DNA of 40,962 nucleotides from a virus. The translations under genes and the position numbers were made by a program. Under the pieces are notes generated by a model. The model searched no databases. It was not told where the DNA came from and was given only the letters and a program-made list of their open reading frames with translations. Positions 1 to 40,962 of the stretch are shown here, one piece after another. Every line of letters begins with the position of its first letter. Within the stretch, counting starts at the first letter, position 1. The stretch covers positions 1 to 40,962 of the IMG/VR virus record IMGVR_UViG_3300042887_000614. One strand, given 5' to 3'.

Positions 1-377
1 CACCAGCCGTTTGCGTTAGCGTCCGTTGCATTCTGGATGTAAATCAGCGTGTTGGCGGGGATAACAAACGTGCCGGTGATGGTGACAGTTGTGGTTCCAG
101 CGCCAGTGATGGCTGAAATTACCAGCGACTGCTGTGGAATGTAGTACGCGCTTTGGCGGCTGTTTTGCAGCGAAATGGATTCCCACTTGGTAGGCTGTTG
201 GCCGTACTCAAAGTCGGTGTCAATCAGCGCTTGCGCTTCCGACACACGCATCTTACCGACGGGGTCTTGTGCGTTAGGTGCGGGGTTAAAGTAAGGAGCC
301 ACGGCTCCAGAGGAATTGGTGCCCGTGATGGGCTGCGATTTGTTCGTGTTCGCGTCTACTACGGTCCATCCAGACAT
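1..377 (-). CDS. Virion structural protein, partial (C-terminus beyond window)
   Basis: The reading frame opens at an ATG at 377 behind a clear AGGAGCT ribosome site and stays open to the window edge, giving 125 visible residues. It contains the string DFEYGQQPTKWESI (about residues 52-65), a motif that recurs in structural proteins of environmental tailed phages, followed by a Thr/Val-rich beta-type stretch typical of Ig-like or tail-fibre surfaces. It is the next gene downstream in the leftward virion module, separated from the 231-aa structural gene by a hairpin. A structural role is inferred from position and composition; the exact part (decoration, tail or fibre) cannot be told from the fragment. 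Confidence 0.6.
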   Translation of the reverse strand, partial: MSGWTVVDANTNKSQPITGTNSSGAVAPYFNPAPNAQDPVGKMRVSEAQALIDTDFEYGQQPTKWESISLQNSRQSAYYIPQQSLVISAITGAGTTTVTITGTFVIPANTLIYIQNATDANANGW

Positions 378-400
378 GACAGCTCCTTAAATTACAAGAA

Positions 401-416
401 GGGGGCCGAAGCCCCC
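401..416 (-). terminator. UUCG hairpin between structural genes
   Basis: On the minus strand GGGGGC-ttcg-GCCCCC forms a 6-bp all-GC stem with a UUCG tetraloop, followed by TTCTTGTAATTT. It lies between the stop of the 231-aa gene and the ribosome site of the next gene. The broken T-run suggests a leaky terminator or an mRNA-stability element. Confidence 0.6.
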
Positions 417-433
417 GCCATTGATCAGCTTGA

Positions 434-1129
434 TCAGTCGAAGTTGCCGAACGGGTAAGCAGTCGTAGTACCGATGTTGCCGTCCCTTTGGATGTAGCGA
501 ACAAAGAACGAGAACGCGCCGGTCAAAGAAGTGCGTGTGTTCAAATCGGTACCGACGATGGCCAAAGTAATGACAACTTGCGACAGGTTTGGCTGGCCGT
601 TAGGCTGGATGATGTCAGTGGATGTGCTTGACTGGTTGGTGATCTGCGTTGCGGTGAACGTAGACAGTGCTTGACGACCCACTGCGCTGATAGCGCCAGT
701 AGAGAAATACGTAGGCGTACCAGCGGCTGCGGTGTAGTTGTTGGAGACATACACAGTTGCGGAGGTCAAAGCAGCGGTGCCACCGGCAACAGCCACAACA
801 GTTTGGCAATCCACGTTCACGCCGTCAAGATCGCACCCGGTTGGCAAATAAGCAACCACACCACGATACACGTTGGTAGCGTTATCTGCTGGGATTGTTA
901 CGGGCGCGTAAGTTGTTGTGCCGGGCGTGTAAACAGTCGCTGCGGTGTTTGGGATGCCGTTGCCGTTCACAAAAACACCAGAGCCGCCACTGTAAGCGGC
1001 GGTATTGGCAGTTGTGGTAGCCAAGTTGATGTCAACGTGCTGAGCCAGCATAGCGTAACCGATGTTACGCAGGGGGCCAAAACGGTTGTCGCCAGCAATA
1101 ACTGGACCTTCAAAAGTTGCGCGTCCCAT
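434..1129 (-). CDS. Virion structural protein, 231 aa
   Basis: A 231-residue protein rich in Thr, Ala, Gly and Val with almost no charged residues in its middle, as in beta-rich capsid decoration or head-associated proteins. The start at 1129 has the ribosome site AAGGAG nine bases upstream. It lies directly downstream of the major capsid gene, from which it is separated by a strong bidirectional terminator, so it may have its own promoter or depend on read-through. No enzymatic motif is visible. It could be a decoration protein, a head-tail connector or a tail component; position favours a head or neck role. I do not recognise a named family. Confidence 0.6.
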   Translation of the reverse strand: MGRATFEGPVIAGDNRFGPLRNIGYAMLAQHVDINLATTTANTAAYSGGSGVFVNGNGIPNTAATVYTPGTTTYAPVTIPADNATNVYRGVVAYLPTGCDLDGVNVDCQTVVAVAGGTAALTSATVYVSNNYTAAAGTPTYFSTGAISAVGRQALSTFTATQITNQSSTSTDIIQPNGQPNLSQVVITLAIVGTDLNTRTSLTGAFSFFVRYIQRDGNIGTTTAYPFGNFD

Positions 1130-1231
1130 ATTGGAACTCCTTATGCAAAAGATACCTTACCAATCGTTGCATCGTCTGCTGGGGCAGTGGCGGTAAGGCG
1201 GATCACCCAGATGAAAGCAATATACACCAAA

Positions 1232-1260
1232 AGAAAAAGGGGCACAAGGCCCCTTTTTCT
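1232..1260. terminator. Bidirectional intrinsic terminator after capsid gene
   Basis: AGAAAAAGGGGC - acaag - GCCCCTTTTTCT is a perfect 12-bp inverted repeat whose A-run and T-run give a U-tract in either direction. It sits 13 bp after the capsid stop codon on the minus strand and should end or attenuate leftward late transcription there. Confidence 0.88.
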
Positions 1261-1272
1261 ATCTCAACCGGA

Positions 1273-2184
1273 TCAGAAAGAACCGGAAGAACCGAATATA
1301 CCCAGAGGGTCAGACCAGCCGAAGCTGTAACGCTCACGAGACTTGTAACGCACGTTACCGGTGTCGAAGTCGCCGTCCATGCTGTTAGACAGCGGAGTAC
1401 GCACGAAGTGCTTCATACCGTTAGGCACGTCGGTAGTCAAGAACCAAGCGTTGTTGTCGGTCAAGAAGTGGTTGATGCAGTAGCCTTCGCTAACAGAACC
1501 ATTGCTCTTGATCGCGTTGATATCGTTGTTGTTGGTGCCGACGCGGAGTTCGGTTTCCAACAGACGAGTAGCAACGAATTGCAACGCTGGGGGTACGACC
1601 AGCTTCTTGGGCTTAGCAGCGATCAGCAAGCCACGCTCATCAGTCCAAGCAGCGATCTGGATAACGGCGGCTTCCAAAGAAGTCTCGTTCAGGTCAGCCT
1701 GAGTAGATGGGGTGTTGCTGTTGCGATCGCCGTTAACCAGCGGGTGAGCAGTGCTGAACAAAGCAACGCCATCGCCGCCAACATAAGCAGCGGAGAAACC
1801 GTTGTTCAGAACAGAAGCGGCTTTGACCTGCTTGGTGTACGACATAGCACGAGCCAGACCCTTGGTGTAACGAGCAGACAAGCTGTCGTACAAGTTGTCT
1901 TCGATGGCCTCTTCGGTCAGCGAAAAACCCAAGGCAATGGTTTCGTGGTTGTAGCGAGCAGTCCATGCTTCCTGAGCATTGTCATAAGCGATGGCGGAGC
2001 CTTCGTTCTTAACAGGTGCTGCGGAGAAGCCAGACAGCTTGGTCTCTTCTTCAAAGCTACGCTCCGAAGTTTCGGTTTCGTAGATTTCCTTGTGCTCTTC
2101 GCCGTAGCGAGAATACTCCAAACCAAACAAAGCGTTCAGACCGGGGAGCAGCTCTTTGAGCAGTTGTGCGCGTGAAATGGCCAT
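1273..2184 (-). CDS. Major capsid protein (HK97-fold, Mu gpT-like)
   Basis: The 303-aa protein has the length and layout of a phage major head subunit. A charged N-terminal helix region (residues 1-50) is followed by a stretch like the head-subunit family (ETIALGFSLTEEAIEDN, about residues 79-95), a DG-V-FSTAHPLVNG segment near residues 138-152 and a Phe/Gly-rich C-terminus. This pattern matches the Mu gpT-like branch of HK97-fold capsid proteins as I know it; the fold is inferred, not seen. Start at 2184 follows AAGGAG. It lies downstream of the scaffold and GroES-like genes, as expected for the assembly substrate, and upstream of a strong terminator. Confidence 0.8.
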   Translation of the reverse strand: MAISRAQLLKELLPGLNALFGLEYSRYGEEHKEIYETETSERSFEEETKLSGFSAAPVKNEGSAIAYDNAQEAWTARYNHETIALGFSLTEEAIEDNLYDSLSARYTKGLARAMSYTKQVKAASVLNNGFSAAYVGGDGVALFSTAHPLVNGDRNSNTPSTQADLNETSLEAAVIQIAAWTDERGLLIAAKPKKLVVPPALQFVATRLLETELRVGTNNNDINAIKSNGSVSEGYCINHFLTDNNAWFLTTDVPNGMKHFVRTPLSNSMDGDFDTGNVRYKSRERYSFGWSDPLGIFGSSGSF

Positions 2185-2197
2185 AGTAAGTTACTCC

Positions 2198-3049
2198 TTA
2201 GACGGCGGTTGAGCTGTAGTAACCATGCACGAACAGGTTCACTTTAACCAGAATTTCTGGATACTGTGTGAACACAATCGTCGAAGCTGCTGGGATGTCG
2301 GCACCTGCGCCCAGCACGGATGGCTGTGCGCTGATGGTCACCGAAGTGGCACCTGCGGAAGCAGCGGCGGTCACAAACGAGCCCGTATTGATCAACTGAC
2401 CGTTGGCGGCAACGTAAGCCACGCTCGTACCAACAGGAATCGAAGAAGGCAGGCCCGCACCAGTCAAGGTGATGGTAGTGGTGCTGGAGCTGCCAGTAGC
2501 AGACACGCTAATTGCGGTATCAGTCACAACACCAACGCAACGAACCGGCAGGATCGAAGTGACGGGAGTGGCTGTAGGGGCCAAAACAGCGTTTGCGGAG
2601 TTGCCGGTGCTCAGGCTAGAAGCCACGGAAGCGTTATCAACCATCGACAGGTTGGTACCAACCAAGGACAAAGCGCCAGAAGCCACAACGGTTGTAGCCG
2701 AGCAGACAACAGCCTTGAAGACGGTGTCAGGATCATCACACACAATAGCTTCAGCATCGCCAGCCAGCGTAGACGCAGGCCAGAACTGCTGAAATTGCTT
2801 CTGCTTGGTAACTGGGTTGGTGAAAGAACAGCCCAAGAAAATACCGGTCACTTGGTTGTTTGTAGTGCCGGTTGATACAGCCGCACGGGTAATGGAACCG
2901 CGCACCAACTTCACGAAATCACCGTAGAAGATGTTCGTGCCGTAGCCGTATTGGATTGGCAAGCTGCGAGTAGAACCCGCGAAAACTTGCCCGCCGATCA
3001 GATTGACCGGCTTCAGGCCGTAAGGCGCTGAGACTTGAGGGTAAGCCAT
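2198..3049 (-). CDS. Virion structural protein, probable capsid-associated, 283 aa
   Basis: A 283-residue protein beginning MAYPQVSAPYGLKPVNLIGG, an opening I associate with abundant structural proteins of environmental phages. The second half is a run of Ala/Ser/Thr/Val segments without catalytic motifs, compatible with a beta-sandwich decoration protein. Start at 3049 has AAGGAG eight bases upstream; the gap to the capsid gene is only 13 bp, so the two are co-translated from one late mRNA. Decoration or capsid-stabilising protein is the best guess. A second capsid subunit cannot be excluded. Confidence 0.6.
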   Translation of the reverse strand: MAYPQVSAPYGLKPVNLIGGQVFAGSTRSLPIQYGYGTNIFYGDFVKLVRGSITRAAVSTGTTNNQVTGIFLGCSFTNPVTKQKQFQQFWPASTLAGDAEAIVCDDPDTVFKAVVCSATTVVASGALSLVGTNLSMVDNASVASSLSTGNSANAVLAPTATPVTSILPVRCVGVVTDTAISVSATGSSSTTTITLTGAGLPSSIPVGTSVAYVAANGQLINTGSFVTAAASAGATSVTISAQPSVLGAGADIPAASTIVFTQYPEILVKVNLFVHGYYSSTAV

Positions 3050-3069
3050 TTAAGGACTCCTTGAAAAAT

Positions 3070-3519
3070 TTAAGAACCTTTTCCAAAGCTCGTCGAAGAT
3101 TTCCGCTCATTGAAGATTGGCATCCTCGGGTCGCTCTGACGCATCAGGTTATTGTTCACAGCTTCCTCTTGAGAGCGGGCTTGGCGAGCAAAATACTCGT
3201 TACGCTGTTCCATCAACTCAGTCGGACACTTACAAAGCAACAACCCACCGATCTCAATGTTGCCGCTGAAACGGCTATTGGGATCAATTAGCAGTTTAAA
3301 TTTTGGCTGCTCTTCCACCTGTACGGGCTCCCAACCTTCACGCAGTTTGCCTGAAAGATTGCGGGGGTCCGCGGTATTCAAAGTAGCAGTCCGTACCCAT
3401 CTGTACACGTAACCGGGCTCCTTATCGGGCTCAGGCAAGAGTTCCGCTTGCTGCCACTGCTTAGGGCGTTCCTGCGTAGTCCTGCTTTCCATCTCACGTT
3501 GTAGTCTATTTTGTGCCAT
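3070..3519 (-). CDS. Hypothetical virion-module protein, 149 aa
   Basis: A hydrophilic 149-aa protein with an N-terminal Gln/Arg/Glu-rich region, a central aromatic segment (GYVYRWVRTATLN, about residues 36-48) and a basic Ser-rich tail. Start at 3519 lies behind GGAGG and abuts the scaffold stop, indicating translational coupling. It sits between scaffold and the 283-aa structural protein, so an assembly or minor virion role is likely. No family is recognised and no catalytic motif is visible. Confidence 0.6.
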   Translation of the reverse strand: MAQNRLQREMESRTTQERPKQWQQAELLPEPDKEPGYVYRWVRTATLNTADPRNLSGKLREGWEPVQVEEQPKFKLLIDPNSRFSGNIEIGGLLLCKCPTELMEQRNEYFARQARSQEEAVNNNLMRQSDPRMPIFNERKSSTSFGKGS

Positions 3520-4506
3520 TTAGGCCTCCATCTTTGTCATTTCACGAGCATATTGCTCGTTGGTTAGTCCGAGTTTCTTCGCTAAGGCGACTTGCGATTT
3601 GGTCAGTACGACCTGTTTAGGGGCGGTACTTCTCTTCGCTGGCGCGACCACCGAGTTCTGACGGGTGCGTTGAGGTCTCTCATCGCCGTCCGTTTTTGCC
3701 ATCGAGAATTCCTCTGGAAATCGTCGCTGGACTTCTTTGTCGATACTTTCAAAATATTTGTCAGTACCGATGAATGCTTTGCCGTACCGCTCCGCAAGTT
3801 CTTCATGTACGCCTTCAGCGTACTTACGCATGGACACTTTGCCACGGTCAACAAACCAAGGGTTTTTGGACACCCAGTTCGCTACCTTCGGGTCCATCTG
3901 CTGCTCTTGCGGCGGACGTTGTGTAGCAGTTTGTACATTATTTTCTTCGGTTTGTACAGTAGGTCTGAAATTTTTAGCCTTATCCAGCTTCATTTCAGCC
4001 CGCATAAGCTCTTTTTGAGCTTCTAAAAGCTTATCTGAGTCACCAGAGTCGTACGCTTCCTTGTAGCTGCGTTCGGCTTTGTCAACTTCCATCTCCGCGC
4101 TTGCTTGGTAGTTGGAGATAAGCTCTTTCTCGCCTGTCTGCAACATAGTCTTCAGACGTTTGTTCTCGTCCAAGATACGTTGGGCTACAGTCAAGGCTTC
4201 TTGTTGTTCGCGCAAGGCCGCTTCTTTTTCACGACGCTCGTCGTGCCAAGCCTTCTTGTACTGCGAGAATTTCTCGCGCACCTTCTTGCCGTACTCATGA
4301 GACTCATCCGCTGTTTCAAGCGTAGAAGCAATCTCTTCTGGCAGAGGCTCAAGGTTGCGATCCTCCATAGGAGTGTCGTCAACAACTTTCACTTTTACAT
4401 CTGCATCATCATCCTCGATGGTGATCTCCAACTCGTTGGACTTGTCATCGTCCTTCTTGCTGTCAATCTCATCTGGGAACTTAAAGTCGTCACCAAATCT
4501 AGCCAT
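3520..4506 (-). CDS. Putative scaffolding protein
   Basis: A 328-aa, strongly charged protein with an acidic N-terminus (DDKSNELEITIEDDDADV, about residues 21-38), a long predicted coiled coil rich in Lys/Glu/Ala (residues about 80-180) and a C-terminal basic helix with the phage scaffold-like ending LTNEQYAREMTKMEA. Composition, length and position immediately upstream of the capsid genes match internal scaffolding proteins that fill the procapsid and leave before DNA packaging. Start at 4506 has an AGGAGG site. No protease triad is visible, so maturation, if any, needs another gene. Confidence 0.75.
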   Translation of the reverse strand: MARFGDDFKFPDEIDSKKDDDKSNELEITIEDDDADVKVKVVDDTPMEDRNLEPLPEEIASTLETADESHEYGKKVREKFSQYKKAWHDERREKEAALREQQEALTVAQRILDENKRLKTMLQTGEKELISNYQASAEMEVDKAERSYKEAYDSGDSDKLLEAQKELMRAEMKLDKAKNFRPTVQTEENNVQTATQRPPQEQQMDPKVANWVSKNPWFVDRGKVSMRKYAEGVHEELAERYGKAFIGTDKYFESIDKEVQRRFPEEFSMAKTDGDERPQRTRQNSVVAPAKRSTAPKQVVLTKSQVALAKKLGLTNEQYAREMTKMEA

Positions 4507-4515
4507 ATGGCCTCC

Positions 4516-4914
4516 TTATTTGCGTTTGATGCCGCGAGGGTCTTCAACAGTACCTTCGACGTTGTCGTCGTTGATGATGCGGAATTCCTGCCCGTGGATA
4601 ACCAACCGTGAACCTGCGTTTGGACGAATCAAAATGAAGTCGCCTTTTTTGCACCAAGGTCCCGTGGGAAACTTGGCCTTGTCAATGTAGCAATCTGGAC
4701 CGAGCTCAACAACGAACAACACCGTAGTGAGCATCTCGTCGTGGCGAATGGTCTCGTCTGCTTTAATGATCCCGCTTTCGTACTCTTTCTCCTGTGGGGG
4801 GATAGCGCACAAAATTTTGTAGCCCGAGGGCTTTGGCAGCTGGGTTGCCTTCTCTTCCGGTTTCTTATGCAAGACAGAAGACAAGTCCACTGCTTGGGAT
4901 AGATCAATCGTCAT
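4516..4914 (-). CDS. GroES-like co-chaperonin
   Basis: The 132-aa protein follows the GroES/Cpn10 pattern. A first beta strand (GYKILCAI, residues 31-38) leads to a flexible loop with the hydrophobic tripeptide GII in the position of the GroES GGIVL mobile-loop motif. Then come a VVELGPDCY strand, the KKGDFILIRPNAGSRL roof/strand region and the C-terminal IHGQEFRIINDDNVEGTVED, equivalent to the GroES INGEEYLILREDDILAVIE. Phage homologues (T4 gp31) replace host GroES so that the capsid protein fits in the GroEL cage. Its place beside scaffold and capsid fits that job. Start at 4914 follows GGAG and overlaps the 67-aa gene by 11 bp. The 30-residue N-terminal extension is unusual for GroES. Confidence 0.88.
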   Translation of the reverse strand: MTIDLSQAVDLSSVLHKKPEEKATQLPKPSGYKILCAIPPQEKEYESGIIKADETIRHDEMLTTVLFVVELGPDCYIDKAKFPTGPWCKKGDFILIRPNAGSRLVIHGQEFRIINDDNVEGTVEDPRGIKRK

Positions 4915-5107
4915 GTGACTCCAAGTTTTTTGTCAGGTCTGTGATGTAACGGCGGGCTGTGAGTAGACCTGTAATAACCCCACATCGTTCGACGTACTCT
5001 TCGTAGCTCTTAGCGGATTTCTCCCCCAGACCTTCTTCAAGTCGTCGAACGTTGCCGTCAATTTCCTTCAATAGAAGTTCGGTTACCTTATGTACTTCGT
5101 ACATCAT
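4904..5107 (-). CDS. Hypothetical 67-aa protein between portal and co-chaperonin
   Basis: A 67-residue, mostly helical protein rich in Glu and Lys with a Leu-heptad-like pattern (VTELLLKEIDGNVRRLEEGL). It starts at 5107 inside the last codons of the portal gene (4-bp overlap) and ends overlapping the GroES-like gene by 11 bp, so it is part of the same translational chain. Small helical proteins at this place are common in podovirus-like genomes, but I know of no assigned function. Confidence 0.6.
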   Translation of the reverse strand: MMYEVHKVTELLLKEIDGNVRRLEEGLGEKSAKSYEEYVERCGVITGLLTARRYITDLTKNLESHDD

Positions 5108-7629
5108 TCACCTTTCTTTTTTGCAGGCCGATTGGTCTGTCTTTGGGCTTGCGCCTGCCGCAGCCGCTCTAACTCAGACTGATGCTCAAGCTGAGTGCGG
5201 TGCCTGTACATGTCTGCTGCTGAAGTGAACCCTTGCTGTTCTTGCTGCGCTTCACGCTGAGCACGTTCGGAGCTGGCCCGGATAGCAAGCTCTGCGCCCT
5301 TGGCTTCTTGCTGTGCCTCGATACGCTCGCGCTCGACTTGCAACTGAGCCATCTTGGCCTGTTGGTCCATCCGATCTTTCTGCGTCTTGCGTTGCAAATC
5401 TTGGCCCTTGAGCTGGAGCTCTTGCTGCTGCAACTGAATCAGTGGGTCCTGCTGCATCTGCTGGTTCTTCTGCTGTTGGGCTTCTTGCTGATGCTTTTGC
5501 AACAACTGCTGTGCCGCCTGCGCTGCCATTTGAGAGACGCGAACCTCCATCTCTGGAGACATCATCTGCTCGTCTTCATCTTCCTCATAGGCTGGCAGTG
5601 TCTGGCCCATCTGCTGCTCCATCTGCTTGCGCATCTCCATGCCCAAATGCTCTGCGATGTGTGCTGAACCGACAGCCATGAGTTTCTGCATCATCTGCGG
5701 GTTCTGGCCAAGCAACTCCTGTACCTTCGGGTCTTGCGCCATTGCCATGTGGACAGTAATGTGCGCCTGATGGTCTTGATACAAGAACGCCTTGACTGGC
5801 TTGCCCTTGAGCATGTTCATGTTCTCCGTGACTGGGTCACGTGGCTTCATGTCGTCTTCAACTGGGACCAGCTTCTGGTAGTTCTTGATGCCCAACACCT
5901 CAAGCATCTGACGGTGCAATACAGGCAAGTCGTACAACTGAGGAGCGGTCTGTGCTAACTGTAGAGCCGCTTGATACTGAACAACTTTCTGAGCCATCGT
6001 TGCCGCATTGGGGTCCGACACGGGCATAACATCGACCAAGTCGTAGTCAGACTGACGGGCTGTACGATCGCCTTCTTCTGGCTCGTAGCTGTACTCTTTC
6101 GGAGCGTAGTCACGGATGATCTCTTTCAAGAGCTTGAACTCTTGACGCATCGCATAGTGGATGCGGGCCTGCACCGCCGACATGGTCTTCAAGCTGCGCT
6201 CAAGGATGGCCAGAGTCGTGCCCACGGGCGCATTGGCGCTCATGTCAGAAGTCTGCAAGTCCATCGAACCTGCGAACTTGCGGCCTTCGTCAATGATCTG
6301 GTTGAGCAGCGCTGCTAGAACCTGCGAAGGTTCCTTATAGGGCAGCGGCATGATGTTGTCGCGCATTGTTCCGCTTGGGACATCGACATCTCGGAACTCA
6401 CCGGGGGAGATTGGCGTGTCGTCGCCTTTGGTCCGCAGTCCTCTAGTTTTAAACCCGCCGGGCAAGTTACTAAGAGTGCCAGCATCCACAAGCTGCCGAA
6501 GAATACTAGTCCCGGACTTAGCAAAAGCCCCAATAAGGTGGATGAGTCCAAACGCGTAGAAGCCGAAGCCGGGGATGTAGGGGTAGTGGACGAAGTGGTT
6601 TCGTTTTTGGGCCGAATCATCTTCTGGTCTCCAGTTGCGGCGGATGGCCAGTACTGAGCCGGTGCCCTTCTCGATCGTCACGATGTACGGACGCGCAATC
6701 CCCGTTGGCTCACCCTTCTCGTCCGTGTGCTCGTCACCTGCTAGGTCGAGCTCAACCTGCATCTCAAGCAGGCGGAACCGATCGTCTTGAGTCGCACGGA
6801 AGCCCAGCTTCTCAGCAATCTTCTTCTCGATCTCATCCAAAACGCTCGATGGGTCGCCCAGCTCAATGTCACGGTAGAACCCATCATGCTGTAGCCGACG
6901 CACCTCGTTGGCCGACTTGCGCATCACGTGAGTCACGCGCTCTGCCGACTCCAGACTCGAAGCACCGTAGGGCACAACGACATCCTCCGCAGGCACGTAG
7001 ATAGATGTCTGGCGGTTTAGCTTGACATCCACGTACACTTTCTTGAACGCATTACCAGCAAGGCCCAAGCCCCACAACATGCGCTCGTGCTCGGGACGGT
7101 ACTCGACCATCACTTCCGTCAGCTGATAATTCATGTCATCACGGACACGCTCAGCTGCTTTCTTGATCTCAGGGGTTTCTCTGCCGATGATCTGTGTCTT
7201 GACGGGACCCGCTGCGGGGAAGGTCTCCATCATGGTCTCGGCTTGGAACTTCACGACTGCTTCGGCCAAGATAGGGTGATACACACCACACGCGCCATCC
7301 CAAGGCTCAGTCCTGTCTTCCATCTTCATGCCGAGTAGCTCAAGGCCGTCGACATATGTCTGAATCCACTCTTTGCGACTGGCAACGTCAGCCTCATACT
7401 CGCCAATTAACTCACCAGACAGTTTGAGCAGCTCGCTCTCTTCCATTGTCTCGGCAAGGTTCTCGTTGAACGTGTCGTCTTCCTCTTCTTGGACCATACT
7501 AAGCTCAAAGCCGGGACCTGAGATACTCAACGCCTCGGGGTCTTCAATCATGATCTCGATCGGCTCTTCTTCCTCAGAAATCTGCTCGATGCCTTGAGGG
7601 GCTTGATATAACGCTTTTTCTATAGCCAT
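5104..7629 (-). CDS. Portal protein
   Basis: At 841 aa this is in the size class of large P22-like portals, the dodecameric ring at the capsid vertex through which DNA is packaged and ejected. It has an acidic N-terminus, a conserved central region (TYVDGLELLGM...EPWDGACGVYHPILAEA around residues 90-128, then a portal-like core to about 640) and a long Gln/Glu/Lys coiled-coil tail (about 690-841, repeated QQQ and LQxQ), comparable to the barrel helix of large portals. Start at 7629 follows AGGA, 9 bp after the terminase stop. Position next to terL supports the call. The Gln-rich tail is longer than usual. Confidence 0.88.
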   Translation of the reverse strand: MAIEKALYQAPQGIEQISEEEEPIEIMIEDPEALSISGPGFELSMVQEEEDDTFNENLAETMEESELLKLSGELIGEYEADVASRKEWIQTYVDGLELLGMKMEDRTEPWDGACGVYHPILAEAVVKFQAETMMETFPAAGPVKTQIIGRETPEIKKAAERVRDDMNYQLTEVMVEYRPEHERMLWGLGLAGNAFKKVYVDVKLNRQTSIYVPAEDVVVPYGASSLESAERVTHVMRKSANEVRRLQHDGFYRDIELGDPSSVLDEIEKKIAEKLGFRATQDDRFRLLEMQVELDLAGDEHTDEKGEPTGIARPYIVTIEKGTGSVLAIRRNWRPEDDSAQKRNHFVHYPYIPGFGFYAFGLIHLIGAFAKSGTSILRQLVDAGTLSNLPGGFKTRGLRTKGDDTPISPGEFRDVDVPSGTMRDNIMPLPYKEPSQVLAALLNQIIDEGRKFAGSMDLQTSDMSANAPVGTTLAILERSLKTMSAVQARIHYAMRQEFKLLKEIIRDYAPKEYSYEPEEGDRTARQSDYDLVDVMPVSDPNAATMAQKVVQYQAALQLAQTAPQLYDLPVLHRQMLEVLGIKNYQKLVPVEDDMKPRDPVTENMNMLKGKPVKAFLYQDHQAHITVHMAMAQDPKVQELLGQNPQMMQKLMAVGSAHIAEHLGMEMRKQMEQQMGQTLPAYEEDEDEQMMSPEMEVRVSQMAAQAAQQLLQKHQQEAQQQKNQQMQQDPLIQLQQQELQLKGQDLQRKTQKDRMDQQAKMAQLQVERERIEAQQEAKGAELAIRASSERAQREAQQEQQGFTSAADMYRHRTQLEHQSELERLRQAQAQRQTNRPAKKKGE

Positions 7630-7638
7630 GTCGTGTCC

Positions 7639-9153
7639 TTAGTAGTACGCTGCTTTTTTGCGCGTGCGCAAGAAGTTATCCTCCGGCTCATCAGTCGGGA
7701 GCCGTAGAAACCCACCTTGCCTGAATCTTAACAGTGCGAGGGTAGTCGAGTCCACCAAGTCATCGTTGATACCAGCGGGGAAATCGTTGCACTCTTCGAT
7801 CACCTCTTTGGCCCATCTGCGGTCTGGGGCAAACACAATCCCTGAAGCAAACAAGTCCGATATCGCATTCACCCGAGCAATCTTGTCCTGCCCCTTGCCG
7901 GGGGTGAACTCCCCGACAGGCACACCCATACGCCTGAATTCTTGGTAAAGAGCCGATCCGTTGGACTTCTTCTCAACCATAAACGCGTCAGGTTGCCACT
8001 CCTTGTACTCTTCGAGCACCAGCTTCTTCAACTCGGGGTATTCCAGCCGCTTTTTGATCGCATTCAACAAAATAATGGCAAAGTTGTTCGTCTCTTCGTT
8101 GAAAAACACGCCCCAAGTGGTCAGTGCGTTGTAGTCAGCCCTGTTGTTGGCCTCCTGCGCCGCGTCGAGGGACATGATGATGAACTCACATGTGGGAGGA
8201 TTCTCTTTGTCCCATATCTTCCACCATTCCCGCTTGATCAGCGCACCCTCTTCTGACACGGGGTTCTGCATGTATTGGGCATTCCAATACCGGATGTCCA
8301 GTGCGGCCTTCTTAGCCAACAACTCCTCAACATCCCAGAACTCTGGCCACAAAGCCGTGCCGTCATCCTTGATAGCTGGGAACTCGACTACCTCCCACGG
8401 GTCAACTTCATCGTTGCGGTCCATCTGCTGGACGATCTGCCCTGTCAGGTCCAATTTGGACCAGCGAGTCATTACAACAATGATCGCACCGCCCGGCATA
8501 AGACGCTGAAGAGGCCCAGACTGGAACCACTCCCAAGCAGGAAGAAAAACATCAGGACGACCGGTCTTTGCTTCTTGCTCCGAATGAGGATCGTCAATAA
8601 TAAATAGGTCAGCCCCGCGCCCAGCAAGAGCACCCCCCACACCAATAGCGAAGTATTCCCCATTAAAGTTAGTCCCCCATCGTGAAGCAGACTTACTGTC
8701 AGATTGCAGCTCTACCTGCGGAAATACCTCTTTATAAGAGTCCGATCCAACGAGGTTACGCACACGACGGCCAAAGTTAACAGCCAAATCCGCCGTGTGA
8801 GACCCCATGATAATCTTCTTCTGAGGGTACTTACCCAAGAACCATGCGGGCGCAAGATAGGATATGAGCTCAGACTTACCATGTCGTGGAGCAATATTAA
8901 CAATGACTCGTTTTTTCTTGCCAGCAGCAATATCCTCAAAGATTTGAATGAGTTTGAGGTGGTGAGGTCCAACTTTATATCCGGGGTAGACGTGTTGGAT
9001 GAAGTCAAGGAAGCTCTCCTTACTCAGACTCTGTGTGATCTGAGCGTCATAGGCCTTCAGAAGCTCTAAAGTGCGCCTTTTCTCCTTGTCCGGCATGGTC
9101 GGCAAGGCTGTCCGCAGCTTAAATAGCTGCTCAGGCGTCAGTTTGGGGAGCAT
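7639..9153 (-). CDS. terL: Terminase large subunit (TerL)
   Basis: A 504-aa packaging motor. The ATPase domain shows the Walker A-like APRHGKS at residues 88-94 and Walker B LFIIDDPH at 183-190; a coupling motif region (VVMTRWSKLDLTGQI) follows at about 226-240. The C-terminal RNase H-like nuclease has Asp330 (SLDAAQ), Glu394 (VEKKSNG) and the NDDLVD cluster at 463-468 as probable metal ligands. It cuts concatemeric DNA and pumps it through the portal. Start at 9153 has AGAGG upstream and overlaps the small subunit by 23 bp. Confidence 0.94.
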   Translation of the reverse strand: MLPKLTPEQLFKLRTALPTMPDKEKRRTLELLKAYDAQITQSLSKESFLDFIQHVYPGYKVGPHHLKLIQIFEDIAAGKKKRVIVNIAPRHGKSELISYLAPAWFLGKYPQKKIIMGSHTADLAVNFGRRVRNLVGSDSYKEVFPQVELQSDSKSASRWGTNFNGEYFAIGVGGALAGRGADLFIIDDPHSEQEAKTGRPDVFLPAWEWFQSGPLQRLMPGGAIIVVMTRWSKLDLTGQIVQQMDRNDEVDPWEVVEFPAIKDDGTALWPEFWDVEELLAKKAALDIRYWNAQYMQNPVSEEGALIKREWWKIWDKENPPTCEFIIMSLDAAQEANNRADYNALTTWGVFFNEETNNFAIILLNAIKKRLEYPELKKLVLEEYKEWQPDAFMVEKKSNGSALYQEFRRMGVPVGEFTPGKGQDKIARVNAISDLFASGIVFAPDRRWAKEVIEECNDFPAGINDDLVDSTTLALLRFRQGGFLRLPTDEPEDNFLRTRKKAAYY

Positions 9154-9712
9154 CCGCCTCTTTCCGCACTATTTCCCTAGCTTCCACGTCGATTACCTTG
9201 TTCTCTAGCTTGCCCAAAGTGGCCAAAAGCTCGTTTTCTACCTCTTCGATAGTGAGAATCTTATGAGTTACCTCTGTGCGCTTCTTGAAGGCGTCGACGC
9301 CATCAATTTCTCCTAGCTTACTGAGAGCTGACACGCGAGTTTTGGCATCTCGGGCGTTCTCTACCTCTTCAATTAGCTTGTTGACCACGTACATCTTGAG
9401 GTCGGAGAGCTCATCTACGACCGACACGTTCATCTGCGCGACCATACCTGCTAGGTAGGCAAGCGTTTCGTTCGGATACTTGGAATAGTCGGGGCGGTGA
9501 GCAGGGTCCGCGGCCATTTGTCTGGCAATGGCCTTTGCCTGATCTACGTTTTCTTGGGTGCCTTGAAGAATCTCGCCTGTCAGGTCTGACATGAGCTTGA
9601 CTACGTTGGCGCGCATCTGCAATTCCTCTGACGGGGACAGGTCAGGGAATGCTTCTTTAGCGCTTTGAGGCAGAGGAATGTTTTCCTCGATGTGTGGCAC
9701 GAGTTCGTCCAT
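9131..9712 (-). CDS. Terminase small subunit (putative TerS)
   Basis: A 193-aa protein overlapping the start of terL, the standard place of the DNA-recognition subunit. It is almost wholly helical, with a C-terminal segment RVSALSKLGEIDGVDAFKKR (about residues 125-144) that I recognise from small terminases of environmental phages, and an acidic tail that could bind TerL. Start at 9712 follows GGAG. It is the first gene of the leftward late operon. Confidence 0.72.
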   Translation of the reverse strand: MDELVPHIEENIPLPQSAKEAFPDLSPSEELQMRANVVKLMSDLTGEILQGTQENVDQAKAIARQMAADPAHRPDYSKYPNETLAYLAGMVAQMNVSVVDELSDLKMYVVNKLIEEVENARDAKTRVSALSKLGEIDGVDAFKKRTEVTHKILTIEEVENELLATLGKLENKVIDVEAREIVRKEADAPQTDA

Positions 9713-9742
9713 TTGCAGAGTGTTGCTCCGTTGTTGTCTGTG

Positions 9743-9773
9743 ACTATATCAGTTCTTGGAAATTTTTTGTAAA
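9743..9773 (-). promoter_or_regulatory. Candidate late promoter for structural operon
   Basis: Read on the minus strand: TTTACA (9773-9768), a 19-bp spacer, then TATAGT (9748-9743), 31 bp before the small terminase start. The spacer is longer than ideal, so this is a weak sigma-70 match. It may need an activator, or the late promoter may be of another type. Confidence 0.35.
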
Positions 9774-9991
9774 AATTTTTTTGACATTAGGTGAGTTTGG
9801 TTGACGGGGGGCCTTTCTGTAGAAAGAAACCAACATGTACAGGGAGTAAACATGAGGCCCCCTATGAGTTTCTTTGGGGACAAAAATCAAGTGCGGTAAC
9901 TTTTTTGTCTCTGTGTATAGATCAGGAGCTATGTTTCGGCGTGCATTACTTAGCTCGGAAAGGTCAGGGAGTTGGAGATTTGGAAAATTGT

Positions 9992-10063
9992 GGGGTCGTT
10001 TGTGCGTGTTAGGGGGTATGGGGTAAGCGGGGGGACCCATTTGTGGTTTAGGGGGGTGGGGGG
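9992..10063 (+). other. Cluster of six G-runs (possible G-quadruplex)
   Basis: The plus strand carries runs of four to six G at 9992-9995, 10012-10016, 10020-10024, 10030-10034, 10051-10056 and 10058-10063. Loops of 3 and 5 nt separate three of them and a single T separates the last two. A four-run quadruplex needs one longer loop of 16 nt. Such a run of G on one strand is unlike the rest of the window. Confidence 0.5.
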
Positions 10064-10079
10064 CAGGCTTCCCCCCGCC
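10055..10079. repeat. GC-rich inverted repeat
   Basis: GGTGGGGGG - caggctt - CCCCCCGCC pairs over 9 bp with one G-T wobble. It has no T-run on either side and ends 4 bp before the -35 of the early promoter, so a protein-binding or DNA-structure role is more likely than termination. Confidence 0.5.
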
Positions 10080-10083
10080 AAAC

Positions 10084-10113
10084 TTTACTTATGCCCCCGC
10101 TTCATGCCATAGT
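10084..10113 (+). promoter_or_regulatory. Early promoter, copy A of ACTTTACTTA family
   Basis: TTTACT (10084-10089), 18 bp, CATAGT (10108-10113), upstream of the 70-aa gene. The block ACTTTACTTA recurs at 10725 and 11598. It is followed by the inverted repeat CACACA-cgg-TGTGTG (10125-10139), a possible operator or leader hairpin. Moderate sigma-70 match; support comes mainly from recurrence. Confidence 0.5.
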
Positions 10114-10158
10114 GATCTCACTGACACACACGGTGTGTGGCAGAACTAGGAGACCCAC

Positions 10159-10371
10159 ATGGTCATGCAAGCAGTACGTAAGTGGATTCGTACCCACGGT
10201 TTGTTCACCACATCAGTGACGCTCGACGACGGCACGACAGTGCATAAGGCATGGACTAAGTCCAGCGCGCTGGAGTGGATGTGGTTGCACAGTCGCAAGC
10301 ACTCGGCTCAGCAGTTCAGCCAAGTGACCAACGTGTTCGGTCAACGCATCGCGGTTCGGTACTACCGCTAA
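10159..10371 (+). CDS. Hypothetical early protein, 70 aa
   Basis: A basic 70-aa protein with many Trp, His and Arg residues and no hydrophobic segment. Start at 10159 has GGAG six bases upstream, behind the copy A promoter. It is the first gene of the rightward early region, a place where phages often encode small host-takeover proteins, but nothing in the sequence shows a function. A UUCG hairpin follows 5 bp after the stop. Confidence 0.65.
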   Translation: MVMQAVRKWIRTHGLFTTSVTLDDGTTVHKAWTKSSALEWMWLHSRKHSAQQFSQVTNVFGQRIAVRYYR

Positions 10372-10375
10372 CAAC

Positions 10376-10395
10376 AGAGGGGCTTCGGCCCCTCT
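10376..10395 (+). terminator. Intergenic UUCG hairpin without U-tract
   Basis: AGAGGGGC-ttcg-GCCCCTCT is a perfect 8-bp stem with a UUCG loop between the 70-aa and 68-aa genes. It lacks a T-run and lies just before the next ribosome site, so it may protect or process mRNA rather than terminate. Confidence 0.5.
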
Positions 10396-10410
10396 CCTAC
10401 TGGAGACACC

Positions 10411-10617
10411 ATGACATCAGGACAGTCCAACATCTGGCGCACACATGTGCGCAAGGCATTGGTGGAGGCGCTCAAGGAGCGCCGCCCATTCAGCCAACTG
10501 ACATACGAAGCCGAGAAGCGTCACCGCGAACTCGTGCAAGTAATAAGGGCAACCTTCTGCGCCAAGCTCGACGATGCAGACTACTGCAAGCTATCCGTCA
10601 ACTACTTCAAGCGCTGA
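10411..10617 (+). CDS. Hypothetical early protein, 68 aa
   Basis: A basic, mainly helical 68-aa protein. Start at 10411 follows GGAG with six bases of spacing. It shares the leading promoter with the 70-aa gene and ends just before a UUCG-loop hairpin. No motif or family is recognised; an early DNA- or RNA-binding role is compatible with its charge, but that is only a guess. Confidence 0.62.
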   Translation: MTSGQSNIWRTHVRKALVEALKERRPFSQLTYEAEKRHRELVQVIRATFCAKLDDADYCKLSVNYFKR

Positions 10618-10624
10618 CCACAGG

Positions 10625-10645
10625 CCATCCCTTCGGGGATGGTTT
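10625..10645 (+). terminator. UUCG hairpin terminator
   Basis: CCATCCC-ttcg-GGGATGG (10625-10642) followed by TTT, eight bases after the stop of the 68-aa gene. Short U-tract, so probably a partial terminator. Confidence 0.6.
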
Positions 10646-10722
10646 GACACCAGTTATCTATCCTCGGGCGCAGGGCGCGTGTGAGTGACAAGCGCGCTAT
10701 ATAGCGTGCCCTCCCCACGTGG
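10644..10722 (+). repeat. Intergenic repeat, copy 1 of 3
   Basis: Starts TTGACACCAGTTATCTA and ends in TATAGCGTGCCCTCCCCACGTGG. It shares CCAGTTATCTA, GCGCG blocks and the TAGYGYCCC end with copies at 11515 and 12341. It is less conserved in the middle than copies 2 and 3. It lies between a terminator and the copy B promoter. Confidence 0.65.
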
Positions 10723-10725
10723 AAC

Positions 10726-10754
10726 TTTACTTAACGGCGCTGTCGTGCGATAGT
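10726..10754 (+). promoter_or_regulatory. Early promoter, copy B
   Basis: TTTACT (10726-10731), 17 bp, GATAGT (10749-10754), about 70 bp before the first paralogue gene. Same ACTTTACTTA block as copies A and C, with TTCACTGACA just downstream as in copy A. Confidence 0.55.
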
Positions 10755-10820
10755 GTATTCACTGACAGGGAATTCTCTTTGTCGGTATTTTTCAATCGTT
10801 CATTTTATGGAGATATGAAC

Positions 10821-11462
10821 ATGAGCAAAGCAAAAGCACCCGTGGAAGCATCCACATCCGTTTTCACTTCACTGAAGGATTTGGGTTATCAGCAAGCTGG
10901 TAATTTTGAAAAGTCCATCACAATGGCGCAGTATGCGCTGGACAACATCACAGGGTTCCCCACTGATGTGCCCACTGAAGCGAAAGATTCGCTGTATGAA
11001 GGGTATCGCATGAAGTTCAACGAACTGCAACCCGCGAAGATGTACGCTGTGATCAATGATCATTATGTGCTGGCATCGCAGGAACACATCGAAGCTAAGA
11101 ACGTGGAGAAAATCGAAGTGGGCGTAGCTTACGCTTACAGCTACAGTTCGCAGGAATTCGGAAAGCTAGCGAACACGAACCCTGCGCTTCATGCTTTGAT
11201 CAAAGCTGTGCGTGAAAAGTGTTCTACCTATTGTTCCAATAGGCTGTCAGACTTGAAGCGTGCCGCGAAGAACATCTTGAACAGGGATAAGACACGCGAA
11301 CGGACAGCGAATAAGGACTTCGCTGAATTCGTTGAAGCATGGTTCAAGGATACAGCACCTGACAGACTGAAGTCCGCATCAGCGCGTGGTGATGCTTCAG
11401 CAGACAGCAAGCGCTTCAATGAAGCGAAGGTAGCGTTCATGGTGAAGTGGAACACTGCCTAA
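10821..11462 (+). CDS. Early paralogue 1, unknown function, 213 aa
   Basis: A 213-aa soluble, Lys/Glu/Ala-rich protein without membrane segments or known catalytic motifs. I take ATG 10821 because TGGAG lies 8 bases upstream; upstream in-frame ATGs lack a site. Residues from about 15 to 155 align with the 199-aa protein at 11686. The shared core starts KIEVGVAYAYSYSSQEF and stays identical for 28 residues. The gene has its own promoter and a perfect terminator, a monocistronic arrangement that in a dense phage genome implies high or separately timed expression. A structural or sequestering early protein is possible. I do not recognise the family. Confidence 0.8.
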   Translation: MSKAKAPVEASTSVFTSLKDLGYQQAGNFEKSITMAQYALDNITGFPTDVPTEAKDSLYEGYRMKFNELQPAKMYAVINDHYVLASQEHIEAKNVEKIEVGVAYAYSYSSQEFGKLANTNPALHALIKAVREKCSTYCSNRLSDLKRAAKNILNRDKTRERTANKDFAEFVEAWFKDTAPDRLKSASARGDASADSKRFNEAKVAFMVKWNTA

Positions 11463-11467
11463 CATTC

Positions 11468-11502
11468 AGCCCCCAGACCCACAAGGTCTGGGGGCTTTTT
11501 TT
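11468..11502 (+). terminator. Strong intrinsic terminator
   Basis: AGCCCCCAGACC - cacaa - GGTCTGGGGGCT, a perfect 12-bp stem, followed by six further T. Ends the transcript of paralogue 1. Confidence 0.95.
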
Positions 11503-11514
11503 CGTCCCGCTATT

Positions 11515-11594
11515 TTGATACCAGTTATCTAAGGCGAGCGCGTGAAGTGAGCGCGGCTGGGCAAGCGAGTTAAATAGTGCCCCATCCCCCCGTG
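11515..11594 (+). repeat. Intergenic repeat, copy 2 of 3
   Basis: Begins TTGATACCAGTTATCTAAGG, continues with GAGCGCG-tgaagt-GAGCGCG and GTTAAATAGTGCCCC. Closest to copy 3 at 12341. Lies between the paralogue 1 terminator and the copy C promoter; in this copy the final CCACG/CGTGG arm is degenerate (only CCCCCGTG). Confidence 0.7.
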
Positions 11595-11598
11595 AGAC

Positions 11599-11628
11599 TT
11601 TACTTAAGAGGCTTGTTTCGGTTACTGT
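11599..11628 (+). promoter_or_regulatory. Early promoter, copy C
   Basis: TTTACT (11599-11604), 18 bp, TACTGT (11623-11628), upstream of paralogue 2. The -10 is weak, but ACTTTACTTA and the downstream GAATTCTCT are shared with copy B. Confidence 0.45.
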
Positions 11629-11685
11629 TAGTCATCGGTTAAGAATTCTCTGGCCGATACATTGTCAATTTTTTAAGGGTCTATC

Positions 11686-12285
11686 ATGACTACATTTTCA
11701 TCGGTGCGGGATTTCGGTTATCAACAAGCCAAGACTGGCGACTCTCTGGTCGATCAGGCTCAGTATGCAATCGACAACTTTACGGGTTTTCCCGATGACC
11801 TCGCCTCTGAGGTCAAGACTGAGTTGTATTCTGGCTATCAAATGCGGTACAACGAGAACAACCCCGCCAAGTTGTTTGCCGTCATCAATGACCATTACGT
11901 TTTGGCGACTGAGGAACAAGCCAACAACAAGAAGATCGAAAAGATCGAGGTCGGTGTCGCCTATGCCTACTCATACTCAAGCCAAGAGTTTGGCAAGTTG
12001 GCGAATACTAACCCTGCCTTGCATGGTCTGGTCAAGTCGGTGCGTGAGAAGTTTTCCACCTATGCCTCAAACAAGCTTGGCGACCTCAAAAGAGAAGCCA
12101 AGAAGATTCTTAACTCAGGCAAGACCTCGACCAGATCGACGCTCGACTTCACTCAGTCGATGACCAAACAGTTTGAGGCACAAGAGAAGTCGGTCAAGGT
12201 GAAACAAGACCGAGGCGACACCACCGCCGACCTCGCCAAGTATCGGTTAGCAGTCAAGGCCTTCTGGTCGACCTACAACAAATAA
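11686..12285 (+). CDS. Early paralogue 2, unknown function, 199 aa
   Basis: A 199-aa homologue of the protein at 10821, similar over nearly its full length; the C-terminal 45 residues differ most. In the 28-residue block identical between the two, 20 of 28 codons are different synonyms, so the duplication is old or the copies were acquired separately, with strong selection on the protein. Start at 11686 follows AAGGG. Own promoter (copy C) and terminator. No catalytic motif, signal peptide or membrane helix is visible; function unknown. Confidence 0.8.
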   Translation: MTTFSSVRDFGYQQAKTGDSLVDQAQYAIDNFTGFPDDLASEVKTELYSGYQMRYNENNPAKLFAVINDHYVLATEEQANNKKIEKIEVGVAYAYSYSSQEFGKLANTNPALHGLVKSVREKFSTYASNKLGDLKREAKKILNSGKTSTRSTLDFTQSMTKQFEAQEKSVKVKQDRGDTTADLAKYRLAVKAFWSTYNK

Positions 12286-12302
12286 TCTTCTAAGCCACTC
12301 AC

Positions 12303-12329
12303 GCCAGACCTTCGGGTCTGGCTTTTTTT
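12303..12329 (+). terminator. Strong intrinsic terminator
   Basis: GCCAGACC-ttcg-GGTCTGGC (8-bp perfect stem, UUCG loop) followed by seven T. Ends the transcript of paralogue 2. Confidence 0.95.
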
Positions 12330-12340
12330 CGCCCCTCGGA

Positions 12341-12429
12341 TTTGAAGCCAGTTATCTAGAGCGAGTGCGCGGAGTGAGCGCGTTGGGCATGGACAAGGGA
12401 GTTAATTAGCGTCCCACGGTCACGTGGAG
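12341..12429 (+). repeat. Intergenic repeat, copy 3 of 3
   Basis: Begins TTTGAAGCCAGTTATCTAGA, continues with GCG-rich AGTGAGCGCG, then GTTAATTAGCGTCCCACG. Ends in the hairpin CCACG-gtca-CGTGG (12414-12427). Unlike the other copies it is not followed by an ACTTTACTTA promoter but by the candidate origin. Confidence 0.7.
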
Positions 12430-12554
12430 TCGGTGTTTTGCCCTGTTTGCATCGCCTACCGTTCTCAGAAATGAAGTCTGAGATGTGAAAGATAGATTCT
12501 GAGTTCACCCAATGACAGTTTTGGGGTTTGTTCTGGGGGGGTTGGCGAAAATCA

Positions 12555-12882
12555 GTAGAACAAGACCACTTCGTAGAACATGATTTCTCCTTATAAATCA
12601 AGCACTTACGTGTTTGTTCTATCTGTTCTACGTTTTTTGGGGTAGGGTCTGGTTTTGCGCGTTTTTTGCAGAGCGCGGGGGCCGCCCAGCTAATGCGGAA
12701 AAAAGCACGCTGGCAGGGGGTATATATTCAAAAATCGTAGAACAGCAGAACACACTCTATTTATTTATTTATATTTAATTACTTTGTAGGGATAGAGTGA
12801 GAACCTAGCCCCTACACTTTTTAACCTTTTCCTGTTCCAAAGGTAAAGTAGAACAAAGTCCAAATCCTAGAACAGCAGAACA
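12555..12882. repeat. Candidate replication origin: TAGAACA iterons plus AT-rich tract
   Basis: The octamer GTAGAACA or near copies occur at 12555, 12573, 12624 (reverse), 12737 and 12848. Related TAGAACA or CAGAACA units lie at 12615 (reverse), 12745, 12868 and 12875; the pairs at 12737-12752 and 12867-12882 are nearly identical doublets ((G/C)TAGAACAGCAGAACA). Several are preceded by AAAATC or CAAATC. Between the doublets lies an A/T tract (about 12753-12784) that could be the unwinding element. No credible gene covers 12330-12956. Iterons beside an AT tract next to a regulator gene is a usual origin layout; an operator array is the alternative. Confidence 0.6.
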
Positions 12883-12897
12883 GAATTTAGAAACCGC

Positions 12898-12926
12898 TTG
12901 AACAACCTGAACAATTAGAATATACT
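12898..12926 (+). promoter_or_regulatory. Sigma-70 promoter for the HTH gene
   Basis: TTGAAC (12898-12903), 17-bp spacer, TATACT (12921-12926), 31 bp before the start of the HTH-like gene. The TATACT -10 is shared with the two palindrome promoters downstream. Confidence 0.65.
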
Positions 12927-12956
12927 GAACACTTCAACGACCCGCGGAGCAATGAG

Positions 12957-13169
12957 ATGCTACTCAAACCTGTCAATTCACAATCCTCTGACCTCATCAC
13001 ACATGATGGCCTGACCAAGAACCTACGTGGCTGGTCGCAATACCTTGGAATCCCATACGACACCCTGCGTATGCGATACCGCCGAGGCCTGACCGGAGAT
13101 GACCTGTTCAAGCAGGTGCGGCCATACGACCCGAGTGGCTCATATAAAAAAGTCATAGACCATCCTTGA
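12957..13169 (+). CDS. Small HTH-like DNA-binding protein, probable regulator
   Basis: A basic 70-aa protein. Residues 21-50 (NLRGWSQYLGIPYDTLRMRY then RRGLTGDDL) have the helix-turn-helix pattern of small phage regulators and of HNH-associated DNA-binding modules, where the GIPY segment is the turn. Start at 12957 follows GCGGAG. The gene is bounded by the candidate origin upstream and by a palindrome-overlapped promoter that begins inside its last codons, so it is well placed to control that promoter or origin firing. Both roles are inference. Confidence 0.65.
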   Translation: MLLKPVNSQSSDLITHDGLTKNLRGWSQYLGIPYDTLRMRYRRGLTGDDLFKQVRPYDPSGSYKKVIDHP

Positions 13170-13194
13170 CTTATAAGTCAAGTTGTGTTATACT
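13165..13194 (+). promoter_or_regulatory. Sigma-70 promoter with palindromic operator, copy 1
   Basis: -35 TTGACT (13166-13171), 17 bp, -10 TATACT (13189-13194). An exact 18-bp palindrome CTTGACTTATAAGTCAAG (13165-13182) covers the -35, the classic place for a repressor site. It drives the 13282-15885 cluster. Confidence 0.85.
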
Positions 13195-13237
13195 TGAGTC
13201 TGGTTGAGGAGCATTCTTTGACCAGCACTATTTAGCC

Positions 13238-13255
13238 CTCCACGGTGACGTGGAG
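13238..13255 (+). promoter_or_regulatory. Leader hairpin CTCCACG-gtga-CGTGGAG
   Basis: A 7-bp stem with 4-nt loop in the 5' leader, 26 bases before the start codon of the 108-aa gene. The same CCACG/CGTGG hairpin and flanking TTAG and TTTGAA recur in the leader at 15986, suggesting a conserved post-transcriptional element. Confidence 0.6.
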
Positions 13256-13281
13256 TTTGAAGTCCCTCGGAAGGTAATCAC

Positions 13282-13608
13282 ATGAAACTCGGTTTTGTAT
13301 TCGCACCCCAAGCTGCCGCCAACGACACAAGCTGGCACGCCGCACTCCCACGCCCCATGCGCAAAGCGTTGCGCCATGTGAGGGCAAGTTCATTGCCCAA
13401 ACCAAACACCCATTGCGGGGTGGACACCTATTTGCAGGTGGAGTACCGCACTGACACGTATCACACACAGAACCTTGAGTTCCTTGACCGTGGCTACGAC
13501 TACGACGAGTTCGGTGACATCGACAACGAGCACGATGGCCTGACCATCACCGACACCATGAGCGAGGTTGAGCTCTTCGAGTTCTGCACTGGCTACAACA
13601 TCATCTAA
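13282..13608 (+). CDS. Hypothetical protein, 108 aa
   Basis: First gene behind palindrome promoter copy 1; ribosome site GGAAGG eight bases upstream. The N-terminal half is basic (residues 21-40), the C-terminal half strongly acidic and Tyr/Asp-rich (DRGYDYDEFGDIDNEHD, about residues 69-85), which could mimic DNA or bind a basic partner. No family is recognised. It heads a series of about nine small genes with short gaps or overlaps, so all are probably one transcript. Confidence 0.65.
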   Translation: MKLGFVFAPQAAANDTSWHAALPRPMRKALRHVRASSLPKPNTHCGVDTYLQVEYRTDTYHTQNLEFLDRGYDYDEFGDIDNEHDGLTITDTMSEVELFEFCTGYNII

Positions 13609-13629
13609 TACACACCTAGGAGATACACA

Positions 13630-13818
13630 ATGAAAGTCTACATTCTCATGGGGGGCCACGCCCCCGTCGAGGTCTACATGGACAGAAGCTTGGCGCTGTA
13701 CGACTGCTGGATCATGACCGAGGGTGAGCGGTATGACGAGAACCCCACCGACTACTGGGTCAAGGGCATGGACGTTGTGCTTGAGACGCACGAAGCACTA
13801 ACGGGAGATGTAGTGTGA
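13630..13818 (+). CDS. Hypothetical protein, 62 aa
   Basis: A 62-aa acidic protein with a hydrophobic, beta-like N-terminus (MKVYILMGGHAPVEVYMD). Start follows GGAG; the stop overlaps the next gene's GTG start by four bases, implying coupled translation. Small proteins opening MKVYIL are frequent in phage early clusters, without known function. Confidence 0.65.
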   Translation: MKVYILMGGHAPVEVYMDRSLALYDCWIMTEGERYDENPTDYWVKGMDVVLETHEALTGDVV

Positions 13819-14033
13819 GCAACAACATTCACAACCCAGAGTGCATGGTCTGTGGCGATTCCTTTCCCACTGGACGGTGGGCGCTTGGCTACAAGGTCTG
13901 CTGTCCGTGTGGTGAGGTCGAGGCCAAGCGTGTGGTGCGCACCATCGTGCCCATGCACAAGAGCAATTACTTTCTCTGCACGAACCTCGAAGACCTCAAG
14001 GGCATCAACAACAAAGGGGGGATGCACCGATGA
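13815..14033 (+). CDS. Zinc-ribbon-like small protein, 72 aa
   Basis: The GTG start at 13815 sits in a GTGA overlap and has GGGAG five bases upstream. Cys10-x2-Cys13 and Cys29-x2-Cys32 (with an extra Cys30) make a two-knuckle zinc ribbon. The C-terminal half contains MHKSNYFLCTNLEDLKGINN, which looks like a conserved phage segment. Zinc binding is inferred from the Cys spacing; the target is unknown. Confidence 0.62.
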   Translation: MSNNIHNPECMVCGDSFPTGRWALGYKVCCPCGEVEAKRVVRTIVPMHKSNYFLCTNLEDLKGINNKGGMHR

Positions 14034-14209
14034 ACGAAGACCCGAAAAACATAGCCGAGCGGATGCTCAGTATGTACGGACACAGCAAGTACACACCCGA
14101 GGAGCGAGCGTCAGACCATGCGTTCGCGTATGACAGTCAAGAGGCAGGGCGCAAGTTCTGGATCGCCGTGCTGCAACACATTTATCAACTGAAGGAGAGA
14201 CAGGTATGA
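14030..14209 (+). CDS. Hypothetical protein, 59 aa
   Basis: ATG 14030 overlaps the previous stop (ATGA) and the frame stays open for 59 codons to TGA 14207-14209, which again overlaps the next ATG. The protein is helical and charged with an aromatic C-terminal helix (KFWIAVLQHIYQL). Perfect stop-start chaining on both sides is the main evidence that it is real. Function unknown. Confidence 0.6.
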   Translation: MNEDPKNIAERMLSMYGHSKYTPEERASDHAFAYDSQEAGRKFWIAVLQHIYQLKERQV

Positions 14210-14379
14210 GTCACAACTACGACTTGCAGATCAACCCCAACACCGATGCTGGGGACAATGCAATCCACGAGGCCGTGGTGTTCTATTGGGGCGAGCGATG
14301 CCCCGACTACGAAGAAGGATGCTCCGTGTGTGAGGCATGGAAGCAATACGACAAACTGTTCAAAGACAAGGTCATATGA
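14206..14379 (+). CDS. Hypothetical protein, 57 aa, Cys-rich
   Basis: ATG 14206 lies in an ATGA overlap with the 59-aa gene, behind GGAGAGACAGG. The 57-aa acidic protein has Cys32, Cys39 and Cys42 (CPDYEEGCSVC), a possible partial metal site. Its stop overlaps the next ATG at 14376. It is supported by the chain of overlaps and by the ribosome site; no function can be assigned. Confidence 0.58.
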   Translation: MSHNYDLQINPNTDAGDNAIHEAVVFYWGERCPDYEEGCSVCEAWKQYDKLFKDKVI

Positions 14380-14897
14380 ACCCCGTCAAGCAATTGATGT
14401 GGTTAAAGATTGGCTTAGGTGAAACGGAGGAGTACACCGACCCCGTTTATACCGAATGCGCCAAGCGTACCGTCCCCAGACGGAAGGGGCAAATCACTTT
14501 AACAAGGAAATATTCAATGATGGACGACGACATGAGCCACATGGAGGACGTGTTCCTCAAACGACAACTGCCCTTTGCCGAGTATCTCGTCGAGTGCGGG
14601 TATCACAGAATGTCTATGGAGATGATGGACAAACCGAGTGGGCCGACAAGCAACATGATGGAGAAGTACGGCTATCACTTTAGCGCGAAGTATGAAATCC
14701 CATGCGCGGGTGGAGCGGTATTCAACGTATCGGTCATCTGCGGGAAGATGTTCTATTCAAGCATTGATGGGCCTTATGAAGTGATGGGGCCATCGGTGAG
14801 TGTGCATGACGATAGCGGCGACCCGAGCGGCTATCAGACCGAGGAAGACCTGATGGTCTATTTAGCAAAACTGGTATCAAAAGCAAAGGAGTATTGA
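14376..14897 (+). CDS. Hypothetical protein, 173 aa
   Basis: I choose ATG 14376, which follows AAGG and overlaps the previous stop by four bases; an in-frame ATG at 14337 would run deep into that gene. The protein is Met-rich with a mixed alpha/beta core (residues about 95-140, YEIPCAGGAVFNVSVICGKM) and no recognisable catalytic motif. It belongs to the same early transcript as its neighbours. Confidence 0.65.
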   Translation: MNPVKQLMWLKIGLGETEEYTDPVYTECAKRTVPRRKGQITLTRKYSMMDDDMSHMEDVFLKRQLPFAEYLVECGYHRMSMEMMDKPSGPTSNMMEKYGYHFSAKYEIPCAGGAVFNVSVICGKMFYSSIDGPYEVMGPSVSVHDDSGDPSGYQTEEDLMVYLAKLVSKAKEY

Positions 14898-14898
14898 A

Positions 14899-15141
14899 AT
14901 GGCAAAGCAAAAGACACTGCCCAAGGTGGGCATCCCCGTGGTCTACAAAGGCTGTTACATCGTGCGTGTTGACAACGGCTATGACTGTGTTGATCGACGC
15001 ACAGGCAAATGGGTTCATCTCAAGGACTCACGCAGTGCGAAGTGGAACGCATCGGTGTGGTCGCGTCTGAGCGATGAGTTCGACAGCTCATCCGTCAGGA
15101 CTTTCGCTATGTCTGAGATTCTTGAAGGAGCAAGCCAATGA
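14899..15141 (+). CDS. Hypothetical protein, 80 aa
   Basis: A basic 80-aa protein with a central beta-like stretch (PVVYKGCYIVRVDNGYDCVD). Start at 14899 follows AAAGGAG, and the stop overlaps the next ATG by four bases. No motif is recognised. Confidence 0.62.
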   Translation: MAKQKTLPKVGIPVVYKGCYIVRVDNGYDCVDRRTGKWVHLKDSRSAKWNASVWSRLSDEFDSSSVRTFAMSEILEGASQ

Positions 15142-15485
15142 GCGAAATCACAAGCGAACATTGGATAGCTGTGCGCAGGTTCGTAGAGCAGGTTCGATTA
15201 CAGGCCCACGACACCGTGGTGGACAATTCAGTCATCCAAGACATTCTTGGTGTAGTCGATGTGCATGGCATGGAGAAAGTGGGGGACATGATCAACCACG
15301 AGAAGCGACTGATCGGTACGAACGACATCCAGAAGTTCAACATACAACAGGATTGGCATGACGAGGAAGAATTTAACCGAGGAGATCGGGGTGAGTTACA
15401 CAAACAACTTGATGAAGTCAATGCAGGATACCGCAATGGCGATCAAACAGAGAGTAGTGGAGGCGAGTATGGGCTATCGAAGTGA
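15138..15485 (+). CDS. Hypothetical protein, 115 aa
   Basis: ATG 15138 follows AAGGAG and overlaps the previous stop. The first 80 residues look like a normal helical protein (residues 7-66 amphipathic). The last 35 (from about EEFNRGDRG) are Gly/Asn/Ser-rich and lie over an alternative open frame (15358 on) that belongs to the next gene, so the true C-terminus may be altered by a frameshift or overlap. Function unknown. Confidence 0.5.
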   Translation: MSEITSEHWIAVRRFVEQVRLQAHDTVVDNSVIQDILGVVDVHGMEKVGDMINHEKRLIGTNDIQKFNIQQDWHDEEEFNRGDRGELHKQLDEVNAGYRNGDQTESSGGEYGLSK

Positions 15486-15885
15486 TGTGGCGTACACCAT
15501 CCGGTTTAGGAAGGAAGAGGACTATCGCCTGTTTATCTTAGAGGCGAAGGCCAACCCAGAGACAGCAGGCTGCTTCCCACCCAACGATGGGAGCCTCTTT
15601 GAAGAGTGCGAGTTGAACGACCAGAAGTTCCGCATCGACTTCAGAGCCGAGAGCACTAAGTGGTACGACACATTCCCCGAGGTGGCCATGCACGAGAAAC
15701 TCATAGCGCAAGCCGAGGAGTGGTGTCACGACGACACGGCGGCTGCTCGCTCGGGGCCTGACGCATATCGCCTTGGGTTTGTGTTCGTGCGCATCGGTGA
15801 AGACGATAACGATGTCGAGCGCAGCGAGGGCGGGAACAACGCATACGACTGGCTGCACGTCCGCAGAGAGATCGTTGAGGAGTGA
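15469..15885 (+). CDS. Hypothetical protein, 138 aa (MGYRSDVAY type)
   Basis: The frame is open from 15358, but ATG 15469 has the best site (GGAGG, five bases upstream) and gives the opening MGYRSDVAYTIRF, which I know from many small phage proteins. This start leaves a 17-bp overlap with the previous gene. The body is acidic with a Trp/His-rich segment (EWCHDDTAAAR) and ends ERSEGGNNAYDWLHVRREI. Last gene before promoter copy 2. No function assigned; the 37-codon extension is an alternative. Confidence 0.62.
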   Translation: MGYRSDVAYTIRFRKEEDYRLFILEAKANPETAGCFPPNDGSLFEECELNDQKFRIDFRAESTKWYDTFPEVAMHEKLIAQAEEWCHDDTAAARSGPDAYRLGFVFVRIGEDDNDVERSEGGNNAYDWLHVRREIVEE

Positions 15886-15910
15886 TCACATAAAAAACCC
15901 GAGTAAACCC

Positions 15911-15940
15911 CTTGACTCAAAGGTCAAGTTCTGTTATACT
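15911..15940 (+). promoter_or_regulatory. Sigma-70 promoter with palindromic operator, copy 2
   Basis: -35 TTGACT (15912-15917), 17 bp, -10 TATACT (15935-15940). CTTGAC...GTCAAG (15911-15928) repeats the operator of copy 1 with an imperfect centre. It should co-regulate the AAA+/VWA operon with the 13282 cluster. Confidence 0.85.
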
Positions 15941-15985
15941 TATAGCTAGTGGGAGATGGTTTTTACCGAGCCCATTACTTAGCGT

Positions 15986-16001
15986 TCCACGTCAGCGTGG
16001 A
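15986..16001 (+). promoter_or_regulatory. Leader hairpin TCCACG-tcag-CGTGGA
   Basis: A 6-bp stem with 4-nt loop, 27 bases before the start at 16029. Position, arms and flanks (TTAGCGT before, TTTTGAA after) match the leader at 13238; the loop has changed while the pairing is kept, which supports an RNA structure. Confidence 0.65.
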
Positions 16002-16028
16002 TTTTGAAATACCAACTGGAGAGAGCAA

Positions 16029-16952
16029 ATGAATATGGAATTACAGAAACCGACTCACCTTATCAGTCTCGCAACATCAGCGGTTCTGGTGAGCGTGGAT
16101 GTCAATGTATGGTCAGCGACCAAGCAAGATCGGGGCATCAGCAATGAGGTCACTACGGCCAAACACGCATCGGCATCGGCTGGGCGCTACGTTAAGAATC
16201 TCTTGGCCGATCATCCCAAGCACAAGGCCATCGTTAACTATCGCCAGACCATCTACAACTGGGTGAAGCGGCGCACCTATCGCTGGAACAACACACAGGA
16301 CTTGCTGCCCTCGATCGACATGCCTAGATTCAAGCAAGAGTATCACGACCATGAAACGGCGTTCCGTAATCTTGTCGTTGGCTTTCTGACTGACTACGAC
16401 AGCATCGTGTCCGACATGGCGTTCAAGCAAGGGGATATGTTCGACCGCGACGACTACCCAGTTAAGGCAGAACTGGCATCTAAGTTCGGCGTTCGACTTT
16501 TCGTGGCCGAGGTTCCCATGAACGACTTTCGTTGCAACATCGCGCAAGACATCGCTGATGACTTGATGGCCACGTACAGCCAGCAAGCTGAAGAAATAGT
16601 GTCTCACGTGATGATGGAGCAGCAATCAAGGTTCTTGGAGGTTATGAACTCGATCAGTCATTGCTGTGGCTACGACGAGACGGGCGTGGTGGATGCCAAC
16701 ACAGGCGAGACCAAGATCAAGAAACGGAAAATCTACGACACAACGATCATCAAAGCGAAGGAGATGTGCGAGACATTCAAGGGGTTCAATCTCAGCGGTA
16801 ACGCGGAGCTGGAGGAAGCACGAGCATCACTGGAGAAAGCACTCAGTGGCGTGGATGCCGAGTCCATTCGAGACAGTGACGCAGTGCGCGTTGCAGTGAA
16901 GGAGGACGTGGACAGTATCTTGTCCAAGTTCAGTGCGTTCAAATGCGTCTAA
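16029..16952 (+). CDS. DUF3150-like protein, first gene of AAA+/VWA operon
   Basis: A 307-aa protein beginning LISLATSAVLVSVDVNVWSA, followed by AGRYVKNLLADHPKH and a long helical region with WSA/YDSIV/RDDYPVKAELASKFGV (about residues 136-160). This arrangement resembles the DUF3150-type proteins that neighbour MoxR-like ATPases in phages and bacteria; the match is from memory and moderate. It lacks catalytic motifs and may be the target or adaptor of the ATPase that follows 54 bp downstream. Start at 16029 follows GGAG. Controlled by promoter copy 2 with its leader hairpin. Confidence 0.65.
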   Translation: MNMELQKPTHLISLATSAVLVSVDVNVWSATKQDRGISNEVTTAKHASASAGRYVKNLLADHPKHKAIVNYRQTIYNWVKRRTYRWNNTQDLLPSIDMPRFKQEYHDHETAFRNLVVGFLTDYDSIVSDMAFKQGDMFDRDDYPVKAELASKFGVRLFVAEVPMNDFRCNIAQDIADDLMATYSQQAEEIVSHVMMEQQSRFLEVMNSISHCCGYDETGVVDANTGETKIKKRKIYDTTIIKAKEMCETFKGFNLSGNAELEEARASLEKALSGVDAESIRDSDAVRVAVKEDVDSILSKFSAFKCV

Positions 16953-17006
16953 GCACCCGCCGAGACGTACCAATCAGTTCATCATCAGTTAAGGAAATTT
17001 TCAATC

Positions 17007-18122
17007 ATGGCTAAAGTTCAATTCATCAACACCGTGTCCATCAAAGAACTCCGCAAGGTCATCCCCTTGATCGGCACAGAGATCACCCCCGTCATCCAGT
17101 CTGAGCCCGGCTGTGGCAAGACATCCCTCTTGGCGATGATCGCCGCAGACAACGGCGACACATGGCGCAGTCCCAAGGATGGCACAGGCATTGAAGGCGA
17201 CAAGTACGACTACGTGTACGTTGACTGCCCAGTCAAGGACATGAGCGATGTGGGTATGACTATTCCCAACCACGCAAGCAAGACCCTTGAGTATTACGTG
17301 TCCTCGCTGTTTGCTCTGGAGACAGGCAAGCCCAAGGTCATCTTGCTCGACGAGTTCATGAAGTCCCCTAAGTTGTTACAGGTTGTGTTCACTCGGCTGA
17401 TGCTGGAGAGAATGGTAGGTGACGAACCACTGCCAAGTGGGACGGTAGTTTTCGCAACGTCGAACAATGCGTCCGATGGTGTCGGCGACTCGATGCTTGC
17501 TCACGCTGGCAACCGTGTGTGCATCATGCGTATGGCAAAGCCAACTCCCGATGAGTGGATGCACTGGGCGTCAGAGAATGGTGTCTCTCGTGTCATTCGT
17601 GCGGCGGTGGCGATGTTCCCCCGTTGCTTGGCGTCCTACACGACAGGCGATCAGAACGACAACCCGTACATCTTCAAGCCCAACAGCATGGCGATGTCTT
17701 TCGTGTCGCCTCGCTCGTTGGCGAAGTGCGATGTGATCGTGAAGAACCGCGACATCATTGGTGAGAATGCTACGGGAGTGGCACTGGCTGGCACTGTGGG
17801 CGCGTCATTTGCGGCAGACATGGCGGCTTTCCTTTCGCTTGAGAAATCTCTCATGGACGTGAAGGACATCATCAAAGCGCCGGACACCGTGGAAGTACCC
17901 AAGGACATCAGCGCGCAGTTGATGATCATGTTTCAGGCAGTAGATGTTCTCTCCACGCAGGACGAGTTGACTAAGTTCATGTCGTTCGTGGAGCGTGTTC
18001 CATCGTCTGAGGTACAGGGCGTCTTCTTTACGATGATGATGCGTAGCCCCAAGGCTATCCGTCTGGCAAGAAACAATCAGCGCATCGCTGAGTGGGCCAA
18101 AAATAATCACGAGTTGTTCTGA
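17007..18122 (+). CDS. MoxR-type AAA+ ATPase
   Basis: A 371-aa AAA+ ATPase: Walker A SEPGCGKTS (residues 32-40), Walker B VILLDEF (111-117), sensor 1 FATSNN (149-154) and a likely arginine in the FPRCLASY region (about 205-212). It resembles MoxR/CobS-like ATPases that act with a VWA partner to remodel a protein complex. The partner is encoded at 18247. Start at 17007 lies behind AAGGA at long spacing. Its stop overlaps the ATG of a 42-aa membrane peptide. In phages such genes are often labelled cobaltochelatase CobS, but nothing here points to cobalamin synthesis. Confidence 0.85.
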   Translation: MAKVQFINTVSIKELRKVIPLIGTEITPVIQSEPGCGKTSLLAMIAADNGDTWRSPKDGTGIEGDKYDYVYVDCPVKDMSDVGMTIPNHASKTLEYYVSSLFALETGKPKVILLDEFMKSPKLLQVVFTRLMLERMVGDEPLPSGTVVFATSNNASDGVGDSMLAHAGNRVCIMRMAKPTPDEWMHWASENGVSRVIRAAVAMFPRCLASYTTGDQNDNPYIFKPNSMAMSFVSPRSLAKCDVIVKNRDIIGENATGVALAGTVGASFAADMAAFLSLEKSLMDVKDIIKAPDTVEVPKDISAQLMIMFQAVDVLSTQDELTKFMSFVERVPSSEVQGVFFTMMMRSPKAIRLARNNQRIAEWAKNNHELF

Positions 18123-18250
18123 TGAGCAACATGATTAAAGAAATTATTAAAGGCGTAGGAGTGGTGATTGTGGGTACATACATCATTGTGTGTCTTTCAA
18201 TCCCCCCCGCATTGTTCATGACATGGCTAACGACTGGAGTATGCAAATGA
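18122..18250 (+). CDS. Small single-span membrane peptide, 42 aa
   Basis: ATG 18122 overlaps the ATPase stop (TGATG) and the frame ends at TGA 18248-18250, which overlaps the ATG of the VWA gene. The peptide has a charged N-terminus (MSNMIKEIIKG) and one hydrophobic stretch (residues 11-37) long enough to cross a membrane. Tight coupling between ATPase and peptidase genes suggests it is translated and may place the complex at the membrane. It could also be a short coupling ORF with no product role. Confidence 0.5.
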   Translation: MSNMIKEIIKGVGVVIVGTYIIVCLSIPPALFMTWLTTGVCK

Positions 18251-19551
18251 CTAAAGACAAACAAGAGACACGCATCAAGCGTGGTCACATTGCGCTGATG
18301 AAGCACCCCGAGACAGCACTGTACTCAGGTGTGATGCTGATGGGCAAGACCGAGGTGGTGGATGCCAAGTTCACGGCGTACACCGATGGTGTCAACAAGA
18401 AATACTCTCGCTGGTTTCTTGAGGAACACGTGAATACAGAGTCACAGCTACGTGGACTGATACTTCACGAGAACCTGCACGTGGCGCTCAAGCACGTGAC
18501 GTTCGGCAAGGCCATGTTCAAAGAGAACAGCAAGATGGCAAACCTTGCGGCAGACTTTGTTGTGCATGACATCATCCAGAACATTAAAGGCACAGTGTCT
18601 GGCTCATCCGAACCGATCGTTATCATGCCCGAGGGTGGTGTGTATGACCCGATGTTTCACAACTGGTCGATGCGTGAGGTCTACAACTATCTCAAGCAAC
18701 ACGCCAAGCCTAACCCCAACAAGGGTAAGGGTAAGCCCAAGCCACAAAGCGGTCAAGGTAACGAACCACCCCAAGGTGGGGAGCAAAGTGAAGGGGACGG
18801 TGACGACTGGGACACGGTCGAAGTGAACGGCAAGACCTATGACATCTCTAAGCAAGACGAGCATGACTTCACAGACATTGGCGAACTTTCCCACGAGGAA
18901 CTCAAGGATATTAACGACTCCATTGATAGGGCATTACGCGAGGGAGGGATGCTGGCTGGTCGTATGGGTGGAAAGTTACCCCGAGCAATTACCGACTTAC
19001 TGGAGCCAAAGGTTAGATGGGACGAGGCACTCAGTGAGTTCGTTTCGTCCAGTGTTAAAGGTAAGGATGAATTTACATGGCGACGAATGAACAAGCGTCA
19101 CATGGCCAATGACATTTACTTGCCAAGCGTAGACAACGAGACTCTTGGAGAGGTTGTTGTGGCCATCGACACATCAGGGTCTATCGGGACTAAGGAGCTT
19201 ACTGAGTTCGCTTCAGAACTGGCATCTATTTGCGAGGTCGCCCAACCCGACAAAGTTCGTGTGTTGTGGTGGGACACCGAGGTGCATGGTGAGCAAGTGT
19301 TTGAGGACAACTTCCAGAACATCGGCGCATTATTAAAGCCTCTGGGTGGGGGTGGGACGCACGTTGGCTCTGTCAGCAAGTACATCAACAAGGAGAAGAT
19401 TACAGCAGACTGTGTGATCGTCTTCACAGATGGCTACGTCGAGAGCGATGTGCAGTGGAACATCACAAGCCCAACCCTGTGGATGATCACTCAGTCCAAA
19501 GGCTTTGAACCGCCAAGCGGCAAGAAGGTCATCTTCAACAATGATGACTGA
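18247..19551 (+). CDS. Metallopeptidase-VWA protein (DUF2201-type)
   Basis: A 434-aa protein. The N-terminal domain (residues 1-130) has a zincin signature HENLH at 74-78 in a helix, followed by a conserved ADFVVHDII segment. A low-complexity Pro/Gly/Lys linker (152-186) joins it to a C-terminal VWA domain with a complete MIDAS: DTSGS at 308-312, Thr371 and Asp395 (FTDG). This is the DUF2201 putative metallopeptidase/VWA arrangement that pairs with MoxR ATPases. ATG 18247 has GGAG seven bases upstream; a GTG at 18190 is in frame but lacks a site. Substrate unknown. Confidence 0.85.
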   Translation: MTKDKQETRIKRGHIALMKHPETALYSGVMLMGKTEVVDAKFTAYTDGVNKKYSRWFLEEHVNTESQLRGLILHENLHVALKHVTFGKAMFKENSKMANLAADFVVHDIIQNIKGTVSGSSEPIVIMPEGGVYDPMFHNWSMREVYNYLKQHAKPNPNKGKGKPKPQSGQGNEPPQGGEQSEGDGDDWDTVEVNGKTYDISKQDEHDFTDIGELSHEELKDINDSIDRALREGGMLAGRMGGKLPRAITDLLEPKVRWDEALSEFVSSSVKGKDEFTWRRMNKRHMANDIYLPSVDNETLGEVVVAIDTSGSIGTKELTEFASELASICEVAQPDKVRVLWWDTEVHGEQVFEDNFQNIGALLKPLGGGGTHVGSVSKYINKEKITADCVIVFTDGYVESDVQWNITSPTLWMITQSKGFEPPSGKKVIFNNDD

Positions 19552-19873
19552 ACGAAGCCGCTTCTCGAAAGAGATAGCGGAGGAACTCATTGCCCATTAT
19601 GGTGCGTTCGCGCACCTACATGCGTTGGAGAAACTGGAAACGTATGTGAGCAACGATATGCGCACTATATGGTGGGATGTGCTTGCATGGCTTGATGAAC
19701 TAGGAGAAGACGATGTACGAGGAACTACCGGAGACACCGATCTCGCTGAACAATGCGGTGAACACGGCGAACTATCAGAAGCACATAGCGCAAACGATGT
19801 TGAGACAACACGGCCAGTCAGCCTACATGATGGTGCTGATGGAGTTGGACAGCGACAAGACCCACGGGGTTAG
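19541..19873 (+). CDS. Hypothetical protein, tandem paralogue with aberrant tail, 110 aa
   Basis: Starts ATGATG at 19541, overlapping the VWA stop. Residues about 12-55 (helical, HYGAFAHLHALEKLETYVSN then RTIWWDVLAWLDEL) share the pattern H-G-A...L..L....VS.D..RTI...L with the next gene. After residue 60 the frame continues for about 50 codons over the next gene, with a Gly/Asp/Thr-rich sequence that looks like an out-of-frame reading. The original stop was probably lost, or a frameshift separates them. Function unknown. Confidence 0.45.
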   Translation: MMTERSRFSKEIAEELIAHYGAFAHLHALEKLETYVSNDMRTIWWDVLAWLDELGEDDVRGTTGDTDLAEQCGEHGELSEAHSANDVETTRPVSLHDGADGVGQRQDPRG

Positions 19874-19934
19874 CCGAGACCATTGGCGAACCATACTGAA
19901 ACTCATGGAAGAAATGGAGAAGGAACCAAAATGA
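19713..19934 (+). CDS. Hypothetical protein, 73 aa
   Basis: Helical 73-aa protein with GGAG seven bases before ATG 19713. Similar in pattern to the N-terminal part of the preceding gene (QHGQSAYMMVLMEL and VSRDHWRTILKLMEEM), so the two look like an in-line duplication. The stop overlaps ATG 19931 by four bases. No function recognised. Confidence 0.62.
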   Translation: MYEELPETPISLNNAVNTANYQKHIAQTMLRQHGQSAYMMVLMELDSDKTHGVSRDHWRTILKLMEEMEKEPK

Positions 19935-20959
19935 TTTCCCTTAACTACGATCGACTGAACGCGATCTCTTTGAAAGAGACGAACCACTACCGAGGGGACA
20001 AGACCCGCTTCCCTATCGGTGGACGAAAGCAGAGTAACCGTTGCTTCTACGTACGTGAGGAGAATGGCGAGAAAGTCTTTGAGATCGCGTACGGCCAGCG
20101 ATGGTCGAGCAAGAAAATCACGAAGGAAGAGTACGAAGCAAACAAGAGTAGCAACATTGATGTACGTGAGTATGCAGAGGACACGTCAACAGGTATGAAG
20201 TACGTGCAGTATGACACCAAGCCAAACGTGGTGGGCGTGGTGCGTCCTGACAACACGTTTGAGTTCAACAAGGATGAGTATCACCAAGGAGAGCGTGGCG
20301 TTTTAAGTCAGTGGTCTCACGGCTGGTTCTATAACGACTCACGGCGGGGTGGGATGGTATATAAGAACGGCACGAAGATGCACCCGATCTGGAAGGGGAT
20401 GCGGATGGACTGCAACACTATGATGCCAACCCAAGAGTATCAAGTGTTCACGAGACAAGTTGACCGCAAGGCAAGCAAGACGCTGACTGCTCCATACAAA
20501 GACTTCTTGCGCACGAGCGAGACGATGCTCAAGGCGATGGATTGGCCCACGTTCATCGGTATGGCCGCTGAGATTCATACCCAGTACATGCCTGAGACTG
20601 AGGAGATACACAGTGGCAATGCGTACAGGAAGTATGGCCCTATTGCCGAGCGAGTGAAGCACGAAGCACCGTTGGATGCGGCAGTGTTGTTCATGTTGAA
20701 CCTTGGCGTTGGCGAACTGCAATGGGACTTGAACCGCTACATAGACAGTGGGAATGTTAGGACATCACGTGGCGATGAGACTCCAGAAGAACTCTTTGTG
20801 CAGATGAAGCGGGGCATCAACAAGGTGCTGTACCGAGCGCACAAAGAAGTGTTCAAGCGTGTGGAACATACCGCCGGTGAACGGTATCCAGCTGGCGACT
20901 GGGGTGTTGAAGTCATTATTGATGGCAAACAAGTGGAGCAGTACGGCTATGGACTCTAA
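19931..20959 (+). CDS. Hypothetical protein, 342 aa
   Basis: I choose ATG 19931 (AAGGA upstream, ATGA overlap) rather than an earlier in-frame ATG. The 342-aa soluble protein has many Tyr and Lys residues, an aromatic N-terminal half that looks beta-rich (residues 30-150) and a helical C-terminal half (200-320). No catalytic or nucleotide-binding motif is visible and I do not recognise the family. Its location between the VWA operon and a run of small genes suggests a middle-gene role. Confidence 0.68.
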   Translation: MISLNYDRLNAISLKETNHYRGDKTRFPIGGRKQSNRCFYVREENGEKVFEIAYGQRWSSKKITKEEYEANKSSNIDVREYAEDTSTGMKYVQYDTKPNVVGVVRPDNTFEFNKDEYHQGERGVLSQWSHGWFYNDSRRGGMVYKNGTKMHPIWKGMRMDCNTMMPTQEYQVFTRQVDRKASKTLTAPYKDFLRTSETMLKAMDWPTFIGMAAEIHTQYMPETEEIHSGNAYRKYGPIAERVKHEAPLDAAVLFMLNLGVGELQWDLNRYIDSGNVRTSRGDETPEELFVQMKRGINKVLYRAHKEVFKRVEHTAGERYPAGDWGVEVIIDGKQVEQYGYGL

Positions 20960-21242
20960 TTTTATTGTTGATAAGGCGTGTTTTGAAAGAGGGTGCGCAT
21001 GTTACGACCCACGCGATGGTGGGGAAGTAGTCAGCGTACCTGAGATAAAAATCACAGTTGAAGTGCGCGAGGTATATGGGCACAAGAAGTTCTATCCCGC
21101 TTGCAGGGACTCGAAAATCTTTGCCAGCATTGCAGGGACAGTCACGCTCACTGAAGCAACTATTAGACGAATCATGGAGCTTGGCTACAAGGTTAAGCTG
21201 AAACAACTCAAGAACGAATTTGAAGAAGGAGAAATGATATGA
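20949..21242 (+). CDS. Hypothetical protein, 97 aa
   Basis: ATG 20949 (GGAG ten bases upstream) overlaps the preceding stop by 11 bases. The first 25 residues hold three Cys (ACFERGCACYDP), the middle is beta-like (EIKITVEVREVYGHKKFYPA), the end is Lys/Glu-rich. Ends GEMI with the junction AAGGAGAAATGATATGA, which doubles as the ribosome site and start of the next gene. Confidence 0.62.
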   Translation: MDSNFIVDKACFERGCACYDPRDGGEVVSVPEIKITVEVREVYGHKKFYPACRDSKIFASIAGTVTLTEATIRRIMELGYKVKLKQLKNEFEEGEMI

Positions 21243-21580
21243 GCGATTGGATGAGCAAAGAACACGGTATCCCACACAAGAATGGCATGGTGCGGTTCTA
21301 CCTTGTGGGCTTTAACGAAGATGTGTTTGACTATCTTGGATGGTTCGACATGACTGATTGGAATAAGGGTTGGGAAAAAGTGTGGGAGACCGCGCAGAAC
21401 AGTCGCAGCGCAAAGAATGAAGAGAATTTTCAAGTGTTACGCCACGATCAAATGCTAGACCTGATGCGTAATGTGCAGTGGGCGTTTGAAGAAGCGATGG
21501 AAGATAAAGATGAGACCACATGGGGATATTGGATTAGAAAAGAGCACGAAGAAGAGAAACTTAAAGGAGAAATGATATGA
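21239..21580 (+). CDS. Hypothetical protein, 113 aa
   Basis: A Trp-rich (about ten Trp) acidic 113-aa protein. It starts in the junction AAGGAGAAATGATATGA and ends with the same 17-base junction at 21564-21580, so both its borders are identical. No motif is recognised. The duplicated junction suggests cassette-like insertion of the gene. Confidence 0.62.
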   Translation: MSDWMSKEHGIPHKNGMVRFYLVGFNEDVFDYLGWFDMTDWNKGWEKVWETAQNSRSAKNEENFQVLRHDQMLDLMRNVQWAFEEAMEDKDETTWGYWIRKEHEEEKLKGEMI

Positions 21581-22512
21581 CTATGCAACGATACTTCCTT
21601 GATGGATTTGGCAGTGAAGAAGAACTGGCATCACTCAAAACCGAAAATGTCTTCCCACTGGTACGTGAACTTGAATTTAAGCATGGCCTGAAAGTTCTAC
21701 GCAGATCGAGCTTGAATGGTGCGTATCAGCTGTGCAACAAACACGGCTTGGCAATCGCTAAGGTCTGGACTGAGACCGCTGACGGGGGCAAGACAGAGTA
21801 TTGCTATCGCTCACCCTACTACAGCAAAGCGCGGGGCAACAGTGAGCAAGATAAGCAAACACTACGTAGTGTGAAGCTATCTTCACTGATCGCTACGCTG
21901 TCCAAGCACAAGGTAGTACCTGACTTGCAAGCGATGACTAACAAGAAGATCGCAGTCACCAAGACTGCAATCTCATATATGAGAGATGCTCTAGGCGAAA
22001 GCCGTAAGGGTACGGAGTTAACCGCTGATGAGGTACACGCCCTACTAGTTCACTACTTTGGTGAAAACCCTGAGAGTCATGGCTTGCCAATCAACGTAAA
22101 TAAATGTAAAAATACACTTGACAAATACAACGAGGCTGATAGGATACGTGTCGAGAAGCGCAAGGAAATAGATCGGGCTTTCCGCAAGCCTTACTACTTG
22201 ATCGGCGTGGACGAGTTGCATCACCTCATCATTGGGAAGTTCAAGATCGTGCAAGAAGATGAGCGCCTTAACACGTACGCCTACGAGACTGTGGAGCCGT
22301 TCAAGCGGTATCCCAACATCGAGGCTTACCCAGAACTTATCCCGCTGATGACGATGGTGAAGGTCGCATACGAGAGGCACGACAACGCCAAGCATGGCAT
22401 CTTCCCATTGCAGGACAAGTACGATGCAAACCTTGACATGACATTCTCTTACAACACGCGTCCAACACACTACGACTGCCTTTGGATGACGACCCCATGC
22501 TCGGACATCTAA
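21577..22512 (+). CDS. Hypothetical protein, 311 aa
   Basis: Start at 21577 lies in the ATGA overlap behind AAAGGAG. The 311-aa basic protein has a mixed alpha/beta N-terminus (residues 1-90), a Lys-rich helical middle (about 90-200) and a C-terminal part with YYLIGVDELHHLIIGKFKIV and several His/Asp, but no motif I can assign to an enzyme. DNA binding is compatible with its charge. The last 16 bases overlap the next gene. Confidence 0.65.
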   Translation: MTMQRYFLDGFGSEEELASLKTENVFPLVRELEFKHGLKVLRRSSLNGAYQLCNKHGLAIAKVWTETADGGKTEYCYRSPYYSKARGNSEQDKQTLRSVKLSSLIATLSKHKVVPDLQAMTNKKIAVTKTAISYMRDALGESRKGTELTADEVHALLVHYFGENPESHGLPINVNKCKNTLDKYNEADRIRVEKRKEIDRAFRKPYYLIGVDELHHLIIGKFKIVQEDERLNTYAYETVEPFKRYPNIEAYPELIPLMTMVKVAYERHDNAKHGIFPLQDKYDANLDMTFSYNTRPTHYDCLWMTTPCSDI

Positions 22513-22847
22513 GCCCTGTCGTACACCCGAAGAACTGGGACTTGATCAGAGTACCAATGCTGAGAATTGATGAGAACTACACGGTGTTCGTTGGAGATAA
22601 CGCTATCCGAAGATTCACCAACGACACCCTACCTGATGCGCTGAAAAGCAAGATAGCGATGATTCTTGCTAGCGCACAGAACTTCAAGTACGACCATGAC
22701 GTTGACAAGTTGAGCATCTACACGAACAGCCAATCACCTGAACTTGATACGGTTGGCTGGCGCGTGTCGGACTCATACTTCTGTTTAGTCATGGACAGAG
22801 AAACTTTGAACTCACTGAAGCATGGAGCGCAATATGGGACAGGTTAA
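22497..22847 (+). CDS. Hypothetical protein, 116 aa
   Basis: The frame is open from a TTG at 22482; I prefer ATG 22497 although its ribosome site (GGA, ten bases away) is weak. The protein alternates beta-like and helical segments (VPMLRIDENYTVFVGDNAIR near the N-terminus) and has no recognised motif. It overlaps both neighbours slightly, as in the rest of the cluster. Confidence 0.58.
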   Translation: MLGHLSPVVHPKNWDLIRVPMLRIDENYTVFVGDNAIRRFTNDTLPDALKSKIAMILASAQNFKYDHDVDKLSIYTNSQSPELDTVGWRVSDSYFCLVMDRETLNSLKHGAQYGTG

Positions 22848-23109
22848 GAAATGGTTAACTGACGAGGAGTTTGAGGACAACGATGGGGCAGACCCCCGCA
22901 AGTGGTGGGCCACACAAGACGGTCGCTTGATGAGCATTGAGCACATGGACTTGCAACACCTTGAGAACGTGGTGAACTACTTTAGCCAAGAGGGTTACAA
23001 GGTTGACCCAACGAGGCAAGACGCCTTTGAGAACGTGATGCTCACGTACCTGCGTAAGAAGGCAGAGATGGACGAGATGATTGAAAGGACTCAGCATGAC
23101 ATCCTCTAG
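22834..23109 (+). CDS. Hypothetical protein, 91 aa
   Basis: ATG 22834 has GGAG six bases upstream; an earlier in-frame ATG at 22822 overlaps that site and is rejected. Acidic, helical 91-aa protein with a Trp-rich patch (DPRKWWATQDG) and a charged C-terminal helix (LRKKAEMDEMIERTQHD). Function unknown. Overlaps the VRR-NUC start by 14 bases. Confidence 0.6.
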   Translation: MGQVKKWLTDEEFEDNDGADPRKWWATQDGRLMSIEHMDLQHLENVVNYFSQEGYKVDPTRQDAFENVMLTYLRKKAEMDEMIERTQHDIL

Positions 23110-23395
23110 TACGCCCGAGGGCAAAGTCAAGGACAAGATCAAGAAGATTCTCAAAGCACACGGCGCGTACTACGCCATGCCGATGGGCACAGGGTTTGGC
23201 AACGCTGGAGTGCCCGACTTCTTGGTGTGTTTGAACGGCGAGTTCTTGGCGATCGAGGCCAAGGCTGGTAAGGGCACAACGACAGCGTTGCAGAAGAAAA
23301 ACTTAGCTGAGATCGAGGCCGCTGGCGGCAGGGCGCTGGTCATCAACGAGGGCAACTTTGAAGTGCTGGAAGCTGTACTGGAGAACATGAAATGA
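23096..23395 (+). CDS. VRR-NUC domain nuclease
   Basis: A 99-aa stand-alone VRR-NUC nuclease of the PD-(D/E)XK superfamily. Visible core: GxGNAGVPDF (residues 34-42, Asp41), FLAIEAKAGKG (50-60, Glu54-x-Lys56) and a helix with QKKNLAEIEAAGGRAL (66-81), the order expected for the family. Such proteins cut branched or structured DNA, and in phages may help resolve replication or recombination intermediates before packaging. ATG 23096 follows AGGA; the longer in-frame start at 23081 is less likely. Confidence 0.85.
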   Translation: MTSSSTPEGKVKDKIKKILKAHGAYYAMPMGTGFGNAGVPDFLVCLNGEFLAIEAKAGKGTTTALQKKNLAEIEAAGGRALVINEGNFEVLEAVLENMK

Positions 23396-23490
23396 GTGAC
23401 ACCCCTTGCAAACATCGCTGGGAAGAAGTTCCAGACAAACTGATCTACAAGTGCGCCCGATGCGGCGCGTTTCTGAGGATCATCAAATGA
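23392..23490 (+). CDS. Zinc-finger-like micropeptide, 32 aa
   Basis: ATG 23392 overlaps the nuclease stop by four bases; TGA at 23488-23490. The 32-aa product has Cys6-x-His8-x-Trp and Cys20-x2-Cys23 (CKHRW ... YKCARCG), the layout of minimal zinc-knuckle proteins seen in many phages. The next gene again starts in its stop codon. Short, but the Cys/His spacing and chaining support it. Confidence 0.6.
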   Translation: MSDTPCKHRWEEVPDKLIYKCARCGAFLRIIK

Positions 23491-23642
23491 CACAAGCACA
23501 ACACCTTTTTGAAGCCATCATGCGTGGCAAGGGTTACTCGGATTTGTCCCAGACCTCCTCTGGCAAGTACAAGCTGGCCGCTGTACAGATGCGCTGGAAT
23601 TATTTCAGGATGGGTTGGGAGATGAAGGCGGTAACACCATGA
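23487..23642 (+). CDS. Hypothetical protein, 51 aa
   Basis: ATG 23487 in an ATGA overlap, ribosome site GAGGA upstream. A basic 51-aa helical peptide with Tyr/Trp-rich C-terminus (QMRWNYFRMGWEM). No function recognised. The stop overlaps the next start. Confidence 0.55.
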   Translation: MTQAQHLFEAIMRGKGYSDLSQTSSGKYKLAAVQMRWNYFRMGWEMKAVTP

Positions 23643-23707
23643 AAATACCTATGCTTGTACTGTTGGATATGCAAGAAGCCAAACTCAAGGAGAAGAACTA
23701 TGGATGA
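23639..23707 (+). CDS. Possible 22-aa peptide
   Basis: ATG 23639 overlaps the 51-aa gene's stop and the frame ends at TGA 23705-23707, overlapping the next gene by eight bases. A short hydrophobic start (MKIPMLVLLDM) is followed by Lys/Glu residues. It may only serve translational coupling. Existence is uncertain. Confidence 0.35.
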   Translation: MKIPMLVLLDMQEAKLKEKNYG

Positions 23708-23900
23708 AGAAGACCGAAGCAACCTGCGTGACCTACACGCTGGCTTTGCGCTAATAGGATTGTTGATGAGCGACAAGACATTCGACTTAGCGAACAGAGC
23801 GTACAAACTTGCAGACGAAATGCAAGAAGCACGAGACTCGCATGGGGCGGGAATCGTATCAGTGAAACGCCGTACCAAGAAGGAGAAGGCAGATGAGTAA
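23700..23900 (+). CDS. Hypothetical protein, 66 aa
   Basis: ATG 23700 has AAGGAG eight bases upstream. A charged 66-aa protein with one moderately hydrophobic helix (LHAGFALIGLLM) and a basic C-terminus (VKRRTKKEKADE). Overlaps the HTH-DUF3310 gene by eight bases. No family recognised. Confidence 0.6.
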   Translation: MDEEDRSNLRDLHAGFALIGLLMSDKTFDLANRAYKLADEMQEARDSHGAGIVSVKRRTKKEKADE

Positions 23901-24393
23901 CTTAGACCACGTGAAACAGCAACTCGCTAGTAACGCCGATGTGAGCGCCGAGTACATCATGAAGATACTGGGCGTGACCAAGCCCTACGCATACAACTTG
24001 TTGAGCAAGGGCCGCAAAGAGTTGAGGATGATCAAGCAACGTGATGGGAAATGGACGCATAAGATTCCTATGCAGAGAGCGACACGCGAGGAGAAGATTG
24101 TCAATCCAGCGATCTACGAGACTGTGGCTGTAATGACAACCAATGAATCAATAGCTGACAAGCTGACACCCCCAGCAGACAACGTGAATCATCCAGCGCA
24201 CTACAAGGTCGGCGGGATTGAGACCATTGACTTCATCGAGGCAAAGAGTCTTAACTATCACTTGGGCAACGTGGTCAAGTACGTCACACGCGCAGACCAC
24301 AAGGGTGATCGCTTGGAGAATCTTGAGAAGGCCCGTTGGTATCTTGACCGAGAGATTGGCAACTTGAGCGAGAAATTAGCCAACCTGAAGTAA
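23893..24393 (+). CDS. HTH-DUF3310 fusion protein
   Basis: A 166-aa two-part protein. Residues 18-46 (SAEYIMKILGVTKPYAYNLL, then SKGRKEL) form a helix-turn-helix. After a linker, residues 97-157 match DUF3310, a nucleotide-kinase-like phage domain: NHPAHYKVGGIETIDFIEA, then GNVVKYVTRADHKGD and a final LEKARWYLDREI helix. DUF3310 usually occurs alone or with other enzymes; fusion to a DNA-binding unit suggests a regulator that senses a small molecule, though this is inference. Start at 23893 follows AAGGAG. A hairpin follows the stop. Confidence 0.82.
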   Translation: MSNLDHVKQQLASNADVSAEYIMKILGVTKPYAYNLLSKGRKELRMIKQRDGKWTHKIPMQRATREEKIVNPAIYETVAVMTTNESIADKLTPPADNVNHPAHYKVGGIETIDFIEAKSLNYHLGNVVKYVTRADHKGDRLENLEKARWYLDREIGNLSEKLANLK

Positions 24394-24398
24394 ACCGC

Positions 24399-24434
24399 AA
24401 CCTAGCCTCCCATGCTTCAGTGGGACGCTAGGTT
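24399..24434 (+). terminator. Long intergenic hairpin
   Basis: AACCTAGC-c-TCCCA - tgcttcag - TGGGA-c-GCTAGGTT pairs 8 + 5 bp around one C-C mismatch, then GATACCAGTTCTTTTAATTT. Probable terminator with a weak U-tract. ATACCAGTT is shared with the start of the intergenic repeats at 11515 and 12341. Confidence 0.65.
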
Positions 24435-24467
24435 GATACCAGTTCTTTTAATTTTGGAGATTAAGCC

Positions 24468-24896
24468 ATGCAAACCGGAACGGAAATCCTATTGGCGCGG
24501 ATGAAGGAATACCCCGATGAGTTCTTCCCCGACCTTAACAGCTACGACAGCCGCTGGGGGAACATCATTGATGAAGCAAGAAGCTGCTTACCCAAGGAAG
24601 ACATTGAGGCGCTCGACGAGGGCTATCGTCAGCTACGGATTGATAGGTTCAACGAGCGAGTTCTTGCACGGCTGGCTGGCGAGGACAAACAACCTGAAGA
24701 AACGCTGAAGCCACAGAATACGCTGACCGCGAACACAATAGGGGCCGTTGGCCCAACGCAACAGGCGTATGAACAGGTGCTCAAGGAGAAGCAATACAGA
24801 CTAGATCAGCAGAACAGAGCGATGCAGAACGCCGCGCAAGGGAGCGGCATGATGGGGATTGGCGGTCAACTCGGCAAGTGGGGAGGCGGCTTTTGA
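24468..24896 (+). CDS. Hypothetical protein, 142 aa
   Basis: A 142-aa protein behind the hairpin, ribosome site GGAG eight bases upstream. The N-terminal 75 residues are helical and acidic; residues 85-125 are Gln-rich; the C-terminus is Gly-rich (MMGIGGQLGKWGGGF). First gene of the replication block, coupled to the zinc-ribbon gene. No function recognised. Confidence 0.62.
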   Translation: MQTGTEILLARMKEYPDEFFPDLNSYDSRWGNIIDEARSCLPKEDIEALDEGYRQLRIDRFNERVLARLAGEDKQPEETLKPQNTLTANTIGAVGPTQQAYEQVLKEKQYRLDQQNRAMQNAAQGSGMMGIGGQLGKWGGGF

Positions 24897-25042
24897 AATG
24901 CCCCTTGTGCGGCGCGCCAACTGAGGTGGAAGACACCAGAACAAAAGACAACACGATCATCCGAAGACGTGTGTGCTTCAACTACCACGTATTCAAGACG
25001 CAAGAGGTTCCGGTGACGGAGCCGAAGGAGAAAAAGAAATGA
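24893..25042 (+). CDS. NrdR-like zinc-ribbon protein, 49 aa, TTG start
   Basis: The TTG at 24893 (stop-overlapping, with GGGAGG seven bases upstream) opens MKCPLCGAPTEVEDTRTKDN, then TIIRRRVCFNYHVFKTQE. This is the zinc-ribbon head of NrdR: Cys3-x2-Cys6, Cys28 and His32 (where NrdR has Cys), with the T-E-V-x-D-T-R and RRRxC core. NrdR represses ribonucleotide reductase genes, but this protein lacks the ATP-cone, so it is only the DNA-binding module. It is easily missed because of the TTG start. Confidence 0.7.
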   Translation: MKCPLCGAPTEVEDTRTKDNTIIRRRVCFNYHVFKTQEVPVTEPKEKKK

Positions 25043-25200
25043 TTTTGTCCCAAGGAAAACTCGCTGATGGTCTGGTAGACGACCTGCTTGAAGCCATCCA
25101 CAAGTACGATGAGTCGCTGTACATGTCTACGGTGATTGGATGCCTAGAGTTGGTGAAGCAACAACTGATAAACGACAGCATTGAAGGGGATGACGAGTGA
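25039..25200 (+). CDS. Hypothetical protein, 53 aa
   Basis: ATG 25039 overlaps the zinc-ribbon stop, with AAGGAG eight bases upstream. A 53-aa acidic, helical protein (LVDDLLEAIHKYDESLYMST). Its stop overlaps the GTG start of the DNA polymerase, so it is translationally coupled to it. Function unknown. Confidence 0.6.
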   Translation: MILSQGKLADGLVDDLLEAIHKYDESLYMSTVIGCLELVKQQLINDSIEGDDE

Positions 25201-27086
25201 GCCTTATCACATTAGACTTTGAGACGTTCTACGACAACAAACTCAAGCTGGGCTTCAAGTACCAAACCACGGAAGAGTACGTGCGTGACAAGAGGTTTGA
25301 AGTCATAGGCGTTGCTGTGAAGGTGGACGACGGCGAGACCGTCTGGCACACAGGTTCGCACAAGGATATCTTGGACGAACTCAACGCCTACGACTGGGCG
25401 GGATCAGCGGTTCTATGTCACAACACGCTGTTCGATGGATGTATTCTTAACTGGCACTTTGGCATCAAGCCCGCGTTCTTGCTCGACACACTGAGCATGG
25501 CGAGAGCGATTCATGGTGTAGAGGCTGGCGGTTCCTTGAAAGCCTTGGCCATGCGCTATGAGATTGGCGAGAAAGGCGAAGAGGTCATTGCGGCGGAGGG
25601 CAAGCGCCGAGCGGACTTCTCAGATGAGGAACTCTTACGCTATGGCGAGTATTGCAAGAATGACGTTGACCTGACGTTTACGCTGTACGGTATTTTGTCG
25701 AGCAAGTTCCCCGATGCAGAGGAGAAGCTGATCGACATGACGTTGCGGATGTTTACCGAGCCAGTGTTCCACGTTGACGATGCGCTGTTGCAAGAGCGTC
25801 TGGAAGAAGTCCAACAGGAGAAGAGCGACCTGCTCAAGGGCCTGATGGAGCGCATGAAGTGCGACACCGAAGAAGCAGTGCGCAAGAAGCTGGCAAGCAA
25901 CAAACAGTTTGCGACTTTGCTAGAAGAGCATGGCGTGAAAGCGCCGATGAAGACAAGCAAAACAACTGGGAAGGAAACCTATGCGTTGGCTAAAAACGAT
26001 GAGGGCTTTCTGGCGCTCACTGAACATGACGACGAGTTCATTCAGCAGCTATGCGCCGTTCGACTGGGTACTAAGTCCACGATTGAAGAGTCCCGTATCC
26101 AACGATTCATTGATGTCGGCAAGCGCAACAAAGGGCGGCTACCGATACCTCTCAAATACTACGGAGCTCACACGGGCCGCTGGGCAGGCTCAGACAAAGT
26201 TAACTTCCAGAATCTTCCTAGCCGAGACAAAAAGAAGAAGGCTCTTAAGAACGCCGTTGTTGCGCCCGATGATTTCTACACGATCAACTGCGACTCGTCT
26301 CAGATTGAAGCGCGTGTCCTCGTCTGGCTGGCAGGACAGGATGACGTTATCGAGCAGTTCCGCAAAGGTGAGGATGTCTATTCGCTTTTCGCAACCAAGA
26401 TATATGGCAAGCCCATCTCGAAAGCTAACCCCGTTGAACGGTTCGTGGGTAAGACCTGCATCTTAGGTCTCGGTTACGGAACTGGAGCGTTAAAACTTCA
26501 GCACACGCTGAAGACTACGCCGCCGGGAGCTGTGGTCACGGAAGACGAGGCCAAGAGTTATGTTGATACATACCGCAGCGCCAACGACATGGTTATCGAG
26601 TTGTGGCGCGATGGTGACAAGGTGATCAAAGACCTCGCTGACTGGCCGATCGACAAGAAGGGCCAACCAATCAAGCCGTACTACTATGGCCGACACAACT
26701 GCTTGAAGGTCTCCCCCGATGGCATCACCCTGCCCAATGGGTTACAGATTCGTTACCCCGAACTGAAGCTGGACACCTCAGAAGAGAAGTCACGGTACGT
26801 GTACAAGTCCCGCAAAGGGCCAGTGTCACTGTGGGGTGGGTCACTAGTTGAGAACGTGGTGCAAGCCTTGGCCAGAATTGTCGTAGGCGAACAGATGCTC
26901 AAGGTGCATGAACGCTATCGCGTGGTGCTGACCGTCCATGATGCGGCGGTGGTCGTAGTTCCCGAGGCCGACATAGATAGCGCAATGGAATTTATCGTCG
27001 AGCGCATGTCCGAGCCCCCTGATTGGTGCAAGACGTTGCCCGTGGCATGTGAAGCGAAGTACGCCCAGAGCTACGGCGAATGTTAA
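25197..27086 (+). CDS. DNA polymerase, family A
   Basis: A 629-aa replicative polymerase. The 3'-5' exonuclease has ExoI LDFET (Asp7, Glu9), ExoII HNTLFD (Asp80) and ExoIII YCKND (Tyr152, Asp156), so proofreading is intact. Polymerase motif A is CDSSQIEAR (365-373), motif B RFVGKTCILGLGYG (415-428), motif C VHDA (580-583). In motif B the residue at the E. coli Phe762 position is Leu423. In motif C the usual HDE Glu is Ala. There is no 5'-3' exonuclease domain. The GTG start at 25197 overlaps the previous stop. Confidence 0.94.
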   Translation: MSLITLDFETFYDNKLKLGFKYQTTEEYVRDKRFEVIGVAVKVDDGETVWHTGSHKDILDELNAYDWAGSAVLCHNTLFDGCILNWHFGIKPAFLLDTLSMARAIHGVEAGGSLKALAMRYEIGEKGEEVIAAEGKRRADFSDEELLRYGEYCKNDVDLTFTLYGILSSKFPDAEEKLIDMTLRMFTEPVFHVDDALLQERLEEVQQEKSDLLKGLMERMKCDTEEAVRKKLASNKQFATLLEEHGVKAPMKTSKTTGKETYALAKNDEGFLALTEHDDEFIQQLCAVRLGTKSTIEESRIQRFIDVGKRNKGRLPIPLKYYGAHTGRWAGSDKVNFQNLPSRDKKKKALKNAVVAPDDFYTINCDSSQIEARVLVWLAGQDDVIEQFRKGEDVYSLFATKIYGKPISKANPVERFVGKTCILGLGYGTGALKLQHTLKTTPPGAVVTEDEAKSYVDTYRSANDMVIELWRDGDKVIKDLADWPIDKKGQPIKPYYYGRHNCLKVSPDGITLPNGLQIRYPELKLDTSEEKSRYVYKSRKGPVSLWGGSLVENVVQALARIVVGEQMLKVHERYRVVLTVHDAAVVVVPEADIDSAMEFIVERMSEPPDWCKTLPVACEAKYAQSYGEC

Positions 27087-27123
27087 AAATAAGTCAAACT
27101 TAACTGGACAGAAGAGGAAAACC

Positions 27124-27321
27124 ATGACAGAATTGTTCGCACGTATGTTGCAAAAAATGACCCCCCTCAGAACAGCCGTTTATGAGCTAGAGCAAGCCCA
27201 GCTGGAGCTATTGAGGTCTGAGTCAGCCGCAGAGTTCGCCGCTAATATGGTGCGCTATAACGAGCAAAGAGTTGCTCGGCTGAAGATGCGCATCGCCCAG
27301 TACAACGGAGACATCTCATGA
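27124..27321 (+). CDS. Hypothetical coiled-coil protein, 65 aa
   Basis: ATG 27124 lies behind GAGGA; an in-frame ATG at 27049 falls inside the polymerase gene. The 65-aa product is a helical, coiled-coil-like chain (YELEQAQLELLRSESAAEFA). Stop overlaps the nuclease start by four bases. Function unknown; a small partner of the polymerase or nuclease is possible. Confidence 0.6.
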   Translation: MTELFARMLQKMTPLRTAVYELEQAQLELLRSESAAEFAANMVRYNEQRVARLKMRIAQYNGDIS

Positions 27322-27974
27322 GTTTCACATGGTCTTTTTCATCCTTTAAGCAGTACGTCAACTGCCCCAAGCAGTACCAAGAAATCAAGGTTCTGAAGCG
27401 GTTTCACATCAAGCCGACTCCCCAGATGACATACGGCAACGAGGTGCATAAGGCCTGTGAAGACTACGTAGGCGAGGGTAAGCCCTTGGCCAAGAACTAC
27501 CAGCAATTCCAGCCCGTGCTGGACTCCCTGATGGAGATACCGGGAACTCGATACCCTGAGCAAAGAATGGCTCTGGACAAGGATGGCAACGCCGCCGAGT
27601 ACGGCAAAGGGTACTGGGTTCGCGGAATTGTTGACCTAATGATTATTGATGGCGACACCGCTTTCATCGTAGACTACAAGACCGGAAGCAACAAGTACCC
27701 TGAACCAAAACAGCTTAAGCTGATGGCTCTCATGGCGTTTGCCAAACACCCAGAAATCAAGAGAATCAAGGCTGGCCTTCTGTTCATCGTGAACAACAGT
27801 TTCATGACAGAGGAATACACCCGCGATGAGATACCTGCGCTGTGGGAAACCTTCAAGGGCGACCTGATGCGCATGTCTGTCTCCTATGAATCTGATGTGT
27901 GGAACCCGAACCCAACCCCCCTCTGCGGCTGGTGTCCCGTGACAACCTGCCCACACCACAAGGTAAGACGATGA
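27318..27974 (+). CDS. RecB/Cas4-like PD-(D/E)XK nuclease with Fe-S cysteines
   Basis: A 218-aa nuclease. Core motifs: GNEVHKACE (His44), GIVDLM (Asp106), VDYKTG (Asp119, Lys121) and the following KQLKLMALMA helix (Gln132). Four cysteines, Cys16 near the N-terminus and Cys203, Cys206 and Cys211 at the C-terminus, match the split 4Fe-4S cluster of AddB/Cas4-type exonucleases. It likely trims DNA ends in recombination or host DNA breakdown. Start at 27318 in an ATGA overlap after CGGAG. It stands alone, not beside CRISPR genes. Confidence 0.87.
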   Translation: MSFTWSFSSFKQYVNCPKQYQEIKVLKRFHIKPTPQMTYGNEVHKACEDYVGEGKPLAKNYQQFQPVLDSLMEIPGTRYPEQRMALDKDGNAAEYGKGYWVRGIVDLMIIDGDTAFIVDYKTGSNKYPEPKQLKLMALMAFAKHPEIKRIKAGLLFIVNNSFMTEEYTRDEIPALWETFKGDLMRMSVSYESDVWNPNPTPLCGWCPVTTCPHHKVRR

Positions 27975-28156
27975 TCATTGACTACGCACACCCCTGCATG
28001 ATGGCTGAGAACGCACTGAAGAAAGCACATGACGCCATGCTTGACCATGACTATGATGTCGCAATTGGTGAGGCGCTGACCGCCTTGACCGAGACCCGAA
28101 TCATGATCAACTCTATCAAAGACATGAAGGAGCGACAGGATGCCATACGTAACTAA
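27971..28156 (+). CDS. Hypothetical protein, 61 aa
   Basis: ATG 27971 overlaps the nuclease stop by four bases, with AAGG upstream. Helical 61-aa protein (NALKKAHDAMLDHDYDVAIG), reminiscent of a single TPR-like helical pair. Ends 17 bases inside the next gene. Function unknown. Confidence 0.6.
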   Translation: MIIDYAHPCMMAENALKKAHDAMLDHDYDVAIGEALTALTETRIMINSIKDMKERQDAIRN

Positions 28157-28427
28157 ACCCCGACCCTACAAAAAAGAATATGAACAGCAAAAAGAACGAG
28201 GCGAATTGCCCAACCGAATGGAGCGTCAACGTGCTCGGCGCAAGCTCGATGCCGAAGGCGTTGACCGTAAAGGAAAAGATGTTGCACACATCAAGGCTCT
28301 ATCTAAAGGTGGAAGCAACACCGATGGAGTACGTGTCGAAAGCGCATCGAAGAACCGATCGTTCAAGAGAAACTCTAGCGGCGCTTTAGTCTCTGAGACC
28401 AGCACACGCGAAAGCAAGAAAAAATAA
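28140..28427 (+). CDS. HNH-like protein, 95 aa
   Basis: A very basic 95-aa protein. Residues 44-75 (KGKDVAHIKALSKGGSN ... SASKNRSFK) follow the HNH pattern of DH-I-x-PLSKGGSN...N-R. The first His-bearing position reads AH rather than the usual DH (His50), and Asn72 is kept. Reduced metal binding is possible, so it may be a DNA-binding relic or an active minimal nickase. ATG 28140 has GGAG eight bases upstream. Confidence 0.68.
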   Translation: MPYVTKPRPYKKEYEQQKERGELPNRMERQRARRKLDAEGVDRKGKDVAHIKALSKGGSNTDGVRVESASKNRSFKRNSSGALVSETSTRESKKK

Positions 28428-28599
28428 GTTCCATGATGCTCATCACTGTTAGGCACGAGTGAGTGGTGGGGGGCTTTTCTTGCAGTTGCGCCCTTATAAC
28501 CTTGTCAGTTGAGCGGCGTTTTTGTCTCCCTTCCGGCGCGACAGGCTCAGCCGACTAGCCCCCGTAAGGGGCCACGTTAAAACTCAGTAAAGGATAGTC
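28428..28599 (+). other. Intergenic gap with hairpins, 172 bp
   Basis: No gene or clear sigma-70 promoter is seen. TCACT...AGTGA (loop 10 nt) lies near 28444-28463, and GCCCC-cgtaa-GGGGC (28558-28572) lies 28 bases before the helicase start. The second hairpin may act as an attenuator or leader structure, because no T-run follows. Confidence 0.4.
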
Positions 28600-30156
28600 A
28601 TGAAAGTTGTTCAGGACACAGCAGTCCACATGGTTGTTCCGTCAAAGGACTTGCAGTTTTTGCAAGGGCACATCGACAGATGCGAAGTGCTTAACGACAA
28701 CGGGAACCACGCCAGTGTGCTTGTCTATTGGGGTGTGGAAGAGATGCAACGTCTCGTCCGTCTCTACGGAGATGCTCCTAACCCAATGCTCACCAAGTAC
28801 GAATGGCCCGGCATGTACGAGCCGTTCGCTCACCAAAAAGTTACAGCATCGTTCTTAGCTCTACGAGACAGATGTTTCTGCTTTAACGAAGCTGGCACAG
28901 GCAAGACCTCATCCGTCATTTGGGCGGCAGACTACCTGATGACAGAAGGCCTCATCAAACGGGTGCTGGTGATCTGCCCTCTCTCAATCATGTACTCAGC
29001 GTGGCAAGCTGATGTCTTCAAGACCGCGATGCACCGCTCAGTGGGCGTTGCGCATGGCGATGCGAAGCGCCGTGTCAAGATTATCAACGGGGAGTACGAG
29101 TTCGTCATCATCAACTTTGATGGCGTTGGCACTGTGCAGAATGAGATTGCCAAGGCAGACTTTGATTTGATCGTCATCGACGAAGCCAATGCCTACAAGA
29201 CTGTCACCACAAAGCGTTGGAAGACCTTGGCCAAGCTGATTACGCCGAACACCCGCCTATGGATGCTCACGGGCACCCCCGCTTCTCAGTCACCCGAGGA
29301 TGCGTTTGGTCTGGCCAAGCTGGTCAACCCCGCTGGTGTACCGAAGTACATGACTGCATGGAAAGATAAAGTCATGCACCAGATCACGCGCTTCAAATGG
29401 ATTCCAAAGAAGACCGCCAAGAACGATGTGTTCGACGCGCTTCAACCCGCGATTCGATTTGAGAAGGCCGACTGTCTTGACCTGCCTGATCTTGTGTACC
29501 AGACACGCGAAGTACCGCTGACTTCACAGGTGGCTAAATACTACAAGGTGCTGAAAGACCAGATGCTCATCGAAGCGGCAGGGGAGACTATCTCTGCTGT
29601 CAATGCGGCGGCGATGCTCAGCAAACTGTTACAGATTTCTGGCGGTGCGATGTACACCGACACGAAAGAGGTCGTGGAGTTTGACGTATCCCCACGGCTT
29701 AACGCACTCATGGAAGTGATTGAGGAGACATCGCACAAGGTCATTGTGTTCGTCCCGTTCCGTCACACCATCGTGCTTGTCTCAAACCACCTCAATCAAC
29801 AAGGAGTCGTCAATGAAGTAATTAACGGAGATGTACCTGCGCGGGAGCGCGCCGAAATCATCAACAGATTTCAAACTCAAGAGAACCCAAGAGTTCTTGT
29901 CATTCAACCACAGTCAGCATCTCATGGCGTCACATTGACTGCCGCAGACACCGTCGTATTTTGGTCGCCCGTTATGAGCGTCGAGACCTACTTGCAGTGC
30001 GTGGCGCGGATTGATCGCGTGGGCCAGAAGAACAGCATGACAGTCGTACACCTGCAAGGCTCGGAAGCCGAACGCAAGATTTACGCAATGCTTCAAGGCA
30101 AGGTTGATGCACACGAAAGCTTGGTCGATTTATACAAACAGGAGCTGGGACTATGA
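28600..30156 (+). CDS. SNF2-type superfamily 2 helicase
   Basis: A 518-aa helicase/translocase. Motifs: Q-like PFAHQK (75-80), Walker A NEAGTGKTS (96-104), Ia CPLSIMYSAW (126-135), Walker B VIDEAN (192-197, DEAN instead of DEAH), motif III MLTGTPA, motif V SHGVTLTAADTVVFW, motif VI QCVARIDRVGQK. The SNF2 family moves along duplex DNA; phage members are linked to replication or recombination. Start at 28600 follows AAAGGA. Its stop overlaps the next gene by four bases. Confidence 0.92.
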   Translation: MKVVQDTAVHMVVPSKDLQFLQGHIDRCEVLNDNGNHASVLVYWGVEEMQRLVRLYGDAPNPMLTKYEWPGMYEPFAHQKVTASFLALRDRCFCFNEAGTGKTSSVIWAADYLMTEGLIKRVLVICPLSIMYSAWQADVFKTAMHRSVGVAHGDAKRRVKIINGEYEFVIINFDGVGTVQNEIAKADFDLIVIDEANAYKTVTTKRWKTLAKLITPNTRLWMLTGTPASQSPEDAFGLAKLVNPAGVPKYMTAWKDKVMHQITRFKWIPKKTAKNDVFDALQPAIRFEKADCLDLPDLVYQTREVPLTSQVAKYYKVLKDQMLIEAAGETISAVNAAAMLSKLLQISGGAMYTDTKEVVEFDVSPRLNALMEVIEETSHKVIVFVPFRHTIVLVSNHLNQQGVVNEVINGDVPARERAEIINRFQTQENPRVLVIQPQSASHGVTLTAADTVVFWSPVMSVETYLQCVARIDRVGQKNSMTVVHLQGSEAERKIYAMLQGKVDAHESLVDLYKQELGL

Positions 30157-30587
30157 CCGAAGAAGAAACGATTGAAACAATCAATGACACGGACTTGAAT
30201 TTTGAGGAATTAGTCAAGATATACTTGACAATACGAAATGAGAAGGATAGAGTAGAGGCAGAGTGGAAAGTACAGAACGACTCGCTGGTAGCCGACATGA
30301 AGGTGCTGGAAGGTCAGATGCTTGATGTCTGCAACAAGAACAACGCTAGCAGTATGCGTACCCAAAGCGGCACAGTGATTCGCAAGTTGACCGAGCGATT
30401 CACAGTCAGTGACGGGGACAGCTTTCGCAAGTTCGTTCTGCACAATGGTTTAGTTGACTTGTTTGAAGCGCGTATTCATCAAGGCAACTTTAAGGAATTC
30501 ATAGCTGAGCACAAAGACGATGGTCTGCCGCCCGGTGTGAATGTGATGAGGGAGTTCAGCATTTCCGTGCGGAAACCCTCCAACTAA
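30153..30587 (+). CDS. Conserved-looking phage protein, 144 aa
   Basis: Acidic 144-aa protein: N-terminal coiled coil (residues 15-65) then a compact C-terminal domain with ERFTVSDGDSFRKFVLHNG and a final GLPPGVNVMREFSISVRKP. This second part looks like a conserved phage domain seen near single-strand binding genes. ATG 30153 overlaps the helicase stop. Likely replication-linked, exact function unknown. Confidence 0.62.
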   Translation: MTEEETIETINDTDLNFEELVKIYLTIRNEKDRVEAEWKVQNDSLVADMKVLEGQMLDVCNKNNASSMRTQSGTVIRKLTERFTVSDGDSFRKFVLHNGLVDLFEARIHQGNFKEFIAEHKDDGLPPGVNVMREFSISVRKPSN

Positions 30588-30614
30588 GTTAGTTCAGTAA
30601 ACAAGGAAACTCAA

Positions 30615-31484
30615 ATGAGCAATGATCTCGCAACTATGTTTGGCAACTCTGTGATGACTCCCATCGAGGGTTTGGATGATGACACGCTGGCCGTAGCCGG
30701 TGGCGGTGGCCGTCAAAGCAAACGCATCTCCATCAAGGGTGGCGTGTTCCGCAAGTATTCTGGCGGTAAAGAAATCGGTGCGATCGAAGACCGTCACATG
30801 AACGTGATCTTCGTGAAGATGGCACACAAAGCCTCGCGCATGTTTTACGAAGGCGCGTTCCAAGAAGGCCAGAAGGTCAGCCCTGTGTGCTGGTCGACCG
30901 ACTCGGAGAAGCCTGACGCTGATGTGAAGAACCCTTGCGCCATGTCGTGCGCTGACTGTTCCAAGTCCGTCAAAGGCTCTGGCCAAAATGGTACTGGCAC
31001 TGCTTGCCGCCTGTCTTGGCGCACTGCGGTGGTCTTGCCTAACGACCCATCTGGTGATGTGATGCAGTTGGTGTTGCCCGCTACTTCCAGCTTCGGTAAA
31101 GAAGACAACGGTCGATTCCCCTTCCGTCCATACATCCAGCACTTGGCTTCCCACAACGTCAGCGCTGGGCGTGTGATCACTCGCATGGCGTTCGACACCA
31201 AGGCCACTGCGCCCAAGGTTGTGTTCAGTCCCGCTGGTAAAGTGTCTGATGAAGACCTGCACATCATTGCCCAGCAAGCCAAGAGCCCCGCCGCTGAGCA
31301 AGCCATCAAGCTGAACGTGTTTCAGTCGGACAGTTCTGGCCAAGCTGAAGTGGCTAGCCACCGCAATGAAATTGCTGAGCCAGCTGAAGACGAAGCACCG
31401 CCAGTCAAACGCGAGTCCACCAAAGCCGCAGCCGCTGAAGAGAAAGACATCTCTGACGTGGTGAAGAAGTGGTCTAAGAAGTAA
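30615..31484 (+). CDS. Putative ssDNA-binding or replication accessory protein
   Basis: A 289-aa protein with Cys92, Cys108, Cys112, Cys115 and Cys131 (NPCAMSCADCSKS then TACRLSWR), a likely zinc site inside a beta-rich core (residues 36-215). A disordered, Ala/Glu/Lys-rich tail ends in DVVKKWSKK. Position between helicase and primase and the core-plus-flexible-tail plan suggest a single-strand binding protein, but the tail is basic at its end, not acidic as usual. Start at 30615 follows AAGGA. Confidence 0.55.
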   Translation: MSNDLATMFGNSVMTPIEGLDDDTLAVAGGGGRQSKRISIKGGVFRKYSGGKEIGAIEDRHMNVIFVKMAHKASRMFYEGAFQEGQKVSPVCWSTDSEKPDADVKNPCAMSCADCSKSVKGSGQNGTGTACRLSWRTAVVLPNDPSGDVMQLVLPATSSFGKEDNGRFPFRPYIQHLASHNVSAGRVITRMAFDTKATAPKVVFSPAGKVSDEDLHIIAQQAKSPAAEQAIKLNVFQSDSSGQAEVASHRNEIAEPAEDEAPPVKRESTKAAAAEEKDISDVVKKWSKK

Positions 31485-31493
31485 GGAATAGGG

Positions 31494-31805
31494 ATGTCAC
31501 GGACATACAGCGAAGCTTTCTTGATTGAGTTGCACAAGGCCAACCCCCATCGGGCTGGCACTGCGCTGGCCCTTGCTTGCGTGAAGGCAAACCTCCCCGC
31601 TAAGTACGTTGCAGTCGCACTGGATGTAACCCGCATGACGGTCTTCAGCTGGTTCCGTGGCAAACCTATTCGCCATAAGAATCTGCTGAAGGTTGAAACC
31701 TTTACCGACTTGGTAGAGAGTGACACCGCAAAGGGAATGCTCCCTGCAAGAACTACCGCCGCCGCCAAAACCTACATTGAGGAGATGATTGGACGAGCGA
31801 TTTGA
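31494..31805 (+). CDS. HTH DNA-binding protein, 103 aa
   Basis: A basic 103-aa protein with a helix-turn-helix at residues 34-57 (LPAKYVAVALDVTRMTVFSW) followed by FRGKPIRHKNL, the wing-like basic part. Phage regulators of this size are common next to replication genes. Start at 31494 follows AAGGA, nine bases after the previous stop. Two hairpins with terminator character follow, so it is the last gene of this transcript. Confidence 0.72.
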   Translation: MSRTYSEAFLIELHKANPHRAGTALALACVKANLPAKYVAVALDVTRMTVFSWFRGKPIRHKNLLKVETFTDLVESDTAKGMLPARTTAAAKTYIEEMIGRAI

Positions 31806-31807
31806 CG

Positions 31808-31861
31808 GGGGGAGTGGCATACTCCCCCACCTTTTACCGAGCGGCCCAGTGCCGCTCTTTT
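31808..31861 (+). terminator. Tandem hairpin terminators before primase gene
   Basis: First hairpin GGGGGAGT-ggcat-ACTCCCCC (31808-31828), then CCTTTTACC. Second GAGCGGC-ccagt-GCCGCTC (31839-31857) followed by TTTT. Both lie between the HTH stop and ATG 31877 and would be in the coding region if the upstream TTG start at 31802 were used. Confidence 0.75.
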
Positions 31862-31876
31862 CAACTCTGGCAAGAC

Positions 31877-34717
31877 ATGTTAAAACAATTCTACGAGAAA
31901 GCATTGCCTACGCAGGGTGTCTATTGTGTCAGTGGTATTGACAATAACAAAAAAATTACGAACCGCTTTGCTGAGACACTCGATGACGTATATACAGAAA
32001 TCGACAAACTGAATGCCAAGAAGGTAAACACGTTTGTTGCACTGGGGACATTTGATGGATATAGCCGAAAGGCTGATGACTGTTTGTTTGTACGCTCCTT
32101 CTTCATTGATTTGGACGTAGGCCCGAGCAAAGAGTACGCAACGAAAGAAGACGCTCGTGCTGGGGTCATCAGCCTCGTCATGCAGACAGGTTTACCTGAG
32201 CCGGTGTTAGTTGATTCAGGCGGAGGCATACACGCCTACTGGCTGATGGATGAAGACATTCCTGCGGCAGAGTGGAAGTCCTACGCAGAGAAGTTCAAGG
32301 CGCTGTGCCAAGCTCACATCGCCATTGACCCCGTAGTCACAGCAGATGCCGCACGAATCATGCGCGCACCTGAGACGTTCAACTACAAGACAGACCCACC
32401 CCTGCCTACATCGGTTATCAGTGATGAGATAGCTGTCTATGGCTGGCAAGAGTTCAAGGCTTTCCTTGGCGGCGAGGCTCCCAAACAGGGACACACACAA
32501 GAGGCAGAGGACATCCTTGCCGCAATACCGAAAGGACTGGATGAAGACACCAAAGCAATTCTGAAGCTCGACAACTTTGCCAAGAAATTTGAAGTGTTGG
32601 CACAGAAGAGCATAGACGATGAAGGTGGATGTGAGCAGATCAAGTACATCTTGATGAACGCCGAGTCCCTTGAAGAGCCACTGTGGTTTGCTGGCCTGTC
32701 CATCGCCAAGTTCTGCGATGACGGTGCGACCGCTATTCATGAATTGTCTAACCCAGACCCAAGGTATACCCATGCTGATACAGAAGAAAAAGCAAGTCGC
32801 TTTCCTGCTCCGCGCACCTGTGATTGGTTCGCCTCAAACTATCCTGACCGATGCCAAGGCTGTTCCCACAGAGGGAAGATCACAAGCCCCATCCAGCTGG
32901 GCAAAGAGTTCAGACCAGCCCCCGCGCCAAATAAAGCGGAATCAGTTCGGGAAGCACCGGATACCCAAACAGTTCCTGATTTCCCAGACTTCATGATGCC
33001 CTTCGTGCGGGGCATCAATGGAGGTATCTACTTCATCCCCGCACCCAAGATTGACAAGAAGGGCATCAAGCACCAAGATGACCCAATCCTTGTTCTGCCC
33101 CACGACTTCTATCCAGTACGCCGCATGGTCAGCCCACATGATGGCGAGTGCTTGCAGATGCGCTTGGTGTTGCCACGTGATGGCGCAAAAGAATTTCTGC
33201 TACCAATGAAAGGGGTTTATGCCCAAGAAACTTTTAAAGCACTCATGGCGTCCAACGGCGTCCTTGTCTCAACGTCCAACACACTCAACCTCATGAACTA
33301 CGTAGTCAAGTGGGGTCAGTATATGCAGACAACTGACAAGGCCGACCAGATGCGGATGCAGATGGGCTGGACACACAACCGCATTGACGACGACTGGGAC
33401 AAGCGCAGCTTTGTAATTGGCACTCAAGAGATCACCTACAAGGGCGAGACCGTTGACGCCCCATCGTCACCCTTTGTCAAGGGCATCTCCAAGTTCCTCA
33501 AGACCAAGGGCACCTACGAGCGGTGGCGTGAGTCAATAGATTATTTGAACGAGCCGGGTTTTGAGCTCCACGCCTTCACCTCGCTTTGCGGTCTGGGTTC
33601 CCCGTTGATGTGCTACACCTCCACTTCCGGCGTTGCTATCAGCCTTCTGGGCAAGTCGGGCAGTGCCAAGACTGGAGCGATGTACGCAGGGATGAGCATG
33701 TTCGGGCATCCCAAAGACCTGAGCGTGTTTGAAGCTACGGACAACGGCATGACTGGCCGCTATCTTGGCTTGCACAACCTGATGCTCGGCCTCGACGAGA
33801 TTGGCGACAAAGACCCCAAGGTGCTTGGCCCACTCATCCACAAAATCTCCCACGGCAAGGCCAAGATCAGGATGCAGGGTTCCGTGAACGCTGAGCGTGA
33901 GCATGAGATGTCTGCATCGCTAATTGGTGTTCTTACTACCAACCAGTCGGTCTACAACAAGCTGGAGTCCATCAAGGCCAACCCTGACGGTGAAGCTGCT
34001 CGACTGATTGAACTGCTGGTGCGCAAGCCAGCGCTGATTGACGGTGACAGCCGCCTTGGTCGCCACATCTTCGACGCGTTCAACTTCAACTATGGACACG
34101 CTGGCCCCATGTTCATCAAGAAAATTATGGCTGGGGGTGACAACTACGTACTGGACAACATCGCAGCATGGGACGATAGATTCATCAAAGACTTTGGGGA
34201 CGACTCGACCTACCGCTTCTACCAGAACCTGACTTCCACTTGCTGCGCCGCTGGGTCGATCGCCACCGAGCACGACATCCTCAAGTACGACATGAGCCGC
34301 ATCTACCACGAGGTTGTGCGTTCCATGATTGAGATTCGGGACAACGTGGTCAAGGTCAACCGCACCGACTACCCGTCACTGCTGGGCGACTTCGTGAACA
34401 AGAACATGGGCAACATGCTGGTGCTCAAGGACGGGAAGGTAACGATGGAGCCACGTGGCCAGATCGTAGGCCGCATCGTCAGTGAAGACAATCTCTTGCA
34501 AATCTCCAAGTCCGAGTTCAAGAAGTATTTGGCAGAGCGCCAGATCAGCACCCGCGAGTTTGAGTTTGAGATGAGGGCTAAGAACATCCTCGTCGATGAC
34601 AAGAAGGGCCGTCTGACAACCGGCTGGAAGTCAGCTATCCACGTTGACCCAGCGTACCTGTACTGGTTCAAGACCACACTGCCTGAAACCTTCTTTGATG
34701 ACACCGAAGCTGGTTAA
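31877..34717 (+). CDS. Primase-polymerase/DUF927 helicase fusion
   Basis: A 946-aa protein from ATG 31877. The N-terminal archaeo-eukaryotic primase-like domain has FIDLD (Asp78, Asp80) and SGGGIHAYW (His119) and begins in the way usual for the family (LPTQGVYCVSGI). A Cys cluster (Cys315, Cys326, Cys329) may bind zinc. The C-terminal DUF927-type helicase has Walker A GKSGSAKTG (592-600) and Walker B LMLGLDEIG (635-643). It primes and unwinds DNA for the family A polymerase. A TTG at 31802 would add 25 residues, but they cover the terminator hairpins. No strong ribosome site precedes ATG 31877. Confidence 0.85.
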   Translation: MLKQFYEKALPTQGVYCVSGIDNNKKITNRFAETLDDVYTEIDKLNAKKVNTFVALGTFDGYSRKADDCLFVRSFFIDLDVGPSKEYATKEDARAGVISLVMQTGLPEPVLVDSGGGIHAYWLMDEDIPAAEWKSYAEKFKALCQAHIAIDPVVTADAARIMRAPETFNYKTDPPLPTSVISDEIAVYGWQEFKAFLGGEAPKQGHTQEAEDILAAIPKGLDEDTKAILKLDNFAKKFEVLAQKSIDDEGGCEQIKYILMNAESLEEPLWFAGLSIAKFCDDGATAIHELSNPDPRYTHADTEEKASRFPAPRTCDWFASNYPDRCQGCSHRGKITSPIQLGKEFRPAPAPNKAESVREAPDTQTVPDFPDFMMPFVRGINGGIYFIPAPKIDKKGIKHQDDPILVLPHDFYPVRRMVSPHDGECLQMRLVLPRDGAKEFLLPMKGVYAQETFKALMASNGVLVSTSNTLNLMNYVVKWGQYMQTTDKADQMRMQMGWTHNRIDDDWDKRSFVIGTQEITYKGETVDAPSSPFVKGISKFLKTKGTYERWRESIDYLNEPGFELHAFTSLCGLGSPLMCYTSTSGVAISLLGKSGSAKTGAMYAGMSMFGHPKDLSVFEATDNGMTGRYLGLHNLMLGLDEIGDKDPKVLGPLIHKISHGKAKIRMQGSVNAEREHEMSASLIGVLTTNQSVYNKLESIKANPDGEAARLIELLVRKPALIDGDSRLGRHIFDAFNFNYGHAGPMFIKKIMAGGDNYVLDNIAAWDDRFIKDFGDDSTYRFYQNLTSTCCAAGSIATEHDILKYDMSRIYHEVVRSMIEIRDNVVKVNRTDYPSLLGDFVNKNMGNMLVLKDGKVTMEPRGQIVGRIVSEDNLLQISKSEFKKYLAERQISTREFEFEMRAKNILVDDKKGRLTTGWKSAIHVDPAYLYWFKTTLPETFFDDTEAG

Positions 34718-34904
34718 GGAACCGGAGTGGATTTTCCCATTTCCCGGCATGGAGGTAGGGGACAGTTTTTTTGTCCCCACCCTTTGCTTTGCAGAAATGA
34801 TTGTTGCTATGGAGAACGGGGCCAAGCGTGAGGGCATCCGAGTCAAGTGCTACGTCACACACAAGGACAAGCACATCGGAGTCCGCGCTTGGCGCGTTCG
34901 TTAA
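34698..34904 (+). CDS. Hypothetical protein, 68 aa
   Basis: ATG 34698 lies inside the last codons of the primase gene (20-bp overlap); the ribosome site is weak. The product contains WIFPFPGMEVGDSFFVPT, a pattern I know from short phage proteins placed beside primases, and a basic C-terminus. Its TAA overlaps the stop of the convergent polyvalent gene. CGCGC-ttg-GCGCG at 34884-34896 is a small hairpin near its end. Confidence 0.62.
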   Translation: MTPKLVKEPEWIFPFPGMEVGDSFFVPTLCFAEMIVAMENGAKREGIRVKCYVTHKDKHIGVRAWRVR

Positions 34905-37900
34905 GGCTTGATGTCGTAGGCCTTAAAAATCTCAATCATCTGCCGCTTGACCAAGTCCGCTTGATACTTATTGGTTTCAAGCAGCTGCTTGCGTATCATC
35001 GGTGAGAAGTCTCGATTTAGACGAATAGCCTTGTCTTCTGCACGTAGTGGGTTTAACTGCTGATTGACCATCTTGTTGTAGGTATCAACAGCAGCTTCTT
35101 CCATTGGATACTTAGCGGTGTACTCAGCGTATCTTACCGGGTCAGTCTTGAAGGAGTTGATGGTTTTTTCCATGTGTTTGATTTCTTTCTCCACACGAGC
35201 AAACTCACGAGCATCGACGCTGGAGCGTGAACCAAAGAACGAACCAAACAAAGGCAAATCAGTTTTCAGGTTGAAGTCTTTGCGATCTTGCGCCAAATCA
35301 GTAATGCCATACATGCTTTCAGCAATACGACCGATACCATCGACGTAGCTGTTAGACATGAAGTAGAGCGAGTTCGGACTCACGTCAATGAAACCATCGG
35401 TGGCGTTGTGCATATAACGGGAAGCGTCTTTCCACATCTCTGGAATGTGGTCACCGCCTGTATAAGCATCGCCTAAACGGCGCTGCGCTGTGCTGTTAAT
35501 CTCACGGCCCAACCCGTTTGTGTTCATAACAAACTCAAGCATTGGGCGGAAGAAGCTAGGCGCGATCGAATCCAAAAGCCATTTGTCTGGGCTTTCGATC
35601 GGGTTAATACGCGAGACAGGGATTGGCACAAACGAGTCCAGCATGATGGACGTAGTAATGTTTGAGAGCGCATCGGTGATCTTGTGACTACCGCCAGCGA
35701 CACCAGCAAGTTGAGCACCTGCCGCAGCAAACGCGCCCAGACCAAAGCCCCAAGGCACTTGGAAGATCAGGGGGTCTTTAAGGCCCATTGCTTCACTGAT
35801 GCCGCGAGGCACGTGGAAGCGTGCGAAGCGAGTCCACTGCTCCATGTTATCTGTTGCCACAGCATTGCGTTCTAGCTCATCATCGTCAGCAGTCATGTAG
35901 GCCAGCGTGTACGCCAGCGCACCAAGACTAAATAACGAGAAAGACATAAGACGCGCATTGGAGCGCTGCTTATCAAAAGTCTCAAGGTACTTTTTCTTGG
36001 CCGCAGGGTCAGATGCAATCTCTGGGGGCAGTCGGCTAGTAGCCTTCTCATCCGAGATAAACGCGGGGGCCACGGCCTCGATCGCACGCACAGCGCCAGT
36101 CGCAGCGGGACGGAAGAACATGTAGAGCGCACCCATGTACTTGCCCCACTCACCCACTTGCTCAAAGTTAGCGAGGTTCTTAGTAAACACAGTGGCTTTG
36201 GTGCGAGCCTCAGCCTCTGACATACCGTCACGCATAAAATTATTCTTGGCCACAGTGTACGCAGAGGCACGGCTGGCCAATTCAAACATGTTGGTCCACA
36301 CATCAACAAATTGGTTGAAGTCTTCGACTTTTGTCAGGACACCAGAGCGCCCAACCTTCTTGTGCAGTTCTTCAAAGTTTGACTGCAAAGACATGCCATT
36401 CAAGTGGGACACCATACCACCAGCACGGATGTACTCAACCATGTCACGGATGTAGGGGTCTTTTTTAGATAGAGTTTCTAGTGCCCGCAACGACTGGGTG
36501 TCGCCTTTGGGGAACAAGATTGCAACTTGCATTGCCTTGTACATGCCGCCGTTTGCAGTCAAGAACGCTACGTTCTTCAGGTAACGCGCAGCCTCAACTG
36601 GACCCATCTCGCTAGCACCAATGTTCCAAGCGTTGGTCAACACGTCGCGTACAAAGTTCAGCGGCGCAAAGTTGTAGTTGTACCGGGTGTGCATCTGCCC
36701 GATACGACTTGTCCACTTGTTTGAAAACTCTACTAGAGGATTGATCTGCTTGTACGTACGACGAATCGAGTCACGTAGGTTCTGATCAGCCACCACCAGA
36801 ACGTCAATGCTACCGTCCTCGTTGTAGTGAAAGATCGTGGTCTCACCCTTTAAGTCCGACAGGTCAACAGTATCGCGTTCTTCAAACTTGATCGTCTTCT
36901 TGATGTAGCCTTTGAGGGTTGTATTACCGTTGGCATCTTTGTTGGTAATAGCGTTCTTGATTGCCTGAGTCAGATTACGCCGACCCGCACGCAGTGAGGC
37001 GCGAGTTGCATCGGTCATTGTCTGCAAGATGGGGTTCTTGGAAACGCTGACACGGCCACCCATAGCACCTGCGCTGTCTTGCAGTTCGCGTCCGTTTTTG
37101 CGGCTATCAAAGTCGATGTCATCGTCTACTTCCGCGTGCTTGGGGTTGCCTTTAAGCGGGATGTAGTTTTCAAAGCCATAGAACGCCACGCGATTACTGA
37201 CAGGCTGAGACCAGTAGTTGGCCAGCTTGTTCATCTCAGTGGTCGCAGTGTGCAGTTGCTGCATAGAGTCAATGACCTGCTGGATTTCAGCAGCTTGCGG
37301 ATGGTTCTTCAGCTCATCACGAATCTTCTTACCGTCTTGAAGATTCATACCAGTCGCGTTGTACTCTTCAGAAGCGTAGTTGATGCCACGCTTGATACCC
37401 TTTGCCTTTGAATTGGCTGACACAGGGGAAGACCCAGCAGGGTCCACGTACTTCATGTTTGGCTTTGGATTGCCGTCTTGGTCAAGAACTATCTGGCCGT
37501 TTGCATCTTTCTCAAAGACGATGCTGTCCAGTTCCTCGCGCAGCTGTTTAGCTTGCGCTTGGCTCAGCACATTGTTATCCAACAGCTTCTTGATGTCTTC
37601 ACGGCGCTTGGCAGCACTGATCTTCTTGCCGTTGTGCGTAAGGTCTTCTTTGATGCTGAGCGGGACAGACAACAGGTACTTGACCGTGCGGCGCTCAGGC
37701 TCATGAGTTGCCTCAAGGATTTTGTGCAGCTCTTCAAGCGCACGCTTCGTTGCGTAGCCAGCACCATCAGCAAACGCTTTAACGGCTGAGTCCAGTTCAC
37801 GAGCAGGCTGGCTTACATACACACTGAAGAAGTTCTTTGCATCACCTACGGCCAGCACGATCTGCTCGTAGACGTTGTTCATCTTGTCCTTGCCCTCACG

Positions 37901-40900
37901 AATGAGTTTTTCAGACATGTCCAAAACACGATCATGGGCCTTGATGCGATAACGATCGTCTTGGAAGATACGCGCTGCGTTACGCCAAGTGTTGACGTTA
38001 CCTTTCATGCGTGCAAGCTTATCCCGAATAGTCAGGGGAGCGTCTTCTTTGGGTAGGTGGTACTCGGTGTTATCCGCGCCGAGCTCAGCCTTGTGCATAG
38101 GCAGCGGCTGCTTGGGTGGCGCAGCACCCTTCTTACCTTTTGTTGCCTTGGGTGCTGTGGCAGGCAGGGCTGGTAGAAACACAGGCTCAGTTGGCTTGAC
38201 GAGGATGTCTTCAAACGCTGCTGCAACCTCCATCACGTAGTTGGTGTTGGCGTTCTTGTCCAGCTTGCCTTTGGTCAGGTAGTCGTCCCTAACCTTGAGA
38301 ATACGGGCAATGGACAGCTTAAATGCCGACCACTGAGATTTGTTCTCAGGCAGATTTTTACCAACAGCTTCTGTGTCGGCCTTGCCATAAACGCTTTCAA
38401 GCAAGCGAGTTGTGCCAGCGTCCGTAACAGACTCATCGTGCAGGTCTTGTTGCAGCTGGTCGCTGGTCAGTGCATAGGATACGAACTCAAACAGGTTCTT
38501 GTACGCCTCTGGGTGGTCAGCCTCTAAAGACGCCTTCGTTGCATTCATGATGCGCTCAAGCTGCCGAATAGCGTTGAGCTGTCCCATAGACAAAGACTTG
38601 CGATTACCGTAAAGATACTCGTTGATGACCTTGACCGTACCGGCGTGTACTACCTCGTGGATGAGCGTGTTGGAGCTCAGGCCTTCACGGGTTACAAGGA
38701 TCGTATCTGACACAGGGTCGTAGCGCGCCAAGTCGCCCTCAATCACTGAAGACTCGACAACCTTGATCTTGGTGTTGAGCTTCATGTCGTACAACGACTT
38801 GGCCACAGCCTTCAGAATCCTCTTGTACGGCGATGTCAGCGCGGTTGTCTTGACTTCGCTCAGGTACTTCAGTACCCCTTGCAGATCGTTGTTTACGACC
38901 ATCTGCACAACCGCGTTGGGCAGGGATGAGTTTGAAGGCTTGTTGCGCTCGTAGTTCTCGCGGGTCTTGCGATCGCGTTCTTGCTGAGCTTCCGACTTCT
39001 GACGTACTTCTGCCTGACGGTCAATGACGTTTTGCTTTTCGCGCTTCTCGCCTTCGCTTAGCTGACGACTATCTTCAACGAGCTTAACACCAAGCTTAGC
39101 AAAACCCATCGTCTGTTGTTGGCCAGCATTGTTGGTGATCTGGCCAAGGTAGACTTGCTTCTGGTCATCGGTCAGGTCTGCCCAGCGCGGAAATTTGACG
39201 CCAAAAATTTTGCTGTACTCAGCGCGGTTTTCTTCATACGAATTGACAATGCGGCGCTCTTGGGCAGTCATCTGCTCTTTATCACGCCCGCCTGTTTTGC
39301 CCATGTACGCTTGCAGCGCTTTGGCGGCTTTACGATGCTCAGCTTTGCCGCTACCACCAAGTTTTTTACTGGTCTGGGTAATGTTCCCGAAGTAAACGTC
39401 CTTGTAGTCAGCAGCAAACTTCTTCTCATATTCGGGCAGCAAGCGCTGCACGGGGCCGTGACTCTGCAAGGCGTCCTCAGCGGCATAGACGCGCTTGAGC
39501 GCAGCGTCCTCATCGTTTTCAGCAGCCGCATCGTACGCAGCGATGGCGGCTTCAAGTTCAGTGCTCAGCTCTTTGCGGCGCTCATTGGCCGTTTCAGCTT
39601 CCGTATTTACTTCATCACGAGTCTCGTTGTAGAGGCGCTTGTCCTCATCGCTAATTTCGTAGTTGGCCGCAGTCTCGCCCAGCGACTCGTTGTACGCCGC
39701 TACGCGCTCAGCTTCCAGTTCTTGGTCAGTCTTTTCTTCACCGGGCACAGCGTAAGGGACTTCTCCCTCATCCAAGAAATCTTTCTCAATGCTCTTGCGT
39801 GCGGGCAGCGTTCCAGTGATGCCTTGCTTGGCCAAAAACTTATTCAGCTGTTCTTTTTTCTTGGATGCGTCGCCACCGTCCATCTCGATCTGGGCAATCG
39901 CATCTCTACGCTCAGCGACCATCGCCTGCAACTCAGGGCTGAGATCAGTGATGGACTTTGGCGTTGTTACTGTAGTGGTGTCTACTGCACCGGGTTGTAC
40001 CGCTGCTCCAGTTGTAGCTGGTTGAGTAGCTGCTCCAGTAGGTACCACTCCACTGGGTTTAGTTCCAGCGGCGGTGGCGTCTGCACTGGGTTGTCCAGCC
40101 ACGCTAGTGCTTGTTCCAACTGCGGATTGGTCAGTTGCTGTAGTTGCGGCACTGGGTGCTCCTTGCCCCGCGATGTGTTGGCGGATGAATTCAATTTTGT
40201 CTTTGTTGGTCTTTACCGTTTTTGGGAACGAATCAATGCCAACTACTTTGCCAACAGCGTGGATATCGTCGCGTTTGATCCTCCCCCCTGCATCGGCTTT
40301 GGCGAACAAGTCTTCAGCGGTCTTTAATTTGCCTGCCTCTGTTTTTTGTAGCTCAGTCTGGGCAGCGAGAGTGTCATCAGAAAGTTTCGCCAGCGCCCCG
40401 GCATCACCAGCGGCGGGAGTCAATCCGGCAATCAGATCAGCGCTCAATGGAGGTGGAGGCGCTTGGGTCTGATTCGCAGCGCTGGTGGACTGCCTGCGAA
40501 GCTGATCTTCTGGAGTGGTTTCCTGCTTGGCTGCGGTGGCAAATTTCTGCGCCAAATTAGTCCGGGCACCGCCCACACCACCGGGGGCAACAGCCATACC
40601 AAACGAAGCGGCAGTGGTATCTACATATTCCTTGAGCGCTTCTGCATCGGACAGTGACAGCTTTGCACCATAGCGCTCGGCCATAGTTTGAATCAACTCG
40701 CCGGGAGTTTGCTTCGCACCTGTTACAGCAATCTGTTTAGCGACATCAAGCGCAAGGTTGTTTGTGCTCTTCGCACCAATTTTCAGTGAGTCAAGACCAA
40801 TCTTGTTGACAAAGTAGTCTGCCACGCTATGAGCAATGACAGCGGGAACAACTCGGCCAAGATCAACTTTGTCGGTGTCACCGCCAGCTTCGTCAATCGC

Positions 40901-40962
40901 ACGCCCAGTGACTTCACCCGCGCCAGAAAGACCAGCCTGAGTCACCATACCGGCGGTCATGC
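34901..40962 (-). CDS. Large virion polyvalent protein with HExxH peptidase, partial
   Basis: At least 2019 residues, open to the window edge; the first visible ATG at 40960 is unlikely to be the true start. Low-complexity Ala/Thr/Gly/Pro linkers (near 39960-40190) alternate with helical blocks. HEVVH (codons 38645-38659, NTLIHEVVHAG) is a zincin motif. A conserved part near 36650 reads YNYNFAPLNFVRDVLTNAWN, followed by a hydrophobic segment (about 35885-35945). These features fit large polyvalent proteins that phages pack in the head and eject with DNA. No virion RNA polymerase signature is seen. Confidence 0.72.
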   Translation of the reverse strand, partial: MTAGMVTQAGLSGAGEVTGRAIDEAGGDTDKVDLGRVVPAVIAHSVADYFVNKIGLDSLKIGAKSTNNLALDVAKQIAVTGAKQTPGELIQTMAERYGAKLSLSDAEALKEYVDTTAASFGMAVAPGGVGGARTNLAQKFATAAKQETTPEDQLRRQSTSAANQTQAPPPPLSADLIAGLTPAAGDAGALAKLSDDTLAAQTELQKTEAGKLKTAEDLFAKADAGGRIKRDDIHAVGKVVGIDSFPKTVKTNKDKIEFIRQHIAGQGAPSAATTATDQSAVGTSTSVAGQPSADATAAGTKPSGVVPTGAATQPATTGAAVQPGAVDTTTVTTPKSITDLSPELQAMVAERRDAIAQIEMDGGDASKKKEQLNKFLAKQGITGTLPARKSIEKDFLDEGEVPYAVPGEEKTDQELEAERVAAYNESLGETAANYEISDEDKRLYNETRDEVNTEAETANERRKELSTELEAAIAAYDAAAENDEDAALKRVYAAEDALQSHGPVQRLLPEYEKKFAADYKDVYFGNITQTSKKLGGSGKAEHRKAAKALQAYMGKTGGRDKEQMTAQERRIVNSYEENRAEYSKIFGVKFPRWADLTDDQKQVYLGQITNNAGQQQTMGFAKLGVKLVEDSRQLSEGEKREKQNVIDRQAEVRQKSEAQQERDRKTRENYERNKPSNSSLPNAVVQMVVNNDLQGVLKYLSEVKTTALTSPYKRILKAVAKSLYDMKLNTKIKVVESSVIEGDLARYDPVSDTILVTREGLSSNTLIHEVVHAGTVKVINEYLYGNRKSLSMGQLNAIRQLERIMNATKASLEADHPEAYKNLFEFVSYALTSDQLQQDLHDESVTDAGTTRLLESVYGKADTEAVGKNLPENKSQWSAFKLSIARILKVRDDYLTKGKLDKNANTNYVMEVAAAFEDILVKPTEPVFLPALPATAPKATKGKKGAAPPKQPLPMHKAELGADNTEYHLPKEDAPLTIRDKLARMKGNVNTWRNAARIFQDDRYRIKAHDRVLDMSEKLIREGKDKMNNVYEQIVLAVGDAKNFFSVYVSQPARELDSAVKAFADGAGYATKRALEELHKILEATHEPERRTVKYLLSVPLSIKEDLTHNGKKISAAKRREDIKKLLDNNVLSQAQAKQLREELDSIVFEKDANGQIVLDQDGNPKPNMKYVDPAGSSPVSANSKAKGIKRGINYASEEYNATGMNLQDGKKIRDELKNHPQAAEIQQVIDSMQQLHTATTEMNKLANYWSQPVSNRVAFYGFENYIPLKGNPKHAEVDDDIDFDSRKNGRELQDSAGAMGGRVSVSKNPILQTMTDATRASLRAGRRNLTQAIKNAITNKDANGNTTLKGYIKKTIKFEERDTVDLSDLKGETTIFHYNEDGSIDVLVVADQNLRDSIRRTYKQINPLVEFSNKWTSRIGQMHTRYNYNFAPLNFVRDVLTNAWNIGASEMGPVEAARYLKNVAFLTANGGMYKAMQVAILFPKGDTQSLRALETLSKKDPYIRDMVEYIRAGGMVSHLNGMSLQSNFEELHKKVGRSGVLTKVEDFNQFVDVWTNMFELASRASAYTVAKNNFMRDGMSEAEARTKATVFTKNLANFEQVGEWGKYMGALYMFFRPAATGAVRAIEAVAPAFISDEKATSRLPPEIASDPAAKKKYLETFDKQRSNARLMSFSLFSLGALAYTLAYMTADDDELERNAVATDNMEQWTRFARFHVPRGISEAMGLKDPLIFQVPWGFGLGAFAAAGAQLAGVAGGSHKITDALSNITTSIMLDSFVPIPVSRINPIESPDKWLLDSIAPSFFRPMLEFVMNTNGLGREINSTAQRRLGDAYTGGDHIPEMWKDASRYMHNATDGFIDVSPNSLYFMSNSYVDGIGRIAESMYGITDLAQDRKDFNLKTDLPLFGSFFGSRSSVDAREFARVEKEIKHMEKTINSFKTDPVRYAEYTAKYPMEEAAVDTYNKMVNQQLNPLRAEDKAIRLNRDFSPMIRKQLLETNKYQADLVKRQMIEIFKAYDIKP

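Follow-up and report, generated by a model that had tools for sequence, protein, structure and literature searches.

Why should two neighbouring phage genes encode an identical stretch of protein in largely different codons? The genes in question, A and B, lie in a 40,962-base virus record of IMG/VR (IMGVR_UViG_3300042887_000614), the whole of which is the window analysed here (Table 1). The original prediction took them for an adjacent pair of paralogues with an identical core. This is confirmed: both open reading frames exist, and their proteins are 55% identical over 199 amino acids (E = 3e-77). The core peptide KIEVGVAYAYSYSSQEFGKLANTNPALH is the same in A and B at 28/28 residues. A direct count bears out that 20 of its 28 codons differ, leaving 56 of 84 nucleotides identical. 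Two explanations had been offered: strong constraint on the protein over a long divergence, or selection for DNA difference that keeps the copies from recombining.

Table 1. Positions of genes, core segments and regulatory elements at the A/B locus of the window
Feature	Position	Strand	Remarks
Gene A	10821..11462	+	213 aa, basic, pI ~8.9; A clade of the family
Gene A, alternative start	10815	+	ATG here too; would give 215 aa
Gene B	11686..12285	+	199 aa, pI ~9.0; tandem paralogue of A; B clade
28-residue identical core, DNA in A	11109..11192	+	
28-residue identical core, DNA in B	11941..12024	+	20/28 codons unlike A
Intrinsic terminator after A	11468..11504	+	clear; conserved in relatives
Intrinsic terminator after B	12303..12330	+	clear; conserved in relatives
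Element M1 (TTTGACACCAGTTATCTA), upstream of A	10643..10660	+	
Element M1, between A and B	11514..11531	+	
Element M1, downstream of B	12341..12358	+	
Element M2, before A	10696..10734	+	dyad-symmetric; overlaps -35 box TTTACT (10726-10731)
Element M2, before B	11569..11607	+	dyad; overlaps -35 box TTTACT (11599-11604)
Element M2, downstream of B	12401..12434	+	without TTTACTTA
Putative -10 box of A, GATAGT	10749..10754	+	17 nt after TTTACT; proposed from sequence and relatives
Putative -10 box of B, TACTGT	11623..11628	+	weak; proposed from sequence and relatives

An old tandem pair in an orphan phage family

More than 75 contigs of uncultured phages carry the A/B family, in most cases as two genes in tandem. 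Its relatives in IMG/VR fell into 78 groups of loci, the window included, in three scans by protein or profile, and a DNA-pattern scan added extra ones. Two copies are present in 51 of the 78 groups and one copy in 13, counted as such where the contig continued for 1.5 kb or more to each side; the other 14 lie too close to a contig end for deciding. No locus found in IMG/VR carries three copies. Within the window, 10821 is the likelier start of gene A, because relatives have TTG at the position equivalent to 10815.

A and B form an orphan family. Neither had a match in Pfam, PHROGs, PDB sequences or genome_contigs, and a tblastn search of GenBank phages returned no record with a homologue. AlphaFold modelled both proteins with confidence (pLDDT 88 and 89.5), and fold searches with the models against PDB and BFVD matched no known fold. 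These profile and structure searches, which had been proposed as a check, agree with the original prediction in leaving the function unassigned. The proteins are small, basic and mostly helical; with low confidence, they might be early proteins that bind nucleic acid or form oligomers. We infer that the region is early, and a high output of A and B would be plausible.

The large terminase of the window is most similar to those of 023Pt_psg01, of the pelagiphages HTVC023P and HTVC027P and of DSL-LC04 (48-52% identity; 48-51% for the first three), whose genomes are ~60 kb. The HTVC023P-type podophages (HTVC023P and HTVC027P), 023Pt_psg01 and DSL-LC04 thus share a related terminase with the window but are without an A/B homologue by tblastn; the comparison with the HTVC023P-type podophages covered the terminase and its neighbours. 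Candidate homologues of A and B next to the terminases, a 199-aa gene each in HTVC027P and 023Pt_psg01 and a similarly sized gene in DSL-LC04, proved unrelated on comparison.

The A copies and the B copies form separate, well-supported clades, which indicates that the duplication is ancient. The order of A followed by B is kept in nearly all relatives. Duplication has also recurred, since the family contains a second paralogue class (D-C) and younger independent duplications (L195, L093, the L149 group and L227).

Both genes are under strong purifying selection, with dN/dS ~0.11 for each when this check on the pair was run. Synonymous sites are saturated: pS is 0.80 between A and B of the window and 0.65-0.94 between orthologues. 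Together with the ancient clades, these values support the prediction of strong protein-level constraint over a long divergence. Constraint is not uniform along the protein. The consensus sequences of A and B are 82% identical over the core and 23-33% over the C-terminal quarter, which is nevertheless conserved inside each class (72-80%) and has class-specific positions. A C-terminus that is conserved by class yet divergent between A and B is a sign of subfunctionalisation.

Transcription units around the two genes

Each gene had been credited with its own promoter, terminator and intergenic repeat. The terminators are clear, at 11468-11496 and 12303-12322 within the spans of Table 1, and the repeat is present in three copies around A and B, so this part of the prediction stands. 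The promoters fare less well: neither received a score in a strict sigma-70 scan, though relatives repeatedly have a conserved TTTACTTA box, followed ~17-18 nt downstream by a -10-like one.

The repeat consists of two elements, M1 (TTTGAnACCAGTTAT), placed between terminator and promoter, and M2, a dyad of the form TTAAnTAGnGTCCCAC-N-GTGGAACTTTACTTAA with the -35 box inside its right half. M1 and the dyad M2 together span 10643-10734, 11514-11607 and 12341-12434 of the window at nearly constant spacing, and the distance from the start of M1 to the right half of M2 is nearly fixed at ~79-81 nt. Other early genes are also preceded by an M1-type element, and very distant relatives have both parts. 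This arrangement and its recurrence, before other early genes and in distant relatives, support the existence of dedicated transcription units. M1-M2 is probably an operator/promoter module for some regulator. A reading of the repeats as mobile cassettes was dropped, as unrelated early genes have this element in front of them too.

Several further features of these units were observed. More M2-like dyads lie at 15974-16007 and 13227-13260, just upstream of other rightward genes, which suggests a regulon. In the most distant relatives (L100 6564-6764 and L036 4515-4715), the sequence of M2 is changed and its inverted-repeat symmetry is kept. Three loci (L058 1099-2480, L059 3564-4940 and L060 679-2060) have gene A and its promoter inverted between M1 elements of unchanged orientation. 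Three others (L010 on contig 3300044627_001534, L014 and L114) have a small extra gene between the two copies, without an M1-M2 of its own. Lastly, an inverted repeat, GTTCAT...ATGAAC, at 10790-10823 of the window, read by eye and present in relatives too, may form a hairpin whose loop would hold the GGAG ribosome-binding site of gene A.

Synonymous divergence within and between genomes

The number of changed codons in the window pair is close to what chance would give. When the core is randomly recoded by each gene's codon use, 18.0 +/- 2.3 codon changes are expected against the 20/28 observed (P = 0.27), so the codon count that drew attention to the pair is, by itself, no evidence of selection on DNA. 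Over the whole pair, 66 of 108 synonymous differences compare with the 68.0 that the codon use of the two genes predicts. Nucleotide identity in the core falls below the same recoding null (56 vs 64.1, P = 0.005). The longest identical stretch between A and B, in any register, is 8 nt, where a synonymous shuffle gives 12.0 nt (P = 0.03) and codon-shuffled unrelated genes a mean of 9.0 nt.

A comparison across genomes points to an additional effect. At matched protein identity, synonymous difference is higher within a genome than between genomes, and identical runs are shorter (Wilcoxon with lineage clusters as units: p 0.0002-0.035 and p <0.001, respectively), in a contrast that partly mixes orthologues with paralogues. 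Because of this mixing, a second test was confined to first-versus-second copies, with clusters permuted at six thresholds. In the A/B class, synonymous difference is 0.65-0.68 between copies of the same genome and 0.63 between copies of different genomes (p <0.001 to 0.046), and the longest run is 9.2-9.6 vs 10.6-11.0 nt (p <=0.02). Own-genome proteins of this class are more alike than cross-genome ones. No own-versus-cross effect was found in the D-C and other paralogue class.

The excess is concentrated where 6-10 consecutive residues are shared (+0.09 to +0.115, p <=0.0003). In stretches of 1-2 residues (+0.01) and of 11 or more (+0.02 to +0.06) it is not significant. Matched-site, path-disjoint contrasts have the same gradient, with p ~0.01-0.05 at most thresholds and no significance at the widest. 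A synonymous shuffle that keeps protein and codon use finds long runs below expectation in 19 of 24 clusters (p = 0.0016), while between-genome controls deviate in the opposite direction. Codons compared out of register have no excess. The younger duplicate L195, at 76% protein identity, has a synonymous difference of 0.67 vs 0.44 expected.

The effect is modest, at 2-4 percentage points overall and ~10 in the shared stretches of 6-10 residues; many genomes were required for so small an effect, and several statistics and thresholds were run. Three kinds of control agree on a modest own-pair excess, with p about 0.01-0.05 in their phylogeny-strict versions. Strict phylogenetic contrasts depend strongly on the threshold and on which representatives are chosen (p ~0.002 to 0.6). 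For the first 35 pairs they gave p 0.03-0.33, and run-based p 0.04-0.66. A naive permutation over 22 genomes (P ~2e-4) was not accepted, because 16 of the 22 form one clade. A z of ~6 in one class of the enlarged test most likely came from mis-assigned copies and was set aside for a test with checked classes.

The main rival to selection on DNA difference is plain neutral saturation, by which an old, constrained pair simply carries randomised synonymous codons. The codon counts of the window pair, over the core and over the whole length, are those that saturation would give; pS between orthologues is equally saturated, and most of the early strict tests fell short of significance. It does not, however, account for own-genome pairs that exceed the between-genome plateau, for their shorter runs or for the gradient towards long shared peptides, and a common genome composition should act in the opposite direction. 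We regard saturation alone as possible, but doubtful.

Alternatively, A and B could use different codon dialects for another cause, such as different timing or level of expression, or avoidance of tRNA competition. Of 210 gene pairs of the window, A and B indeed have the largest codon-usage distance, and over 48 genomes its median is 0.041 vs 0.016 for other gene pairs; in these genomes the two copies generally show a stronger codon bias than their neighbours and than the genome. A coordinated displacement of the two in opposite directions was rejected, with a dot product near zero, and this lack of coordination counts against dialects; that each gene has its own, uncoordinated bias also counts against a purging of shared runs. 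Dialects also predict neither an excess confined to in-register codons, nor its concentration in long peptides, nor an effect that survives a shuffle preserving codon use, and we consider them improbable. That A and B were acquired independently, from different sources, is more improbable still: the two genes do have separate closest relatives in other phages, the finding that had been set as a sign of such acquisition, but in those relatives too they stand side by side, with order and intergenic units unchanged, so that separate relatives here mean an old duplication and co-inheritance.

Selection for DNA difference thus gains moderate statistical support. The window pair taken alone does not show it; the within-genome excess, the shorter runs and the concentration in long peptides speak for it, with the effect absent in the other class and p ~0.01-0.05 in the strictest tests.

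Recombination, copy loss and the fate of shared runs

Single-copy genomes record how a copy can be lost. The second copy is missing from L050, whose close relative L015/L049 has the pair, and from L121 as compared with L120. Both genomes keep the first copy followed by a hybrid repeat, of intergenic type on the left and downstream type on the right, with the switch point inside the M1/GC-rich part. These hybrids indicate that recombination between repeated units removes a copy, and are direct sequence evidence that recombination at this locus can delete copies.

The intergenic repeats that flank the genes of the window have runs of 11-12 nt in common, compared with 8 nt for the genes themselves. 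Since the deletions occurred in the longer-run repeats, identity between the gene bodies is no main recombination substrate today; the intergenic repeats, rather than the genes, are the present weak point of the locus. Most known homology thresholds lie above 8-12 nt, the length of these runs, and this counts against a recombination hazard. The shortest k-mers of common assemblers are about as long as, or longer than, the runs concerned (8-23 nt), so an assembly artefact is unlikely.

We lean towards A and B being ancient, subfunctionalised tandem twins, with shared DNA runs purged between the constrained copies. This builds on the old duplication, the purifying selection, the saturation, the within-genome excess and the hybrid repeats of single-copy genomes, and takes recombination hazard to be the selective agent. 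One orphan gene of the early region would have been duplicated in tandem long ago, both copies being kept and separately transcribed. The N-terminal and central domain would be common to both and tightly constrained, and the C-terminal helices specific to each class. Neighbouring copies could recombine, with the loss of one, and lineages with long identical DNA runs would be purged, or drift to synonymous differences favoured. The pairs that survive would have similar proteins and unusually dissimilar DNA, above all in long shared peptides. The repeats, held by function, would have little room to diverge, while the genes would be free mainly at synonymous sites. Genomes with long shared runs would lose or homogenise a copy and then vanish from view; selection on each codon would be unneeded, as the loss of unstable genomes would be enough.

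Known systems resemble this locus in part. As in subfunctionalised tandem paralogues, old duplicates lie side by side, both under purifying selection, and residues specific to each class are found in part of the protein. Ordinary subfunctionalisation does not, however, predict that proteins of the same genome are more alike and their synonymous codons less alike. Concerted evolution by gene conversion has in common with the locus that same-genome proteins are slightly more alike than cross-genome ones, but its classic DNA-level signature is absent: own-genome copies have the higher synonymous difference and the shorter runs. Avoidance of direct repeats is known in compact genomes, and the depletion of identical runs able to cause deletions is common to both cases. 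What differs here is that constrained paralogues diverge by in-register synonymous changes, whereas repeats are tolerated in the intergenic elements. We found no direct precedent in the literature on repeat avoidance and phage duplicates.

A more specific form of the purging of shared runs, which we put forward more tentatively, is site-targeted synonymous divergence between constrained tandem paralogues in natural phages. Identity would be weeded out where a shared peptide would otherwise give long runs, at ~8-15 nt, shorter than is usually considered recombinogenic.

The analysis describes an orphan gene family, carried by more than 75 contigs of uncultured phages, whose transcription-unit element is strikingly conserved. 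If shared runs are indeed purged, the A/B pair would be a natural, quantitative case of synonymous codons shaped by the need to keep duplicates from recombining, and the shortest shared run that is still costly would become testable. It would also bear on how phages retain duplicates and on the stability of duplicate genes in general.
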